64,000 bases of DNA, taken from positions 1 to 64,000 of the forward strand of contig NZ_FUHW01000023.1 in the NCBI RefSeq assembly GCF_900163545.1, in the 5' to 3' direction. Source of the stretch: Arthrobacter rhombi (lineage in GTDB: Bacteria > Actinomycetota > Actinomycetes > Actinomycetales > Micrococcaceae). This document shows positions 1 through 64,000 of this stretch, piece after piece; position 1 is the stretch's first letter, and the number at the start of each line of letters is the position of its first letter. The position numbers and the translations under genes were made by a program. The notes beneath the pieces were generated by a model. The model ran no database searches. It had not been told where the DNA came from and saw nothing but the letters and a program-made list of their open reading frames with translations.

Positions 1-1347
1 GTCCCCACCCCCGCTGCCATGCCCCGTCCGCCGGCAGGACCACAATCCGCCAAGGCGGCCCCGGTGGTCCCCGCTCCCCCGGCCTATAGCAGCGATCTCG
101 ACGAAGCAGCGAAGTTCAGCCGCGTCACCGATGACGGCCATGTCTTCGTCATCGTCGAGGGCGAAGAATTCCCGGTCGGCCAGTATCCTGACGCCACACC
201 TGCCGAAGCGCTCGCCTATTTCGTGCGCAAACACGACGACGTCGTCAGCCAGCTGTTGCTGCTGGAACAGCGCGTGGCCGCCCACGCCCCCTCGACGGAT
301 ATGAATAAGACTCTCGACCACCTGCAGCAGCTGGTCACCGAACGGATCATGGTCGGGGATTTGGTGGCCCTGCAGACCCGTTTGGACGCTGCCCGTCAGG
401 AAGTCGCCGAACGCCAAAAGGCGGAACGCAAGACGCAGGAAGAGAACCGGGCCCGCGAATTGGCGGCCCGGGAGGCGATCGTCGTCGAAGCCGAGGAACT
501 CGCCGCCCAGGACCCGGCCACTGTCCAATGGAAACAGGGCAGCAACCGGATGAACGAGCTCTTCGAGCTGTGGAAGACAGCCCAGAAGAACGGTCCTCGT
601 CTGGGCCGTTCCACCGAAGATGGCCTGTGGAAGCGATTCCGTGGGGCCAGGACCACCTTTGACCGTCACCGTCGTGCTTTCTTCTCGCGACTTGATGCGG
701 ATAACTCCGAAGCCAAACGCGTCAAGGAAGATTTGATCTCCCGCGCCGAAGCCCTCTCGGGTTCTACCGACTGGGGACAGACCGCAGGAGAATACCGCCG
801 GCTGATGGATGAGTGGAAGGCCTCCAAGCGGGCCTCCCGTAAGGACGACGACGCCCTCTGGGCTCGCTTCCGCGCCGCCCAGGACGTCTTCTTCAACGCC
901 CGTTCGCAGGCCAACGAGGAGCTGGACCAGGAATTCGAGGAGAACCTCACCGTCAAGGAGAAGATCCTCGCCGAGGCCCGCGCGCTGCTGCCGATCAAGG
1001 ATCTGGCAGCTGCCAAGAAGGCCTTCGAACCGATCCGAGATCGGTGGGAGGCTGCCGGCAAGGTGCCGCGTTCGGCCATGCAACGCATGGAAGGCGGGAT
1101 GCGCACGGTCGAGGATGCCCTGCGTGGTGCCGAGGATGAGAAATGGCGCCGCTCCAACCCGGAGACCAAGGCCCGCTCCAACAGCATGCTCACCCAACTC
1201 GAGGACACCATCGCCGAGCTGGAGACCGAACTCGAAACCGCTCGGGCTTCGGGGGACGACCGCCGGATCAAGAAGGCGGAGGAAGCCCTGTCGGCCCGTC
1301 GCGCCTGGTTCGAAACACTGCAGGAATCTGCTCAGGACTTCGAGTAG
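1..1347 (+). CDS. DUF349 domain-containing protein, 5' partial
   Basis: The frame is open to the left edge of the window, so the true start probably lies upstream; the first in-frame ATG is at 19. The visible part begins with a proline/alanine-rich segment, then a short globular region, then long charged, helix-forming repeats rich in Trp, Glu, Arg and Lys (W-K at regular spacing, for example WKRFRGARTTF and WARFRAAQDVFF). These are typical DUF349 repeats, followed by a C-terminal coiled coil. DUF349 proteins are widespread in actinobacteria and their biochemical role is not established. In Micrococcaceae the gene usually sits beside rel, as it does here. A strong terminator follows at 1415. 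Confidence 0.85.
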   Translation, partial: VPTPAAMPRPPAGPQSAKAAPVVPAPPAYSSDLDEAAKFSRVTDDGHVFVIVEGEEFPVGQYPDATPAEALAYFVRKHDDVVSQLLLLEQRVAAHAPSTDMNKTLDHLQQLVTERIMVGDLVALQTRLDAARQEVAERQKAERKTQEENRARELAAREAIVVEAEELAAQDPATVQWKQGSNRMNELFELWKTAQKNGPRLGRSTEDGLWKRFRGARTTFDRHRRAFFSRLDADNSEAKRVKEDLISRAEALSGSTDWGQTAGEYRRLMDEWKASKRASRKDDDALWARFRAAQDVFFNARSQANEELDQEFEENLTVKEKILAEARALLPIKDLAAAKKAFEPIRDRWEAAGKVPRSAMQRMEGGMRTVEDALRGAEDEKWRRSNPETKARSNSMLTQLEDTIAELETELETARASGDDRRIKKAEEALSARRAWFETLQESAQDFE

Positions 1348-1414
1348 GCTCCCACGCGCAGCTAGCGCCTCGTGACCCCGGGCGGTTTCCGAGGCACCAG
1401 GACGGAACGCTGAA

Positions 1415-1458
1415 GGGCCGGGCACCAGTATCCACAGACTGGTACCCGGCCCTTTTGT
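1415..1458 (+). terminator. Rho-independent terminator of the DUF349 gene
   Basis: Two 15-base arms, GGGCCGGGCACCAGT and ACTGGTACCCGGCCC, pair with one C-A mismatch around an 8-base loop and are followed by TTTTGTT. It lies 68 bases after the DUF349 stop and just before the next + strand start at 1488. Confidence 0.85.
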
Positions 1459-1487
1459 TCTCGGTAGCCCTTTGCCACAGTTGGTTC

Positions 1488-2087
1488 ATGATCGATCCCA
1501 CCGAGGCAACCGACGGCACCGTGCTCCTGCAACCGGGCAGACCCTTCGCCACACCAGAGCTGATGGTGCTCTCGCATGAGGGGGTTATCCGTCAGGTACT
1601 GCCCGGAACCTTCGTCTGCTCCGTCGTCGAGGACACCCCGGGGTTACGCGCCACCGCGGTGGCCACCCTCGCCGGCCCACGGCTCCTGGAGGTCGCCGTC
1701 ATCGGGCGGCTGACTGCGGCCTGGGTCCATGGTTTCCATCCGGCACCGGACACCCTTGAACTGCTGGTCTCCAGGTTCCACCGCATCCCGTTGCACCGTG
1801 GTCAGGTGCGGCTGGCGCTCCATGAGTGCGTGCTCGAGCCGACGGAGGTCGATGAACGTTTCAGGATGCCGGTGACAACACCGATCCGCACGGGACTGGA
1901 TCTTGCCTTCCATAGTGAACCGGCAGTGGCGCGCCGGGTCATCAGCCGCCTGATCGCTGCGCGCAGCGGTGCCTGCACTCGGGATGAACTGTTGGCCGCC
2001 ATCGAAGCCACGGGGCGCCGACCTGGCAAACGTGCGGCCTGGGATCTGGTCCAGGGGTTGCCGTCGCTGGCTGCCGTGCCCCGATGA
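1488..2087 (+). CDS. Possible AbiEi-type antitoxin-like protein (199 aa)
   Basis: I chose the ATG at 1488, which follows the terminator directly; the frame is open further upstream but only through non-coding-looking sequence. The protein has a middle region with the pattern 'ATAVATLAGPRLLEVAVIGRLTAAWVHG' style alternation (quoted loosely) and a later TPIRTGLDLAF segment. This resembles the C-terminal domain of the AbiEi-type proteins common in actinobacteria (tAAWlhG ... TtP.RTalDLA). No toxin gene is adjacent: the neighbour is rel on the opposite strand, ending 26 bases away. It is therefore more likely an orphan member than half of a toxin-antitoxin pair. The family assignment is tentative. 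Confidence 0.6.
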   Translation: MIDPTEATDGTVLLQPGRPFATPELMVLSHEGVIRQVLPGTFVCSVVEDTPGLRATAVATLAGPRLLEVAVIGRLTAAWVHGFHPAPDTLELLVSRFHRIPLHRGQVRLALHECVLEPTEVDERFRMPVTTPIRTGLDLAFHSEPAVARRVISRLIAARSGACTRDELLAAIEATGRRPGKRAAWDLVQGLPSLAAVPR

Positions 2088-2112
2088 GGTTCCGGGCACC
2101 CACCGTCCCCGC

Positions 2113-4437
2113 CTATTTGCGGCGTCGCCCTTCGGAGGTCCGGTAGACGTCGTAGACACCATCGATCCTTCGGACCGCGTTCAAGACGTGATTCAGATAT
2201 TTGGGATCACCCATCTCGAAGGAGAACCTGGAGGTCGCTACCCGGTCTTTGCCGGTCACCACACTGGCCGAGAGAATGTTGACCTGATTATCCGAGAGCA
2301 CCTTGGTGACATCGGAGAGCAACGATTTTCGGTCCAGCGCCTCAGCTTGGATCTCCACGAGGAACACGCTGGATTGTGTGGGAGCCCACCTGACGTCGAC
2401 CAGCCGTTCGGCCTGATCGCCCAGCGCCTGCAGATTCGCGCAGTCAGCGCGGTGCACCGAAATCCCCGAACCCCGGGTGACGAAACCACGGATGGCATCC
2501 GGTGGCACCGGTGTGCAGCAGCGAGCCAGTTTGGCCATCACATCCCCTGCCCCGGCCACCACCACCCCGGCATCATGGGTCTGTCGTGAGGTGCCAGGGG
2601 TGAACGAGGGGGTCTCGTCGAAGTCGGCTTCATGCGGGTGGGTCGGCCCCACCAGGGCCTGCAGATGTTCGATGACGTTCTGTGCCGAGGTGTGCCCGTC
2701 ACCTACCGCCGCGTACATGGCGGCGATATCGGAATGCCGCAACTGCTGCGCGACGGCGGTGAGCGTATCGTGCGTCATCAGTTTTTGCAGCGGCAAGTTA
2801 TTCTTGCGCAGCGCCTTCGTGAGCTGGTCCTTGCCCTTATCGATGGCCTCTTCGCGGCGTTCCTTGGTGAACCATTGGCGGATCTTGTTCCGTGCCCGCG
2901 GACTCTTGACGAACCCCTGCCAGTCCTGGCTGGGGCCGGCGCCTTCGGCCTTGGAGGTGAAGACCTCCACCCAGTCCCCGTGGTGAAGTTCGCTGTTCAG
3001 GGGGACGAGTTTGCCGTTGACCCGGGCGCCGATGGTGCGGTGGCCGACCTCGGTGTGGACGGCGTAGGCGAAGTCCACGGGAGTGGACCCGGCAGGAAGG
3101 GCCATCACCTCGCCCTTGGGGGTGAAGACGAAGACCTCTGCCGCGTTGATCTCGAAGCGCAACGAGTCCAAGAACTCGCTGGGGTCACGGGTTTCCTGCT
3201 GCCAGTCCATGACACTGCGGAGCCAGTTGAGGTCCTGGCCGTCCTGGCCGACGGCCTTGGTTTTGGCGGCACCCGACTTGTACTTCCAGTGGGCGGCGAT
3301 CCCGTATTCGGCCCGCCGGTGCATGTCGTGGGTGCGGATCTGGATCTCGATGGGTTTTCCATCGGGCCCCACGACGGTGGTGTGCAGCGACTGATACATA
3401 TTGTATTTCGGCATCGCAATGTAGTCCTTGAAACGCCCGGGCAGGGGGTTCCAGCGGGCATGCAGGGTACCCAAGGTTGCATAGCATTCGCGCACGGAAT
3501 CGACCAGAACGCGGACACCCATCAGATCGTGGATGTCGTCGAACTCCTTCCCGCGCACCACCATCTTCTGGTAAATCGAATAGTAGTGTTTGGGCCGGCC
3601 GGTAATGGTCGCCCGGATGCGGGCCTGATGCAGGTCCTCGCCGATCAGCGTCCGGACGGTTGAGAGGTACTTTTCCCGTTCCGGGGTCCTGTCCCCCACC
3701 ATGCGGACAATTTCCTCATAGACCTTCGGATGCAAGGCCGCGAAGGAGAGGTCCTCAAGTTCCCATTTGATCGTGTTCATGCCCAGCCGGTGAGCCAGGG
3801 GAGCGAAGATTTCCAGGGTTTCGCGGGCCTTCTTGGCACTGGACTCGGGTGAGACGTAGCGCCAGGTTCTGGCGTTATGCAGTCGGTCGGCGAGTTTGAT
3901 CAGCAGGACCCGAATGTCACGGGCCATGGCAATGACCATTTTGCGAACTGTTTCGGCTTGGGCTGCGTCACCGAACTGGACCTTGTCCAGCTTGGTGACC
4001 CCATCGACGAGCATGGCTACCTCGTCACCGAATTCGCGGGCCAGGTCCTCCAATGAATAGTCGGTATCTTCGACCGTGTCATGGAGCAATGCCGCCGCGA
4101 GCGTGCTTCCGGTCATGCCCATTTCGGCCAGAATGGTGGCGACGGCCACCGGATGGGTGATGTAGGGATCGCCGCTTTTGCGTTTCTGATTCTCATGGCA
4201 GCGTTCGGCCACGGTGAAGGCACGAGTGATCAGATCCAGATCCTCGCGCGGGCTATTCGCCCTCACGGTACGTAGCAAGGGCTCCAGGATGGGCGGCTGT
4301 CCCGAGGTACTGCGACCGGCGAAACGGGCCAGCCGTGACATGGTCCCTCCGCGGCGGCGGGCTGCCGGCGGCGGTGTCGCCGGCTCCGCCGGCTGATCGG
4401 CCGCGTCGTTCGCTGCCCGGGCTGTGGGTTCCGCCAT
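2113..4437 (-). CDS. relA: Bifunctional (p)ppGpp synthetase/hydrolase (Rel/RSH)
   Basis: This 774-residue protein has the full long-RSH order: an HD hydrolase domain ([10 protein letters not shown] near 117-126), the RelA/SpoT synthetase domain ([10 protein letters not shown] and the [18 protein letters not shown] region, roughly 290-410), a TGS domain (about 445-510) and a C-terminal ACT domain (about 690-770). Retention of the HD motif argues for a bifunctional enzyme that both makes and degrades (p)ppGpp in the stringent response. The ATG at 4437 has GAGAGGA upstream. It is transcribed after secDF in the same direction, with a 156-base gap holding a hairpin. Confidence 0.96.
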
Positions 4438-4491
4438 GGCAGGTCCTCTCGCTGTACCCGGTTCGCACTACGCTTCCGGGGCCTGGGTGAC

Positions 4492-4529
4492 GGGGAGGCC
4501 ACGAGCAGCTAACCGCCCGTGGCCCCTCC
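4492..4529 (-). terminator. Hairpin between secF and rel
   Basis: GGGGAGGCCACG (4492-4503) and CGTGGCCCCTCC (4518-4529) pair over 10 of 12 positions with a 14-base loop. There is no U-tract, so it may be a weak terminator or attenuator for the secDF transcript. Confidence 0.35.
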
Positions 4530-4593
4530 GTTCCTCAAGGTTATAGCACCCGCGGGCCTCTGCCGTCACTTTGGCGTCCCGGGGGATGACGAG

Positions 4594-5601
4594 TCAGCCG
4601 GCGGTGGCCGCCTGGGAATGCAGGTCTGCCCCGCGTTTGGCCAAAACCTTCTTATTGTGTTCGCGCACATCGGCCTCACCGTGACGCAGGACAGCGTAGA
4701 GCGGTGCCTGGATGAAGACGGTGCACAAGGTGCCCACGATGATGCCGACGAACAGTGCCAACGAGAGGTCCTTCAACGTGCCGGCCCCCAAGAGGTAGGA
4801 ACCGATGAACAGGATCGAGCCCACCGGGAGCACGGCGACGACCGAGGTGTTGATCGACCTGACCAGTGTCTGGTTCACCGCGAGGTTGATGTGCTCAATA
4901 TAGGTCCGATCCGTTTGTTCGAACGTATGCGCGGTGTTTTCCCGGATCTTGTCGAAGACCACCACGGTGTCATAGAGCGAATAACTCAGGATCGTCAGGA
5001 AGCCGATGATCGCACTGGGGGTGACTTCGAAGCCCGAGAGGGCGTAGATCCCGGCGGTGATGATCACCACCGTGAACAACCCGATGATTGCTGCCAGCGA
5101 CATCTTCCAGGTGCGGAAGTACACCGCCATCAACAGGGCTACCAGAACGACGAACGCGATCAGGCCCAACAGTGCCTGCTTGGACACGTCGGCGCCCCAG
5201 GAAGGCCCCACGAAGGAGGAGGTCACCTCGGAGTCGGAGACCCCATAGGCATCCGCCAAGGCGTCACCGGCCTTGAGGGTCTGCTCGTTGGTCAGTCGCT
5301 CGGTCTGGACCCGCATGGTGTTGGCGGCGATGTTCGTGACGGTCGGCGCGTGGTCGGGGGCGATGGCCTTGATGGCCTCTTCGCCGACCTTGGGGTCGGT
5401 GTGTTTAACTTGCGAGATCGTGAATTCGGATCCACCGCTGAACTCGATGCCCAGGTTGAATCCGCCCTTGGCGATCGGAAGGATGATCGAGGCCAGGACC
5501 AGCACGGCAGCAATGGAAAACCAGAGTTTGCGTTTGGCGATGAACGGGTAGGACTTCTTACCCGTATAGAGCTCGTTGCCCCATGTTGCGAGATTAGGCA
5601 T
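4594..5601 (-). CDS. secF: Protein translocase subunit SecF
   Basis: SecF is part of the SecDF complex that uses the proton gradient to pull exported proteins through SecYEG. The 335-residue protein has a first membrane segment near 25-45, a periplasmic-type P1 domain and a block of five C-terminal membrane segments, including the conserved ATIIGFLTILSYSLYDTVV-like stretch (here AIIGFLTILSYSLYDTVVV). The start is set by the ATG at 5601, which overlaps the secD stop by 8 bases. A longer frame exists upstream, but only inside secD. The C-terminus is short and basic. Confidence 0.96.
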   Translation of the reverse strand: MPNLATWGNELYTGKKSYPFIAKRKLWFSIAAVLVLASIILPIAKGGFNLGIEFSGGSEFTISQVKHTDPKVGEEAIKAIAPDHAPTVTNIAANTMRVQTERLTNEQTLKAGDALADAYGVSDSEVTSSFVGPSWGADVSKQALLGLIAFVVLVALLMAVYFRTWKMSLAAIIGLFTVVIITAGIYALSGFEVTPSAIIGFLTILSYSLYDTVVVFDKIRENTAHTFEQTDRTYIEHINLAVNQTLVRSINTSVVAVLPVGSILFIGSYLLGAGTLKDLSLALFVGIIVGTLCTVFIQAPLYAVLRHGEADVREHNKKVLAKRGADLHSQAATAG

Positions 5602-7312
5602 TATCGTCTTCCTTCGTCGCGACTGACTGGGAGTCCGTGGACCGCGATGCGGCTTGCTTACGTTCGGCGATGGTCTGCCGTCGGACGGCTTCCTTGGAGG
5701 CACCGGCATTTCGTTTGGCCGCGCTGGGTGTCGGCCGGAATTCCCTGATCCGTCCGGCCCCCTTATAGAGCGGTTCGGCGCCCAAGAGCGACGGATCCAA
5801 ACCGGAGAGGCGGTGTCCTTCGCCGAAGAATCGGGTTTGGGCCAGAATCTGCAGCATGGGGTGGGTGAACAGGAACACGACGATAAGGTCGGCGATCGCT
5901 GTCAGGCCCAGGGTGAAGGCGAAGCCCTTCACATTGCCCACGGCCACGACATAGAGCACGACGGCGGCCAACAGGTTGACCGCCTTGGAGGCGATGACCG
6001 TCTGTTTGGCGCGCTTCCACCCGGTTTCCACGGCTGACGGCAGACTTCTGCCATCACGGAGTTCGTCACGGACCCGCTCGAAGTACACGATGAACGAGTC
6101 CGCTGTGAGTCCGATGGCGACGATGATGCCGGCAATGCCGGCCAGGGAGAGCCGATAGTTTTGCGCCCACCCCAGTAGGACGATGGCCAGATAGGTCAGC
6201 ACGCCCGCCACCAGGAGGGAAACGATGGTCACCAGACCCAGCAGGCGGTACTGGAAGAAGGAGTAGACAGCGACCAGGGCCAAACCGATGATGCCGGCGA
6301 TCAGGCCCATCCGCAGTTGGTCGGAACCCAGGGTCGCAGAAATCTGTTGGTCGGACTGAATCTCGAAGCTGATCGGAAGTGCACCGTACTTGAGCTTCTC
6401 GGCGAGAGCCTTGGAGGATTCCTCGGTGAAGTTGCCACTGATTTCCGCTTTGCCGTTGCCGATCTGCGCATTGGCGGTCGGGGCGGTGAGGACTTGGCCA
6501 TCCAGGACGACGGCGAATTGGTGCTGGGGTCCCTGCATGGCAACCAGACGTTTGGTGACTTCACCGAACTTCTTGGCACCATCCGAGTTGAACTCGAGGT
6601 TGACGACCCATTTGCCGGTGTTGAACCCCTGATCTGAGGTCGACATCCCTGAGGTGGCATCGGCGATATCGGTTCCGGGAATGGCGACGGGCCCCAAAAT
6701 GTATTTGGCCTGCTGGTTGGGATCGCAGGAAATCATCGGAACGTCGGGATCGCCGTTCTCGATATTGGACTTCGTGGTTTCATCCGCGCAGTCGTAGGCC
6801 TCGAACTTCTTCATCAACTTGGCGTCGATCCAGTTCTCATCCGAGCCGTTCTTCGGCTTGGCCGTGGGCTGGGGCAGGTCGGCCTTCTTGGTGCGCTCAG
6901 CCTTGGGGGTGGCCTCCCACGTACCAGCAGCGATCACCGGGCGGAACTCCATGTTCGCCGAGGCTTGGATCAGTTCGCGGGTCTTTTCATCCGGGGATCC
7001 CGGCATGGAGACCACGACGTTGCGACCCGACTGGGTGGTGATCTCCGCTTCGGAGACACCGGAACCGTCAACACGCTGGCGAATGATCTTCACCGCTTGA
7101 TCCAGCTGTTCCTGGTTGATCTCCTGGTCCCCTTGGACCTTCGGGGACAGGATCATCTGTGTGCCGCCCTCCAAGTCCAGGGCAAGCTTCGGGGAGAAGG
7201 TCGATTGCTGGGTTGCGACGCCGCTGATCAACACTGCCGAAAGGGCGATGATCATGATGCCGAGCCACAACAGCGCGCGGCGCGCGTGTTTGATCGGGCC
7301 AGTGTTCTTCAT
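5594..7312 (-). CDS. secD: Protein translocase subunit SecD
   Basis: The 572-residue protein has an N-terminal membrane segment, a large extracytoplasmic region beginning with the conserved LALDLEGGTQ motif, and five or so C-terminal membrane helices containing GLTADSFIVYFERVRDE, the RND-type signature. A basic, Ala/Arg-rich cytoplasmic tail of about 80 residues follows. It works with SecF and YajC in preprotein export. The ATG at 7312 is preceded by GGAAG. secF starts inside its last codons, so the two are translationally coupled. Confidence 0.97.
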   Translation of the reverse strand: MKNTGPIKHARRALLWLGIMIIALSAVLISGVATQQSTFSPKLALDLEGGTQMILSPKVQGDQEINQEQLDQAVKIIRQRVDGSGVSEAEITTQSGRNVVVSMPGSPDEKTRELIQASANMEFRPVIAAGTWEATPKAERTKKADLPQPTAKPKNGSDENWIDAKLMKKFEAYDCADETTKSNIENGDPDVPMISCDPNQQAKYILGPVAIPGTDIADATSGMSTSDQGFNTGKWVVNLEFNSDGAKKFGEVTKRLVAMQGPQHQFAVVLDGQVLTAPTANAQIGNGKAEISGNFTEESSKALAEKLKYGALPISFEIQSDQQISATLGSDQLRMGLIAGIIGLALVAVYSFFQYRLLGLVTIVSLLVAGVLTYLAIVLLGWAQNYRLSLAGIAGIIVAIGLTADSFIVYFERVRDELRDGRSLPSAVETGWKRAKQTVIASKAVNLLAAVVLYVVAVGNVKGFAFTLGLTAIADLIVVFLFTHPMLQILAQTRFFGEGHRLSGLDPSLLGAEPLYKGAGRIREFRPTPSAAKRNAGASKEAVRRQTIAERKQAASRSTDSQSVATKEDDNA

Positions 7313-7405
7313 TATGGGACTTCCTGCTCAAGACGTCGCTCAAGGACGTCGGAGTACGGCAGAACGCGGCGTCGGCCCCCAGGGGAGGCCGACGCCGCGA
7401 TGCAT

Positions 7406-7822
7406 CTAGTCGTTCGGGTTCTTGCCTTCGCCATCAAGCCGGCGCAGGGTCTCCTCGGGAGTTTCTCCGGCGGGTGCCTCGGCATCGTCCATCGGGACAC
7501 CGGCGTCATTGCCGGACTCAGCGACGGGAACGACCTTGGCGATGGCCTGGGCGTGGACCGTGGCGGTGGTTCCGGGGGAGATTTCCAGAATGACCTTATT
7601 ATCGTCGGTGTCGATCCCCACCACCGTTCCGAACAGGCCGAAGTTGGTCATCACTTCGGAGCCAACGCTCAGCTGCGAACGCAGCTCTTGCTGCTTCTTC
7701 TGCGCCTTCTTGCGTCCGCGGAACATCATGAAGATGAGGAACGCAAAAGCCAAAATGAGGATCAGGGTCATCGGGTCGAAGCCCGCGGGCTGACCCGCCT
7801 GAGCGAATACGGTGGAGGTCAA
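7406..7822 (-). CDS. yajC: Preprotein translocase subunit YajC
   Basis: This 138-residue protein has a single N-terminal membrane helix at about 18-35, followed by the conserved basic RGRKKAQKKQQELRSQL segment and the MTNFGLFGTVVGID region of YajC. The tail is acidic and Glu-rich. YajC associates with SecDF at the membrane. The start is a TTG at 7822 with AGG nine bases upstream; the next ATG lies at the edge of the membrane helix and would leave almost no N-terminus. It lies 93 bases upstream of secD. Confidence 0.9.
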   Translation of the reverse strand: MTSTVFAQAGQPAGFDPMTLILILAFAFLIFMMFRGRKKAQKKQQELRSQLSVGSEVMTNFGLFGTVVGIDTDDNKVILEISPGTTATVHAQAIAKVVPVAESGNDAGVPMDDAEAPAGETPEETLRRLDGEGKNPND

Positions 7823-7952
7823 GAGTTACTACCTGTTTCTGTTCCGGGGACTTCCGCGCACGTTTTCGACAACGTCCACGGAGGGCAAGACACTATTGTA
7901 TAGGCCTATTCTGGACGTTCCGTGACTGTTGGCCCCTTCCCGGCAAGACGCA

Positions 7953-9029
7953 TCAGCTGGCTGAGGGGTTCTCCGTGGAGTCCTGACGGCCGAATTGGCC
8001 GCCCGGGGCATCGTATTGAACCGCTTGGGCCGGCACGGCCAACCCCAGATGTTCCCAGGCGGCCGGCATGGCGATTCGCCCGCGTGGCGTGCGCCCCAGG
8101 AGGCCCTCCCGCACCAGGAAGGGCTCGGCAACGGTCTCCACCGTTTCCATTTCCTGTCCCACGGCGATGGCCAGGGTCGACAGGCCCACCGGTCCGCCAC
8201 CGAACTTGGTGCACAGGGCTTCAAGGACGTTGCGGTCCATCCGGTCCAGCCCCCTGGAGTCGACCTCATACATGTCCAGTGCCGCGGAGGCGGCCCGGGC
8301 GTCGATCTGCTCAATCCCGTGGACCAGAGCCCAGTCACGGACGCGGCGGAGCAGGCGGTTGGAAATACGGGGTGTTCCCCGCGAACGCAGGGCAATCTCG
8401 GCGAAGGCAGCGGAATTAACTGACATATCCATGAGCATCGCTGAACGCCGCAACACCAATTCGAGTTCCTCGGTCGCGTAGAACTCCAAATGTCCGGTGA
8501 AGCCGAACCGGTCGCGTAAGGGCCCGGGCAGCAGGCCGGCGCGCGTGGTGGCCCCGACGAGAGTGAAGGACGGGATTTCCAGGGGGATCGCCGTGGCCCC
8601 TGCCCCCTTGCCCACAACAATATCCACCCGGAAGTCCTCCATGGCCATGTACAGCATTTCCTCGGCTGGACGGCTCATGCGGTGGATCTCATCCAAAAAT
8701 AGCACCTCGCCTTCGGTCAGCGAGGAGAGGATGGCTGCCAGGTCCCCGGCATGTTGAATGGCGGGACCGGAGCTGATGCGCAGCGGGGCGTTCATTTCTG
8801 CTGCGATGATCATGGCCAACGTGGTCTTGCCCAGCCCTGGGGGGCCGGAGAGCAGAACATGGTCGGCTGCCCGTTCGCGGATCCGCGAGGCTTCCAGGAC
8901 CAGGGATAGTTGTTGCCTGACCCGGGGTTGGCCCACGAAGTCATGGAGGTTCTTCGGGCGCAGTGCCGACTCGAGCGCCCGCTCCTCCGGCTCCGAGGTG
9001 GAGGCGGTGATCTGCTGGTTCTCGGTCAT
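7953..9029 (-). CDS. ruvB: Holliday junction branch migration ATPase RuvB
   Basis: The 358-residue RuvB shows Walker A GPPGLGKT (62-69), Walker B FLDEIHR (111-117), a sensor-like VGATTRAG and a C-terminal winged-helix DNA-binding domain. It drives branch migration with RuvA during recombination repair. It ends with a short extra tail of about 15 residues compared with minimal homologues. It starts 9 bases after the ruvA stop, so the two are co-transcribed. Confidence 0.97.
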
Positions 9030-9038
9030 GGTTCTAGC

Positions 9039-9662
9039 CTATCGCCCGCCGGTTGAGGCGCCACGACCGAGATCGCGCAACACGGATTTGAGGATGGTGC
9101 CCACCTGGCCGGTGGCCACGAGCCCGGGTTCGGCCTTCTCGGTGGCCACCACCGCCTTGTCGGCATCCTTTTCCGACCAGCCCAACCCGGTCAAGGCCTG
9201 GAGCACCTGGTCCTTCCACGCTGGCAGGGCGGTACCCTGCGGTGTCGTGGTGGATTCGCCCGTGGGCGTGAGCTTTCCGGCCAACTCCAGGACGATGCGT
9301 TGGGCCCCTTTGGGGCCGATTCCAGGAACCCGGGAAAAAGCCTTGGCGTCCCCCTCCGAGGCGGCCACCCTGACGTCTTCGGGAGTATGGACCGCCAAAA
9401 CCGCCAACGCCAGCCGCGGACCGATCCCTGCCACGGAGAGCAGGACCTCGAAGACTTCGCGCTCCCCCGCTTCGGCAAATCCGAAGAGCGTCATCGAGTC
9501 CTCGCGGACCACCATCGAGGTGTGGACTACTGCCTCTCGGCCCACGTGCAGCCCGGACAGGGTCTGCGGGGTGGCCTGGATGAGCATCCCGAAACCTGAG
9601 ACCTCAATGACGGCACTGTTGAGGGCCACGTGGCTCACCACACCCTTAAGCGAACTGATCAT
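9039..9662 (-). CDS. ruvA: Holliday junction branch migration protein RuvA
   Basis: The 207-residue protein begins with the typical MISSLKGVV OB-fold, has two helix-hairpin-helix motifs (VAGIGPRLALAVL and VPGIGPKGAQRIV) and the flexible C-terminal domain that contacts RuvB. I chose the ATG at 9662, with GGAAG eight bases upstream, over a start 17 codons earlier that lacks homology. A LexA-like site lies in the ruvC-ruvA gap, so ruvAB may have its own SOS promoter. Confidence 0.96.
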   Translation of the reverse strand: MISSLKGVVSHVALNSAVIEVSGFGMLIQATPQTLSGLHVGREAVVHTSMVVREDSMTLFGFAEAGEREVFEVLLSVAGIGPRLALAVLAVHTPEDVRVAASEGDAKAFSRVPGIGPKGAQRIVLELAGKLTPTGESTTTPQGTALPAWKDQVLQALTGLGWSEKDADKAVVATEKAEPGLVATGQVGTILKSVLRDLGRGASTGGR

Positions 9663-9713
9663 TAAAAGACTTCCTCCGGCGTCGTTCTGGTATCGGCGAC
9701 CGCAACACGGCAT

Positions 9714-9729
9714 CCGAACATATCTACGA
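9714..9729 (-). promoter_or_regulatory. Candidate LexA (SOS) box upstream of ruvAB
   Basis: On the + strand CCGAACATATCTACGA matches the actinobacterial SOS palindrome (CGAAC-N4-GTTCG) perfectly in one arm and at 3 of 5 positions in the other. It lies 52 bases upstream of the ruvA start and just downstream of a TAAGGT sequence that could serve as a -10. ruvAB is a classic SOS target. The second arm is imperfect, so this is a candidate only. Confidence 0.45.
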
Positions 9730-9772
9730 ATACCTTACCTGCTGGCCTATGATTCCGGGCCCAGCGACTCGG

Positions 9773-10357
9773 TTAGCCTCGTTGACGTGTTGCTGCCTCG
9801 GCGGCAGCCCAGGCTCGTTGCGCCGGGGTCAAACCGCTGGAACCGGCAGTCACGCCGGTGGAGGCCTGCGAGCCGGGGGCCGCACCGCGCCACCCGTGCG
9901 TAATGGCCAAGGCGGCGGCATCGGCGGCATCGGCAGGTTTGGGTGGCTCGGCGAGGCGAAGGATCTTCGCCACCATCTTGCCCACGGCTGCCTTGCTCGC
10001 CTGTCCGCTTCCGGTGACAGCGGCCTTCACCTCGGTCGGTGTATGCAAGGCGACCGGGATGCCGCGACGGGCTGCGGCGACAATGACGATCCCCGAGGCC
10101 TGCGCGGTGCCCATCACCGTGCTGACATTGAGCTGGCTGAAGACCCGCTCGACGGCGAGGACGTCGGGGCAATGCTGGTCCAACCACGCGTCGATGCCTT
10201 CGGCAATGGCCAGGAGGCGCTGATCCAAGGGGGTGTCCGGGGACGTGCCGACCACCGTGACATCAACCAGGGAGGCCCGCCGGTTGGGTTCGACGTCGAC
10301 CACGGCCAAACCACAACGGGTCAGTCCCGGGTCGACGCCGACCACACGCAACGCCAT
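9773..10357 (-). CDS. ruvC: Crossover junction endodeoxyribonuclease RuvC
   Basis: The protein (194 residues) opens with [16 protein letters not shown], which carries the first catalytic Asp at position 9. The [13 protein letters not shown] segment carries the catalytic Glu, and conserved acidic residues sit near the C-terminus (ALAITHG region). It resolves Holliday junctions. The C-terminal tail of about 40 residues is Ala/Gly/Ser-rich and longer than in E. coli RuvC. It lies 6 bases after yebC. Confidence 0.95.
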
Positions 10358-10363
10358 GGGGTG

Positions 10364-11122
10364 CTAGTCGTCCTCTTCGAGTTCGGCCATAACCTCATCG
10401 GTGAGGTCGGCATTGGAGTACACGTTCTGCACATCGTCGAGTTCTTCGAGGGCATCGGCAAGCTTGAGGAACTTACGTGCCGCTGCTGCGTCGATCTGGA
10501 CCTGCATGGACGGTACGAACTCGACCTCATCGGATTCGTACTCGATGCCGGCCTCCTCCAACGCCTTGATCACGGACTGCAGGTCAGTCGGTTCGCAATG
10601 GACCTCAAAGCTGTCCCGGGATTCCTTGACTTCTTCGGCACCGGCGTCGAGCACTGCCATCAGCAGGTCATCTTCGGTCAGCTCGTTCTTCGGCACCGAG
10701 ATCACGCCCTTGCGGGTGAACATATAGGCCACCGAACCCGGGTCCGCGACGGTCCCACCACTGCGGGTGATGGCCAGGCGCACCTCGGAAGCGGCCCGGT
10801 TCTTGTTATCGGTCAGGCACTCGATGAGCAGCGCAGAGCCTTGAGGTCCGCGTGCTTCGTAGATGATCTCGGCATAGTCGATGACCTCGCCGGTCAGTCC
10901 GGCACCGCGTTTGACGGCCCGGTCGATATTGTCGTTCGGCACCGAGGTCTTCTTCGCCTTGGCAACGGCGACCTCCAAGCCAGGGTTGCCTGCCATATCG
11001 GCGCCACCGGCGCGGGCTGCGACCTCGATGTTCTTGATGAGCTTGGCAAACGACTTCGCGCGCTTGGCGTCGATGGCCGCCTTCTTATGCTTGGTGGTTG
11101 CCCATTTGGAGTGGCCTGACAT
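10364..11122 (-). CDS. yebC: YebC/PmpR family (TACO1-like) protein
   Basis: This 252-residue protein begins [18 protein letters not shown], the near-invariant start of the family, and keeps the [20 protein letters not shown] region. Members have been described as transcriptional regulators; recent work on the family points to relief of ribosome stalling at proline-rich stretches, so the old 'regulator' label may be incomplete. It sits 2 bases after pdxT and 6 bases before ruvC, the usual actinobacterial arrangement. Confidence 0.95.
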
Positions 11123-11124
11123 GC

Positions 11125-11802
11125 TTACGCTTCTCCCTTGATCAGCTGGATGAACAGTTCGTGGATCCGGCGCTCCCCCGTGACTTCCGGATGAAAGGAT
11201 GTCGCCAACAGAGATCCCGAACGTACTGCAACGATTCTACTGTCCGTTCCCGGATCCGTGCCCGATAGCCCCGACGGCACGTGGACGGAGGCCAAAACTT
11301 CGACCCCTCCACCCACCGATTCGACCCATGGCGCCCGGATGAACACCGCATGCACCGGTGCTGCCCGTCCAGCGCCATCCCGTGCGGTGTTCTCCTGGCG
11401 ATCAGGCAGTCCTTTGAAGTCCAGATCCGTCTCGAAAGACTCGACTTGGCGGCCGAAAGCGTTGCGTCGCACGCTCATATCGATGCCACCGAAACTCTGC
11501 TGCGACACACCTTGGCGATCCGTGGCGGGGTCCAGAATCCGGTCAGCCAACAAAATCAGTCCGGCACAGGAACCGAAAACGGGGAAGCCGTCGGCAATTC
11601 GTTCCTTCACGGGTCCCGCCAGGCCGAACATCCGCGACAGCTTATCGATGGTGGTCGACTCGCCACCGGGAAGAACCAGACCATCGAGCCCCGTGAGTTC
11701 TTCGGCGCGGCGGACCGGAACCGCACGGGCACCGGCGTCCTCCAACGCGGCCACGTGTTCACGGACATCACCTTGCAGTGCCAGAACACCGACAGTGGGC
11801 AT
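11125..11802 (-). CDS. pdxT: Pyridoxal 5'-phosphate synthase glutaminase subunit PdxT
   Basis: The 225-residue class I glutamine amidotransferase carries LPGGEST (about 44-50), the nucleophile Cys79 in [10 protein letters not shown], and a C-terminal [10 protein letters not shown] with the His/Glu of the catalytic triad. It supplies ammonia to PdxS for vitamin B6 synthesis. pdxT is usually adjacent to pdxS; here pdxS is about 4.2 kb away, beyond three unrelated genes, so the two subunits are probably transcribed separately. Confidence 0.95.
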
Positions 11803-11930
11803 CTAAGACAGCCTTTCCCTAAAGGATCCAGGATTCACACCGTGTGACGCGGCGGAAGAATGGGACGCTTCAGCATAGTTCCCCTCGACCGTCCGCCTCA
11901 CCGTGCAGGACACGAGGACCCACGTCGACG

Positions 11931-13166
11931 TCATTTGGTGTCATCGGGCTGCCAGGGGCCTGCCCCGTCCGCATCGGCGCCCAAGCGATTGACCGTCGAA
12001 CGGGTCCGTTTCAACGAGGCAGCGTCGCCGGCGGCCGTCGTACACGGGGTCTTTGCCGGCAGGGCACACCAGCGCACCGGATCCTGGGCCATGATGTGTC
12101 CTGCCCAGCGCGGAGCCGCGGTCTTCCAGTGATCGCCCTTCTTCACGAAACTGAACTTCAGGCTCAGGCCTTCCCGGTTCACCGCCAGATCGGTCGCGTG
12201 GGAGGACACCGAATTTCCCAGGCCGTAGGCAATCCACACCCCACCTCGTTTTTCCAGCGGCAGGACCGAATGCGTATGGTGCGAATAGACAGCGTCAAAG
12301 ACCCCGCTATCGGCCAGTCTGTGGGCGATGCCCTGTTGTTCTGCCGTGGGGCGTGTCGAATATTCTTCGCCGGCATGGAATCCGGCCAACACGACGTCGG
12401 CGCCCGCCCGCCGGGCCTTCTTCGCCTGGGCGATCATCTTCTCGGTATCGATCAGATCGACTCTCCAGGGGGTATCGGCGCTCAACCCGTTGAGCCCGTA
12501 GGTCCCCACCACGACCCCGACCCGGATTCCACCGGTCTCAAGGATCAGCGGCTGCTTGGCCTCCGCTGCACTGCGGTACGTCCCGGTATGCTCCAGCCCG
12601 GCCCGATCCAACGCGTCCAAGGTCCGTTTCACCCCTGCAGTGCCGCCATCGACGGCATGATTGGTGGCGGTGGTACAGGCGTCATAACCGGTGGAGGCCA
12701 GAGCAGGCAGGATCTGCGGAGGCACCACGAAGGAGGGGTACCCGCTATAGGGCCCCTGCTCAGTACCCACCGGGGTCTCCAACGAACAAATGGCCAGATC
12801 GGCGTCCGAAAGGTAGGGCCGAAGCCCTGAAAGCAGCGGGACGAAGTCAGGTTCCGCGGAAGAACCGTCGGCCCTGGCCTGTTCCCAGAGCGGCGGGTGG
12901 AGCAGGACGTCGCCGGTGACCATCACCGAAACCTCCTCGGCGGACGACGGCGTCGGGCTCGGTACGGTGCTGGCTGGCTCTTTCGTCGGGGTCTGAGTTT
13001 GGCTGGGACCCATGGTCTGGGCCGACGACCCGCCAGGGGTTGCTCCCCCGCCGGCTGGGCTGGATGAATCGGCGGCGTAACAACCGGAAATCAGCAGCAA
13101 ACAGGCCATGAGCGGGACAAGCCGGCCCAGGGCCCGGTGACGGGTCGGCCATGAAGTGGGGGTCAT
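11931..13166 (-). CDS. CapA family lipoprotein (poly-gamma-glutamate/PgsA-like)
   Basis: The N-terminus is a lipoprotein signal: a basic region, a hydrophobic stretch, then the lipobox LISGC with Cys29. A Ser/Thr/Pro-rich linker to about residue 75 precedes a CapA-type metallophosphatase-like domain: MVTGDVLLHPPLW, ICSLETPVG, GYDACTTATNHAVDGG, LAGFHAGEEY and YSHHTHSVLP. In capsule-forming bacteria CapA/PgsA takes part in poly-gamma-glutamate export, but most actinobacterial members stand alone, as here, and their role is unproven. It is divergent from the M3 peptidase gene and inserted between pdxT and pdxS. Confidence 0.85.
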   Translation of the reverse strand: MTPTSWPTRHRALGRLVPLMACLLLISGCYAADSSSPAGGGATPGGSSAQTMGPSQTQTPTKEPASTVPSPTPSSAEEVSVMVTGDVLLHPPLWEQARADGSSAEPDFVPLLSGLRPYLSDADLAICSLETPVGTEQGPYSGYPSFVVPPQILPALASTGYDACTTATNHAVDGGTAGVKRTLDALDRAGLEHTGTYRSAAEAKQPLILETGGIRVGVVVGTYGLNGLSADTPWRVDLIDTEKMIAQAKKARRAGADVVLAGFHAGEEYSTRPTAEQQGIAHRLADSGVFDAVYSHHTHSVLPLEKRGGVWIAYGLGNSVSSHATDLAVNREGLSLKFSFVKKGDHWKTAAPRWAGHIMAQDPVRWCALPAKTPCTTAAGDAASLKRTRSTVNRLGADADGAGPWQPDDTK

Positions 13167-13217
13167 CCCACGATGTTATGCGTCGCGCCCTGCCTCCAGG
13201 TGTGAAAAACTACCTTC

Positions 13218-15239
13218 ATGACGAATCCTCTGCTCAGCAAAAGTCCGCTGCCATTCGAAATGCCCGCGTTCGACATCCTGACGGCCGAGCATTACGTCGA
13301 AGCAGTCAGACACGGTATCGCCGAGCAACTGGCTGCCATCGCCACCATGACGTCCTCCGCCGAGGAACCCACGTTCGGCAATACCACCGAGGCGTTCGAG
13401 GCCAGCGGCGAAACCCTGCGTCGGGCGGTGATGGCATTTTCCAATGTGAGGCCTTCCCACGGAACCGAAGACATCGTGGAAGTGGACGCCGAAATCCAAG
13501 CGCTGCTGACCGAACACCAGGACACGGTCCACCTCGACGCAAAGCTCCACTCCCGGCTGGCTGCCGTGGAGGCCAGCGGAGGCCTGAACGGTGAACAGCA
13601 GCGCCTCAGTTCCGAAACACTGCGCACGTTCAGCCAGGCGGGGGCAGGCCTCGACGACGCCGGCAAGGAGCGCCTACGGGCCCTGAACGCGGAAATCTCC
13701 GCCCTTTCGACCCGCTATGGCACGCTGTTGCTGGACGGCATGAATGATGCCGCAGTGCACTTCGAGTCCGCCCAGGAACTCGAAGGCCTCTCGGAGGCAG
13801 AAATCGCGTCGGCGTCCCGTGCGGCTACGGCAGCAGGACACCAGGGTGGTTATCTGCTCACGCTAGTCCTCCCGACCCAACAGCCTGCCCTGGCCCGGCT
13901 CGAACGTGAAGAGTCACGGCGCAGAATATTCGAGGCATCGACCCGACGCGGGCAGGACGGGCAGAACCGGACCCTGGACTTGGGGGCCTCGATGGCGCGT
14001 CTGCGCGCTGAACGTGCAGCCCTGTTGGGCTATGAGCATCACGCGGCCTACGTATTGGAAGGCCAGACCGCCCCGTCGGTCGAGGCGGTGCGTGAGCGCT
14101 TGGCCGGGCTGATCCCCGGTGCCCTGGCCAACGCCGCGACCGAGGCCCAGACCATGGCCGAGCTGGCCGGCCGGGAGATCGCCCCCTGGGACCGCGCCTA
14201 CTATTCGGCCCGGGTCCAGCGAGAGAAATATGCTGTGGACGCCGCGGCCCTGAAGCCCTGGTTCGAACTGGACCGAGTCATCCACGACGGGGTTTTCGCC
14301 GCAGCCACCCGGCTCTACGGGGTCACCTTCTCCGAACGCCATGACCTGCCCGTCTACCACCCGGAAGTCAGGGTCTGGGAAGTCACCGACGCCGATGGCA
14401 GCACGCTGGGATTGTTCCTCGGCGATTACTTCGCCCGTCCCACCAAATCCGGGGGCGCCTGGATGAACAGCATCCGCGACGGGGCCTCGTTCTTCGACGA
14501 GCTTCCCGTGGTGACCAATAATCTCAATATTCCTGCTCCGGCCGACGGACAGCCCGCACTGGTGACCCTCGACGAGTGCCGCACCCTCTTCCATGAATTC
14601 GGCCACGCCCTCCATGGGCTGTTCGCCAACGGGATCTACCCCTCTTTGGCTGGGACTTCGGTACCGCGAGACTTCGTCGAGTATCCCTCGCAGGTCAATG
14701 AAATGTGGCAGTTCGACACCGATCTGATCAGCGAATATGCCCGCCACATCGATACCGGCGACCCCCTGCCTGCCGGGGCCCTGCAGAAAATCCAGGACGC
14801 ACAACTCTGGGGTGAGGGTTTCTCCACGACCGAATACCTGGCGGCAGCACTCTTGGATCTGGAGTGGCATTCCCTGGCCGCCGGAGAGGACCCGGGTGAC
14901 CCGGTGGAATTCGAGGACCGGGTGCTGCGCGAAGCAGGGTTCTCCCCCGAGGTCATCGTCCCGCGCTACCGCACCGGCTACTTCAAACACATCTTCGATG
15001 GCGGCTATTCCGCCGGCTACTACTCCTATATCTGGAGTGAAGTACTCGATGCCGACACGGTGGAATGGTTCACTGAAAACGGCGGTGGGACCCGGGCCAA
15101 CGGCGACCGGTTCCGCAACGAACTTTTGGCCCGGGGCAATACCCGGGACCCGCTGGAGTCCTATACGGCCTTTCGTGGGCGCGAAGCCCGTTTGGCGCCG
15201 CTGCTGGTGCGCCGCGGACTCGCTGCTGCAGCACGGTGA
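13218..15239 (+). CDS. M3 family zinc oligopeptidase (Dcp-like)
   Basis: The 673-residue protein has the M3 signature LFHEFGHALHG, with the HEFGH zinc motif at 459-463 and a downstream conserved Glu. The C-terminal DGGYSAGYYSYIWSEVLDAD block is characteristic of dipeptidyl carboxypeptidase/oligopeptidase A. The length matches the family. It has no signal peptide and probably degrades peptides in the cytoplasm. It is the first gene of a two-gene unit, its TGA overlapping the next GTG. Confidence 0.93.
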   Translation: MTNPLLSKSPLPFEMPAFDILTAEHYVEAVRHGIAEQLAAIATMTSSAEEPTFGNTTEAFEASGETLRRAVMAFSNVRPSHGTEDIVEVDAEIQALLTEHQDTVHLDAKLHSRLAAVEASGGLNGEQQRLSSETLRTFSQAGAGLDDAGKERLRALNAEISALSTRYGTLLLDGMNDAAVHFESAQELEGLSEAEIASASRAATAAGHQGGYLLTLVLPTQQPALARLEREESRRRIFEASTRRGQDGQNRTLDLGASMARLRAERAALLGYEHHAAYVLEGQTAPSVEAVRERLAGLIPGALANAATEAQTMAELAGREIAPWDRAYYSARVQREKYAVDAAALKPWFELDRVIHDGVFAAATRLYGVTFSERHDLPVYHPEVRVWEVTDADGSTLGLFLGDYFARPTKSGGAWMNSIRDGASFFDELPVVTNNLNIPAPADGQPALVTLDECRTLFHEFGHALHGLFANGIYPSLAGTSVPRDFVEYPSQVNEMWQFDTDLISEYARHIDTGDPLPAGALQKIQDAQLWGEGFSTTEYLAAALLDLEWHSLAAGEDPGDPVEFEDRVLREAGFSPEVIVPRYRTGYFKHIFDGGYSAGYYSYIWSEVLDADTVEWFTENGGGTRANGDRFRNELLARGNTRDPLESYTAFRGREARLAPLLVRRGLAAAAR

Positions 15240-15946
15240 GCACTATTGCCGGCGCACAACGCGCCTTCGCCGACTGGCATCGAACGTTAGCTGCGGCCAC
15301 CGGTGGCCGGGAGTTCTCCACGCACGGGTGCCAATGGGTTTGGCAACCCACACGAGCCCGGCTGGTCCTGCTCTTCCCCACCCGCCCCGACGCCTCGGGG
15401 CTGCGCCCCGGTTTGGCAGAGGGAACGCGTTTGGGGGCGCGTGAGGTCCACGTCTTCCTCAACGCTGCAGCCCGTGATGGTGCTCTGACCGAGTTGGGTT
15501 TCCGTGACGCGCCACCACTTTTCTGGCATGGCGGTTCACCGGCGGACGTGGCGGCAGCGAGCAGCGATGCCCAACCGTGGAAGGGAAGCATCGACCTGTC
15601 CTCCGAGCTTCCCGAAGCCACCGGGGCTGACCGGGAAGAAATGGCGGTCCTCCAGCCGGGCCGCCGGATTGAACATGCCGTCGCCCGAGGTGCCGATGGG
15701 ACACTCTCGGGGCGGGGCTTCGCCCAGTTGCACGACGGCGGGGACCTCTCCATCCAGTCTCTGGCGGTAGGGCCTTCCTGGCGGCGCCAGAGGGCGGGAA
15801 CCGCCATCCTGGATGCCTTGGTCCAACGCCTCGACTCCGAGGAAGGCAAGGGCCAGGTATTGGCGGCGTCTACCCCCGGCGCCTCGACCTTCTTCCGCAC
15901 CAATGGTCTGGAGCTGCTGGGCAAGGGACGCCATCTGGTCCAGTAG
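15236..15946 (+). CDS. GNAT-like acetyltransferase domain protein (236 aa)
   Basis: The GTG at 15236 overlaps the M3 peptidase stop (GTGA), so it is translationally coupled. The first 130 residues match no family I recognise. The last 70 look like the core of a GNAT fold: LSIQSLAVGPSWRRQRAGTA is the acetyl-CoA pyrophosphate loop (V-P-x-W-R-x-x-x-x-G/A), followed by an amphipathic helix and a FFRTNGLELLG strand-turn. The substrate is unknown. Coupling to a peptidase may mean it acts on peptides or amino acids, but that is inference. Confidence 0.7.
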   Translation: MSTIAGAQRAFADWHRTLAAATGGREFSTHGCQWVWQPTRARLVLLFPTRPDASGLRPGLAEGTRLGAREVHVFLNAAARDGALTELGFRDAPPLFWHGGSPADVAAASSDAQPWKGSIDLSSELPEATGADREEMAVLQPGRRIEHAVARGADGTLSGRGFAQLHDGGDLSIQSLAVGPSWRRQRAGTAILDALVQRLDSEEGKGQVLAASTPGASTFFRTNGLELLGKGRHLVQ

Positions 15947-15954
15947 AAAACACG

Positions 15955-15989
15955 AACGGCTGGCCACTCTCCAGGAGTGGCCAGCCGTT
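15955..15989. terminator. Convergent terminator hairpin (GNAT gene / pdxS)
   Basis: A perfect 15-bp stem, AACGGCTGGCCACTC and GAGTGGCCAGCCGTT, with the loop TCCAG, sits between two convergent genes. On the minus strand it is followed by GTGTTTTC, so it best serves pdxS, and it could act in both directions. Confidence 0.75.
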
Positions 15990-16005
15990 GGTGATGCTGT
16001 GGTGT

Positions 16006-16920
16006 TTACCAGCCGCGCTCGGAGAGGCGGTGCGGTTCGGGCAGCTCCTCCACGTTGATGCCGACCATGGCCTCGCCGAGGCCGCGTGAGGCCTGGGCAA
16101 TCACGGAGGGGTCGTCGTGGAAGGTAGTGGCCTTCACGATGGCTGCGGCACGCTGGGCCGGGTTCCCTGATTTGAAGATCCCCGAGCCGACGAACACGCC
16201 GTCGGCACCGAGCTGCATCATCATCGCGGCATCCGAAGGAGTGGCGATGCCGCCGGCGGTGAAGAGCACGACGGGCAGCTTGCCGGCCTCGGCGACTTCC
16301 TTGACCAGTTCGTAGGGGGCCTGCAGCTCCTTGGCAGCCACATAGAGCTCGTCTTCGGGCATGGAGGACAGCTTCGCTATTTCGGCGCGAATCTTGCGCA
16401 TATGACCCGTGGCGTTGGAGACGTCGCCCGTACCGGCTTCACCCTTGGAACGGATCATTGCGGCACCCTCGTTGATGCGGCGCAGGGCTTCCCCGAGGTT
16501 GGTCGCCCCGCAAATGAACGGGACCGTGAAATCACGCTTATCGATGTGGTTCACGTAGTCGGCGGGTGTGAGCACTTCCGATTCGTCGATGTAGTCGACG
16601 CCGAGGGACTGCAGCACGCGGGCCTCCACGAAGTGACCGATCCGTGCCTTCGCCATGACGGGAACCGATACGGCTTCGATGATGCTGTCGATCATATCCG
16701 GGTCCGACATGCGCGATACGCCGCCCTGCGCACGGATATCTGCGGGCACCCGTTCCAGTGCCATGACGGCGACGGCGCCGGAATCCTCGGCGATTCGGGC
16801 CTGCTCGGCGGTCACGACATCCATGATGACGCCGCCCTTGAGCATATCGGCCATGCCACGCTTCACCCGGGGGCTACCTGTGGTGGAGGACTGCGCGGAG
16901 GTGTTCTCAGTGCTGGACAC
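16006..16920 (-). CDS. pdxS: Pyridoxal 5'-phosphate synthase lyase subunit PdxS
   Basis: This 304-residue TIM-barrel enzyme condenses ribose 5-phosphate, glyceraldehyde 3-phosphate and ammonia into PLP. It shows [16 protein letters not shown], the [14 protein letters not shown] segment, the GEAGTGDV phosphate-binding loop and [27 protein letters not shown] chose the GTG at 16920, which has AAAGGA six bases upstream; a TTG five codons earlier overlaps that ribosome site. pdxT is not adjacent. Confidence 0.95.
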
Positions 16921-17073
16921 GGATGGTCCTTTCAAAACGGGGGAAAGTACGCTCCATCCTAAGCCAGTGTGCCGGCGATCACCGCCCCGGATGACGCCAC
17001 CGGTCAGCGATGGGCGTGCTTTCCGTCAGTCGATGACGCAGATGCTTAGCACAACTGATGCTCGAGGGCTGCC

Positions 17074-17634
17074 TCAGTCCTGTTCCCACGCGTCGGCGAT
17101 GTCCTGACGGATATCGCCCAGGACCGCGGGGATGGCCTTGGTCTGGGCAATAATCGGGAAGAAGTTCCCGTCCCCGCTCCACCGGGGAACCACATGCTGA
17201 TGCAGGTGCGCGGCAATACCAGCCCCGCCGGCCACTCCCTGGTTCATCCCCAGATTGAAGCCGGAAGGGTTGGCCACCGCCCGGAGGACGCGCATCGCTT
17301 GTTGGGCTGCAGCACCCATTTCTGCGGTTTCCTCCACGGTGAGATCCGTGTAATCGGGGACGTGGCGGTAGGGACACACCAACAGATGCCCGGAGTTATA
17401 TGGAAAGAGGTTGAGCACCACGAACACCGTTTTGCCGCGGTGGACGATCAATGATTCCTCGTCGCTGCGCTGCGGTCCGGTGCAGAACGGGCAGTCGTCC
17501 TCGCTTTTGACCTGCCCCTGGCCCCGTTTGATGTAGGCCATGCGGTAGGGCGTCCAGAGGCGTTGGAAGGAGTCCGGGACCCCGGCCAGTTCGAAGTCGT
17601 CGGTGATCTCCTCGTCGTGTTCCGGGGTCCCCAC
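17074..17634 (-). CDS. HIT domain protein
   Basis: The 186-residue protein has a CPFCTG zinc-type CxxC near the N-terminus and the histidine triad HLHQHVVPRW. The family hydrolyses or transfers nucleotides, often Ap4A phosphorylase or AMP-hydrolase activity. It starts with GTG three bases after the thrS stop, in one operon with thrS. In related Micrococcaceae this position is typically followed by pgsA and other phosphatidylinositol/PIM genes; here the next gene is pdxS. Confidence 0.92.
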   Translation of the reverse strand: MGTPEHDEEITDDFELAGVPDSFQRLWTPYRMAYIKRGQGQVKSEDDCPFCTGPQRSDEESLIVHRGKTVFVVLNLFPYNSGHLLVCPYRHVPDYTDLTVEETAEMGAAAQQAMRVLRAVANPSGFNLGMNQGVAGGAGIAAHLHQHVVPRWSGDGNFFPIIAQTKAIPAVLGDIRQDIADAWEQD

Positions 17635-17637
17635 GGG

Positions 17638-19641
17638 CTACGCCTCCCGGTTCTGCACGGCGGTCACGATGCGCTCGATGGCCTCGGCCACCGGCACCCC
17701 GTTGTCCTGGCTTCCATCGCGGAATCTGAAGGAGACGGCGCCGGCCTCTGCGTCTTCTCCCCCGGCGATCAGGGTGAAGGGGATTTTGTTCTTGGAGGCG
17801 TTGCGGATCTTCTTCGGGAACCTCTCGGTGCCCAAATCGGCTTCGACGCGGATGCCGAGGGCCTTGAGCTGGCCCACGATGTCCTGGACGTAGTCGTTGA
17901 AGGCCTCGGCCACGGGAATGCCGAGCACCTGAACCGGGGCCAGCCAGGCGGGGAACGCGCCGGCGTAGTGCTCGATCAGTACACCCATGAAGCGTTCCAC
18001 GGAACCAAAGAGGGCGCGGTGGATCATCACCGGCCGCTGGCGGGAGCCATCTGCTGCCTGGAATTCGAGTTCGAAGCGCTCGGGCAGGTTGAAGTCCAGC
18101 TGGATGGTGGACATCTGCCAGGTGCGCCCGATGGCGTCACGGGCCTGGACGGAGATCTTCGGGCCGTAGAAGGCGGCTCCGCCCGGATCCGGGACCAGTT
18201 CCAAACCGGATGCGGTGGCTACCTCCTCCAGGGTGCGGGTCGCCTCGTCCCAGGCATCGTCGCTCCCGACGTATTTCTCGGGGTTCTTGGTGGAGAGCTC
18301 CAGATAGAAGTCGTCGAGTCCGTAGTCCTTGAGCAGGTCCAACACGAATTCCAGCGCGTTGGTCAATTCGTCCTTCATCTGCTCGCGGGTGCAGTAGATG
18401 TGGGCGTCGTCCTGGGTCATGCCACGCACGCGGGTCAGCCCGTGCACGACGCCGGATTTCTCGTACCGGTAGACGGAACCGAATTCGAACATGCGCAGGG
18501 GCAGTTCGCGGTAGGAGCGGCCCCGGGAGGCGAAGATCAGGTTGTGCATCGGGCAGTTCATCGGCTTGAGGTAGTAGTCCTGGCCGGGCTTGCGCACCGA
18601 GCCGTCCTCGTTGAGTTCCTCGTCCACGTGCATCGGGGGGAACATGCCGTCGCGGTACCAGTCCAGGTGACCGGAGATCTCGTAGAGGTGGCCCTTGGTG
18701 ATATGCGGGGTGTAGACGAACTCGTAGCCGGCCTCTTCGTGGCGTTGGCGCGAGTAGTCCTCCATGGCCCGGCGGATGATGCCGCCCTTGGGGTGGAAGA
18801 CCGGCAGGCCCGAGCCGAGCTCGTCGGGGAAGGAGAAGAGGTCCAGTTCGGCACCGAGTTTGCGGTGGTCGCGGCGTTCGGCCTCGGCCAGGCGCTCCTG
18901 GTAGGCCTTCAGATCGGCCTTGGTCGGCCAGGCGGTTCCGTAGATGCGCTGGAGCTGCTTATTCTTCTCGTTGCCCAGCCAGTAGGCGGCAGCGGAACGG
19001 GTCAAAGCGAAGGCATTGGAGATCAGTTTGGTGTTGGGCAGGTGCGGGCCGCGGCAGAGATCGCACCAGATGGTGTCCCCGGACTTGCGGTCCACGTTGT
19101 CGTAGATGGTGATCTCACCGGCACCGACCTCGATGTTGGCGCCCTCGGCGACCGCGTCGGCGTCGCTGGACTTGCCCAGGATCTCCAACTTATACGGCTC
19201 TCCCGCCATGGCGGCACGGGCTTCGGCCTCGGTCACGACGCGGCGGGCGAACTTCTGGTTCTGGTTGACGATCTTGAGCATCATCTTCTCGAGGGTCTTC
19301 AGATCCTCGGGGGTGAAGGGCTCTTCGACGTCGAAATCGAAGTAGAAGCCGTCGGTGATGTAGGGGCCGATGCCCAACTTCGCCTCCGGGCGCAGTTGCT
19401 GGACGGCCTGGGCCATCACATGGGCTGTGGAGTGGCGCAGAACCTCAAGCCCTGCCGGTGAATCGATGGTCACCCGTTCGACGGTGGTCCCGGCTTCGAG
19501 TTCGCGGGACAGGTCGCAGAGGGCGTCGTCGACCTGCATGACGACGACGCTGCGATCGTCGAAGTACAGCTCGGCGCCGGTGGTGCCCGCAGCCACCGCT
19601 CGCTGTTCGCCGTCGACACTGAGGGTGATCTGCTCTGACAC
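17638..19641 (-). CDS. thrS: Threonine--tRNA ligase
   Basis: The 667-residue enzyme has an N-terminal TGS domain (about 1-65), the editing domain with [12 protein letters not shown], then the class II catalytic core ([44 protein letters not shown]) and a C-terminal anticodon-binding domain. It charges tRNA-Thr in the cytoplasm. The GTG start at 19641 has GGAG six bases upstream. The HIT gene follows almost immediately. Confidence 0.97.
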
Positions 19642-19698
19642 GTGGGTCTCCTGAATCGTGGTGGGGCTTCATGACTTGTGGCATACGGTGACCACAGC

Positions 19699-19755
19699 CA
19701 GCCGGGATCCAGCTTAACGGACCAGATCATGCCCGAACCAATCGGATCCCGGCTG
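19699..19755. other. Inverted repeat in the thrS-SDR gap
   Basis: The 12-base arms CAGCCGGGATCC (19699-19710) and GGATCCCGGCTG (19744-19755) are perfectly complementary across a 33-base spacer. It lies between the SDR stop and the thrS start, with no U-tract. It may end the SDR transcript or act in the thrS leader. Confidence 0.4.
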
Positions 19756-19781
19756 CCGGCCCCACCCGCCCCGGAATCGGG

Positions 19782-20543
19782 TCAGCGCAGTTTGATGGAT
19801 CCGCCGTCTGCCATGACCGTTTGTCCGGTCATGTAGCGGGAGTCATCGGAGCACAGGAACGCGACGATGGGAGCCACATCGGTCTCCGGATCGCCGAAAC
19901 GTCCCAACGGCACCTTCTCCTCGGAGGCGGCAAACATCTCCGGGTAGTTCTTCTTCCAGTTCTCCACGCCTTCGGTCATGGCCATCGGGCACACCACGTT
20001 GACCCGGATGCCATCGGGGGCCCATTCGTTGGCGACGACCCGACTGAGTCCGCGGATGGCTTCCTTGGCCGCAGCATAGGCCGCCTGGGTCGGCTGGCCT
20101 TCGAGCCCGGCACCGGATCCGTAGTTGACCACGGCCCCACCAGTCTTTTTCAGTTCCTGGTAGGCAGCGAGCATGAAGTTCCGGGTCGCGAAGAAGCCGG
20201 TGTTGAAGGACAGGTCCCACATGGCATCGGTATGGTCCAGGAAGGACCCTTGCTTGGAGGCGTGGGCGTTGTTGACCAGGGCGTCCAGATGACCGAAGCG
20301 TTCCACGGCGCGCGCTACCGCCTTCTTCGCGACCTCGGGATCGGAGACATCCCCGGCGACGAATTCCACGGCCTGGCCGAGTTCCTCCACGATGGCAGCT
20401 CCGGCGTCCTCGTTGAGGTCCACCGCCACGACCCGTGCGCCTCGGGCCACGAACGCCCGGGTTACCGCACCGCCGATACCAGCGGCACCGCCGGTGACGA
20501 TGATCGCCTTGTCCTCGAGATTGCGAACTGGCTGGTTATTCAT
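19782..20543 (-). CDS. SDR family oxidoreductase
   Basis: The 253-residue short-chain dehydrogenase shows the nucleotide motif TGGAAGIG near residue 17, the NNAH motif (VNNAHAS), the active-site YAAAK and the C-terminal SRYMTGQTVMADGG typical of classical SDRs. The acidic residue after beta-2 (VAVDLNE) suggests NAD(H) preference. The substrate is not predictable. It stands alone, with its own promoter and a palindromic site just upstream. Confidence 0.93.
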   Translation of the reverse strand: MNNQPVRNLEDKAIIVTGGAAGIGGAVTRAFVARGARVVAVDLNEDAGAAIVEELGQAVEFVAGDVSDPEVAKKAVARAVERFGHLDALVNNAHASKQGSFLDHTDAMWDLSFNTGFFATRNFMLAAYQELKKTGGAVVNYGSGAGLEGQPTQAAYAAAKEAIRGLSRVVANEWAPDGIRVNVVCPMAMTEGVENWKKNYPEMFAASEEKVPLGRFGDPETDVAPIVAFLCSDDSRYMTGQTVMADGGSIKLR

Positions 20544-20571
20544 GACGACTCCTTCGATTTAGTGTCTTTAC

Positions 20572-20585
20572 GACAGTATACTCTC
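20572..20585 (-). promoter_or_regulatory. Palindrome overlapping the SDR -10 region
   Basis: GACAGTATACTCTC contains the perfect octamer AGTATACT with near-symmetric flanks. Read on the minus strand, TATACT at 20580-20575 is a good -10 hexamer, 32 bases upstream of the SDR start codon. A repressor site overlapping the -10 is plausible, but no local regulator gene is obvious. Confidence 0.4.
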
Positions 20586-21175
20586 GTTGTCCGGACCATT
20601 GCGAATGCGGGGATTCCTTACGCAGCCGTGACGGCGGTTCGGTGATCCCCTCACGGGACGGGCGCCGCTCAGCGTGAAACCACCAACTCCCTCCTCCTGG
20701 ATGCCAGCCACACGGCAACCCGATGCCCCTCTCAGCCCCGACAGGCCGACTTCGACGGAGATTCCACTGCGCTGGGCCTGATTCAGCTGGCCGCCCTGGC
20801 CCCTGCCACTCGGACCATCGCGGCCACGGGCGCGCACGCCCATCCCGGGGAACTGCCGCTGCGGATCCACATCGGGTTCTGGGCCACAGCCCGGCCCGGA
20901 GGACCCGCCGCAGCGGGCCTGCTTCCTGCGCTGGCCACCGGGGCCGAACCTGCTGACCGCCGTCCTGCCTCGACTGCGGCAGCCAACCCACCCCGACCGA
21001 GGCCAGCGCCTACCGCCCAGCCACAACGCGAAAGACCCACCCATATCCGGGGCACCACATCCAGACCGACGCCAGCAACTCGCTACTCGCGGTTTCGGGT
21101 CAGAGTTGCGCCCGGGAAACTCGGGTCACGTCCGTGGACACCAGATCCTCGGTCCGGCGGCCCGTTCTGCGTCCA
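20586..21175. other. Gene-poor stretch with a decayed repeat copy
   Basis: I find no convincing gene. One + strand frame from about 20750 is open for roughly 150 codons but has no plausible start, is Ala/Pro-rich and matches nothing I know, and it runs into the antisense of the next gene. Bases 20988-21084 are similar to 21754-21889 on the same strand. The stretch looks like the remnant of a lost gene. Confidence 0.5.
20988..21084 (+). repeat. Degenerate direct repeat, copy A
   Basis: Two blocks, around CAGCGCCTACCGCCCAGCCA and ATCCGGGGCACCACATCCAG, match copy B at 21754-21889 (CAGCGCCCACCGCCCGGCCA and ATCCGGAGCACCGCACCCAG) at roughly three positions in four. Copy B carries about 40 extra bases between the blocks. 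The two copies flank the SRPBCC gene. Confidence 0.6.
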
Positions 21176-21628
21176 CTATCGTTTCGCGAGTGCGGCGTCC
21201 TCGATGGCAGCCAGCATGCCAGTGAAGTTCGACGTCAGCATCTTGTCGATCAACGGGCCCGTGAATCGACCAATTGGCCCACCCCGGGGAACATATCGGT
21301 AGTCGAACGTCGCGAAGGAGCCGTCCTCGTCGGGCAGGAGCATGAGCGTGGACTCGGCCCGCTTGATCGGCACCGCCAGGCTCGGCTGGTTTTCTGTGTC
21401 GATCCTGCGCCCCTCCTCCCACGTGGTGACGGTTTCATCCATGCTGCCCATCGGCTTCAGTTCAACGCGGCGGCGAGCGCCCACACCGCTGGTCTGCTCG
21501 CCGATGGCTCTCGTGGACCTGAGACCATTCCAATGCTTCGCGAGATTCGGGAAGTCGGCGTACAAGGCCCAGACTGAACCGATGGGCGCAGACATGCGCC
21601 GTTGCACCATGATGTGACGTTCAGGCAT
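21176..21628 (-). CDS. SRPBCC family protein
   Basis: The 150-residue protein has the polyketide-cyclase/START-like layout: an N-terminal strand with ISAPIGSVW-type sequence (SAPIGSVWALYADFPN), a central GVGARRRVELKP strand, TTWEEGRRI, and a long C-terminal helix (IDKMLTSNFTGMLAAIEDAA). Such proteins bind small hydrophobic ligands. I chose the ATG at 21628 with GGAG eight bases upstream over a GTG three codons earlier. It is flanked by the two degenerate repeat copies. Confidence 0.8.
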   Translation of the reverse strand: MPERHIMVQRRMSAPIGSVWALYADFPNLAKHWNGLRSTRAIGEQTSGVGARRRVELKPMGSMDETVTTWEEGRRIDTENQPSLAVPIKRAESTLMLLPDEDGSFATFDYRYVPRGGPIGRFTGPLIDKMLTSNFTGMLAAIEDAALAKR

Positions 21629-21637
21629 GAGGATCAC

Positions 21638-21969
21638 TCCACGTGATGGGCCGGCTGAAGGACTATCTACAGTCCCGTCAGTGTGGTGGCGTTCGCGGCG
21701 GTCGTCAAGGGGTCAATGGCCACGAGTTTCCGCGCCGTTTTCGGTAATTACCCCCACCCCGGCTGAGAACAGCGCCCACCGCCCGGCCACGAAGTGAAGT
21801 GCCCCCGGGACGGTGGAGCAGCCCCGGCCCACCCATGGAAGACCGCCCACATCCGGAGCACCGCACCCAGACCGCCCCAGCAATCCGCTCCGCGCGAACT
21901 CGGTCCGGACCCCCTCCGTGTTATGGCCGATGTTCCAGCACAACGGATAGGGCGCGGGCACCATCCATG
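21638..21969. other. Gene-free stretch containing repeat copy B
   Basis: These 330 bases hold no credible coding sequence. The only structured element is the second degenerate repeat copy. Confidence 0.5.
21754..21889 (+). repeat. Degenerate direct repeat, copy B
   Basis: Same orientation as copy A at 20988-21084, about 0.75 kb away across the SRPBCC gene. The similarity is in two blocks separated by an insertion in this copy. Confidence 0.6.
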
Positions 21970-23223
21970 TCAGGAGTCTCTTCCGATCCTGATCAGCCGC
22001 AGGACGATCCCCGCCGCGAACATCACGATCCCGATCGCCACCGACAGTGGCGGCAGCGTGGCGATCAGGGCCACGCATGATCCGGCACCCAGGACTTGCA
22101 AGGCCTGAGGATACCTGCGGTCGACAGCGGGCTGCGTGAATGCAGCGGCATTGGCGACCAGATAGTAGATGAGGACGCCGAAGGAGGAGAAGCCGATCGC
22201 CTCGCGTAGATCTGCGACGGAAATGACCGCGCAGATCACCACGGCGAGTACCATCTCCGCCCGATGCGGAACCCTGTAGCGGGGGTGCACCGCGGAAAGC
22301 CACTGTGGCAGATCGCGTTCGCGGGCCATGGCCAAGCTCGTCCTTCCGAGCCCGGCAATGAGGGCCAGGAGCGCGCCCAGGGACGCTGCCGCGGCCCCGA
22401 ACCTGACGACGAAGCCGACCCAGGGCAGGGATCCGGCATCAACGGCCGCCGCCAGCGGGGCCACGTGGCTCGCCACCCCACCGGGGCCCAGGGTCGCCAG
22501 CAACGTCACGGCAATCACCGCGTAGACCAAGACGCTGATGCCCAGTGCGATGACGATGGCGCGGGGAATCGTTCGTTCGGGGTGGCGGACTTCTTCACCC
22601 ATCGTCGCGATTCTGGCGTATCCGGCGAAGGCAAAGAACAGCAAGCCTGCGGACTGCAGGATCCCATACCAGCCGTGGGCCAGCAGGCCAGCACCCAGGA
22701 TGCCTGACGGGGCGCGGGCAGGACCTCCCCACGCGGCTGCCACCCCGATCGCCAAGGCCGCCAACACCACCACCACGATGACGCGGGTGACCGCTGCAGT
22801 GCGGGTGACCCCGAAGTAGTTGACCGCTGCCAGAACCAGGACAGCGGCGATGGCTACAGGACGTTCCCACCCGGACGGGGCGGCATAAGCGGCGAAGGTC
22901 ATGGCCATGGCTGCAGCGCTTGCCGTCTTTCCGATCACGAACCCCCATCCGGCCAGGAACCCGGGCCAGGAGCCGAGCCGTTCGCGCCCATAGACGTAGG
23001 TCCCGCCCGAGGTCGGATAGACGGCAGCAAGCTGGGCGGATGACGTTGCGTTGCAAAAGGCCACGATGGCCGCAACGAGCAAACCGATCAGCAGTCCCGA
23101 TCCTGCCGCGGCCGCCGCCGGGGTGAAGGCCGCAAAGATGCCTGCACCAATCATCGAGCCAAGACCGATGACCGAGGCGTCAAAGGTATTCAGTCGCCGG
23201 GCCAGGGCCTGGGGTTCAGCCAT
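21970..23223 (-). CDS. APC superfamily amino-acid permease
   Basis: The 417-residue membrane protein begins with FDASVIGLGSMIGAGIFAAF, the first APC helix with its GxG(I/A)GIF substrate-binding motif, and has about twelve hydrophobic segments. It probably imports amino acids or amines; the substrate is unknown. The ATG at 23223 overlaps the upstream GNAT stop by 8 bases (ATGGCTGA), so the permease is translationally coupled to the acetyltransferase. Confidence 0.9.
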   Translation of the reverse strand: MAEPQALARRLNTFDASVIGLGSMIGAGIFAAFTPAAAAAGSGLLIGLLVAAIVAFCNATSSAQLAAVYPTSGGTYVYGRERLGSWPGFLAGWGFVIGKTASAAAMAMTFAAYAAPSGWERPVAIAAVLVLAAVNYFGVTRTAAVTRVIVVVVLAALAIGVAAAWGGPARAPSGILGAGLLAHGWYGILQSAGLLFFAFAGYARIATMGEEVRHPERTIPRAIVIALGISVLVYAVIAVTLLATLGPGGVASHVAPLAAAVDAGSLPWVGFVVRFGAAAASLGALLALIAGLGRTSLAMARERDLPQWLSAVHPRYRVPHRAEMVLAVVICAVISVADLREAIGFSSFGVLIYYLVANAAAFTQPAVDRRYPQALQVLGAGSCVALIATLPPLSVAIGIVMFAAGIVLRLIRIGRDS

Positions 23224-23791
23224 CGTCAGTTTCCTGCGATCCATCCGTGCACAGCACCTGGTACATGACATGGTCCTGCCACCGCCCGGCGATCTTCAAG
23301 TACTTAGGCGCCGTGCCATACCGGGTAAACCCGTTGCGCGCCAGCACACGTTGTGAGGCGTGGTTCTCAACCAGGGTCTCCGCCTGCAGTCGGTGCAGTC
23401 CCAACTCATTAAAGACACATTGCCTGGCTTCGGCCACAGCCCTAGTGGCCAGGCCGGTCCCATTGTGTTCCTGGCCGACCCAAAAGCCCAGACTGCCTGA
23501 CTGAAGCGCGCCACGGGTGATGCCATTGAGGTTGATCCTGCCGACCAAGGCGCCGGTCTCGTCGGTGATCCCCCAGGCAATCATGGTCCCGGCGGCCCGC
23601 GCTTCAAGGGCCCGTTCCAGCAACTCGCGTTGTCCGGCGATGGTGAAGAAGGATTCGGGCCTGACCGGTTCCCAAGGCGCCAGAAACGAGCGGTTCAGTC
23701 GAAGCAGTTCTGCGAGTTCGCCGGCGTCGTCGGAGGACAGGGACCGTGTTCTTCGCTTCACCGTTTGCGCAACGGCCTTCTCCTCGGGCAT
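23216..23791 (-). CDS. GNAT N-acetyltransferase (RimJ/RimL-like)
   Basis: The protein (191 residues from the ATG at 23791) has the RimJ-like pattern: a VGRINLNGI strand, GSLGFWVGQEHNGTGLATRAV with the acetyl-CoA loop, then LGLHRLQAETLVENHASQRVLARNGF. Members acetylate ribosomal protein N-termini or small amines. A longer frame runs 43 codons upstream without homology. It is followed by and coupled to the APC permease, so a substrate carried by that permease is possible. Confidence 0.88.
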   Translation of the reverse strand: MPEEKAVAQTVKRRTRSLSSDDAGELAELLRLNRSFLAPWEPVRPESFFTIAGQRELLERALEARAAGTMIAWGITDETGALVGRINLNGITRGALQSGSLGFWVGQEHNGTGLATRAVAEARQCVFNELGLHRLQAETLVENHASQRVLARNGFTRYGTAPKYLKIAGRWQDHVMYQVLCTDGSQETDDG

Positions 23792-23948
23792 GCACAGGAC
23801 GCTACCCGAAACCGAGCCCCGCATCCTGCGGCTCAGCACAAAGGCTGGTCTTCGGCGCGGACCCGCCCCGGGGGGAATCAGGCCATCCATGCCGGAGGCT
23901 TCGTAGCCGTCGTCGTTCATGGCCAGCTACTGCTTCGGTCCCCGCCGC

Positions 23949-24608
23949 TCACCACGGGGCCAGCGTCGCGGTCGGATCCAGTGGTCCCCGGCCGGCCAGC
24001 CAGGCCATGACTCGTCGGCGGTCACCGGAGGATCCGAGCCTTTCTGCGACCGTGGCCAGCAGAATAGGAAGATCCCACTCGACATATTCATGCGGCCAAT
24101 CGGCAGGGGTGTAGCCCAGTCCCAGGTCCACATGGTGCATCTCTACTTCGCGCAGCCGGTGCGCGGGGCATCCCGAAACCCCGTAGTGTCCACCGCCCAG
24201 AAAGTCGCCATGAGGCCACCCGGCTGCTGCATTGAGCATGAAGACTTCTTCGAGCTGCGATTGGCTGTTTTCCACGTCGGCAATAATCTCCGCGGCGGCC
24301 CGCCCTGCTCCGGCTTCAATCTCGTTGCCACGCTGCTCGGGTCCGTTGGCATACTTCGGCAGGTCCTCTCCACGAAGCGCACCAGAAAGTCGACGTGCAT
24401 GGGCGTCGGCGTTGCGGGCCAGATGGGTCAGAACGTGCCCTACGCTCCAGCCGGGTAGACGGCTGGGGGCCCGAACCTGCTCCTCCGTCAGGTGGGCAAC
24501 CCGCGTTCTTAATCGTGTCTGCGCTGCACAGCAGAGTTCTGCCGCACGCTGTGGATTGCTCTCCAAGTCCATCTGCGCACCAACCTTTCTATCAGAGCCG
24601 GCAATCAT
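23949..24608 (-). CDS. Maleylpyruvate isomerase-family mycothiol-dependent protein (DinB fold)
   Basis: The 219-residue protein has the metal-binding four-helix DinB layout: LPGWSVGHVLTHLARNADA near residue 50-68, and REVEMHHVDLGLGY near 160, with the three His that bind the metal. A C-terminal domain follows. The family includes mycothiol-dependent maleylpyruvate isomerase, but most members have no assigned reaction. The ATG at 24608 overlaps the DUF1990 stop (ATGA); an internal ATG at 24572 is an alternative start. Confidence 0.85.
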   Translation of the reverse strand: MIAGSDRKVGAQMDLESNPQRAAELCCAAQTRLRTRVAHLTEEQVRAPSRLPGWSVGHVLTHLARNADAHARRLSGALRGEDLPKYANGPEQRGNEIEAGAGRAAAEIIADVENSQSQLEEVFMLNAAAGWPHGDFLGGGHYGVSGCPAHRLREVEMHHVDLGLGYTPADWPHEYVEWDLPILLATVAERLGSSGDRRRVMAWLAGRGPLDPTATLAPW

Positions 24609-25078
24609 CGCAGCGCGCGCAGATAACGTCGTCGCACGATGTGCTGGGCGATGAGCAGCATAGGGTAGAGGACCCGCCAGGGTTGTTGTGGAGCCGCCCG
24701 GGTGAGCGAGCGGACCGTGAAGTGCACGGCGTCGCCCCGGCGGTGCACGATGAAGGCCTCTTCACCACTGACGGGGTGCCCCGGCCTAGTGCGGTAGGAA
24801 AAACCGACGCGGTCGTGTTCGATGACCACGTCGGTGACCTCCACGGGTTCGATGATCGTCATCCCGAGGACGTGCACGGTGACATCCAGGCGGTCCCCCG
24901 GAGCCGCTGGGGCCGTTGAGTTCACGCAAAACCCGCTGGCAGTCTTCACCCGCCAACGCATGACATCCACTGTTACGCGCTCCCAGAGCGCGTCGCCTTG
25001 GCCCAACAGTGCCGAGGCCTCCGAGCGACGGTATCTGGGGTCGGTCGATGGCCATTCCTCAAGTTTCGGGCTGGTCAT
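24605..25078 (-). CDS. DUF1990 family protein
   Basis: This 157-residue protein shows WERVTVDVMRWRVKT near the N-terminus, EPVEVTDVV, then GFSYRTRPGHPVSGEEAF and a C-terminal RRRYLRAL helix. These are the hallmarks of DUF1990 (UPF0548), a family of unknown function widespread in actinobacteria. It is the first gene of a two-gene coupled unit with the DinB-fold protein. Confidence 0.88.
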   Translation of the reverse strand: MTSPKLEEWPSTDPRYRRSEASALLGQGDALWERVTVDVMRWRVKTASGFCVNSTAPAAPGDRLDVTVHVLGMTIIEPVEVTDVVIEHDRVGFSYRTRPGHPVSGEEAFIVHRRGDAVHFTVRSLTRAAPQQPWRVLYPMLLIAQHIVRRRYLRALR

Positions 25079-25150
25079 CCGGTGCCTCTCCCTTGGTTCG
25101 TGTCCTACGGTGACTTGTCCTGCTTCAGCCTACTGGCGGTGGGACCCGGC

Positions 25151-28100
25151 TCATGATCCGACGTCGAACTCCGGCCAGTCCTCGGGAACCTCACCGGGCA
25201 GCCGGTGGTCCAGGCCTTCGTCCTTCATCCGGGTAGCCAACGACAAGGCGCCCTCGCTGCCGGGCTTCTTGGTCGCGGACAGTGACTGCTTCGCACTGAC
25301 ACGGTTCGGGTCGCTGAGGTGTCCCGGCCCCGGGAGGGAGGCCTGGTCAGCAAGGTCCCACGCCTGGAGGGCCTGCAGGCTGATGCCGCGGGGGCCCGTC
25401 CGCCGGGTGATCCCGTGGACCAGCAAAAGCCGGGTGGAAAATAGCAGCGGCCCGGAGTTCTGCTGGGCTTCGTGGAAGAAGGTGCAGTCCACGCAACCGG
25501 TTCCGTCGTCCAGGGAGATGAACACGACTCGTCGGCCACCACGCATGGGTGGCGTCTGCGTTGCAACCCGCACCCCGGCCACCAGAACCTCGGTTCCGTT
25601 GCGTAATCTCCGCAGATCCTCGGCATGGGTCGCCCCCAGTTTCGCCAATACCGGGGCATGCGAGGACATCAAATGGCCGCTGACGTCCACCGACATCAGA
25701 TCCAATTCGGTCCGGACGGTTTCCTCCATGCTCTGTTCGACGTGTCCCACGGCCAATCCGCCCAGTTCCACGTCGCTCATGGGCAAGGGCAGCTGCCCGG
25801 CAATGGGGCGGTGCCGTGGGGGCAAGGCCTTGGCGGGCCTGGCTGCCAGATGGGCCATCAGGTCCGCACGGTTGCCGCGCCCAGCCACCTTTTGCAGGGA
25901 ATCGAAGGCCCCTAGGGCGGCAAAAGTCCGCAACGAGGAACGATTCAGCCCCGACCGGTCGCGCACATCAGCCAGCGAGTCGTAGGGCTTTCCGGCAACG
26001 ACCCGCTTCACCTCGTTTCCCGAGACCCCGTGGATCCCGCTCAGGGACAGCCGGATGCCTAACCGTCCGGCTGGCATCGTTCCCGGTGCCCGGTAGACGG
26101 GTGGAACCGTGGCCGGGGGCAGCAATCCCTTCAAACGTTCGACCCGGTAGGAGGCGTCAGAGCAGTTGATATCCAGTGGCAGGATGGGGATGCCCATCCG
26201 CCGAGCCTCCGCTACCAGCAAACGTTTGGGATACATTCCGGGATCGTGTTCCCAGATACCGGCTAGGAACGCCTCGGGGTGGTGGGCCTTCAGCCAGGCC
26301 GACTGGTAAGTCGGCACGGCGAAAGCTGCCCCATGGGCCTTGCAGAAGCCGAAAGAGCCGAAGGCCTTCAATGTCGCCCAGACCTCGTCGATCACGGCCA
26401 GCGGATAGCCCCGCTCCAGAGCTCTGGAACGGTAGAGTTCCTCCACCCGTGGTTCGGCCTGCTCGTTGCCCAGCAGCCGCCGATACACATCTGCCTTGGC
26501 CAATCCGCACCCGGTCATCACGTCGAAGATCCGTAGTACTTGTTCGTGAAAGACCGTGACCCCATGCGTCTCGGCCAGTGCTGGTTTAAGGTCAGGGTGA
26601 GGATAGTTTTCAACCGCAAAACCATGCCGATTTTCCAGATACGGTTTGACCATATTTGATTGCATGGGCCCGGGCCGGAACAACGAGATATCGATGATGA
26701 TGTCGTTGAATTCGCGTGGTGCCAGTTTGCCGATCAGTTCACGCTGCCCGGGAGATTCGATCTGGAAGCAGCCCAGCGTGTCGGTGGTGCGGATGAGTTC
26801 GAAGGTCGGTTCATCATCCAGCGGGACCCGCTGCAGGTCGATGGTCCCGTCGGTGTCCAGATACTCCGGAAGCCCCCCGTCAGATGTTTTCGAATGGGCG
26901 CCGGCGCGGGCAACCGCATCCCCGTCCCCATGGATCCGGACGACCTCGGAGACCGCATAGGCCATCGCCGATTGCATGCGCACCCCCAGCACATCCAGTT
27001 TGAGCATGCCCATGGGGTCCATATCGTGCTTATCGAATTGGCTCATCGCCAACCCGAGTCCGCTGGGCTGGACCGGGGTCCGGTCCAGCAGGGTGTTATC
27101 CCCCAGGATCACCCCGCACGGGTGCATGGAGATGTGGCGGGGCAGCCGGTCCAGCCGCTCGGTCAAATCCACCAGCAGGTCCAGCTGCTTCTCGGCCCCC
27201 ATCCGTTCGGCAAAGGGGCGCAGCTCCGGCTTCTCGTCCAGGGCCTCGCGGAAGTTGCTGGCCGAGAAACGCCACAGCTGTTTGGCGATGACATCCAGGT
27301 CCCCGTCTCCCATGCCCAGCGCCTGCCCCGCGTCCCGGACCGCGCCACGGGCCCGGTACCCGTTCTGCATGCTCATCAGGGTGACCCGCTCTGAACCAAA
27401 CCGTTTGAAGATGTGCTCATAGACCCGATGTCGTTCGGCGGATTCGACGTCGATGTCGATATCGGGAAGGGTCGTCCGGTCCCGCGAGAGGAAGCGTTCG
27501 AAGAGCAGGTCGTGGGCCAACGGGTTCACATGGCTAATGCCCAGGAGGAAGTTCACCACGGAAGAAGCGCCGGATCCCCGGGCGGCATTGCGCACGCCCA
27601 GGGTAGTGATCATCGAGCTGACCTCGGCCACGGTGAGGAAGTAGGTGCCAAAGCCCAGGTCGGAGATGGTTTCCAGTTCCATCGCGAGGCGATCGCGCAG
27701 CGCACGGGAACCGGCGTCCTGAGGGATCAGGCGGGTAATGCCTGCTTCGCAGCGTGCCGCCAGTTCCGCATCGGGGTGACCGCTGATACCAATCACGCTG
27801 GCTTCGGGGACCACGGGGATTCCCCAGCCGGCGTCGTCCACCGGGTCCATCCGTGCCCAGTCGGCCATGGCCGAGGTGTTGCCCAGCAGTTCCCCAGCGG
27901 CTCTCCCCTCCCCCGCGTCCCGCGCAATTTCCCGGGCCAGGGCGTTCATCCGTCCGGGGCTTTTGAGCCATCCCTGCCCGTTTGGTTGCAGATCGCCAAG
28001 AGTTTCCAACGAGCTCAAGGCACGGGCAGAATCCAGCACGTCGGCAGTAGCCGCACCATCGGGGTCTGCATAGCGCACGGCGTTGGTAAGTACTGCCGGA

Positions 28101-28777
28101 ACATGAAGGGCCTGGGCGACGCGGAGCATCCGGATGGAATGCGCTGTGCTGAGCCGCTCCCCCGGGGTGTTCAGGTGGGTGACCAGCTCGAGGTGCACCA
28201 CATCTCTACCCACCGCCTGCAGCCATCCGGCCAGCGCGGTCCTGGCGCGTGGGAGTTCACGGCGCAGGGCCGCCTGACCGACATCGGAATCCGGTCCCAG
28301 CAGCACCTTCAGTACCGTACCGGCCTCCGGGTCGGTGGCACACGACGCTAACTGCGCACGAGTCACCCCCACGGGTTTGCCTCCGGTAGCACCCCGGTGC
28401 GCCGCAGTCCCCTCATGGGCTAGGGAGACCAGCCGGCACAGAGCCCGGTAGCCGGCCCCGTCGCAATGTCCTTTAGCCAGTACGATGACACGCCCTTGGA
28501 GCTGTAGTCCCGGGCGCCCCCGGGCAGCATGCGCCGGAGGATGCCGGGCGTTATCAGCGCCGGGGCCCAGCACCGCTAGGTTCACCCCGAGGATCGGATC
28601 CAGTCCGGTCTCCCGGCACGCCTTGAGGTGTTTGACGGCGCCGTAAAGGCCATTGCGTTCGGTGCTGGCCAGGGCGTCAGCCCCCTCGGCAGCGGCCTTC
28701 AGGGCGAGGTCTTGGGGCCAGGAAACCCCGTAATGTGCGCTGAACGCGGAGGCCACGTTCAAATGGGTGAAACTCAT
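25151..28777 (-). CDS. dnaE2: Error-prone DNA polymerase DnaE2
   Basis: This 1208-residue C-family polymerase starts with a PHP domain (SFTHLNVASAFSAHYG, about 1-250). It carries the catalytic Asp triad in LPDIDIDVES, the fingers/palm segments (LFRPGPMQS, LGCFQIESPGQRELI, FGFCKAHGAAFA), then helix-hairpin-helix and OB domains. Translesion synthesis by DnaE2 causes SOS mutagenesis in actinobacteria. The start at 28777 overlaps the DUF6504 stop (ATGA). The usual partner imuB is absent from the cassette. Confidence 0.95.
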   Translation of the reverse strand: MSFTHLNVASAFSAHYGVSWPQDLALKAAAEGADALASTERNGLYGAVKHLKACRETGLDPILGVNLAVLGPGADNARHPPAHAARGRPGLQLQGRVIVLAKGHCDGAGYRALCRLVSLAHEGTAAHRGATGGKPVGVTRAQLASCATDPEAGTVLKVLLGPDSDVGQAALRRELPRARTALAGWLQAVGRDVVHLELVTHLNTPGERLSTAHSIRMLRVAQALHVPAVLTNAVRYADPDGAATADVLDSARALSSLETLGDLQPNGQGWLKSPGRMNALAREIARDAGEGRAAGELLGNTSAMADWARMDPVDDAGWGIPVVPEASVIGISGHPDAELAARCEAGITRLIPQDAGSRALRDRLAMELETISDLGFGTYFLTVAEVSSMITTLGVRNAARGSGASSVVNFLLGISHVNPLAHDLLFERFLSRDRTTLPDIDIDVESAERHRVYEHIFKRFGSERVTLMSMQNGYRARGAVRDAGQALGMGDGDLDVIAKQLWRFSASNFREALDEKPELRPFAERMGAEKQLDLLVDLTERLDRLPRHISMHPCGVILGDNTLLDRTPVQPSGLGLAMSQFDKHDMDPMGMLKLDVLGVRMQSAMAYAVSEVVRIHGDGDAVARAGAHSKTSDGGLPEYLDTDGTIDLQRVPLDDEPTFELIRTTDTLGCFQIESPGQRELIGKLAPREFNDIIIDISLFRPGPMQSNMVKPYLENRHGFAVENYPHPDLKPALAETHGVTVFHEQVLRIFDVMTGCGLAKADVYRRLLGNEQAEPRVEELYRSRALERGYPLAVIDEVWATLKAFGSFGFCKAHGAAFAVPTYQSAWLKAHHPEAFLAGIWEHDPGMYPKRLLVAEARRMGIPILPLDINCSDASYRVERLKGLLPPATVPPVYRAPGTMPAGRLGIRLSLSGIHGVSGNEVKRVVAGKPYDSLADVRDRSGLNRSSLRTFAALGAFDSLQKVAGRGNRADLMAHLAARPAKALPPRHRPIAGQLPLPMSDVELGGLAVGHVEQSMEETVRTELDLMSVDVSGHLMSSHAPVLAKLGATHAEDLRRLRNGTEVLVAGVRVATQTPPMRGGRRVVFISLDDGTGCVDCTFFHEAQQNSGPLLFSTRLLLVHGITRRTGPRGISLQALQAWDLADQASLPGPGHLSDPNRVSAKQSLSATKKPGSEGALSLATRMKDEGLDHRLPGEVPEDWPEFDVGS

Positions 28778-29085
28778 GCACTCTCCAGCAAGGCATCGTG
28801 GATCCGGATGAGTCGCCAGCGCCCGCTCTCCACATCGCGGGAGACCTCGAAGGTGAGCAGCGGCCCCTTGCCGGCGAGCCTGACCTGTAGTTGCCATATC
28901 TCATGGTCGACAAGTCCCGGACCGCGGCCGCGTTCTGCGCGGATCTCCTCGGCCCACCAGCGGCGGCGCTCAAACCAGCGCACGGGATCGGCGGCAACAC
29001 GGTATTCCCGTCCCTGCCACCGCATCCGCAAAGGTAAGCCTGCGGTGCTGCATTCCACGTCGACTGACTGGGTGAAAAGCCCCAT
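28774..29085 (-). CDS. DUF6504 family protein
   Basis: The 103-residue protein has short Trp-rich strands (LRMRWQGREYRV, DPVRWFERRRWW, HEIWQLQVRL). It matches the small gene that lies between imuB and dnaE2 in actinobacterial mutagenesis cassettes. The ATG at 29085 has GGAGG six bases upstream; an earlier in-frame ATG lacks a site. It is coupled to dnaE2 by ATGA. Its role is unknown, but its fixed position suggests a link to translesion synthesis. Confidence 0.85.
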   Translation of the reverse strand: MGLFTQSVDVECSTAGLPLRMRWQGREYRVAADPVRWFERRRWWAEEIRAERGRGPGLVDHEIWQLQVRLAGKGPLLTFEVSRDVESGRWRLIRIHDALLESA

Positions 29086-29180
29086 CTGATACCTCCAATT
29101 CGCCCCGGACGACGGCATAGGTCTCGGGGCCCTAAATCATGGAAGGGGCCGCAAAACTGCCTGTGCGCGACGATCATCCC

Positions 29181-29208
29181 ATTCTATTCGAATCTTTGTT
29201 CTAAGCAA
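29181..29208 (-). promoter_or_regulatory. SOS promoter of DUF6504-dnaE2 with LexA-like box
   Basis: On the minus strand TTGCTT (29208-29203) and TAGAAT (29186-29181) form -35 and -10 hexamers with a 16-base spacer. That spacer holds TAGAACAAAGATTCGA (29203-29188), which matches 10 of 12 fixed positions of the actinobacterial LexA palindrome TCGAAC-N4-GTTCGA. The position between the hexamers is ideal for repression. Confidence 0.7.
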
Positions 29209-29262
29209 GATTAGACTAGAAAGCATGTACGACACTTTGGGTTTCTGGATAGGATCTGGACC

Positions 29263-29661
29263 ATGACATGGCCGGTGCGACACCTCACCCAGACCATTGA
29301 CGCTGGAATCGACCGGGTCATCGCCGTTGCCGCTGACCCTCTGCAGCTCCCTCATTGGGCCGCGGGTCTGAGCTCCGGCATTCGCAACGAAGAGGGACGA
29401 TGGATTACCGATTCCCCGATGGGCGCAGTCGAGGTGAGGTTCGTCGGCCCGATCAAGTCGGGCGTCCTCGATCATGACGTGGTCCTGCCGGACGGGACCG
29501 TCGTGCGCAATCCCCTCCGTGTACTGAGCAACGATCAGGGCAGCGAGGTCGTGTTCACCCTCTTCAAGAAAACGGGAATGAGTGACGCCGAGTTCGAACA
29601 GGATGCCAACGATGCTCGGGAGGATCTCGCCCGGTTGAAGGCGCTGATCGAGGGCGGCTGA
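29263..29661 (+). CDS. SRPBCC family protein (132 aa)
   Basis: The protein has the layout of a short START-like fold: TIDAGIDRVIAVAADPLQLPHWAAGL at the N-terminus (quoted in part), alternating strands, and a C-terminal helix (AREDLARLKALIEGG). A KTGMSDAEFEQD segment precedes the helix. The function is unknown. It is divergent from the DUF6504-dnaE2 unit, and the shared 180-base gap carries the SOS promoter on the other strand. Confidence 0.75.
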   Translation: MTWPVRHLTQTIDAGIDRVIAVAADPLQLPHWAAGLSSGIRNEEGRWITDSPMGAVEVRFVGPIKSGVLDHDVVLPDGTVVRNPLRVLSNDQGSEVVFTLFKKTGMSDAEFEQDANDAREDLARLKALIEGG

Positions 29662-29753
29662 CATGACACGCTGGCGGCGGAGAGCACGCCCTTCTCCTTC
29701 ATCAGCGGACCAGGGTTGCCTTCTTCTTCCTCCCGCGGGTAGCGGAGGTCCTG

Positions 29754-30329
29754 TTAGGATGCTCCGTCGCCGGGCAGGAGGGAGAACAGCACCATGTCAT
29801 GGCGTTCACCGAAGCGTGCGGCCTTGGATCGCTGGATACCTTCGCGGGTGAAACCGGCCTTGAGTGCCACCTGCTGGGAACCATGGTTTTCCGATGCGGC
29901 TTCGAGGCTGACCCGTTGGGCTCCCAGATCTTCTATCGCCCACCGGCTCACGGCCTTGGTTGCCGCCGTAGCCACTCCACGGCCACGAGCCCATGGCGCC
30001 ACCCAATATCCCACTTCCACCGTGGCGTTCGTCTGGTCGACATCAACCAGCCCGCAGGAAGCCAGGACAGCGTCCGTGCTTTCATCCACCACGGCGAAGG
30101 AAGCTCCGGCCTGCTCGCGCCAGGTTGCTGCGGAAAAATCGGCAAATGAGACCGCGTGATCCTGCGTGTATGGATACGGCACGGTCGTCCACCGGATGAT
30201 TTCCGGGTCTTGGCAGGCCTGGTAGATCGAGTCCGCATCCTCGGGGCTCCAGGGGCGTAAGACGATCCCCGCCCCACCGTTCGTGGAACTTTTCAAGATC
30301 GGGTGCGTCGTGCTCCACGTCAAAGTCAT
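29754..30329 (-). CDS. GNAT N-acetyltransferase (RimJ/RimL-like)
   Basis: The 191-residue protein shows LRPWSPEDADSIYQ at the start, TVEVGYWVAPWARGRGVAT with the acetyl-CoA loop (R-G-R-G-V-A), and LGAQRVSLEAASENHGSQQVA. This is the RimJ-like pattern. The ATG at 30329 fits the family; the frame is open upstream without homology. The substrate is unknown. Confidence 0.9.
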   Translation of the reverse strand: MTLTWSTTHPILKSSTNGGAGIVLRPWSPEDADSIYQACQDPEIIRWTTVPYPYTQDHAVSFADFSAATWREQAGASFAVVDESTDAVLASCGLVDVDQTNATVEVGYWVAPWARGRGVATAATKAVSRWAIEDLGAQRVSLEAASENHGSQQVALKAGFTREGIQRSKAARFGERHDMVLFSLLPGDGAS

Positions 30330-30399
30330 GATGAACACCCTAGGGGATGCCCTGCCCGGGTCACGAGACGTCACTCGCAGGAGGCAGGAGCACCGCCGC

Positions 30400-30807
30400 T
30401 CAGTCAGTTGCTTGGTTAATGCGCACCATGTTCCCTGAGGGGTCACGGAAGGCACAGTCGCGTGGTCCCCACGGTTGATCGATTGGCTCCTGGAGCACTT
30501 CGGCACCCGTGGCACGGACTTTTTCGAAGAGGGCGTCGACGTCGTCCGTGGTGAACACGGTCATGGGCAGCACACCTTTGGCCAGGAGTTCTTGGAGGAC
30601 ATCCCCGTCCTGCTCTGATCGACCTGCATGTGGATTAGAGAGCACGATTTCCGCCCCTGGCTGGGAGACGGTACCCAGGGTGACCCACCGGTGCCCGCCA
30701 CCGGCGACGTCGTTGACCACCTCGAGCCCGAGTCCGTCGCGATAAAAGGCGATGGCCTCGTCGACATCGTTCACGGTGATGTGGCAGTACTTCAAGGAAA
30801 TGTTCAT
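30400..30807 (-). CDS. VOC (glyoxalase/bleomycin-resistance) family protein
   Basis: The 135-residue protein has the paired beta-alpha-beta-beta-beta units of the VOC fold: ITVNDVDEAIAFYRDGLGLEV at the start (metal His in the first strand) and a second unit ending with DCAFRDPSGNMVRI, which carries the metal-ligand region. Members include glyoxalases, dioxygenases and antibiotic-binding proteins. It lies 10 bases downstream of the AraC-type gene, a pairing often seen in actinobacteria, so that regulator may control it. Confidence 0.9.
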   Translation of the reverse strand: MNISLKYCHITVNDVDEAIAFYRDGLGLEVVNDVAGGGHRWVTLGTVSQPGAEIVLSNPHAGRSEQDGDVLQELLAKGVLPMTVFTTDDVDALFEKVRATGAEVLQEPIDQPWGPRDCAFRDPSGNMVRINQATD

Positions 30808-30817
30808 GTATCCAACG

Positions 30818-31258
30818 CTAGTCCTGGATAACTGGGGGTGCTTCTCGGATCCTGCTCGGTTTCAAGGAGGTAGGTCGGGAGGTTAACCGCGCCAAACAGC
30901 CCGGCATGGCCTGCAGTGCCGCATGGTCCAAGGCCCGGTACTGCGTCGGGGAAACACCGGCGATCCGGGTGAAGCTCGAACTGAACGACCCCAGTGACGT
31001 GCAGCCCACGGCCAGGCAGGCATCGGTGACCCCGACCCCACCCCGCAGCAAGGTCATCGCTCGTTCGATGCGTCGGGTCATCAGGTAGGCATACGGCGAT
31101 TCACCATAGGCGGCCTTGAACCTTCGGGAGAAATGGGCCGGGGACATCAGTGCCGTGCCGGCCATGGTGGGCACATCGAGAGGATCAGCGAAGTCGCGGT
31201 CCATTAGATCCCTGGCGCGACGCAACCGCATCAGCTCCTGCAGTTCGTGCGCTTCCAT
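30818..31258 (-). CDS. AraC family transcriptional regulator
   Basis: The 146-residue protein is little more than an AraC DNA-binding domain: two helix-turn-helix motifs, VPTMAGTALMSPAHFSRRFK and VTDACLAVGCTSLGSFSSSF, then TRIAGVSPTQYR. It has no separate ligand-binding domain; the C-terminal 35 residues are unstructured-looking and Arg/Pro-rich. Its stop lies 10 bases before the VOC gene, making an operon. Confidence 0.9.
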   Translation of the reverse strand: MEAHELQELMRLRRARDLMDRDFADPLDVPTMAGTALMSPAHFSRRFKAAYGESPYAYLMTRRIERAMTLLRGGVGVTDACLAVGCTSLGSFSSSFTRIAGVSPTQYRALDHAALQAMPGCLARLTSRPTSLKPSRIREAPPVIQD

Positions 31259-31267
31259 CCCCTCAGA

Positions 31268-32032
31268 TTACTCCGCGAAAAGGTTCTGAACCGGCTCGAT
31301 GAGCTCGGGACCGTTGTTCCGCACGTTGCCCACGGCGGAGCCCACTTCCCGGAGAGACCAGCCTCCGGCAACCTCATAGGCTTCGGATCTGACTTGCTCG
31401 ACCAACGGGGCAGCTTCCCGGTCGCCGGGGTTCAACCATTCGGACATCGTCTCCCGATCCAAGGGGATGGGCAACCGATCGTGCAGTCCATGCAGTTCGT
31501 CGAGCACCGTGGATTCGCCCGTCTCGTCGGGTGAGGCCATCGTGAGGATGCTGCAGCTGAGCAGCCAACGTTCTGGGTCGTCTTCCGTCTTTGAGGGATC
31601 TTTCCACCACTCGTAGATGCCAGCGAAGAAGATCAGCGAGCCGCCTTCCGGGTGCACGAAATACGGACGTTTGGAGGCGGTCTTGCCGGCCCCGGATTTC
31701 TTCCACTCGTAGTAGCCCTCAACGGGGATGGCGCACCGGCGGGCCTTGATGGCAGAACGAAAGGTGGGTTTCTCCAGAACGGTTTCACTGCGGGCGTTGA
31801 AAGCCCTCACCCCCACGGAAGGGTCCTTGGCCCAGATAGGTACCAAACCCCATGTGGCCACGTGCACCTGACGGACGACTTCGTCGTCGACCAACCGCTC
31901 CAACACAATCGGAACATCGCTGGTCGGGGCGACGTTCCACGATTTACGCAGTTCCAGCGCATCGTCGGCTTCCGCCTCGGCTTCGGCTACCAGGTCACCA
32001 ATGGCCCGGGCCATTACGTATCTCCCACACAT
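31268..32032 (-). CDS. SOS response-associated peptidase (SRAP/HMCES/YedK)
   Basis: The 254-residue protein begins MCGRYV, so after Met removal Cys2 becomes the N-terminal nucleophile that crosslinks to abasic sites in single-stranded DNA. It also has WNVAPTSDVPIV, FNARSETV, RCAIPVEGYYEW (catalytic Glu) and LHDRLPIPL (catalytic His), all in family order. The required MC start fixes the start codon. It is divergent from the mycoredoxin gene, with only about 17 bases between starts. Confidence 0.94.
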   Translation of the reverse strand: MCGRYVMARAIGDLVAEAEAEADDALELRKSWNVAPTSDVPIVLERLVDDEVVRQVHVATWGLVPIWAKDPSVGVRAFNARSETVLEKPTFRSAIKARRCAIPVEGYYEWKKSGAGKTASKRPYFVHPEGGSLIFFAGIYEWWKDPSKTEDDPERWLLSCSILTMASPDETGESTVLDELHGLHDRLPIPLDRETMSEWLNPGDREAAPLVEQVRSEAYEVAGGWSLREVGSAVGNVRNNGPELIEPVQNLFAE

Positions 32033-32049
32033 GGAATAAGGATCTCATA

Positions 32050-32337
32050 GTGCCGGTTGTGCTGGACATGACTGATTTGAAGACTGAGGACTACATCCCC
32101 GAAGCCGGGACCGTCACCATGTTCACGACCTCCTGGTGCGGATACTGCAGGAACCTAAAGAAGGCCATGGACGCCGATGGCATCTCCTACCGGGAGGTCA
32201 ACATCGAGGACGTCGCGGGAACCGCCGAGATCGTCGAGGAGTTCAACGGCGGTAACCAAACGGTCCCCACCTTGATCTTCTCCGATGGTTCGGCCGTCAC
32301 GAATCCCCGTATTGAGCAGGTTCGCGAGCGTCTCTAG
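32050..32337 (+). CDS. Mycoredoxin (Mrx1-like glutaredoxin)
   Basis: The 95-residue thioredoxin-fold protein carries the active site WCGYC, the cis-Pro motif TVPTLIF and DGSAVTNP. Mycoredoxins reduce mycothiol-protein mixed disulfides in actinobacteria. I chose the GTG at 32050 because AAGGA lies seven bases upstream; an ATG at 32068 is the alternative. A terminator follows directly. Confidence 0.9.
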   Translation: MPVVLDMTDLKTEDYIPEAGTVTMFTTSWCGYCRNLKKAMDADGISYREVNIEDVAGTAEIVEEFNGGNQTVPTLIFSDGSAVTNPRIEQVRERL

Positions 32338-32355
32338 GCGCTCTATGACAGGATG

Positions 32356-32394
32356 AAAGGTGCCCGCGGTTTTTTCCGTGTGGGCACCTTTTTT
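32356..32394 (+). terminator. Rho-independent terminator of the mycoredoxin gene
   Basis: AAAGGTGCCC and GGGCACCTTT pair around a loop that can extend the stem partly (CGCGG/CCGTG), followed by TTTTTTCT. It lies 18 bases after the stop codon. Confidence 0.88.
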
Positions 32395-32440
32395 CTGAAC
32401 TGAATGGGCCGTGCAGGGCATGGCCGAGAGGATGGAAACC

Positions 32441-33526
32441 ATGGCACAAAAGGTCAAGGCTGTCGTCGTGAAGGCCAAGGACGCACCGGTGGAAATCGAG
32501 ACGATCGTCGTTCCGGATCCCGGTCCCGGCGAAGCGGTCGTGGACATCCTCACTTGCGGGGTCTGTCACACCGACCTGCACTATAAGCTCGGCGGAATTG
32601 GCGATGACTACCCCTATCTGCTGGGGCATGAGGCCACCGGCGTGGTCAGCCAGCTCGGTGAAGGCGTAACCAATGTCCAGGTCGGCGACCGCGTCGTCCT
32701 GAACTGGCGTGCCGTGTGCGGGGAATGCCGCGCTTGCGCCAAGGGCCAGCCGCAGTATTGCTTTGATACTGCCAATGCTGCTCAGCCGATGACCCTCGAA
32801 GACGGTACCGAGCTTTCCCCCGCGCTGGGCATTGGTGCCTTCGCCGAGAAAACTTTGGTCGCCGCGGGCCAGTGCACCAAGGTGGACGACGACGTCGATC
32901 CAGCTGCCGTGGGCTTGCTGGGCTGCGGAATCATGGCCGGTATTGGTGCGGCCATCAACACCGGCGAGGTCAAACGCGGCGAATCCGTGGCGGTCATCGG
33001 TTGCGGAGGTGTCGGCATCGCCGCTATTGCCGGCGCGAAGCTGGCCGGGGCCACCACCATCATTGCCGTGGACATCGACCAGTCAAAGGTCGACATGGCC
33101 CTGGAGCTCGGTGCCACGCATGGGGTGAACTCTAAGGAGAAGGACCCGGTCGAAGCCATCCAGGCGTTGACCGGTGGCTTCGGCGCCGACCTCGTCATCG
33201 ATGCCGTCGGCCGCCCGGAAACCTATCAGCAGGCCTTCTACGCCCGTGACCTGGCCGGCCGGGTGGTGCTGGTGGGCGTCCCCAATCCGGAGATGAAGCT
33301 CGAACTGCCCCTCGCCGACGTCTTCGGCCGCGGCGGGTCACTGAAGTCCTCCTGGTACGGCGACTGCCTGCCTTCCCGCGACTTCCCCATGCTCGTCGAA
33401 CAATACAAGCTCGGGAGACTGGATCTGGATGCGTTCGTCACCGAACGCATCGGGCTGGGCGATATCGAGGCGGCCTTCGACAAGATGCATGATGGCACCG
33501 TCTTGCGTTCGGTGGTGGAGCTCTAA
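32441..33526 (+). CDS. S-(hydroxymethyl)mycothiol dehydrogenase (mycothiol-dependent formaldehyde dehydrogenase)
   Basis: The 361-residue zinc alcohol dehydrogenase has catalytic zinc ligands in CGVCHTD and LLGHEATG, the structural zinc lobe [15 protein letters not shown] and the NAD-binding [14 protein letters not shown]. The [10 protein letters not shown] segment and co-location with the MBL gene match the mycothiol-specific subfamily (MscR/AdhE2 type). It oxidises the formaldehyde-mycothiol adduct. The ATG at 32441 has GAGAGG nine bases upstream. Its stop overlaps the next start (TAATG). Confidence 0.88.
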
Positions 33527-34158
33527 TGGCCGCACAGATCGAAAACCTGGTGACCTCCGGAACGTTCAGCCTCGACGGCGGAACATGGGATGTAGACAAC
33601 AACGTGTGGATCATCGGTGACGAGGCCGAAGTCTTCGTGATCGACCCGGCGCATAAGCCCGCTGCCATTGTCGAAGCGGTGGGCGGACGCAAGGTCACCG
33701 CCGTCCTGCTCACTCATGGGCATGACGACCATATCCGTTATGCGCGCGATTTCGCCGAGATGGTCAACGCTCCGATTTACATGAATCCCGAGGATCAGAT
33801 GCTCTGGGAGGATGTCTTCCCCGGGACGACGCCGGATCAGGAGATCTCAGATGGCGATACCTTCGACATCGCCGGTACGACGTTGAAGGCGATCCACACT
33901 CCTGGCCACTCCCCCGGATCCACCTGTTTCTACGCCGAGGAGTTGGACACGGTCTTCTCCGGGGACACCCTGTTCAGCGGTGGCCCCGGTGCCACCGGGC
34001 GCAGCTATTCCAGCTACGAGACGATTGTGGCCTCGATCAGGGACCGACTGTTGGTGCTGCCGCAGAACACCATCGTGAACACCGGCCACGGTGATGCGAC
34101 CAGCATCGCTGCCGAAGCCCCGCAATTGCAGGAATGGCTGGACCAGATCAGCAAGTAG
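33526..34158 (+). CDS. MBL-fold hydrolase paired with the mycothiol formaldehyde dehydrogenase
   Basis: The 210-residue metallo-beta-lactamase-fold protein has the metal motif THGHDDH, HTPGHSPGS, FSGDTLF and a final GHGDATS. The family is glyoxalase II-like. It overlaps the dehydrogenase stop by one base, so the two are made together. The pairing makes S-formylmycothiol the likely substrate, released as formate, but this is inferred from context and not shown by the sequence. Confidence 0.88.
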   Translation: MAAQIENLVTSGTFSLDGGTWDVDNNVWIIGDEAEVFVIDPAHKPAAIVEAVGGRKVTAVLLTHGHDDHIRYARDFAEMVNAPIYMNPEDQMLWEDVFPGTTPDQEISDGDTFDIAGTTLKAIHTPGHSPGSTCFYAEELDTVFSGDTLFSGGPGATGRSYSSYETIVASIRDRLLVLPQNTIVNTGHGDATSIAAEAPQLQEWLDQISK

Positions 34159-34195
34159 TCGAAACTGGAGGGCCGACAGGCCCCCGATTGATCTA

Positions 34196-34237
34196 CCGCG
34201 TGGCGGGAGCCCGAAAGGGTTCCCGCCACGCGGTGTT
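34196..34237 (+). terminator. Strong terminator of the formaldehyde operon
   Basis: The 17-base arms CCGCGTGGCGGGAGCCC and GGGTTCCCGCCACGCGG pair fully (one G-U) around a GAAA tetraloop, followed by TGTTT. It sits between two convergent genes. Confidence 0.9.
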
Positions 34238-34255
34238 TCACGAGCTCCCACAGCC

Positions 34256-34747
34256 CTAGGCGCCTTGCTCTCGTCGCGGCCTTCGAAACTCGTGGGCCAC
34301 ACTGCCCAGCGAAACAACTTCGGCAGTCCTGGCCTGGACCACCGAAACCGACCGTCTGACAGTTGCGGAGGAATCCTTGAAGGGAACCTGCACCACCTGG
34401 AGCACGTTGATGATTCCGTCGTACCGCCGGACGGCTTCGGTCAGCTCGATGCTATGGGCATAGCGGTGAAGGACCAGATCTCGTCCTTCTCCCAAGCGAG
34501 TTGGCCCGGGTTCCAGCCGGAGGGAACCGACCACGACACCGGCGATGAGTTCATGAAGGATCCGGTGACCACGGGAGAATCCCGTCTCGCGGATGATCAG
34601 CTCCGGCTGGTGGATCCCGGTCAGTCCCACGGTATAAGCGACCGGAACCCCGCGGCGTCCGATCGCGTGTTCAATGAACCATTCCCCCGGCAATGGCGCC
34701 AGCCGCCCCTCGAGCCGGCTGGACGTAATGCTGCAGCTCCTACACAT
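34256..34747 (-). CDS. DUF4262 domain-containing protein
   Basis: The 163-residue protein shows VAYTVGLTGIHQPELII, followed by an ILHELIAGVV helix. This is the hallmark of DUF4262, a family with no assigned function. The start at 34747 has AAGGAGG upstream. It is convergent with the formaldehyde operon. An N-terminal CRSC pair is present but no other metal motif. Confidence 0.75.
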   Translation of the reverse strand: MCRSCSITSSRLEGRLAPLPGEWFIEHAIGRRGVPVAYTVGLTGIHQPELIIRETGFSRGHRILHELIAGVVVGSLRLEPGPTRLGEGRDLVLHRYAHSIELTEAVRRYDGIINVLQVVQVPFKDSSATVRRSVSVVQARTAEVVSLGSVAHEFRRPRREQGA

Positions 34748-34894
34748 GATGCCTCCTTAGGGCACCGGTCTCCCCGCCGGAGTCTCAGCGCCTAGCCACC
34801 AGCATCGAGCCGTGGTCGTGAACCGTGAGGGCGCAGCTTCCTGCTGTGCACAACGGGGGTGTGTGCACGCCTGTGGGTGTCGAGTCGACGGAGG

Positions 34895-35647
34895 TTATCC
34901 CACCAGGGCTTGTGGGTCGATGACGGTGGTGTGCTGGGCATAGGCCCGCAGCAGCGCCTGTTCAACGGCTTCCACGGTGGTTCCAGGAACCAGGTCCTCC
35001 GCGGCACCAGCCGTCGTCGGGTCGAAGTCCAATCCCATATCCGCGTAGACGGCCTCCAGAACCACGCGCAACGGGGCAGAGTCTTCGATGACGAACACAC
35101 TGGCGAACAGCCAGGCACCGGAGACAACCCGTTGTGCGGTGCCCACAAGTTTCACCGGGGATGCGGTGCTGGAGCCGGGGCCGGGCCGGCCATGGACGCT
35201 GAATTCACCGGGACAGTACTCCCCGGGGATCTCACCCACCACGGCGTCGATGCCCAGGCTCTTCAGGGCCTCGGCATAGAGGCTGCCCAAAACCTTGAAG
35301 CGGTCCTGATGGCCAAGCATCGCCTCACCTGCTGGTTCGACATGATCGACGATCAAGGTGCCCTGGTGGTAGGCAGCTGCCCGGCCGCCAGCTTTTCGGA
35401 CCACGGGGTCGAAGCCCAGGCCACGAGCCGAGGCGGTGGCCTGTTCATAGCCGGGAAGCCTGATATCCCGTTGGCCGAAGGCCACAGTGGGTTCGGGGCG
35501 GTAGAGGCGCAGTGTCGGCCCGGACTTCCCGTAGCGAACCCGTTCAAGCAGCTCGATGCCTTCGAGCAGGTCAGCTTCCGGGTTTCCACTCGCCTCGGAA
35601 CGCCACACGGTCAGGGGCTGATGCGTGGCGGAATTCCAGGAAGTCAT
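34895..35647 (-). CDS. Lipoate--protein ligase family protein (BPL/LplA fold)
   Basis: The 250-residue protein has the BPL/LPL catalytic fold: LRLYRPEPTVAFGQRD, VVRKAGGRAAAYHQGTLIVD (the RxxGGxA(V)xH lipoyl-AMP loop), GEYCPGEFSVH, then KLVGTAQRVVSGAWLFASVF with the catalytic Lys. It probably attaches lipoate or octanoate to 2-oxoacid dehydrogenases or GcvH. I chose the ATG at 35647; the frame upstream is antisense to the next gene. It is divergent from the uridine kinase-like gene. Confidence 0.88.
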   Translation of the reverse strand: MTSWNSATHQPLTVWRSEASGNPEADLLEGIELLERVRYGKSGPTLRLYRPEPTVAFGQRDIRLPGYEQATASARGLGFDPVVRKAGGRAAAYHQGTLIVDHVEPAGEAMLGHQDRFKVLGSLYAEALKSLGIDAVVGEIPGEYCPGEFSVHGRPGPGSSTASPVKLVGTAQRVVSGAWLFASVFVIEDSAPLRVVLEAVYADMGLDFDPTTAGAAEDLVPGTTVEAVEQALLRAYAQHTTVIDPQALVG

Positions 35648-35683
35648 GATGACGATTCTAGTTGTGGGCGGTCCGCATGAATA

Positions 35684-36310
35684 ATGGGGGTCGTGCCTGA
35701 ACCAATCCTGACTTTGATCCTCCTGGGCGGTTCCTCCGGATCCGGAAAGTCCTATCTCGCCGAGCGCTACGGCCGCCCGCATGTCGAGCTGGATAACTTC
35801 TACCGTGAATTGGCCGAGGATTCCCCGCAGACCCCGCTGCCCCACACCGCCTACGGCGAGGTCGACTGGGACCATCCCGGAACCTGGAACTGTGATGCAG
35901 CGGTCAACTCCGTCCTGCACCTGCTACGCACCGGCAGCATGGAAGTCCCGCATTATTCGATTTCCACGTCGAGCTACTCCGGCTATTCGACCGTCACCAT
36001 GGCCGGCGGTCCCGTCGTGGCCGAGGGAATCTTCGTGGATGAGATCCGGGCGCCGCTCATCGCTCACGGGGTGGACGTCCGCGCCTATTACATAGACGTC
36101 TCCCCCATCACGACGGCGGTGCGTCGGTTGGTACGCGATATCAAGGAACGCCGGAAGCCGCTTCCGTTCTTGCTGCGTCGTGGCTGGGCCCTGTACCGGG
36201 CCGAGGGCTCAGTACGGCGCCGCTACGTGAACGCAGGCTTCATCCCTACTCCCAAGGCCAGGATCCGGTCCATGCTCGCGTCAGCCTCCACGGTGCCTGA
36301 CCCGCGCTAG
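35684..36310 (+). CDS. Uridine kinase-like P-loop protein
   Basis: The 208-residue protein carries Walker A GGSSGSGKS (about 15-23), HVELDNFYRE, EVDWDHPGTW and VVAEGIF, the layout of the uridine kinase/phosphoribulokinase superfamily. It may phosphorylate uridine or another small nucleoside. Starts at ATG 35684 or GTG 35693 are both possible and neither has a strong site. Its TAG shares a CTAG with the convergent thioesterase stop. Confidence 0.85.
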   Translation: MGVVPEPILTLILLGGSSGSGKSYLAERYGRPHVELDNFYRELAEDSPQTPLPHTAYGEVDWDHPGTWNCDAAVNSVLHLLRTGSMEVPHYSISTSSYSGYSTVTMAGGPVVAEGIFVDEIRAPLIAHGVDVRAYYIDVSPITTAVRRLVRDIKERRKPLPFLLRRGWALYRAEGSVRRRYVNAGFIPTPKARIRSMLASASTVPDPR

Positions 36311-37170
36311 CGTGTGGGCATCGGACGGACGGTGAGGATCTGTTCGCTGCGCCCGAAGGGCCCCTCGGTGTCATGCAGTACGGCAGAGGTCAGTCCGATC
36401 CCGTCCGAACCGTAGGTCTGCTGCGACTGAATGCCCAGCCATTGACCGACGGGACGGCGGTACATGTGAATCTGCAGGTCGACGTTCGGGAACATCCAGG
36501 ATTCCGGTCCCGGAGCCACCCTCGGTGCTACCCCGTTGGCCGTATCGACCATCCCCAACAGCCGGACCATATCAGGGGTGTCGAAGCCATCGACCATCTG
36601 CTGCGGGTTGCGCAGCCACACCACGCCCTTGCCCAAACGGTGTCCGGGTTCGACCCGTAGTTCCAGCTGCTCGATGTAGCCGCCGGGCCACATCTCCATT
36701 CCGTCCCAGACGGGTAGGTCTTCGGGGTGGGTGACGTCAGCGTCCTCGACACCGGCGACGAGCTGTGAGTCGTGGGTCTTCAGCCTCCACCCGCGGGCCA
36801 CGATGGCGGTCCGGCCCTGACAAACCATTTGCGCCTCAACCAGTTCGATGGTCTTGCCGGGCCTGATCATCTGCGTGGTGATCTGCACGTCGCCACCGTG
36901 GATGATCCCCAGGATATCCAGGCTGACTCGTGCCATGCGCATATCCTCGCGGGGCTCGAAAAGCTCGAGCTCGCGGACCAGGAGCCCGGTGGCCGGCGCC
37001 ATATGTTGCTCGTGCTCGTTCCAGGCACCTTGGGTGTGGATGGTGGAACGGTAGCTGCCTTCCCCCAGTGGCACGTAGAAGCTGGAGGGGCGTGAGCCGT
37101 CGGGCAGCTCGAGGAGATGGGTTCCGGAAGCGTCCGGGCGGTCCTGGTGGCCGATGGTCGAGGCAGTCAT
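36307..37170 (-). CDS. Acyl-CoA thioesterase family protein (double hotdog)
   Basis: The 287-residue protein is built as two hotdog halves (about 25-135 and 150-285), with FYVPLGEGSYRSTIHTQGAW and MARVSLDILG in the first and QIHMYRRPVGQWLGIQSQ, DTEGPFGRSEQIL in the second. The latter motifs are typical of TesB-like thioesterases. The substrate is not known. The ATG at 37170 has AAAGGAT upstream. Confidence 0.88.
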   Translation of the reverse strand: MTASTIGHQDRPDASGTHLLELPDGSRPSSFYVPLGEGSYRSTIHTQGAWNEHEQHMAPATGLLVRELELFEPREDMRMARVSLDILGIIHGGDVQITTQMIRPGKTIELVEAQMVCQGRTAIVARGWRLKTHDSQLVAGVEDADVTHPEDLPVWDGMEMWPGGYIEQLELRVEPGHRLGKGVVWLRNPQQMVDGFDTPDMVRLLGMVDTANGVAPRVAPGPESWMFPNVDLQIHMYRRPVGQWLGIQSQQTYGSDGIGLTSAVLHDTEGPFGRSEQILTVRPMPTR

Positions 37171-37274
37171 GAAGGCATCCTTTCAGCGCCTCGGGGATCG
37201 GCGCTAACCGTTCCACCCTATCGGTCGTTCTTGGTCCCGCAGTACCTGATCCGCTGGTGTCGAAACGGGCAGCC

Positions 37275-38750
37275 TCAGGTGCCGCAGAAGGTGACGTATG
37301 GGCCGAATTCCGTAGGCGCACCCGTGCCATACCGCTCCAGGCCCGGACGCACATCATAGGGCGCAGAGACGGCTTCCAAAAGGTGGTTCAACGGTTCCAG
37401 GTCCCCTCCCGTGGCTGCCTCAAGGGCTTCTTCCACCAGATGGTTGCGCGGAATGTAGGCGGGGTTGATCCGGTCCAGCCCCGCAGGGTCGGGCCCCAGG
37501 GCCAGCCACCTTCCGGCCCAGTCCTCGAAGGGCGCCGGGTCGGCGAAAAGGGTACGGGCGACTGCTCGCTCGCCCCGGGCCACATCCGCCAAGGCACGGA
37601 AGAACGAAGTGTAGTCGGCCCCGCTGGCAGCCAATAGAGCGGTCGTGGCTTCTACGAGGTCGTGGGCCGGCTGGTCGCGGCTCTCGACGCCGGTGGCTGG
37701 TGGCAGGCCCAATTTCTCGAACATACCCGCGGACCAGGCCTCGCTGTAGCGGGTCCTGAAGGTGCGCAACGATTCCATGGCCAATTCCACGGCCCGGTCC
37801 TCATCGTCGTCAAAGAGCGGCAGCATGGCCTCTGCCAGACGGGCCAGGTTCCATTCGGCCATCACCGGCTGATTCCGATAAGCATAACGTCCTTGCGCGT
37901 CAATGGAGCTGAAGACCGCGGCGGGATCGAAGGCGTCAATGAACGCGCAGGGCCCATAGTCGATGGTTTCCCCCGAAATGGTCATGTTGTCGGTGTTCAT
38001 CACCCCGTGGACGAATCCGACCAACATCCATTGGGCAATCAAAGTAGCTTGGTCGGCGACAACCGCGTCGAACAGGGCCAGATGGGGTCGCTCGGCCTCA
38101 CCTGCCTCCGGATGATGGCGGAGGATGGCGTAGTCAGCCAGACGGTGCAGCAGATCGGGGTCGTCCAGCGCGCGGGCATATTGGAATGAGCCCACCCTCA
38201 GATGGCTGGAAGCAACGCGAGTGAGCACGGCGCCGGGCAACCGGCTTTCACGTAATACTCCGTTTCCTGTGGCGGTAACCGCCAGCGAGAGCGTGGTCGG
38301 GATTCCCAATGCGTGCAAAGATTCGCTCAGAATATACTCGCGCAGCATGGGCCCTACGGCGCCAAACCCGTCACCACCACGGGAGAAGGGCGTCCGTCCC
38401 GAACCCTTCAGGTGTAGGTCACGGAGGTTTCCATCAGCGCCGCGCAGCTCTCCCAAGAGCAGTGCCCGGCCGTCCCCGAGCCGCGGGGAGTACGAAGCGA
38501 ACTGGTGCCCTGCATACCCTTGGGCAACGGGTGTCGCCCCTTCGGGCGGGTGGGCCCCGGTCAACACGGAGATCCCCTCGGCGCTGCGAAGGTATTCGGG
38601 GTCCAGCCCGAGCTCCCGTGCCAATCGCTCATTCAGAACCAATAGTTCCGGTGCCGGGGGTTCTTCCGCTGCCCAGGAAATGGAGAGTTCGGGGAAATTC
38701 CGGGCGAACCCGTTCTCGAGAACAACGGATTGCTGTAGTGCTGGACTCAT
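37275..38750 (-). CDS. selO: Protein adenylyltransferase SelO (YdiU)
   Basis: The 491-residue pseudokinase-fold protein has the family start [48 protein letters not shown], the [23 protein letters not shown] metal/catalytic segment, and a C-terminal [12 protein letters not shown]. SelO transfers AMP to proteins, mainly redox proteins, in oxidative stress. The C-terminus lacks an obvious Cys-x-x-Cys or selenocysteine site; it ends FCGT. It is divergent from a DUF2809 gene. Confidence 0.95.
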
Positions 38751-38792
38751 GCTTCGAGCCTACCGCCACCACGGCGGCGTTAGACTTCCTCC

Positions 38793-39263
38793 ATGCCATC
38801 GCCCGGACTGACATCATTCCTCGGGTCACGTCGTTTCATTCTCTGCGTGGCAGCCGTTTCCGTCATCCCCGTGGGCCTGACAGCACGTTTCCTGCTGCCG
38901 GCTGGACTGGCTGATATTGCTGGCGGGGCGCTCTACACAGTGCTGATTTATCTGGTGGTCGGTTTGATCAAACCTGCCTGGCGTCCCTTCAGGGTGGCGA
39001 TCTGGGCGTTCTGCGTCAGTACCTTGGTGGAGTTGCTGCAGCTGACAGCACTGCCCAGTGCCCTCTCCGCCGTCGTTCCACCGATCCGTCTGGTCTTGGG
39101 TACGACCTTTTCCCTCACCGATCTACCCGCTTATGCGCTAGGGGCCTTTCTGGTCCTCTCATTGGACTGCTTGCTGATGCGTCAGAGGCAACGGCAACGG
39201 AGATCCCGGCAGACCGCTTCGACTTCGCTACGGCAAGCGCGCGATGGTTCCCACTCAGAGTAG
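38793..39263 (+). CDS. DUF2809 family membrane protein
   Basis: The 156-residue protein has four hydrophobic segments (about 14-34, 42-60, 68-88 and 108-128) and a basic, Arg/Gln-rich tail. The ALYTVLIYLVVGLIKP and TLVELLQL features match DUF2809, a family of small membrane proteins of unknown function. It lies 42 bases from the selO start on the other strand, so the two share a promoter region. Confidence 0.8.
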   Translation: MPSPGLTSFLGSRRFILCVAAVSVIPVGLTARFLLPAGLADIAGGALYTVLIYLVVGLIKPAWRPFRVAIWAFCVSTLVELLQLTALPSALSAVVPPIRLVLGTTFSLTDLPAYALGAFLVLSLDCLLMRQRQRQRRSRQTASTSLRQARDGSHSE

Positions 39264-39305
39264 GTGAGCGGGCAACCGAGGCGACGGTGAACAGCCGGCG
39301 ACAGC

Positions 39306-40247
39306 TCAGCCCGACGCCGGCAGCGGAGGACTGGTGTCAAGCGCGTGGACTCCGGCCGCTGTCTCGCCGAGCACTTCCAGTGCCGAAGCCAGCAGTGGTT
39401 GGGACCGGCTCCCTCGACGGACCACAGTGCGGATATGCCGTGACGGTGCGGGATCCCCGCGCAAGGGAACGCGGGTTGTGGCATACCCTGCCGGCATCCG
39501 GGCGAGCCGCGGAACCAGCGATACCCCGAACCCTGCGGCCACCAAGGCCGCCCCGGTGTCCCACTCGACGGCTTCATGTGCGACGGTCGGGGTGAAGCCT
39601 GCCTCTGCGCATGAAGTGAAGACCAATTGGCGGTGCGGACGGTTCGGCCGATCGACGATCCACGACTCCTCGGCGGTCTCACGCAGGGTAATCCAGGCAC
39701 GTTGCGCCAATGGATGCCCGTCGGGGACCAGCAGGTCAAGAGGATCATCAAGAAGGAACTGCTGGTCAAAGCGGCCATCGGCCGTCGCTGGCACGGTGTC
39801 GGTGGCGACGATCACTGCTAGGTCCGCTTCCTCGGCCAGCAGGAGGTCGAAGCACTCCAACGGGTCGGCCTCGATGATCCGCACTTCAAGCTCCGGACGC
39901 CACGAGCGCAGAGCGGTGACCACCGGGGGCAAGAGGGCCGCCGCTGCGGTTGAAAAACCGCAGAGTCTTAACTCACCAGCGTGCTCGCCCGACTCGGAAG
40001 TGATCAGTGCCTTGATGGTCTCCCAGCGGGCGAAAAGGTCGTCGGCCTGGCTCAGGAGGATTCGGGCCGCAGGGGTCAGGCGAACCCCGCGTCCCTGGGG
40101 GATCAGCAGCACGACTCCGAGATCCTCGGCCAACCCCCTCAATTGATGTGAAACGGCCGAAGGAGTGTAGTGCAGCGCCCGCGCCGTCGCCGTCACCGTG
40201 CCGTGGGCGGCCAACATCCGCAGGACGTGAAGTCGGCTATCAATCAT
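39306..40247 (-). CDS. LysR family transcriptional regulator of the amine demethylation locus
   Basis: The 313-residue protein has an N-terminal winged helix (LHVLRMLAAHGTVTATARAL, then YTPSAVSHQLRGLAEDLG) and a LysR effector-binding domain (ELRLCGFSTAAAALLPPVV onward). The frame is open far upstream, but the HTH sets the ATG at 40247. It is divergent from the demethylase gene, so it probably controls that operon, perhaps in response to its substrate. This is inference from position. Confidence 0.92.
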   Translation of the reverse strand: MIDSRLHVLRMLAAHGTVTATARALHYTPSAVSHQLRGLAEDLGVVLLIPQGRGVRLTPAARILLSQADDLFARWETIKALITSESGEHAGELRLCGFSTAAAALLPPVVTALRSWRPELEVRIIEADPLECFDLLLAEEADLAVIVATDTVPATADGRFDQQFLLDDPLDLLVPDGHPLAQRAWITLRETAEESWIVDRPNRPHRQLVFTSCAEAGFTPTVAHEAVEWDTGAALVAAGFGVSLVPRLARMPAGYATTRVPLRGDPAPSRHIRTVVRRGSRSQPLLASALEVLGETAAGVHALDTSPPLPASG

Positions 40248-40367
40248 GCAATAACTGTACACGGTACTGTGACGAATCTTTCGCTTTTCTTCAGCATTCG
40301 CGAACACCACACTAAAGGTATCAGGTGGCCACGACAGCGCATCTGGACACCGGGAGGAATCATCCCC
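40248..40367. promoter_or_regulatory. Divergent promoter region, LysR / demethylase operon
   Basis: The 120-base gap holds two symmetric sequences: CTGTACACGGTACTG (40255-40269) and TTCGCGAA (40297-40304). Either could be a regulator site. The demethylase start has GGGAGGA nine bases upstream. No direct evidence ties either site to the LysR protein. Confidence 0.4.
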
Positions 40368-42410
40368 ATGCACGCGACAGACCCACTGCTCCAACCCTTT
40401 ACGCTGAAGAACCTGACATTGCGCAACAGGATCGTCAGCACCTCCCACGAACCGGCGTACGCGGAAGGTGGCATGCCCACCGATCGCTACCGTGCCTACC
40501 ACGTGGAACGGGCCCGCGGCGGAACCGGCCTGCTGATGATCGGTGGATCCGCCGTCGTCTCCCCCGACAGCCCCCCGGCCTTCGGCAACCTGCTGCTCTA
40601 CCGGGACGAAGTCTCCGGATGGATCCGCAAGCTCACCGACGAAGTGCACGACGCCGGCGCGGCGGTCATGTGCCAAATCACCCATCTGGGGCGGCGGACC
40701 AGTAACTACACCGGCGATTGGCTGCCGGTCCTCTACCCCTCCCATCAGCGGGAGCCCGCCCACCGCGCCTTCCCCAAGGTGGCAGAGCCCTGGGATCTGC
40801 GCCGGGTGGTGTCCGATTACGCAGGGGCAGCCCTGCGTTGCAAGGAGGCCGGATTGGACGGCATCGAAATCCAGTCCTACGGACACTTCCTGGACGCCTT
40901 CCTCTCTCCGGCAACCAACGACCGCCAGGACGTGTGGGGTGGAAGCCACGAACACCGCATGGCCTTCCCTCGGGCGGTCATCCAAGCCGTCCGTGCCGCG
41001 GTCGGGCCAGATTTCATTGTTGGTATCCGCATGTCCATGGATGAGGATCGAGCCGATGGCCTCCGGCAGGACGAGGCCCTCGAGGCGCTGCAGCACTACA
41101 TCGCCGATGGAATCGATTTCCTCAGCGTGATCAAAGGCACCATCGATAGCGACGCCACGCTCTCGCGGGTGATTCCTTCCATGGGGACCCCCTCGGCCCC
41201 GTTCCTTGATTTCGCCGGTGCCATCAAACGCGAGATCGACATCCCGGTAATGCACGCCTCGCGGATCGCCGACGTCTCCACCGCCCGGCACGCCATCGGT
41301 GCCGGCCTGTTGGACCTGGTCGGTATGACCCGCGCACAGATCGCCGACCCACAGCTCGTGGCCAAGCTGGCGGCCGGGCAGGAGGACAGGATCCGCCCCT
41401 GCGTCGGCGCGAACTACTGTCTGGACTCCATCTACGCATCGGGCGACGCCAAATGCATCCACAACCCCGCCACGGGACGTGAACTCCAGTTGCCACACAC
41501 CATCGTGTCCGGTGGTGCAGCACGAAAGAAGGCAATGGTGATCGGGGCGGGGCCGGCGGGGTTGGAATGCGCCCGTGTTTTGGCCGAGCGCGGTCACGCC
41601 GTCGTGCTCTTCGAAGCGGGCGATGCCCCCGGGGGCCAGGTGCTCATCGCCGCCTCTTCACCGCGCCGACGCGATCTGATCGGGATCATCGATTGGCGGG
41701 TCAGTGAGGCCAAGCTGGCAGGCGCTGACCTCCGGTACGGTGTCTACGCCGATCGGGAGATGGTGTTGGCAGAGAACCCCGACGTCGTCGTGGTCGCGAC
41801 CGGTGGCACCCCGAACCGATCGTTCCTGGCCGCCGGTGAGGATCTGGTAGCCGATAGCTGGGACGTACTAGGACAACTATCGAAGATGCCGTCCACGGCC
41901 CTGGTCTACGACGACAACGGGGCCGAGCCTGGAATGGATGCCACCGAACGACTGGCACTGGCCGGCACCCGCGTTGAACTCGTCACCCCGGAGCGCACCG
42001 TGGCCCCCGATGTGGGCAGCATGAACTCCCCGGGCTACCTGCGTGCCTTCTCCGAGCACGACGTCACCATCACCTTGGCCCACCGACTCGTCTCGGTCAT
42101 GCCGGCAGCCCACGGGCAATTCAGTGCTGAACTTCGCAGCGACTATTCCGGCCAGGTGATGACGCGAACCGTGGACCTCGTCGTCGTCGAACACGGGAAT
42201 CTGCCCAACGCCGAACTGTACTTCGAGCTGCTGGCGGACTCGGCCAACGCAGGGGAAGTCGACTACCAGGCACTGCTGGCCGGAGAACCACAACCCGTGG
42301 ATCCCGAGGCCTCCGGGAAGTTCCAACTCTTCCGCGTCGGCGATGCAGTGGCCAGCCGGAACATCCACGCAGCCATCTACGACGCCTTCCGGCTGTGCCT
42401 GCCGATGTGA
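40368..42410 (+). CDS. DgcA/StcD-type flavin demethylase (Old Yellow Enzyme-FAD fusion)
   Basis: The 680-residue enzyme has an N-terminal Old Yellow Enzyme FMN barrel (about 5-340; LKNLTLRNRIVST, DGIEIQSYGHFLDAFLSP), an iron-sulfur linker (345-363) and a C-terminal FAD/NAD domain (IGAGPAGLECARVLAERG). This is the trimethylamine dehydrogenase-like layout of the dimethylglycine demethylase DgcA and the N-methylproline demethylase StcD/HpbA. The linker reads Cys345-VG-Ala-NY-Cys351 ... Cys363, so the second Cys of the classical motif is Ala. It leads an operon with a Rieske oxygenase and its reductase. The exact amine is not settled. Confidence 0.85.
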   Translation: MHATDPLLQPFTLKNLTLRNRIVSTSHEPAYAEGGMPTDRYRAYHVERARGGTGLLMIGGSAVVSPDSPPAFGNLLLYRDEVSGWIRKLTDEVHDAGAAVMCQITHLGRRTSNYTGDWLPVLYPSHQREPAHRAFPKVAEPWDLRRVVSDYAGAALRCKEAGLDGIEIQSYGHFLDAFLSPATNDRQDVWGGSHEHRMAFPRAVIQAVRAAVGPDFIVGIRMSMDEDRADGLRQDEALEALQHYIADGIDFLSVIKGTIDSDATLSRVIPSMGTPSAPFLDFAGAIKREIDIPVMHASRIADVSTARHAIGAGLLDLVGMTRAQIADPQLVAKLAAGQEDRIRPCVGANYCLDSIYASGDAKCIHNPATGRELQLPHTIVSGGAARKKAMVIGAGPAGLECARVLAERGHAVVLFEAGDAPGGQVLIAASSPRRRDLIGIIDWRVSEAKLAGADLRYGVYADREMVLAENPDVVVVATGGTPNRSFLAAGEDLVADSWDVLGQLSKMPSTALVYDDNGAEPGMDATERLALAGTRVELVTPERTVAPDVGSMNSPGYLRAFSEHDVTITLAHRLVSVMPAAHGQFSAELRSDYSGQVMTRTVDLVVVEHGNLPNAELYFELLADSANAGEVDYQALLAGEPQPVDPEASGKFQLFRVGDAVASRNIHAAIYDAFRLCLPM

Positions 42411-42475
42411 AACAGATCGAGCCGCGTCGGCCGGCCACGCCATCAGCATCCACCACGGCACCCCGGAGGAAGACC

Positions 42476-43831
42476 ATGAACACCACACCCGTCAGCACCG
42501 AAACAACCGGGCGAGCCCAACCGATCCCGGCCCGCCTGACCCAGCTGGTGCACCAGCGGGTTGAAGGATTGAGCCTTGATTCCGAGTTCTACACATCCGC
42601 GTTGGTCCATGATCTGGACATCGCCGCAATCTTCGCCAAACACTGGATCTATGTGGCGGCCGACGCCGAACTGCCCGAGCCCGGGGACTACGTCACCATC
42701 ACCGTCGGCCCCTACTCGGTGATCCTGGTGCGCGACGACGACGATCAGGTCAGCGCCCTGCACAACGTCTGCCGACACCGGGGCGCACGGATCCTCAACG
42801 ACGCCAGCGGTTCGGTCGGGAACCTGGTGTGCGGATACCACCACTGGACCTACGGGACGGACGGCTCGCTGCTGCACGCCGACTCGCAGCCCGCCGATTT
42901 CGACCGCAGCTGCTTCGCTCTGAAAAAGGTCGCGGTCAGGAGCATCGCTGGTCTGATCTTCATTTGCCTCTCTGCGGAGCCGCCGGAGGATTTCGATTCG
43001 GTGGCCCAGCGAATCGAATCCTATCTGACCCCGCATCAACTGATGCGTACCAAGGTCGCAGCGCAAGAGGACCTCGTCGAAGAGGGTAACTGGAAGCTCG
43101 TGATGGAGAACAACCGAGAGTGCTATCACTGCGACGGGCACCCGGAACTCTCTTGCTCGCTGTTTCCCACCTACGGCTATGAACCCGACGGTCTGCCGGC
43201 GCGGCTGCGGCCGGCCTACGACCGCTACCTGCGTGCCGAAGCGGATCTGCGGCGCGTCAGCGCCGATAACGGGTTGCCGTTCGAGCGAATCCAGGAACTC
43301 GAGACTCCCGTGACCGGGTTCCGCATCCAGCGGGAACCGCTCGACGGGGCCGGCGAGTCCTTCAGCCCGGATGGGCGGATCGTCTCGAACAAGCTACTCG
43401 GCGATTTGACTGAGCCCCGGCTGGGCCGGCTCTCGATGCATTGGCAGCCCAATGCATGGTTCCACTTCCTCAGCGACCACGCCGTCACGTTCTCGGTGGT
43501 GCCGCTGGCTGCCGACCGGACCCTGCTGCGCACCACCTGGCTCGTCCACGAGGACGCGGTGGAAGGTCACGACTACGATCTACAGGAGCTCAAGCGAGTC
43601 TGGAAGCAGACGAACGCACAAGATGGGGTCTTCGTGCAACGCGCCCAGCGCGGCGTGTCCAGCCCCGCCTACCAACCGGGACCCTACGCACCGAACGAAT
43701 ACCAGGTGGAGGCCTTCTGCTCCTGGTACATCAACCGGTTACGAGCCCACGTCGAAGCGGAATCCTGGAACGGATCCTCTGCGGCTCTGGACGACGCAGC
43801 CGGTGGCGACGGATTGGAAGTGTTCCCATGA
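42476..43831 (+). CDS. Rieske oxygenase, glycine betaine monooxygenase-type (GbcA-like)
   Basis: The 451-residue protein has the Rieske cluster ligands in VCRHRGA and CGYHHWTYG (about 100-125), and the mononuclear iron site around NNRECYHCDGHPEL, which is characteristic of the GbcA/Stc2/CntA branch acting on quaternary amines. The C-terminal AYQPGPYAPNEY matches GbcA-type proteins. It would remove one N-methyl group as formaldehyde. The ATG at 42476 has GGAGG upstream. Its stop overlaps the reductase start (ATGA). Stachydrine is an alternative substrate to glycine betaine. Confidence 0.87.
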   Translation: MNTTPVSTETTGRAQPIPARLTQLVHQRVEGLSLDSEFYTSALVHDLDIAAIFAKHWIYVAADAELPEPGDYVTITVGPYSVILVRDDDDQVSALHNVCRHRGARILNDASGSVGNLVCGYHHWTYGTDGSLLHADSQPADFDRSCFALKKVAVRSIAGLIFICLSAEPPEDFDSVAQRIESYLTPHQLMRTKVAAQEDLVEEGNWKLVMENNRECYHCDGHPELSCSLFPTYGYEPDGLPARLRPAYDRYLRAEADLRRVSADNGLPFERIQELETPVTGFRIQREPLDGAGESFSPDGRIVSNKLLGDLTEPRLGRLSMHWQPNAWFHFLSDHAVTFSVVPLAADRTLLRTTWLVHEDAVEGHDYDLQELKRVWKQTNAQDGVFVQRAQRGVSSPAYQPGPYAPNEYQVEAFCSWYINRLRAHVEAESWNGSSAALDDAAGGDGLEVFP

Positions 43832-44991
43832 CCCAGATGGCCGAGCACACTCGGGCCGTGCACACACCAGTATCTCCGGCCGACCCGGCTGCCCCCGATG
43901 CCTACGTCCTGCGCTGCGTCGATGTCCGTGACGAGACAGCCGATGTCAAGACCTTCGTCTTTGAGCCCGAAGGGGAGGAAGGATTCGGATGGGTGGCGGG
44001 CCAGTTCCTGACCCTGAGCCAGGAGATCGACGGCGCCGGGGCCAGCCGGTGCTACTCCATCAGTTCGGCACCGTCGGGTAGCCGGCGGCTGGAGATCACC
44101 GTCAAACGCATCGCGGGTGGGTCATTCTCCAACTGGCTGCACGAGAACTTGCGCCCGGGCCGAGCAATCAGCGCGCACGGGCCGGTGGGCGGTTTCACAC
44201 CGACCGAGCTCCAGCTAACGCAACCTTTCGAGCTGGACTACGAGGCGAGGGCGCAAAGGCAGCGCTATCTTTTCCTTGCAGCAGGCTCCGGCATCACGCC
44301 GATCATGGCCATCCTGCGCACGCTGCTGGTCAAGGGCAACCCGATCGATGCCGTTCTGGTCAACAGCCTCCACGGTCCGGACGACGTCATCTTCCGTCGG
44401 GATCTGGAAGCCTTCTCCGTCCGGCGCGGGCTGCGTGTGGAACTGGTCAGCAGTACGCTCGTCACTGCCGACCAAAGGCGCGGGACGAAGCTACCTGCAG
44501 GTATCGGAATCTCCCCCGGACGGCTTGATACGGAACTGCTGCGCAGCCTTGTTCCCGATCTCGTGGACCGTGAGATCTTCTCCTGTGGTCCCGCAGGATA
44601 TCTGGACGGAGTTCGGACCATGCTCGATGCCGCGGGATGCGCCACAGATCGCCGGCACGAGGAGAGCTTCGACATCGGAGTCCACCAAGATGCGGCATCC
44701 GCCGGAATCCCCAGTACCAACAAGGCTGGTGCGTTCACCGTGACCTTCGCGCGCAGTGGGCGAAGCATCGACTGCCCGGCAGGCTCCTTCGTCCTCGACG
44801 CGGCCCTCGCCGATGGCGTGCCGGTCCCCTCGTCCTGTGGTTTGGGGATGTGCGGTACTTGTAAGAGCGGTCTGTTGGAAGGCGCGGTCGAAATGAATCA
44901 TGCTGGCGGCATCCGGCCACGCGAAATAGCCGAGGGCAAGATCCTGCTGTGCTGTTCGCGACCGACGGAAGACCTGGTGATTGATGCCTAG
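43828..44991 (+). CDS. Ferredoxin-type reductase partner of the Rieske oxygenase (GbcB-like)
   Basis: The 387-residue protein has an FAD-binding FNR domain (RCYSISSAPSGSRRLEITVKR in part, about 70-95), an NAD domain (FLAAGSGITPIMAILRTLL) and a C-terminal plant-type 2Fe-2S domain (SSCGLGMCGTCKSG, then LCC). It passes electrons from NAD(P)H to the Rieske oxygenase. It is translationally coupled to that gene by ATGA. Members of the same fold serve other oxygenases, so context drives this call. Confidence 0.88.
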   Translation: MTQMAEHTRAVHTPVSPADPAAPDAYVLRCVDVRDETADVKTFVFEPEGEEGFGWVAGQFLTLSQEIDGAGASRCYSISSAPSGSRRLEITVKRIAGGSFSNWLHENLRPGRAISAHGPVGGFTPTELQLTQPFELDYEARAQRQRYLFLAAGSGITPIMAILRTLLVKGNPIDAVLVNSLHGPDDVIFRRDLEAFSVRRGLRVELVSSTLVTADQRRGTKLPAGIGISPGRLDTELLRSLVPDLVDREIFSCGPAGYLDGVRTMLDAAGCATDRRHEESFDIGVHQDAASAGIPSTNKAGAFTVTFARSGRSIDCPAGSFVLDAALADGVPVPSSCGLGMCGTCKSGLLEGAVEMNHAGGIRPREIAEGKILLCCSRPTEDLVIDA

Positions 44992-45034
44992 GTTCGCTGC
45001 ATCGGCGGTCTGCCGCCACAGCTCAAACGTCGGA

Positions 45035-45062
45035 GGGCTCCGGTACTGATGCGCCGGAGCCC
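45035..45062. terminator. Convergent terminator hairpin (reductase / nrdF)
   Basis: GGGCTCCGG and CCGGAGCCC pair perfectly with a 10-base loop between convergent genes. The tail TTCG is a poor U-tract, so this is a modest candidate. Confidence 0.5.
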
Positions 45063-45095
45063 TTCGAACGGTTCGTGCAGAACCTGCTGGGTTTG

Positions 45096-46208
<1,113 letters not shown>

Positions 46209-46228
46209 TTATTCAGCGCCTGCGACTC

Positions 46229-48370
46229 CTAGAGTGCGCAGGAAACGCAGCCCTCAACCTCCGTGCCTTCCAGCGCGAGCTGGCGGAGGCGGATGTAGTA
46301 AAGCGTCTTGATGCCCTTGCGCCATGCGTAGATCTGCGCCCGGTTGATGTCACGGGTCGTGGCGGTGTCCTTGAAGAACAACGTCAGCGACAGGCCCTGG
46401 TCAACGTGCTGGGTTGCGGCTGCGTACGTGTCGACGATCTTTTCGTAGCCGATTTCGTAGGCATCCTGGTAGTACTCCAGGTTCTCGTTGGTCAGGTACG
46501 GAGCCGGGTAGTAGACACGGCCCAATTTTCCTTCTTTACGGATCTCGATCTTCGCGGCCACCGGGTGGATCGAAGAGGTCGAGTTGTTGATGTAGGAGAT
46601 CGAGCCCGTCGGAGGGACGGCCTGCAGGTTCTGGTTGTAGATACCGTGCTCCATGATCGAAGCCTTCAGTTCCTCCCAGTCCTGCTGGGTCGGGATGTGC
46701 ACATTGGCGAAAAGCTCGCGGACCCTTTCGGTCTGCGGAACCCATTCAGCCTGAGTGTACTTATCGAAGAACTCCCCCGAGGCGTACTTCGAATCCTCAA
46801 ACCCATCGAAGGTTTCGCCCGTTTCCATGGCCAACTTATTCGAAGACTTCAGGGCGTGGAAGAGCACGGTGTAGAAGTAAATGTTCGTGAAGTCCAGGCC
46901 TTCTTCGGAGCCGTAGTGGACGTGTTCACGTGCCAGGTAGCCGTGCAGGTTCATTTGACCCAGACCGATGGCGTGCGACTGCTTATTGCCCTCAGCAATC
47001 GAAGGAACCGAACCGATGTAGGACATATCCGACACTGCGGAGAGCGCGCGAATCGCTGTCTCCACCGTGGCGCCGAGGTCAGGGGAATCCATCGCCTTGG
47101 CGATGTTCAGCGAGCCGAGGTTGCAAGAGATATCCTTGCCGATCTCCTCGTAGCCCAGGTCTTCCTTGTACACCGACGGTGAGGACACCTGCAGGATCTC
47201 CGAGCAGAGGTTGCTCATGATGACCTTGCCCTTGATGGGGTTGGCCCGGTTCACCGTGTCTTCGAACATCACATACGGGTAGCCCGATTCGAACTGGATC
47301 TCCGCGAGGGTCTGGAAGAACTCGCGGGCGTTGATCTTGGTCTTCTTGATCCGCGAATCATCGACCATTTCGTAGTACTTCTCCGTGACGGAGACGTCGG
47401 AGAAGGGGATGCCGTAGACGCGTTCGACGTCGTAGGGCGAGAAGAGGTACATATCCTCGTTCGTCTGGGCCAGCTGGAAGGTGATGTCGGGGACGACCAC
47501 GCCCAATGAGAGGGTCTTGATGCGGATTTTCTCGTCCGCGTTCTCCCGCTTGGTATCGAGGAAGCGGTAGATATCCGGGTGGTGGGCGTGCAGGTAGACG
47601 GCTCCTGCACCCTGGCGGGCACCCAGCTGGTTCGCATAGGAGAAGCTGTCTTCAAGAAGCTTCATCACGGGGATGACGCCGGAGGACTGGTTCTCGATCT
47701 GCTTGATCGGGGCACCGTGTTCGCGGATGTTCGTCAGCGACAGGGCAACACCGCCACCGCGCTTGGAAAGCTGAAGCGAGGAGTTGATGCCACGGGCGAT
47801 GGACTCCATGTTGTCTTCGACGCGCAGCAGGAAGCAGGAAACCAGCTCGCCGCGCTGGGCCTTGCCGGCGTTCAGGAAGGTGGGGGTGGCTGGCTGGAAG
47901 CGACCATCGATGATCTCGTCGACCAGTTGCGTGGCCAGCTCTTCGTTGCCACGGGCCAGGTGCAGGGCGACCATGCACACGCGGTCCTCGTAGCGTTCCA
48001 GGAAGCGCTTTCCGTCGAAGGTCTTCAGCGTGTAGGAGGTGTAGAACTTGAAGGCGCCCAGAAAGGTTTCGAAGCGGAACTTCTTCTTATAGGCATGTGC
48101 GTAGAGGCCGCGGACGAAGTTCATCGTGTACTGGTCGATGGTTTCGCGTTCGTAGTACTCGTGCTTCACGAGGTACTCGAGCTTCTCGTCGAGGTCGTGG
48201 AAGAAGACCGTGTTGTTGTTCACATGCTGCAGGAAGTACTGCCGTGCCGCCGCACGATCTGCGGCGAACTGGATCTTCCCCTCCTTATCGTAAAGGTTGA
48301 GCATGGCGTTGAGCTCGTGGTATCCCAAGCCCTGAAAGGCCTCAGGGACTTCCTTGGTGTCGGTCTTCAC
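46229..48370 (-). CDS. nrdE: Class Ib ribonucleotide reductase alpha subunit NrdE
   Basis: This 713-residue catalytic subunit shows [21 protein letters not shown] (start of the radical barrel, quoted in part), [32 protein letters not shown] with active-site Cys, MNLHGYLA, and the C-terminal VEGCVSCAL reduced by NrdH. It reduces ribonucleoside diphosphates. I chose the GTG at 48370, which overlaps the nrdI stop by GTGA and gives the usual class Ib length; a TTG at 48397 with GGAAG upstream is an alternative. Confidence 0.96.
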
Positions 48371-48843
48371 GGTTGGCTCTGCGACGGTGGTGTCCAAAAC
48401 TCTTCCAATCCTTGGCGTACACGGGTGACGTCTTCCGACGTCCCCATGAGTTCGAAACGATATAGCACGGGAACCGAGCATTTGGCGGAGATCTTGTCTG
48501 CCGCCAAGCAGTAGGTGGTTCCAAAGTTGGTGTTGCCGGCGCCGATGACGCCGCGCAGCAGCTGTCGGTTTCCCTCGTTGTTGAGGAACCGGATCACCTG
48601 CGGGAGGATCGACCGCGCCCCTTTCTCCCCACCATAGGTGGGCAGAACGAGGACATACGGCTGAGAAGCCAGCAGTTCTGGTTCGCTGGCATAGAGGGGG
48701 ATCTGCGCCGCTTCAAGCCCCAGTTTCTCCATGAACCGTTTCGTGTAGCCGGAAACGGAGGAGAAGTAGATCAGGGAACTCTCAGTGGTGTTTGCGGTGG
48801 CCGGACGCGTGGTCCGCTCCTCCACCGCGATGTCGCCAGACAT
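48367..48843 (-). CDS. nrdI: Ribonucleotide reductase flavodoxin NrdI
   Basis: The 158-residue flavodoxin-like protein has [19 protein letters not shown] (phosphate-binding loop), [20 protein letters not shown] and [14 protein letters not shown], the NrdI signature. It provides the oxidant that activates the NrdF dimanganese site. The ATG at 48843 was chosen because homology begins after it; the open frame upstream is antisense to nothing but overlaps nrdH out of frame. Confidence 0.95.
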
Positions 48844-48881
48844 GAGACCGGCCTCCAACTGCTGGTGATGGGTGTTGTTGC

Positions 48882-49124
48882 CTAGGCTACGTTCGAGGCG
48901 GCCATGGCCAGTTCCTCGATCTTGTCCGGGCGGAAGCCTGACCAGTGGTCGGCTTCGGTCATGACGACGGGGGCCTGCATGTAGCCGAGGGCCCGAACGC
49001 GCTCGAGGGCATCCGCATCCTGGGAGATGTCGACCTTCTGGTAGGCAATGCCCTTCTTGTCCAGCGCTCGGTAAGTGGCGTTGCACTGCACGCATGCTGG
49101 CTTGGTGTAAACCGTGACGGTCAT
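48882..49124 (-). CDS. nrdH: Glutaredoxin-like electron donor NrdH
   Basis: The 80-residue protein starts [20 protein letters not shown], with the CVQC redox site and the YQKVDIS and [19 protein letters not shown] segments specific to NrdH. It reduces NrdE after each turnover with electrons from thioredoxin reductase. It is the first gene of the operon; the promoter with NrdR-like boxes lies 140 bases upstream. Confidence 0.95.
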
Positions 49125-49263
49125 GGCGTTGATCCCCTCGTACAAAATATGCGGTCTTCTTCGTGGTGTGTTCCCGGATTCCCGGGGGTCCGAAAGCGGG
49201 CCATCCGAGCGTTGGCGGGAGTAGAAACTGTTCCCGCCCCGTGGGGCGCTTCCTGAGATTTCA

Positions 49264-49310
49264 ATACTACATGTAGTACAAGGTTCAGCAAGCAACCCCT
49301 ATATGTTGTC
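49264..49310 (-). promoter_or_regulatory. nrd promoter with tandem NrdR-like boxes
   Basis: Two sites resemble NrdR boxes: ATACTACATGTAGTAC (49264-49279; its core TACTACATGTAGTA is perfectly palindromic) and ACCCCTATATGTTGTC (49295-49310; weaker). Their centres are 31 bp apart, three helical turns, as in known NrdR targets. On the minus strand TTGCTG (49291-49286) and TAGTAT (49269-49264) form -35/-10 with a 16-base spacer, so the first box covers the -10. Confidence 0.75.
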
Positions 49311-49551
49311 TTACAAGTATGTCATTCCCCACGGCGTTAGTCCACAGCGGGTGTGGAGAAACGCATCCCTAATTGCCGCACGAATCCGGGGTTCAGGCAG
49401 CTCCATCCACAGGCTGTGCATGGAAGATGCCCACAAGCCAACAGCTGGTGTGTCGCTCCGCGACGGCGTGTCGCCACCTCCTCGGAAAAGCGAGGGTCGA
49501 AGGCTCAGCGGTAGGCTGGATTCAACCTCAGCGGAAGGAACTCTAACTGAT
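49311..49551 (+). promoter_or_regulatory. poxB upstream region with two inverted repeats
   Basis: This stretch carries no gene I can support. TCCACA-GCGGG-TGTGGA (49341-49357) is an inverted repeat, and TCCATCCACAG/CTGTGCATGGA (49402-49424) is a second with 10 of 11 pairs matched. Both could be operators for the poxB gene that starts at 49552. Confidence 0.35.
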
Positions 49552-51276
49552 ATGACTACGGTCTCAGAACACATGATCGCCACCCTTCGGGCCAACGGCG
49601 TCCAACGAATCCATGGCGTCCCCGGAGACTCGCTCAATGGGATCACCGACGCGCTGCGCAAGGACGGGACGATTTCCTGGTCCAATGTCCGCCATGAAGA
49701 GGCCGCCGCGTTTGCTGCCGGGGCCGAGGCAACGATGACCGGGAACCTGGGCGTCTGTGCCGGCAGCTGTGGTCCGGGCAACCTGCACCTGATCAACGGG
49801 CTCTACGAGGCCAATAGATCACGTGTACCGGTTCTCGCCATTGCCGCACATATCCCCAGCGCGGAGATTGGCAGTAACTACTTCCAAGAAACACATCCTC
49901 AAGACCTCTTCAGCGAATGCTCGGTCTTCACGGAAATGGTCTCCACCCCAGATCAAATGCCGCGCTTGCTGGAAATTGCGATGCGGACCGCGATCGAAAA
50001 GCGTGGCGTTGCCGTGCTGGTCATCCCTGGCGACGTGGCACTGGCTCCGGCAACCAATGAGCGGATCACCCACATCCGCCGCTCCCACCCGGTCGTGGTG
50101 CCCTCGAGGGAAGAACTCGAAGAAGCGGCAGGCATTCTTAATGCTGGCTCCAAGGTCACGATCCTTGCTGGCGCGGGCGTGGCAGGTGCCCATGATGCCG
50201 TGGTGGGGCTGGCGGACACTCTCGGTGCACCTATCGTCCACGCCCTCGGCGGCAAAGAGCATATCGAATACGACAATGAGTTCGACGTCGGCATGACCGG
50301 GCTGCTCGGTTTCGCCTCGGGCTACCGGGCCATGGAAGACGCCGATACCTTGCTCATGCTGGGCACCGACTTCCCGTACCAGCAATTTTTCCCCTCCAAG
50401 GCCCGTATTATCCAGGTTGACCTTCGTGGCGAGCAGCTCGGCCGTCGTGCTCCGGTGGACCTCGGGCTGGTGGGCACGGTGGCCGACACCGCCGAAGCCC
50501 TCCAGCCGATGCTCAAGCGCAAGTCCCGCAGATCACATCTGAAGGATGCGCAGAAGCACTACCGCAAGACCCGCGAGAAGCTCGACGATCTGGCCACGAA
50601 GACGCGCAAGGGCAAACCGTTGCACCCGCAATTCGTTGCTCGGAGTCTGGATCGTCATGCCTCGGATGACGCTGTGTTCATTCCCGATGTGGGATCCCCG
50701 GTCATGTGGGCCTCCCGTTACCTGACCATGAACGGCCGGCGCCGTCTGTTCGGATCCTTTGCCCACGGGTCCATGGCCAACGCGCTCCCCCAAGCCATCG
50801 GAGCACAGTCAGCGGCACCGGGCCGTCAGATCGTTGCCATGTGTGGTGACGGCGGTTTGTCGATGCTCATGGGCGAGTTGCTCACCGTGGTCCAGTCGAA
50901 GCTGCCGGTAAAGATGGTGGTCTTCAACAACTCCTCACTGAACTTTGTGGAGCTGGAGATGAAGGCGGCAGGATTCGTGAATTATGCCACCGACTTGGAG
51001 AACCCGAACTTTGCCGAGGTGGCCAACGCGGTCGGGGTTCTCGGTATCCGGGTGGAAAGCTCTGCCGATCTGGATGCGGCCCTGAAGAAGGCCCTGGCCC
51101 ATGACGGACCAGCACTCGTTGATATCGTCACGGCGCGTCAGGAACTGACCATGCCACCGAACGTCACCGCTGAACAGGCCAAGGGGTTCGCCCTGTATGC
51201 CGTACGAACGGTCATGTCCGGCAGAGGCGACGAGCTATTGGACCTCGCGGCGACGAACTGGCGTCAACTCTTCTAG
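49552..51276 (+). CDS. poxB: Pyruvate oxidase/dehydrogenase (quinone), ThDP-dependent
   Basis: The 574-residue enzyme has three domains: the N-terminal PYR domain with HGVPGDSLNGITDAL and the catalytic Glu in VRHEEAAAFAAG, the central FAD/Rossmann-type domain (VTILAGAGVAGAHDAV) and the C-terminal PP domain with MCGDGGLSMLMGELLTV ... NNSSLNFVELE (ThDP/Mg site). The length and the MLGTDFPYQQFFP segment match PoxB, which oxidises pyruvate to acetate and passes electrons to the quinone pool. ATG 49552 was chosen; GGAAGGAA lies upstream. Confidence 0.92.
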   Translation: MTTVSEHMIATLRANGVQRIHGVPGDSLNGITDALRKDGTISWSNVRHEEAAAFAAGAEATMTGNLGVCAGSCGPGNLHLINGLYEANRSRVPVLAIAAHIPSAEIGSNYFQETHPQDLFSECSVFTEMVSTPDQMPRLLEIAMRTAIEKRGVAVLVIPGDVALAPATNERITHIRRSHPVVVPSREELEEAAGILNAGSKVTILAGAGVAGAHDAVVGLADTLGAPIVHALGGKEHIEYDNEFDVGMTGLLGFASGYRAMEDADTLLMLGTDFPYQQFFPSKARIIQVDLRGEQLGRRAPVDLGLVGTVADTAEALQPMLKRKSRRSHLKDAQKHYRKTREKLDDLATKTRKGKPLHPQFVARSLDRHASDDAVFIPDVGSPVMWASRYLTMNGRRRLFGSFAHGSMANALPQAIGAQSAAPGRQIVAMCGDGGLSMLMGELLTVVQSKLPVKMVVFNNSSLNFVELEMKAAGFVNYATDLENPNFAEVANAVGVLGIRVESSADLDAALKKALAHDGPALVDIVTARQELTMPPNVTAEQAKGFALYAVRTVMSGRGDELLDLAATNWRQLF

Positions 51277-51291
51277 TGCCGGATCTGGTCT

Positions 51292-51321
51292 GCGTGGAGC
51301 TCGGAAAACGGAGCTCCACGC
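51292..51321 (+). terminator. Terminator hairpin after poxB
   Basis: GCGTGGAGCTC and GAGCTCCACGC pair perfectly over 11 bases with an 8-base loop, 15 bases after the stop. There is no U-tract, but the position is right. It also faces the pseudogene on the other strand. Confidence 0.65.
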
Positions 51322-51333
51322 GGGCCGGCCTCT

Positions 51334-52140
51334 CTATTCCAGCTGGGCCCTGACCTCGTTCTTACGTATCTTTCCGGTGACCGTCTTCGGAAGCTCCGCA
51401 AAGACCCGCACCATCTTGGGCACCTGGAAACGCGCAAGGTGCTGCGTGGCGTGGGAGACGACTCGTTCCTCCAGTTCTCCGGCTATCGAGGAGGCGTTCT
51501 CACCACCGGACGTGATGATCTCCTTCAGCCGGTCGGAGAACCAGAGGACGGCATCTTCGATGACTCCTTGGCCTGCGGGTTCTTCCAGTATCCGGAGCAG
51601 ACATTCGGGGACCTGTAGGCAATCTCAACAACTTCACCGGCAGAGAGTCCCCTTCCAGTCGGGTCCATCATGCCGACCAGCACGGGTGGCGTTTGAATTC
51701 CCCAAAAGTTTGAGGCGTTCTGTAGATGGGCCGGCCTCTGCATGGCGGTGACCGGCAATACTTCCGTCTGTCCGGAGCTGGGGATGACTGCTGCCGGCGG
51801 ATACATCGCGTCCACGCGTTCGAGTAGTTCCGTGACATCGGCAATATCATCATGTGGGTCAACGGAGGATTGGAACCCCGGTTCTCACGAACGGCACTCG
51901 AATTGCTCAGCGAGGCAATGGTCACCGACAGATGGCTGGTTAGCGTCTCTTTCGGGCGCGTAGTCGTCCCTCACATGTAAAGGCACTGGACACTGTCCCG
52001 GCCGTCGATGAGTACGTGCATCGGATCAGGTGTGGCGCCTTCCACCAGGTCATCCCAACCCTTGGGTCGCTCTTTTGGTCACCGCCGATGGGTCTTGACC
52101 GCCCACACGTCGCGGACTCGTTCCGCAGTTTTCTTCGACA
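51334..52140 (-). pseudogene. Decayed acyl-CoA synthetase (AMP-binding) gene
   Basis: Read on the minus strand, fragments of an AMP-dependent acyl-CoA ligase run in order. First comes a DSVQCLYM-stop-GTTTRPKETLTSHL piece, the P-loop of the family, with an in-frame TGA at 51971-51973 where YTSGTT is expected. Then follow a piece with GQTEVLPVTAMQ and GYWKNPQA; a shift near 51585 into VLWFSDRLKEIITSGGENAS; and finally FQVPKMVRVFAELPKTVTGK and a normal stop. Segments are missing between these pieces. The upstream edge near 52140 is approximate. Confidence 0.85.
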
Positions 52141-52149
52141 CCGAAGCAG

Positions 52150-52702
52150 GACCGCAGCCGCATCACTCGGCAGCGATTGCTCGAGGCGATCCTCGTCTGC
52201 CTGGCCGATGAAGGGGTGGCAGCCGGCAACCGACAGCACCACGTCCTCACCCGGGAGGATCTGATCCTTGCGGCACTGGACGACATGGTCGAACGCCGTA
52301 GGGCCCTCGCCGTTGACGCTCCCCCTATCGGGGGATGGAAGCGGAACAGATCGAGGCCATCGTGAATTTTTTGCCGATCCGTATACCGGAACCCTGTGTC
52401 GCGCCGCGCTCCACGTGTCGACGGTCGTCGCCGTGGGTCAGACTCTCCGTGGGCGGATCATCCCCTTGGAACGGCAAGCTGGTCGCGATATGCACCGGCT
52501 GGCGCTGCAACTGCTCGATGTTGACGACAGCGACCTCGTGATGTCCGCATGGTTAAACCAGCTGGACGTGGCTCTCGGTCAAGCACGAGGGCGCTTCCCC
52601 GCTCCTCACGACGAGAGGGCCTGGCCTCTCCTCCCCGGGCTCAACTACCCGGGTCGGCGCTACCGGGTTAGCATGGACTCGCCGCGTATTACTACCGGGT
52701 AG
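52150..52702 (+). pseudogene. Decayed TetR/AcrR regulator gene
   Basis: On the + strand a frame begins RITRQRLLEAILVCLADEGV, the first helix of a TetR regulator. It jumps to HHVLTREDLILAALDDMVERRRA, so the recognition helices are deleted, and after a frame change continues as FFADPYTGTLCRAALHVSTV ... LERQAGRDMHRLALQLL, a TetR ligand-binding domain. The arrangement, divergent from the ligase remnant, is that of a regulator and its fatty-acid target. Confidence 0.8.
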
Positions 52703-52791
52703 CCCGCACGCCTTCTTCCTGCCGTAGGGAGAATACACCCGTTGCAGAGCGGAACAGTCTTCGCCATTGTTCCGACGCGAAGGAGTACTGA

Positions 52792-55062
52792 TTGACTGAC
52801 GCAGAAGAGCCCCCCGAGGGTTCAGCCGAACGACCTCACCCCAGGATCGACCGCAGCCGTTTCGGCATCGCAGGCCGCCGCAGGGAGCCCGACGCTCAAC
52901 ACATGCGTCCCCCCATTTCCAGCAGCGAACTGAGCAAGGGACCCGTCGAGCTCTCCGAGCACCGCGGGCCCCGGGTCAATTGGCGCGTCTTCGTCACCTC
53001 TTCGGCGATCATTTTGGGTTTCTCGGTCTGGGCGATGCTCTTACCGGATCAGGCGTCGGCGACCATGCAAGCTGCCGTGACGTGGATCTCGACCAATCTG
53101 GGGTGGTTCTACGTCGTAACGATCACCCTGGTCATCCTCTTCGTCCTCTGGGTGGCGCTCTCCAAGGAAGGCGGTGTCCGGCTGGGGCCGGACCATTCTC
53201 GCCCGCAGTACAACCTCTTCACCTGGGTAGCCATGTTGTTCGCAGCCGGGGTCGGCATCGACATGCTCTTCTACTCGGTCACCGGCCCCATCACCCAGTT
53301 CATCACCCCACCCTCGGCCACTCCCGAATCGGCTGAAGCCCTCCAGGACTCGGTAATTTGGACGATGTTCCACTATGGAGTCGCCGGTTGGTCGATGTAC
53401 GCCCTGCTGGGCATGGCCATGGGCTACTTTGCCTATCGGTGGGGCATGCCCCTGTCGATTCGTGCGGTGCTATATCCGCTCTTGGGCAAACGCGTACGGG
53501 GGGCCGCAGGGGATGTCATCGATATCTTCGCTCTGGTGGGGACCGTCTTCGGTGTGGCCACGTCCATGGGGATCGGGGTCGTGCTCCTCAACGTCGGTTT
53601 TTCCTGGCTCTTGGGTATTCCCGAGGGGCTGGCATTGCAGATCGCCTTGGTGCTCGTCGCCGTCATCATGACCGTGGCCGCCTGCGCCTCGGGGGTGGAT
53701 AAGGGGATCCGGCTCATCTCCGAGCTCAACCTCTGGGCCGCCGGCGCCATGATGCTCTACATCTTGATTACCGGCAAGACCGCTTTCCTGCTCAACGCGA
53801 TGGTCGAAAATATCGGCAGGTTTGTCCTCACCTTGCCCGAGCGCACCCTAAAGACCTTCGCCTACACCGATGGTGGCAGTGAGTGGATGGGAAGTTGGAC
53901 GCTCTTCTTCTGGGCCTTCTGGCTCGCCTGGGGGCCCTTCGTCGGGCTCTTCCTGGCACGGATCTCCCGTGGCCGCACCCTCCGTGAATTCGTGATTGCT
54001 GCGATCACCGCACCGGTCCTCTGCGATTTCTTCATCGTCACGATCTTCGGCAATAGTGCCCTCCGTCAGGTGCTGGAGGGAAACACCGACTTCGCCGAGC
54101 TGGCCATGGATAGTCCCGAACATGGCTGGTATGCCCTCTTGGAGATGTTTCCCGGCGCCCCCTTCCTGATCGGCTTGGCCACACTTTCCGGGATGCTGTT
54201 CTACCTGACCAGCGCGAATTCTGGTGCCATGGTCATGGCGAATTTCTCCTCCTCGATTCCAGATCCTTCAGTGGACGGGGCGAAATGGTTGCGGATCTTC
54301 TGGGCGGTACTCACCGCGGTGCTCACGGTTTCGATGATCGTTGCCGGAGGGGTGACAACCATGGAACACGCGACGCTGATCTTCGCGTTGCCGGTGACCA
54401 TCATCAGTTATTTGGTCATGGCCTCCTTTTCCAAGGTCCTGCGGATGGAACGGGCCGAACGAGAGGGGCAGGTGCGGCGCCGGCGCTCGATGGCCATCCA
54501 TGGCGGCCAGACCCCAGAGAAGACCTGGCGTCAGCGCCTGGCCCAGCTGCGTTCGTACCCGTCCAAGAAGGCCGTGGCACAGTTCGCTGACCGTGTGGTG
54601 GAACCTGCGTTGCAGGAAGTGCTCAACGAATTCAACGGTTTGGGCTACGACGCCGAACTGACGAGCGAACCCAATCTCGAAACGGGCATCAGCGAGCACA
54701 CCCTGCTGGTCAACATGGAAGACCACCGGAATTTCCACTACCAGGTAGCTGCCGTCGAAGCGCCGGCACCGATGTTCGGCGGGCGCAGCATGTCGCGACA
54801 GATCGACGTCTACTACCGGCTGGAGGTCTTCACCCAGACGGGAACCGAGGGCTATGACCTGATGGGTCTGACGGAGCAGCAGATCATCAATGATGTCCTG
54901 GACCGGTACGAGGCACATCTGGGGTTCCTCCACTACTCCAACGAGCATGACTACGCCTCGGTCCTCACCCCGGTCATGCCGACCACGACGGGAACCATTC
55001 CACGGATTCCAGCATCGGCCGATGACGTTGAACCTCTTGAAGAAGATCGACCCCAGCACTAA
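52792..55062 (+). CDS. BCCT family betaine/choline transporter
   Basis: The 756-residue protein has about 60 cytoplasmic residues, then twelve membrane segments with the BCCT pattern (WTLFFWAFWLAWGPFVGLFLARISRGRT; only part quoted as motif: WTLFFWAFWLAWGPFVG). A cytoplasmic tail of about 200 residues follows, as in BetT-type choline carriers. It probably imports choline, glycine betaine or a similar osmolyte with Na+ or H+. The TTG start at 52792 has AAGGAG six bases upstream. It lies 8 kb from the Rieske operon that could consume such a substrate. Confidence 0.92.
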   Translation: MTDAEEPPEGSAERPHPRIDRSRFGIAGRRREPDAQHMRPPISSSELSKGPVELSEHRGPRVNWRVFVTSSAIILGFSVWAMLLPDQASATMQAAVTWISTNLGWFYVVTITLVILFVLWVALSKEGGVRLGPDHSRPQYNLFTWVAMLFAAGVGIDMLFYSVTGPITQFITPPSATPESAEALQDSVIWTMFHYGVAGWSMYALLGMAMGYFAYRWGMPLSIRAVLYPLLGKRVRGAAGDVIDIFALVGTVFGVATSMGIGVVLLNVGFSWLLGIPEGLALQIALVLVAVIMTVAACASGVDKGIRLISELNLWAAGAMMLYILITGKTAFLLNAMVENIGRFVLTLPERTLKTFAYTDGGSEWMGSWTLFFWAFWLAWGPFVGLFLARISRGRTLREFVIAAITAPVLCDFFIVTIFGNSALRQVLEGNTDFAELAMDSPEHGWYALLEMFPGAPFLIGLATLSGMLFYLTSANSGAMVMANFSSSIPDPSVDGAKWLRIFWAVLTAVLTVSMIVAGGVTTMEHATLIFALPVTIISYLVMASFSKVLRMERAEREGQVRRRRSMAIHGGQTPEKTWRQRLAQLRSYPSKKAVAQFADRVVEPALQEVLNEFNGLGYDAELTSEPNLETGISEHTLLVNMEDHRNFHYQVAAVEAPAPMFGGRSMSRQIDVYYRLEVFTQTGTEGYDLMGLTEQQIINDVLDRYEAHLGFLHYSNEHDYASVLTPVMPTTTGTIPRIPASADDVEPLEEDRPQH

Positions 55063-55102
55063 TCCGGGTCGACGCGGCAGGCAGCTCAATGACCCCGGAC
55101 AG

Positions 55103-55136
55103 AGAAGGAGCCCCATCCGCAGATGGGGCTCCTTCT
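55103..55136 (+). terminator. Terminator of the BCCT gene
   Basis: A perfect 15-bp stem (AGAAGGAGCCCCATC / GATGGGGCTCCTTCT) with a CGCA loop, followed by TTGATG. It lies 40 bases after the stop codon. Confidence 0.85.
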
Positions 55137-55154
55137 TTGATGTCTCAATTTCGG

Positions 55155-55227
55155 TGGAGGTAAGGGGATTCGAACCCCTGACCTTCTGCATGCCATGCAG
55201 ACGCGCTACCAACTGCGCCATACCCCC
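55155..55227 (-). tRNA. tRNA-Ala (anticodon GGC)
   Basis: The 73-base cloverleaf on the minus strand has the acceptor arm GGGGGTA/TACCTCC, a D-arm, the anticodon arm TCTGC-ATGGCAT-GCAGA with anticodon GGC, and the T-arm with GGTTCGAATCC. The acceptor contains the G3-U70 pair, the alanine identity element. CCA is not encoded. It lies downstream of rsfS in the same direction. Confidence 0.97.
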
Positions 55228-55312
55228 GAAAGGGAGTTGCCGGTTTCGTTTCCGTCCGGACAACTCATCCATCATAGGGCACGGAATTTAGCCCGCGCAA
55301 ATCGACGGCAGC

Positions 55313-55720
55313 TTACTGTGCGGTGGTCTCCGGCTCGTCGGTGGTGGCCACGGTTCGGGCTTCGACGGGCAGTTCGATGGCGGGGCAGTCGCTCCACAAA
55401 CGATCCAGCGCGTAGAAGACTCGATCTTCTTGGTGCTGAACGTGGATGACGACGTCGATGTAATCCAGCAGGACCCAACGGCCGAGTCCCCTGCCCTCAC
55501 GGCGGACGGGGCGTAGGTCATACTTTTCGATCAGGGCTTCTTCGATGCCGTCGACAATGGAGTTGACCTGGCGCTCGCTATCTGCCGAAGCGATCAGGAA
55601 GGCATCCGTGATCCCCAGGCGTTCGCTGACGTCTAGGGCAATCTGGTTCTCTGCGAGTTTCTCCGCCGCGGCCAATGCTGCGGTTTGGATAACGTTCAGT
55701 GAGTATTCTGTTGCAGCCAT
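55313..55720 (-). CDS. rsfS: Ribosomal silencing factor RsfS
   Basis: The 135-residue protein matches the RsfS/Iojap fold: IALDVSERLGITDAFLIASADSERQVNSI (in part), EGRGLGRWVLLDYIDVVIHV and FYALDRLWSDCPAIEL. It binds ribosomal protein uL14 and blocks subunit joining in starvation. The tail is short and Thr/Glu-rich. It follows the unknown membrane protein gene and nadD, its usual neighbour in many bacteria. Confidence 0.95.
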   Translation of the reverse strand: MAATEYSLNVIQTAALAAAEKLAENQIALDVSERLGITDAFLIASADSERQVNSIVDGIEEALIEKYDLRPVRREGRGLGRWVLLDYIDVVIHVQHQEDRVFYALDRLWSDCPAIELPVEARTVATTDEPETTAQ

Positions 55721-55759
55721 GTGGCTCCTCGGGTCATGGTGCTGGTCGTCGGAGGACGA

Positions 55760-56896
55760 CTAGCCGTGGGTAGTGATCAAGATGATGCCGGTCGTGAGGG
55801 CTGCGGCACCCACGAGGAGTACCCCGAGGACTGTCCAGGCCCAGATATTCGCCCGCCTGGCCCCGCCCGTTTGGTAGTCCAGGGGGTCCAGGCCCTGGGC
55901 CGACCTGGCGCTCACGGGCTGGCGGGCAGCGTCGCGACCTGGTTCATCGGAAAACGGAGCCGAAGGCTCCCGCTCTTCGGGCTTCGCCCCGACGTTCTCG
56001 GACACGGCCCCGGGAGTCGGCGCCTCAACCGCGGGTCCTTTGCCGGTCGCGGGTATTTGGAGATGGAAGCCACTCGTCTCCGGGGCGTTGATCCCGGTAT
56101 TGGCCAGATCTCTTTCGGCTTTTTCCCGCCGCAGCCGGTCCATGGCCCCGGTGAACGGGTCGCCAGCCTGCTCGTCCTGGTTCCGGGTGGAGTGGGCTCG
56201 TTTCAGTCGTTCGCGTTCGGCCACCCGTCGGCTGATGATGGCCGCTCGTGCTGCGAGTTCACGCTGTTTGGCGAGGATCTCTAAATCGTCATGTTCTTCC
56301 TCGGCCTCGGCCCCGGCTTTCACCGGCTGTTCGAAGACCGTTTGGCGACGTGCTTCCAGGGCTGCTTCGACGCTGAGCGAGTCCTGCGTCTCGACGGGAT
56401 CCTGGACAGTTTGCGACGCGGGCTCCGCGCTGGGAGTAACCTCTGCCGCTGGTTCTTCCGTTGCGGCGGCAGCCCGTGCAGCTGCCAGGGCCTGAAGCCG
56501 GAGTTGGCGTCGGGTCAGTGGGGCTGGTTCGTCCCCGCTGGGCTGGCTGCTGGCCGGTGCGGCAGGTGGCTGTGCCGCGGCTTCGCGACGTGCCTTCAAT
56601 GCTTCGCGGTCCCGGGCCCGCTGCAGGGAGCTGCGCTCACCCGGTTCACTCTGCTCTTCGCGTTCGGGCACCATATCGAAGGGGACGTCCGCGGCGCGTC
56701 TGCTGCGGTTGGCCTTGGTGACGCGATCGAGCTCGTTGGTGTCCCCGGATGAGCGCGGTTCCGGCTGCGCAGCAGCGTCTTCCCCCGGGACTTGCCCACG
56801 ATCGTGGCCGCCGTCAGCGCTTTCGCTGACACGGCGTTGTTCACGCAGGGATCGCCGCGTTGGCGTACGTCCCAAATCGTCGCTCATGTTGTCCAT
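55760..56896 (-). CDS. Charged, Ala/Glu/Arg-rich protein with one C-terminal membrane helix
   Basis: I do not recognise the family. The roughly 378-residue protein is low-complexity, rich in Ala, Arg, Glu and Pro, with predicted coiled-coil stretches (RRQLRLQALAAARAAAATEE; ILAKQRELAARAAIISRR) and a single hydrophobic helix at the C-terminus (WAWTVLGVLLVGAAALTTGI). It would be a tail-anchored membrane protein facing the cytoplasm. The ATG at 56896 lies nine bases after GAGGGGGA; an ATG at 56887 is possible. It lies between nadD and rsfS, a common position for poorly conserved actinobacterial proteins. Confidence 0.75.
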   Translation of the reverse strand: MDNMSDDLGRTPTRRSLREQRRVSESADGGHDRGQVPGEDAAAQPEPRSSGDTNELDRVTKANRSRRAADVPFDMVPEREEQSEPGERSSLQRARDREALKARREAAAQPPAAPASSQPSGDEPAPLTRRQLRLQALAAARAAAATEEPAAEVTPSAEPASQTVQDPVETQDSLSVEAALEARRQTVFEQPVKAGAEAEEEHDDLEILAKQRELAARAAIISRRVAERERLKRAHSTRNQDEQAGDPFTGAMDRLRREKAERDLANTGINAPETSGFHLQIPATGKGPAVEAPTPGAVSENVGAKPEEREPSAPFSDEPGRDAARQPVSARSAQGLDPLDYQTGGARRANIWAWTVLGVLLVGAAALTTGIILITTHG

Positions 56897-56911
56897 TCCA
56901 GGCAATCCCCC

Positions 56912-57481
56912 TCAGGTGTCGCCGTCGTAGTGATACAACTCGTATTTCGCAATGTACTGAACCACCCCATCGGGCACCAGATACCAGACCGGCTTATTCG
57001 CCTTGACCCGGTCCCGGCAAGCCGTCGAGGAGATGGCCATCGCCGGAACTTCCAGCAGGCTGATATCCGTCCGGCCCAGATCCGGGAGTTCATGTCCCGG
57101 ACGGGTGACACCGACGAAATGCGCCAGGCTCCACAGTTCGTCAATGTCCTTCCAAGACATAATCCGCTCCAGCGCGTCGGCCCCGGTGATGAAGAACAAT
57201 TCGGCGTTCGGCCGAAGCCGGCGTAGATCCCGCAAGGTATCGATGGTGTAGGTCGGGCCCGGGCGGTCGATATCCACCCGGCTGACCGTAAAGCGCGGGT
57301 TCGATGCCGTAGCCACCACCGTCATCAGGTAGCGGTGTTCGGAATCGGCAACGTCTTGACCCGACTTCTGCCATGGCTGCCCCGTGGGAACAAAGACGAC
57401 CTCGTCCAAGTCGAACTCCGCGGCCACTTCGCTGGCAACCACTAGGTGCCCGTGGTGGATGGGGTCAAAGGTACCCCCCAT
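56912..57481 (-). CDS. nadD: Nicotinate-nucleotide adenylyltransferase NadD
   Basis: The protein carries [12 protein letters not shown] (ATP-binding HxGH), [25 protein letters not shown] and [10 protein letters not shown] (ISSTxxR), the NadD signature for NAD synthesis. The first available ATG (57481) starts at MGGTFDP, cutting off the RLGV strand that normally precedes it. That strand is encoded upstream in frame, but without ATG, GTG or TTG for 43 codons. Either an unusual start codon is used or the N-terminus is truly short. The start is uncertain; the function is not. Confidence 0.9.
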
Positions 57482-57527
57482 GACACCAAGACGGACCGGC
57501 CTCTGGGACCCGACCGCCTGCGATCTA

Positions 57528-57749
57528 CTAGTGATCGTCGTGGCCGTGCTTGTTCGAGAACTGCTTGTGGACGTCCTCGGCTTCGATCTGTCCTTCGTGC
57601 CGGTTGCCGACATTCGTGAAGGAAACAGCGACGAAAAGCAGCAGGAGGAAGAAGGCGAAAATTCCTCCACCGATAAGATAGGGCCAGTTTCCGGCGCTTT
57701 CGGCCTCCGCGCCGCTTGCCATGACCGTACCCAAGACCTGCGTGAGCAT
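57528..57749 (-). CDS. Small single-span membrane protein (73 aa)
   Basis: The protein has one hydrophobic helix ([20 protein letters not shown]) at about 25-44, then an acidic/His-rich tail ending KHGHDDH. AAGGAG lies five bases before the ATG at 57749. I do not recognise a named family. Similar small genes sit between proA and nadD in related actinobacteria. The His-rich end could bind metal, but this is speculation. Confidence 0.75.
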
Positions 57750-57850
57750 TTTTCTCCTTCGTGCCCGTCGTCGACCGGCGCCCCCAACGGGCGATGCGAT
57801 CCGTCGATCGTCTGATGTCTGCCTACCATCCTACCCACCTGCGAGGCACT

Positions 57851-59143
57851 CTACGAACGGATGTGGCCATCTCCTTGAACAATCCATTTCGTCGTCGTCA
57901 ACTCGCGTAGACCCATCGGACCCCGGGCGTGAACCTTCTGTGTTGAGATCCCCACTTCGGCCCCCAATCCCAGCTGGCCACCGTCGGTGAATCGTGTCGA
58001 GGCGTTGACGATGACCGCCGCAGAATCGATCTCTGCGACGAACCGTTCGGCGTGAGCGAGATCATTGGTCAGGATGGCTTCGGTGTGACCGGTGGTCCAG
58101 GTACGGATATGTTCCAACGCAGCATCGAGATCGTCGACGACGGCCACCGCCAAGTCCAGGTCCATATACTCGCGGGCCCAATCCTCCTCGGTTGCCGGGA
58201 TGGCGCGGAGCCCCTCCATGAGTGCCATCGCTCGTTCATCACCGTGCAAGGTGACTCCCGCCTGAGACAGGGCCTTGAGAACCTCGGGCGCGGCCGGAGC
58301 CTGCGCATGCAGAAGCAAGGTCTCCACGGTATTGCACACGGAGGGCCGCTGGGTTTTGGCGTTTAGCAGGATCGCTGCAGCAGATTCGGCCGAAGCCGAG
58401 GCGTCGACGAAGATATGGACGTTGCCCTCCCCCGTTTCGATGACCGGGACCTGGGCGTTCTGCAGCACCGTCTGGATCAGATCGTGACCGCCACGCGGGA
58501 TCAGGACATCAACTTTGCCGCGGGCACCCATCAACGCCGTGGCCCCCGCCCTGCCGAAGTCATCCACGCTCTGCACGATATCGGCGGGCAAACCCACCGA
58601 CTCGAGGGCGTCACGAATCAAGTACAACAACGCCTCGTTGGACCGTGCTGCAGCCGATCCACCCCGCAGCAGAACCGCGTTACCACTCTTCAAGGCCAGA
58701 CCGGCGATATCCACGGTGACGTTGGGGCGTGCCTCGTAGATGGTGCCGAGTACCCCCATCGGCACGTGGACCTGCCGCAGGCGCAGTCCGTTGGGCAGCG
58801 TCTGTCCGCGCTGCACGGTACCCACCGGGTCCGGCAGGCCCGCAAGTTCCTCGAGGGCCGCCATCAGGGCGTCGATGCGGGCGTCGTCGAGTTTGAGCCG
58901 GTCCAGCAGGCCATCGGTCGTGCCTGCCGCCCTGCCACGTTCGAGATCCTCGGCGTTGGCGGCCTTCACGGAGGCCCGCCGCTCGTCCAGGGAAGCGGCG
59001 ATAGCCCGTAGGGCTCGGTCTTTCCAATCCCGGGTGGCCCGGGCCAACACGCGGGAAGCTTGTCGGGCGCGATCGGCCCGCAGCCCGACCTGACGGGCAA
59101 TATCTTCGGTTGGACTGGTGGAATCGGTAACGCTCTGGCTCAT
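57851..59143 (-). CDS. proA: Glutamate-5-semialdehyde dehydrogenase (gamma-glutamyl phosphate reductase) ProA
   Basis: The 430-residue aldehyde dehydrogenase-fold enzyme shows LRQVHVPMGVLGTIYEARPNV (in part), GGSAAARSNEAL, NAKTQRPSVCNTVETLLLH with the catalytic Cys, and FTDGGQLGLGAEVGISTQKVHARGP at the C-terminus. It reduces glutamyl phosphate in proline synthesis. It follows proB in the same direction with a 53-base gap. Confidence 0.97.
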   Translation of the reverse strand: MSQSVTDSTSPTEDIARQVGLRADRARQASRVLARATRDWKDRALRAIAASLDERRASVKAANAEDLERGRAAGTTDGLLDRLKLDDARIDALMAALEELAGLPDPVGTVQRGQTLPNGLRLRQVHVPMGVLGTIYEARPNVTVDIAGLALKSGNAVLLRGGSAAARSNEALLYLIRDALESVGLPADIVQSVDDFGRAGATALMGARGKVDVLIPRGGHDLIQTVLQNAQVPVIETGEGNVHIFVDASASAESAAAILLNAKTQRPSVCNTVETLLLHAQAPAAPEVLKALSQAGVTLHGDERAMALMEGLRAIPATEEDWAREYMDLDLAVAVVDDLDAALEHIRTWTTGHTEAILTNDLAHAERFVAEIDSAAVIVNASTRFTDGGQLGLGAEVGISTQKVHARGPMGLRELTTTKWIVQGDGHIRS

Positions 59144-59196
59144 GACCCAAGCCTAGTCGGCCCGACCGGAGCCATGCCGATTGTTGAGCAACAGTG

Positions 59197-60396
59197 TTAA
59201 GGCTTCGGTTCCGTGGGCGGCAGGGTCTGCTTCTTGCGGGTCCGCCCCCCTGGCCTGAGCACCACGAGATCGTCGATGTGGACGACTTCGCGTTCGTAGT
59301 GGGACCCAAGGCTCTTGGCCAGTTCCCGGGTGCCACGTCCCAGCATTTCCGGCAGTTCCTTGGAAGCGTAGTTCACCAATCCGCGGGCAACCACTTTTCC
59401 TTCGGGATCGGTGATCTCCACGGCGTCCCCTGCTTCGAAGTTCCCGCTCACGGAGGTAATACCGGCAGGCAATAATGAGCGCGCGCCCGAAACAACGGCG
59501 GCGACGGCACCGTCGTCGAGCGTTAGGCCGCCCTGGGTGTTGGCCAATTGGGCCAGCCAGAGCATCCGGGCCGGACGGCGTCCGCCGCGGGCGGAGAACC
59601 ACGTCCCGACGTCCTCCCCTGCCAGGCCACGGCCTGCCTGTTTTGTCGACGTGATCAGGGTGGGGATCCCCGAATCGGCGGCCATGGTGGCTGCCTCAAC
59701 TTTGGTGACCATGCCCCCGGTGCCCACGCCGGAGCCACCGGTCGTCCCAATGCTGACCCCGTCGAGGTCCGCGGCGCTACCCACGTCAGCGATACGGCTG
59801 GCCCCTCTCGTCGGCGGGCCGTCATAGACGGCATCGACATCCGAGAGCAGGACCAAGGCATCGGCCTTCACCAGGTGGGCCACCAGAGCGGCAAGCCGAT
59901 CATTATCTCCGAAACGGATCTCATGGGTCGCCACGGTGTCGTTCTCATTGACGACCGGGACCACACCCAACGTGAGTAGACGGCCCAGGGCCCGGAACGC
60001 ATTGGCATACTGTTGACGCCGAATCAGGTCATCCGCGGTGAGCAGGACCTGGGAAACGGTGATTCCGTGGGCGCCGAAGGCCTGCGTGTACTTGGCCATC
60101 AGCAGCCCTTGACCGACACCGGCGGCCGCCTGCTGGGTGGCCAAGTCACGTGGCCTGCGGGTTAGACCCAACGGGGCGATCCCTGCGGCAATGGCGCCCG
60201 AGGACACCAGAATCAGTTCGATCCCCCGATTGCGAACAGCTGAGAGTTCAACGACCAGCCGATTGAGGGCATCCTCGGAGATCCCGCCGTTGACAGTCGT
60301 CAGCGAGGAGGAACCGACCTTCACCACGATCCGTGTCGCCTCGGTGAGTTGCGAGCGACTCCGGATCGAGGAGGGAAGGCGGTTCTGTCGGTTCAC
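59197..60396 (-). CDS. proB: Glutamate 5-kinase ProB
   Basis: The 399-residue protein has the amino-acid kinase domain ([54 protein letters not shown]) followed by a PUA domain (about 300-380; [20 protein letters not shown]). It makes glutamyl 5-phosphate, the first step of proline synthesis, usually inhibited by proline. The GTG start overlaps the obg stop (GTGA). Confidence 0.97.
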
Positions 60397-61961
60397 TTCC
60401 CGCTGTCCTTGGGCGAACTCTGATGCTTATAGTTCACGGACTCCGTCCACACGCCTGACTTGCGCTCGCGCTCCAATTCCGCGCGGGCTGCGGCACGCGC
60501 ATCCTTGCGTTCTTGGTGGTCCTGACGCTTCTGTTCACGGGTGGGACGGCTGGCGTCCTCGAACCGGTCATCCTGGCCTCGACGGGAGCCCAACAGTTCT
60601 GCGCCGGCAGCCATGGTCGGTTCCCAATCGAAGATCACGCCGTTGTCATCGTCACCGATGACCACGGCATCCCCTGGCTTGGCCCCTGCCTTGAACAGCT
60701 TGTCTTCGACACCGATCTTTGCCAGCCGGTCAGCCAAATAGCCGACGGCTTCGTCATTGCTGAAATCGGTTTGCTTGACCCAACGCACCGGTTTTTCGCC
60801 CTCGACCCGGAACAGCGGTTCGAGGTTTCGTTCCTCACGGTGGATGGTGAAGGGGGCACGGTTCACTGCGCGGGGTCGCAGGACGGGAACCTCGACCTGG
60901 GGCAGCTCCTCGGTCGACTTTTTGCGTGCTTCGGTGACGAGCTCAGCCATGGCATAACCCAGTTCCTTCAGCCCGGTCCTGGCCAACGCCGAGACCTCGA
61001 AGACCCGGTAGCCCCGCCCTTCCAGATCGGCACGGACGAATTCGGCCATCTCCGAACCATCGGGCATGTCGGTCTTATTCAAGGCGACCAGCCGAGGCCG
61101 CTCGTTCAGCGGGACCACGACACCGTCGGCGCCCGCGTAGCTGGAGTCGGTGGCATAGGCGGCCAGTTCTGCCTCGATGGCTTCCAGATCGCTGAGCGGG
61201 TCACGGTCAGATTCCAGCGAGGCGCAGTCCAAGACATGAACCAGCGCGGCGCAGCGTTCGACGTGACGCAGGAACTCGTGCCCGAGGCCCTTGCCCTGGC
61301 TGGCCCCGGGAATGAGCCCCGGCACGTCAGCGACCGTGAATCGGACCTCCCCGCTCTGGACGACGCCCAGGTTGGGGATCAGCGTGGTGAACGGGTAGTC
61401 GGCGACCTTGGGCCGGGCCGCAGACATGGCGGCAATCAGACTGGATTTTCCGGCTGAGGGGTAGCCGACCAACGCGATATCGGCGACAGACTTCAGCTCC
61501 AGGACGATGTCCTGCTCCGCCCCGGGGACACCCAAGAGGGCGAAACCTGGTGCCTTGCGTTTTTGCGAGGCAATGCCTGCGTTACCGAGGCCACCCATGC
61601 CGCCGGCTGCGGCGACATACTCGGTCCCGGCGCCGACCATATCGGCCAAAATGTTCCCGGCACGGTCTTTGACCACGGTGCCATCGGGTACCGGAAGGAT
61701 CAGCGTCTCACCGTTGCGCCCGGGCTGCATATCGCCCTTGCCCGGTTCGCCGTTGCCGCCCTGGCGGTGGGGGGAATGGTGGTAGGAGAGCAACGTGGTG
61801 GTCTGGGGGTCGACGCGGATGATCACGTCGCCTCCGTTGCCGCCGCTGGCGCCGTCGGGCCCGCCGAGCGGCTTGAACTTCTCCCGACGGATCGACACGC
61901 AGCCGTGCCCTCCGTTTCCGCCGGAAACGTGAAGGACTACGCGGTCTACGAACGCTGCCAC
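60393..61961 (-). CDS. obg: Ribosome-associated GTPase Obg (CgtA)
   Basis: The 522-residue protein has the Gly-rich Obg fold ([19 protein letters not shown] onward), a G-domain with [25 protein letters not shown] and NKTD, the OCT C-terminal domain, and a basic Arg/Lys-rich tail. Obg links ribosome assembly to growth and stress signalling. The GTG at 61961 has GGAG eight bases upstream. It sits in the standard rplU-rpmA-obg-proB-proA order. Confidence 0.97.
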
Positions 61962-62029
61962 TACTGGGACTCCTCTATTGGGTGCCGCTACGGTCCTGCT
62001 GGTCCGTGATGCGGCCGGTGAAAAAAAGA

Positions 62030-62063
62030 ACTGGAGGGCAGGCCAAACGGCCCGCCCTCCAGT
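62030..62063 (-). terminator. Terminator between rpmA and obg
   Basis: ACTGGAGGGC pairs with GCCCTCCAGT, and an inner GGCC/GGCC extends the stem with one mismatch around AAAC. On the minus strand it is followed by TCTTTTTTT. It ends the rplU-rpmA transcript, leaving obg to partial read-through or its own promoter. Confidence 0.9.
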
Positions 62064-62088
62064 CTAGCTAAAATCTGTACTACAGAAA

Positions 62089-62343
62089 TTAGCCGGCATC
62101 TACGATGTTCACGACACGACGGCCGCGACGGGTGCCGAACTCTACCGAGCCGGCTGCCAGTGCGAACAGCGTGTCGTCGCCACCACGGCCGACGTTGGCG
62201 CCGGGGTGGAAGCGCGTGCCGCGCTGGCGAACAATGATTTCACCGGCGGAAACGACCTGGCCTCCGAAGCGCTTGACGCCCAGGAACTGAGGGTTGGAAT
62301 CGCGGCCGTTGCGAGTGGAACTCGCGCCCTTCTTACTTGCCAT
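62089..62343 (-). CDS. rpmA: 50S ribosomal protein L27
   Basis: The 84-residue protein starts [19 protein letters not shown] and has [22 protein letters not shown], the L27 signature. It needs no N-terminal cleavage (no Firmicutes-type extension). It sits near the peptidyl transferase centre. It follows rplU by 46 bases. Confidence 0.98.
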
Positions 62344-62389
62344 TGAATGTGCCTACCTTTGAATCGTGGGTGATCTGGTCTCCGTCGCC

Positions 62390-62698
62390 TTAGGCGATGG
62401 AGGTGACCTTGACCTTGGTCAGTGCGGAACGGAAACCCTGACGCTTCTTGTAGCCGGTCTTGTTCTTGTACTTCTGGATGACGATCTTCGGGCCGCGGAG
62501 GTTCTCGAGAACCTCGGCGGTCACGGTGACCTTCGCCAGGTCGGCAGCAGCGGAGGTGACCTTCTCGCCATCTACCAGAAGCAGTGCTGGGAGCTCAATG
62601 GTTCCACCAGCTGCCTCGGGGACGCGGTCAAGGGTCACCCAGTCTCCTACGGAAACCTTTTCCTGCCGGCCGCCTGCGCGGACAATCGCGTACACCAC
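62390..62698 (-). CDS. rplU: 50S ribosomal protein L21
   Basis: The 102-residue protein starts [15 protein letters not shown] and ends with [20 protein letters not shown], the L21 pattern. I placed the start at the first of two GTG codons, at 62698, to match the family; a GTG four codons earlier lies against the ribosome site. It leads the rplU-rpmA operon. Confidence 0.96.
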
Positions 62699-62965
62699 TT
62701 GGGAACTCACTTCTCTCGACGTCTATTACTCTTACTGCGCACATTCCACCGGACCAAACGATCGGGGATAAGCGCTGTGCTGTCACGCCGAGCGGAAAAT
62801 CCGATGAGCGGCGCATGCACCGAGGATCCAGATTACGCTATTTCGGTCCGCGGGAGCAAATACATCCTCCGACGGCGGGTCGTCAAGACCCCCGTGAGGC
62901 TGGAGCACCTTTCTACGTTACCTTCTCAGCCCCGACACCGCGAACGGCAGGCAACAACGGCTGCC

Positions 62966-64000
62966 TCATTTTCTTCCGGTCAAAGAGGAGATCGTCTCCC
63001 CCTCCACGCCGGGCAGCGTGTCCAGAATGGCGTTGACGTCGGTGCCCCGGCGTTTCCCCAGACGGGAATAGATCGTGAAGACCACCAGCCCGATGGCCAG
63101 CCACGGAAGGTAGATGGCCAGGGTGGTCAGTTCGTGGAAACGCCCAGTGAAGAGGGCACCCCAATTCGCCGCCTGGGAGAGCAAGGCCACCGACCCGAGC
63201 CCGGCGATGATGATCGGAAGATAGAACCAGGGGCCGGGAGAGAACGCTGCCCGGGCGGCAAACCCGGGTTTCTTGGCGTAGATATAGCCTGCAGCCACCG
63301 CCACGCCCAGGTAGGCGACGAGGTAGCTAAAGGTGGCGATGGACAACGCCTGGTCCAGTCCCCCACTCCAGAACATGAGCGCACAAGCACAAATATAGAG
63401 CGTCAGCAGCGACCAGTGCGGGGTACCGAACCGCCGGTTTACCGTGGAGAACCAGCGGGGGAAGATTTCATCCCAAGACCATGAATAGGGGATCTTGATG
63501 GCCGCTGCCATCACTGCGTGGACACTGGTGGCGGTGGCCAGTAAGCCTCCGATGGCGACCACAATGACTGCGGTATCCCCCATGAAGGTTTGGGCTGCGG
63601 TCACCAATGGCCGATCGGAGTTGGCCAGAATCGTGTAATCGCCCACCACCCCGTAGATCACCACGGCGGTCAGCATGAACAGGACCACCAGCACGAAGGT
63701 CCCTCCGAGCATCGCCAACGGCAGGTTGCGTCCTGGGTTTTTGATCTCAGCCCCCATCTGTGCCGCGACCTCGATGCCGATGAATGCGTAGAACAGAGGC
63801 ACGAGGGAGCCGACGAATCCGCCGGCGCCACCGGTGAAGAACGGCTGGTAGTTGGCGGTGTCGATGGAGAACACCCCGGGGATGACCAGCACCAGGATTG
63901 CTGCCACCAGAAGTCCGAACATCGCGTTTTGCGAGACGCTATACCCCTTGACGCCGCCGAGATTGACGATGAAGAGCACGGTGAGCAGGACGAAGCCGGA
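62966..64000 (-). CDS. APC family amino-acid permease, 5' partial
   Basis: The frame is open to the right edge of the window, so the N-terminus is missing. The visible 345 residues have about nine hydrophobic segments, with VPLFYAFIGIEVAAQMGAEI (conserved helix 6-like region, FxGxE), WDEIFPRWFSTVNRRFGTP, and a cytoplasmic tail. It is an amino-acid or amine permease of unknown substrate. It lies upstream of rplU, where many relatives have the RNase E/G gene. Confidence 0.88.
   Translation of the reverse strand, partial: SGFVLLTVLFIVNLGGVKGYSVSQNAMFGLLVAAILVLVIPGVFSIDTANYQPFFTGGAGGFVGSLVPLFYAFIGIEVAAQMGAEIKNPGRNLPLAMLGGTFVLVVLFMLTAVVIYGVVGDYTILANSDRPLVTAAQTFMGDTAVIVVAIGGLLATATSVHAVMAAAIKIPYSWSWDEIFPRWFSTVNRRFGTPHWSLLTLYICACALMFWSGGLDQALSIATFSYLVAYLGVAVAAGYIYAKKPGFAARAAFSPGPWFYLPIIIAGLGSVALLSQAANWGALFTGRFHELTTLAIYLPWLAIGLVVFTIYSRLGKRRGTDVNAILDTLPGVEGETISSLTGRK

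Follow-up and report, generated by a model that had tools for sequence, protein, structure and literature searches.

A two-gene operon of DUF6504 and dnaE2 in Arthrobacter rhombi

The stretch of Arthrobacter rhombi DNA analysed here (64,000 nucleotides, the window) carries on its minus strand an operon in which a DUF6504 gene comes first and dnaE2 second, the stop codon of the one overlapping the start codon of the other in an ATGA (Table 1). That DUF6504 leads the operon had been stated in an earlier note on this DNA, and the assignment is borne out by this overlap together with a PF20114 match of 27.6 bits (cut-off 24.2). A longer open reading frame of 114 aa begins at 29118, yet translation more likely starts at the ATG at 29085, because GGAGG lies six bases before it and because it gives the N-terminus MGxF that is typical of the family (MGxF-like in 34 of 39 DUF6504 family proteins). 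In the 114-aa reading, QMGLF resembles a clamp motif; this candidate was rejected, since translation probably begins at the M of MGLF.

Table 1. Positions of the operon, its upstream elements, its neighbours and the DUF6504 and DnaE2B-like loci of genus g19.
Feature	Position	Strand	Remark
dnaE2, DnaE2B type	25151..28777	-	1208 aa
DUF6504 gene, assigned as stand-alone ImuB-C	28774..29085	-	103 aa from ATG at 29085
GGAGG, ribosome-binding site of DUF6504 gene	29092..29096	-	read from sequence
TAGAAT, -10-like hexamer	29181..29186	-	by eye; scan finds no promoter at 9/12
LexA-like box TCGAATCTTTGTTCTA	29188..29203	.	10/12; same 16-mer upstream of umuD
TTGCTT, -35-like hexamer	29203..29208	-	by eye, weak
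Divergent ORF	29263..29661	+	132 aa
SRAP gene	31268..32032	-	2.2 kb upstream of operon
g19 DUF6504 and DnaE2B-like frame	L230:2049-5281	+
g19 DUF6504 and DnaE2B-like frame	L231:2169-5434	-
g19 DUF6504 and DnaE2B-like frame	L264 about 1465-4607	-
g19 DUF6504 and DnaE2B-like frame	L265 about 1361-3565	-	reduced further

Among named genomes, the nearest relatives of the window DnaE2 are found in a Micrococcaceae MAG (92%) and then in Paeniglutamicibacter quisquiliarum (73%). In 75 of 79 named loci, no more than 285 nt separate DUF6504 from the dnaE2 match downstream of it; L145, which has dnaE2 at the contig edge and offers no DUF6504 to assess, is not among the 79. The two genes are 1.7 kb apart in four of the 79 (two Paeniglutamicibacter and two strains named Arthrobacter), and in three of these the gap holds a frame that by eye resembles a pyridine nucleotide-disulfide oxidoreductase (L144:4372-5736, L147:4381-5745 and L148:4382-5737, all on the plus strand; also in L029), while no such intact frame was seen in L146. 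A gene for an SOS response associated peptidase (SRAP, PF02586) is located upstream of the operon, and, of 80 named dnaE2 loci, 60 have SRAP kin within the flanking sequence examined. The conjugative plasmid pYA7-1a of Arthrobacter sp. YA7-1 has a DUF6504-dnaE2 pair of its own with an adjoining SRAP gene (L109:3707-7996), and the module can therefore move.

The LexA-like box is conserved across the family

The upstream box matches TCGAACNNNNGTTCGA at 10 of 12 positions and lies in the promoter region, fitting to the same extent the 16-bp tCGAAC-N4-GNNCGa kind of LexA box (PMC9380542). Since the 64-kb window contains ten matches of at least 10/12, such a box is not rare by itself, and its significance comes from conservation across the family and not from a single match. 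Forty family regions were scanned, namely the window and 39 loci in which DUF6504 precedes dnaE2; L047, where a second DUF6504 of G052 lacks an adjoining dnaE2, was not counted. Of these 40, 34 have a box of at least 10/12 within 330 nt upstream of the operon. In the controls, dinucleotide shuffles averaged 0.57 such regions and never exceeded 2, the reversed pattern gave 1 of 40, and other spacings gave 0 or 1. The box was likewise present in 74 of the 79 named loci, a set that overlaps the 40 regions, and in 5 of another 7 loci, the exceptions being L235 and L236, where no box stands close upstream. In the A. rhombi genome the identical 16-mer precedes umuD (L002:1964-2404, minus strand, with umuC adjoining), spanning bases 29 to 14 ahead of the umuD start, and an 11/12 LexA-like box lies upstream of recA. 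Conservation of the box in the family, together with its exact copy at umuD, makes LexA control of the operon a well-supported prediction.

The earlier note had also described the box as nested between promoter hexamers. The box itself held, but the hexamers are weak: TTGCTT-16-TAGAAT was read by eye and matches at 8/12, and a promoter scan of the window upstream region returned no hexamer pair at 9/12. Across the family regions, TA...T occurs one base after the box in 19 of 39 (shuffle mean 0.46) and TA..CT before it in 27 of 39 (shuffle mean 1.4), both patterns having been picked after inspection of the regions. The divergent ORF, which has no Pfam or NCBIfam match, begins 60 bases past the box, and as the box is palindromic it could also serve this gene.

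No imuB or imuA found in the A. rhombi genome

As the earlier note observed, imuB was not found in the cassette; nor was it found elsewhere in the genome, a 53-contig assembly rated 100% complete, when this was searched with PF00817 and an actinobacterial ImuB profile. The genome search for imuA', imuB and other Y-family polymerases that the note had proposed thus returned two PF00817 genes only, DinB and a UmuC beside UmuD, while DinB was the sole match, at 59 bits, to the profile built from 8 actinobacterial ImuBs. PF00817 should have shown an imuB, because all 8 of these ImuBs score above its cut-off (32-47 bits against 23.2). An ImuA profile, run without a positive control alongside, gave no match in the genome, and RecA is the only PF00154 match over the cut-off. 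With no imuB or imuA found in the genome, the window DnaE2, if working, works without a whole ImuB. Of the two possibilities left by the earlier note, an imuB elsewhere or a DnaE2 that does without it, the first gained no support from these searches, and the second stands for a working DnaE2.

The same ImuB profile run over 100 family genomes set apart 18 true ImuBs, which score 441-612 bits over nearly their full length; the remaining matches reach at most 110 bits, and none of them spans the C-terminal columns except one 19-bit scrap. The 18 genomes span 7 genera, and genus g7 includes both the ImuB and the DnaE2B state.

DUF6504 as the C-terminal module of ImuB

From its sequence relationships we conclude that DUF6504 is the C-terminal module of ImuB (ImuB-C) as a stand-alone protein. 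PF20114 recognises the C-terminal end, some 75 residues long, in 6 of 7 plasmid-borne alphaproteobacterial ImuBs (E 4.9e-7 to 4.4e-4; two over the cut-off), and one full plasmid ImuB, encoded between imuA and dnaE2, bears the annotation 'DUF6504 family protein'. The model matched neither the seventh, L142, nor the Thermomicrobium protein L112, nor any of 8 actinobacterial ImuBs. By hhalign, DUF6504 gave a weak match at the expected place to proteobacterial ImuB (21.8%, E 0.001) and none to actinobacterial ImuB (probability 0.15%); a DUF6504 profile made in this work reached one ImuB, with E 0.018-0.032. PF20114 also misses divergent members of its own family, as G012, G018, G022, G043, G061 and G066 are unmatched and yet have DUF6504 before dnaE2.

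Structure prediction points the same way. The AlphaFold2 model of DUF6504 is all beta with 7 strands (pLDDT 77.6), in line with the ImuB-C beta-barrel described in PMC12926913, while PDB sequence and fold searches gave no significant match. Residue W101 is invariant in 32 and in 35 aligned sequences (L028 and L063 were left out of the DUF6504 alignments A1 and A4, their boxes and DnaE2s being counted, and the DUF6504 of L123 out of alignment A3). The ImuB-C superfamily is characterised by beta structure and a conserved C-terminal tryptophan (PMC3765255), and the window DUF6504 has both, with its seven predicted strands and C-terminal W101. Named in 2013, the domain is found by itself and in company with DnaE2, whether or not an inactive DinB is also present (PMC3765255). 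As a small beta protein coded beside dnaE2, the window protein resembles the stand-alone superfamily members (PMC3765255, PMC6511836), from which it differs, as far as is known, by sequence divergence only.

The window DnaE2 belongs to a separate lineage

The window DnaE2 keeps LPDIDI (residue 437) and KLDVLG (593), and the two aspartates of the former plus the one of the latter we take to be the catalytic residues, after E. coli DnaE. The PHP domain starts with HLN, where HxH is usual, and from this we infer that it is degenerate. The gene is under purifying selection, with a pN/pS of 0.15 against G002.

Several features place this polymerase, as judged by its sequence, in a lineage of its own, DnaE2B, outside the DnaE2A clade. 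A tree separates the DnaE2A and the DUF6504-linked sets with SH-aLRT values of 99 and 100; the latter value falls to 94 when a Streptomyces plasmid DnaE is left out, and only this split was used, the DnaE1 root being a long branch. 'DnaE2A' denotes a score over the NF004225 cut-off, and 9 of the 13 such proteins have an imuB-like gene in the fetched stretch. NF004225 was rejected as a discriminator for the window protein, because this protein (578 bits) and the DnaE1 of the same genome (606) both fall under the cut-off of 939. The C-terminal SRDF motif is absent from the window DnaE2, and it is present in 12 of 13 DnaE2A versus 0 of 48 DUF6504-linked DnaE2s; SRDF[H/R] has been described as a DnaE2 trait of the ImuA-ImuB-DnaE2 mutasome (PMC3919608).

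The DUF6504-linked polymerases have instead a clamp-type motif, QLPLPM at residue 995 in the window protein. A hexamer Q[LQMG]x[LF]x[LFMI], a pattern widened after inspection of the sequences, occurs at one aligned place in 47 of 48 DUF6504-linked DnaE2s versus 0 of 13 DnaE2A (mean in shuffled segments 0.69), and the narrower Q[LM]xLP in 23 of 48 versus 0 of 13. A QLPLx motif has been noted for some Actinobacteria (PMC3919608). In the mycobacterial system, clamp contact is made by the QLPLWG of ImuB (PMC10421592), and QxxLWG is found in 5 of 8 actinobacterial ImuBs.

True ImuB and intact DnaE2B were not found together in 72 Micrococcaceae genomes

We then asked how the two systems are distributed over 72 family genomes (G000-G071), in which 'no DnaE2B' means that the best match among those listed is at the DnaE1 or DnaE2A level. 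Thirteen have a true ImuB, and an intact DnaE2B was seen in none of these, 8 having nothing at the DnaE2B level and 5 a broken or dead copy. Among the 59 without ImuB, DnaE2B is present in 55; the four with neither are three genomes of one genus and one 82% complete assembly. For 47 of the 55 DnaE2Bs the frame or a match over the full length was inspected, and each of these has DUF6504 upstream; the other 8 are counted from the genome search only. True ImuB and DnaE2B-ImuB-C thus look like alternatives in the family, a pattern whose 72 rows are not independent since the ImuB genomes cluster in 7 genera. The DUF6504-DnaE2B arrangement is the common state of Micrococcaceae (55/72) and not a loss in the A. 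rhombi strain.

Three ImuB cassettes of the family were read, and all have the order imuA-imuB-dnaE2A with a box of at least 10/12 before imuA. In two other ImuB-bearing genomes, G054 (L228:2056-3841, minus strand) and G038 (L229:1450-3734, minus strand), DnaE2B is broken and there is no DUF6504 match; in L229 an 11/12 box still stands before the broken gene.

A genus that keeps ImuB-C beside a dead DnaE2B

In genus g19, all four genomes (G020, G047, G325 and G070) have a true ImuB and have kept DUF6504 with a box of 10-12/12. In three of them DUF6504 is followed by an unbroken frame of 944-978 aa that is DnaE2B kin. None of the three aspartates remains in this frame, and nothing in it can be aligned to residues ~614-817, a stretch that includes the finger domain (644-774); in the fourth genome the DnaE2B-like frame is more reduced (Table 1). 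The DUF6504 proteins are 98% identical among G020, G047 and G325, and 58% in G070. Between G020 and G047, pN/pS is 0.03 for DUF6504 (104 codons) and 0.08 for ImuB, as against 0.47 for the dead polymerase (67% identical). Because g19 keeps a LexA-boxed and conserved ImuB-C beside a DnaE2B that lacks the catalytic aspartates and the finger domain, ImuB-C may have a role apart from synthesis by DnaE2B. The literature on ImuB-C, DUF6504, and DnaE2 with Arthrobacter contains, in the portions accessible to us, nothing recognisable as an ImuB-C beside a dead DnaE2B.

Discussion

In our judgement, the operon of imuB-C (DUF6504) and dnaE2B with its LexA-type box probably encodes a DnaE2B-[ImuB-C] type polymerase that is error-prone and induced in the SOS response. 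DNA damage would lead to cleavage of LexA, upon which ImuB-C and DnaE2B would both be made. DnaE2B would reach the sliding clamp by its own QLxLxL motif, the task that falls to the QLPLWG of ImuB in the mycobacterial mutasome, and a polymerase with its own clamp tether could therefore do without a Y-family hub. ImuB-C, which has been modelled on the PHP domain of DnaE2 (PMC12926913), might dock on the degenerate PHP domain of DnaE2B and so license or position the polymerase at lesions, where DinB or UmuC may join in trans. A bolder form of this proposal has a two-component SOS mutasome without any Y-family subunit, in which DnaE2B attaches to the clamp unaided and its sole accessory, ImuB-C, has in addition a job separable from DnaE2B catalysis; we put this forward only tentatively.

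The main rival is that DnaE2B and ImuB-C work with the DinB of the genome in trans, as a scattered version of the DnaE2B-[ImuB-C]-PolY-RecA type, the operon having once stood beside dinB and this linkage having been lost in the family. Support comes from 46 genomes of other families of the order. Sixteen of these have a PF20114 match. Fifteen of the 16 also have a Y-family gene on that contig, no more than about 8 kb away; the locus of the remaining one (G109) is split over contigs. All 7 other-family loci read have the order DUF6504, dnaE2 and, 1.2-2.8 kb on, dinB, and the products of the linked genes are 43-49% (DnaE2) and 47-54% (DinB) identical to their A. rhombi counterparts. A linked DnaE2B-[ImuB-C]-PolY-RecA type is reported in Tessaracoccus (PMC12926913), and a Y-family gene is present in all 118 genomes searched. 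Against it, the A. rhombi dinB lies on contig C43, apart from the operon, and is not preceded by a LexA-like box (best 8/12), Pfam found no DUF4113 (RecA-NT) in the three DinBs scanned, and the published group that includes the window type is linked to ImuB-C only, as described in PMC12926913. On balance we hold this rival to be the less likely of the two. UmuC was rejected as a general partner of DnaE2B, since 22 of the 55 DnaE2B genomes show a single Y-family gene (E 0.001).

It is also conceivable that the operon encodes a low-use or decaying polymerase whose SOS role has been taken by the UmuDC that shares its box. The genome does have umuDC with the identical box, and 5 relatives with ImuB have a broken or dead DnaE2B. 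The full-length window frame with its catalytic residues kept, the purifying selection against G002 and the conservation of box and operon across the family make this reading improbable. Finally, that a canonical imuA-imuB-dnaE2 cassette lost its imuB, with DUF6504 an ordinary spacer gene of such cassettes, would agree with the failure to find imuB and imuA in the genome and with the true ImuBs of 18 of 100 family genomes, but is very improbable given that DUF6504 is itself an ImuB-C relative, that the tree does not place the window DnaE2 on its DnaE2A side and this protein is without SRDF, that the three canonical family cassettes read carry DnaE2A, and that PF20114 matches in 1 of 31 class genomes with DnaE2A.

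The earlier note had favoured this last view, holding that the usual place of DUF6504 in actinobacteria is between imuB and dnaE2. The 31 class genomes whose DnaE2 scores above the NF004225 cut-off contradict this as far as PF20114 detects the family, the one match being in G123. The claimed loss fails as well: DUF6504 is assigned as ImuB-C, the DnaE2B lineage is reported from genomes without ImuA or ImuB (PMC12926913), and the arrangement is that of 55 of 72 family genomes. A true oddity had been seen, from a wrong premise.

In kind, the DUF6504-dnaE2 system of the window has already been described. The 2026 survey that reports the DnaE2B lineage names Arthrobacter alpinus as an example (PMC12926913), and by its description the A. 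alpinus type DnaE2B-[ImuB-C] has what the window has, an actinobacterial DnaE2 whose sole link is a stand-alone ImuB-C, and no ImuA or ImuB in the genome. The survey also allows for coexistence of Pol V with DnaE2 systems. The words LexA and DUF6504 do not occur in its main text; the present analysis adds the box, the exclusion of true ImuB within the family and the genus with a dead DnaE2B. The D. deserti-type system shares with the window an SOS-controlled DnaE2, a stand-alone ImuB-C and the lack of ImuA, but its operon has a linked Y-family imuY and lexA, neither of which is linked here, and UV mutagenesis in D. deserti needs DnaE2, ImuY and the chromosomal RecA. With the canonical ImuA-ImuB-DnaE2 mutasome, as set out in PMC10421592, the window has in common a DnaE2-kin polymerase, an ImuB-C module and a LexA-type box; it differs in having no ImuA, no Y-family hub and no SRDF, and in that the polymerase, instead of ImuB, bears the clamp-type motif.

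ImuB-C is hard to study alone while it is part of the ImuB hub. Here it is a separate protein of ~100 residues encoded beside a polymerase with catalytic residues and a clamp-type motif, so that soil Arthrobacter strains could show what ImuB-C does for DnaE2. The family as a whole offers a natural comparison, as true ImuB and intact DnaE2B were found together in none of the 72 genomes examined.
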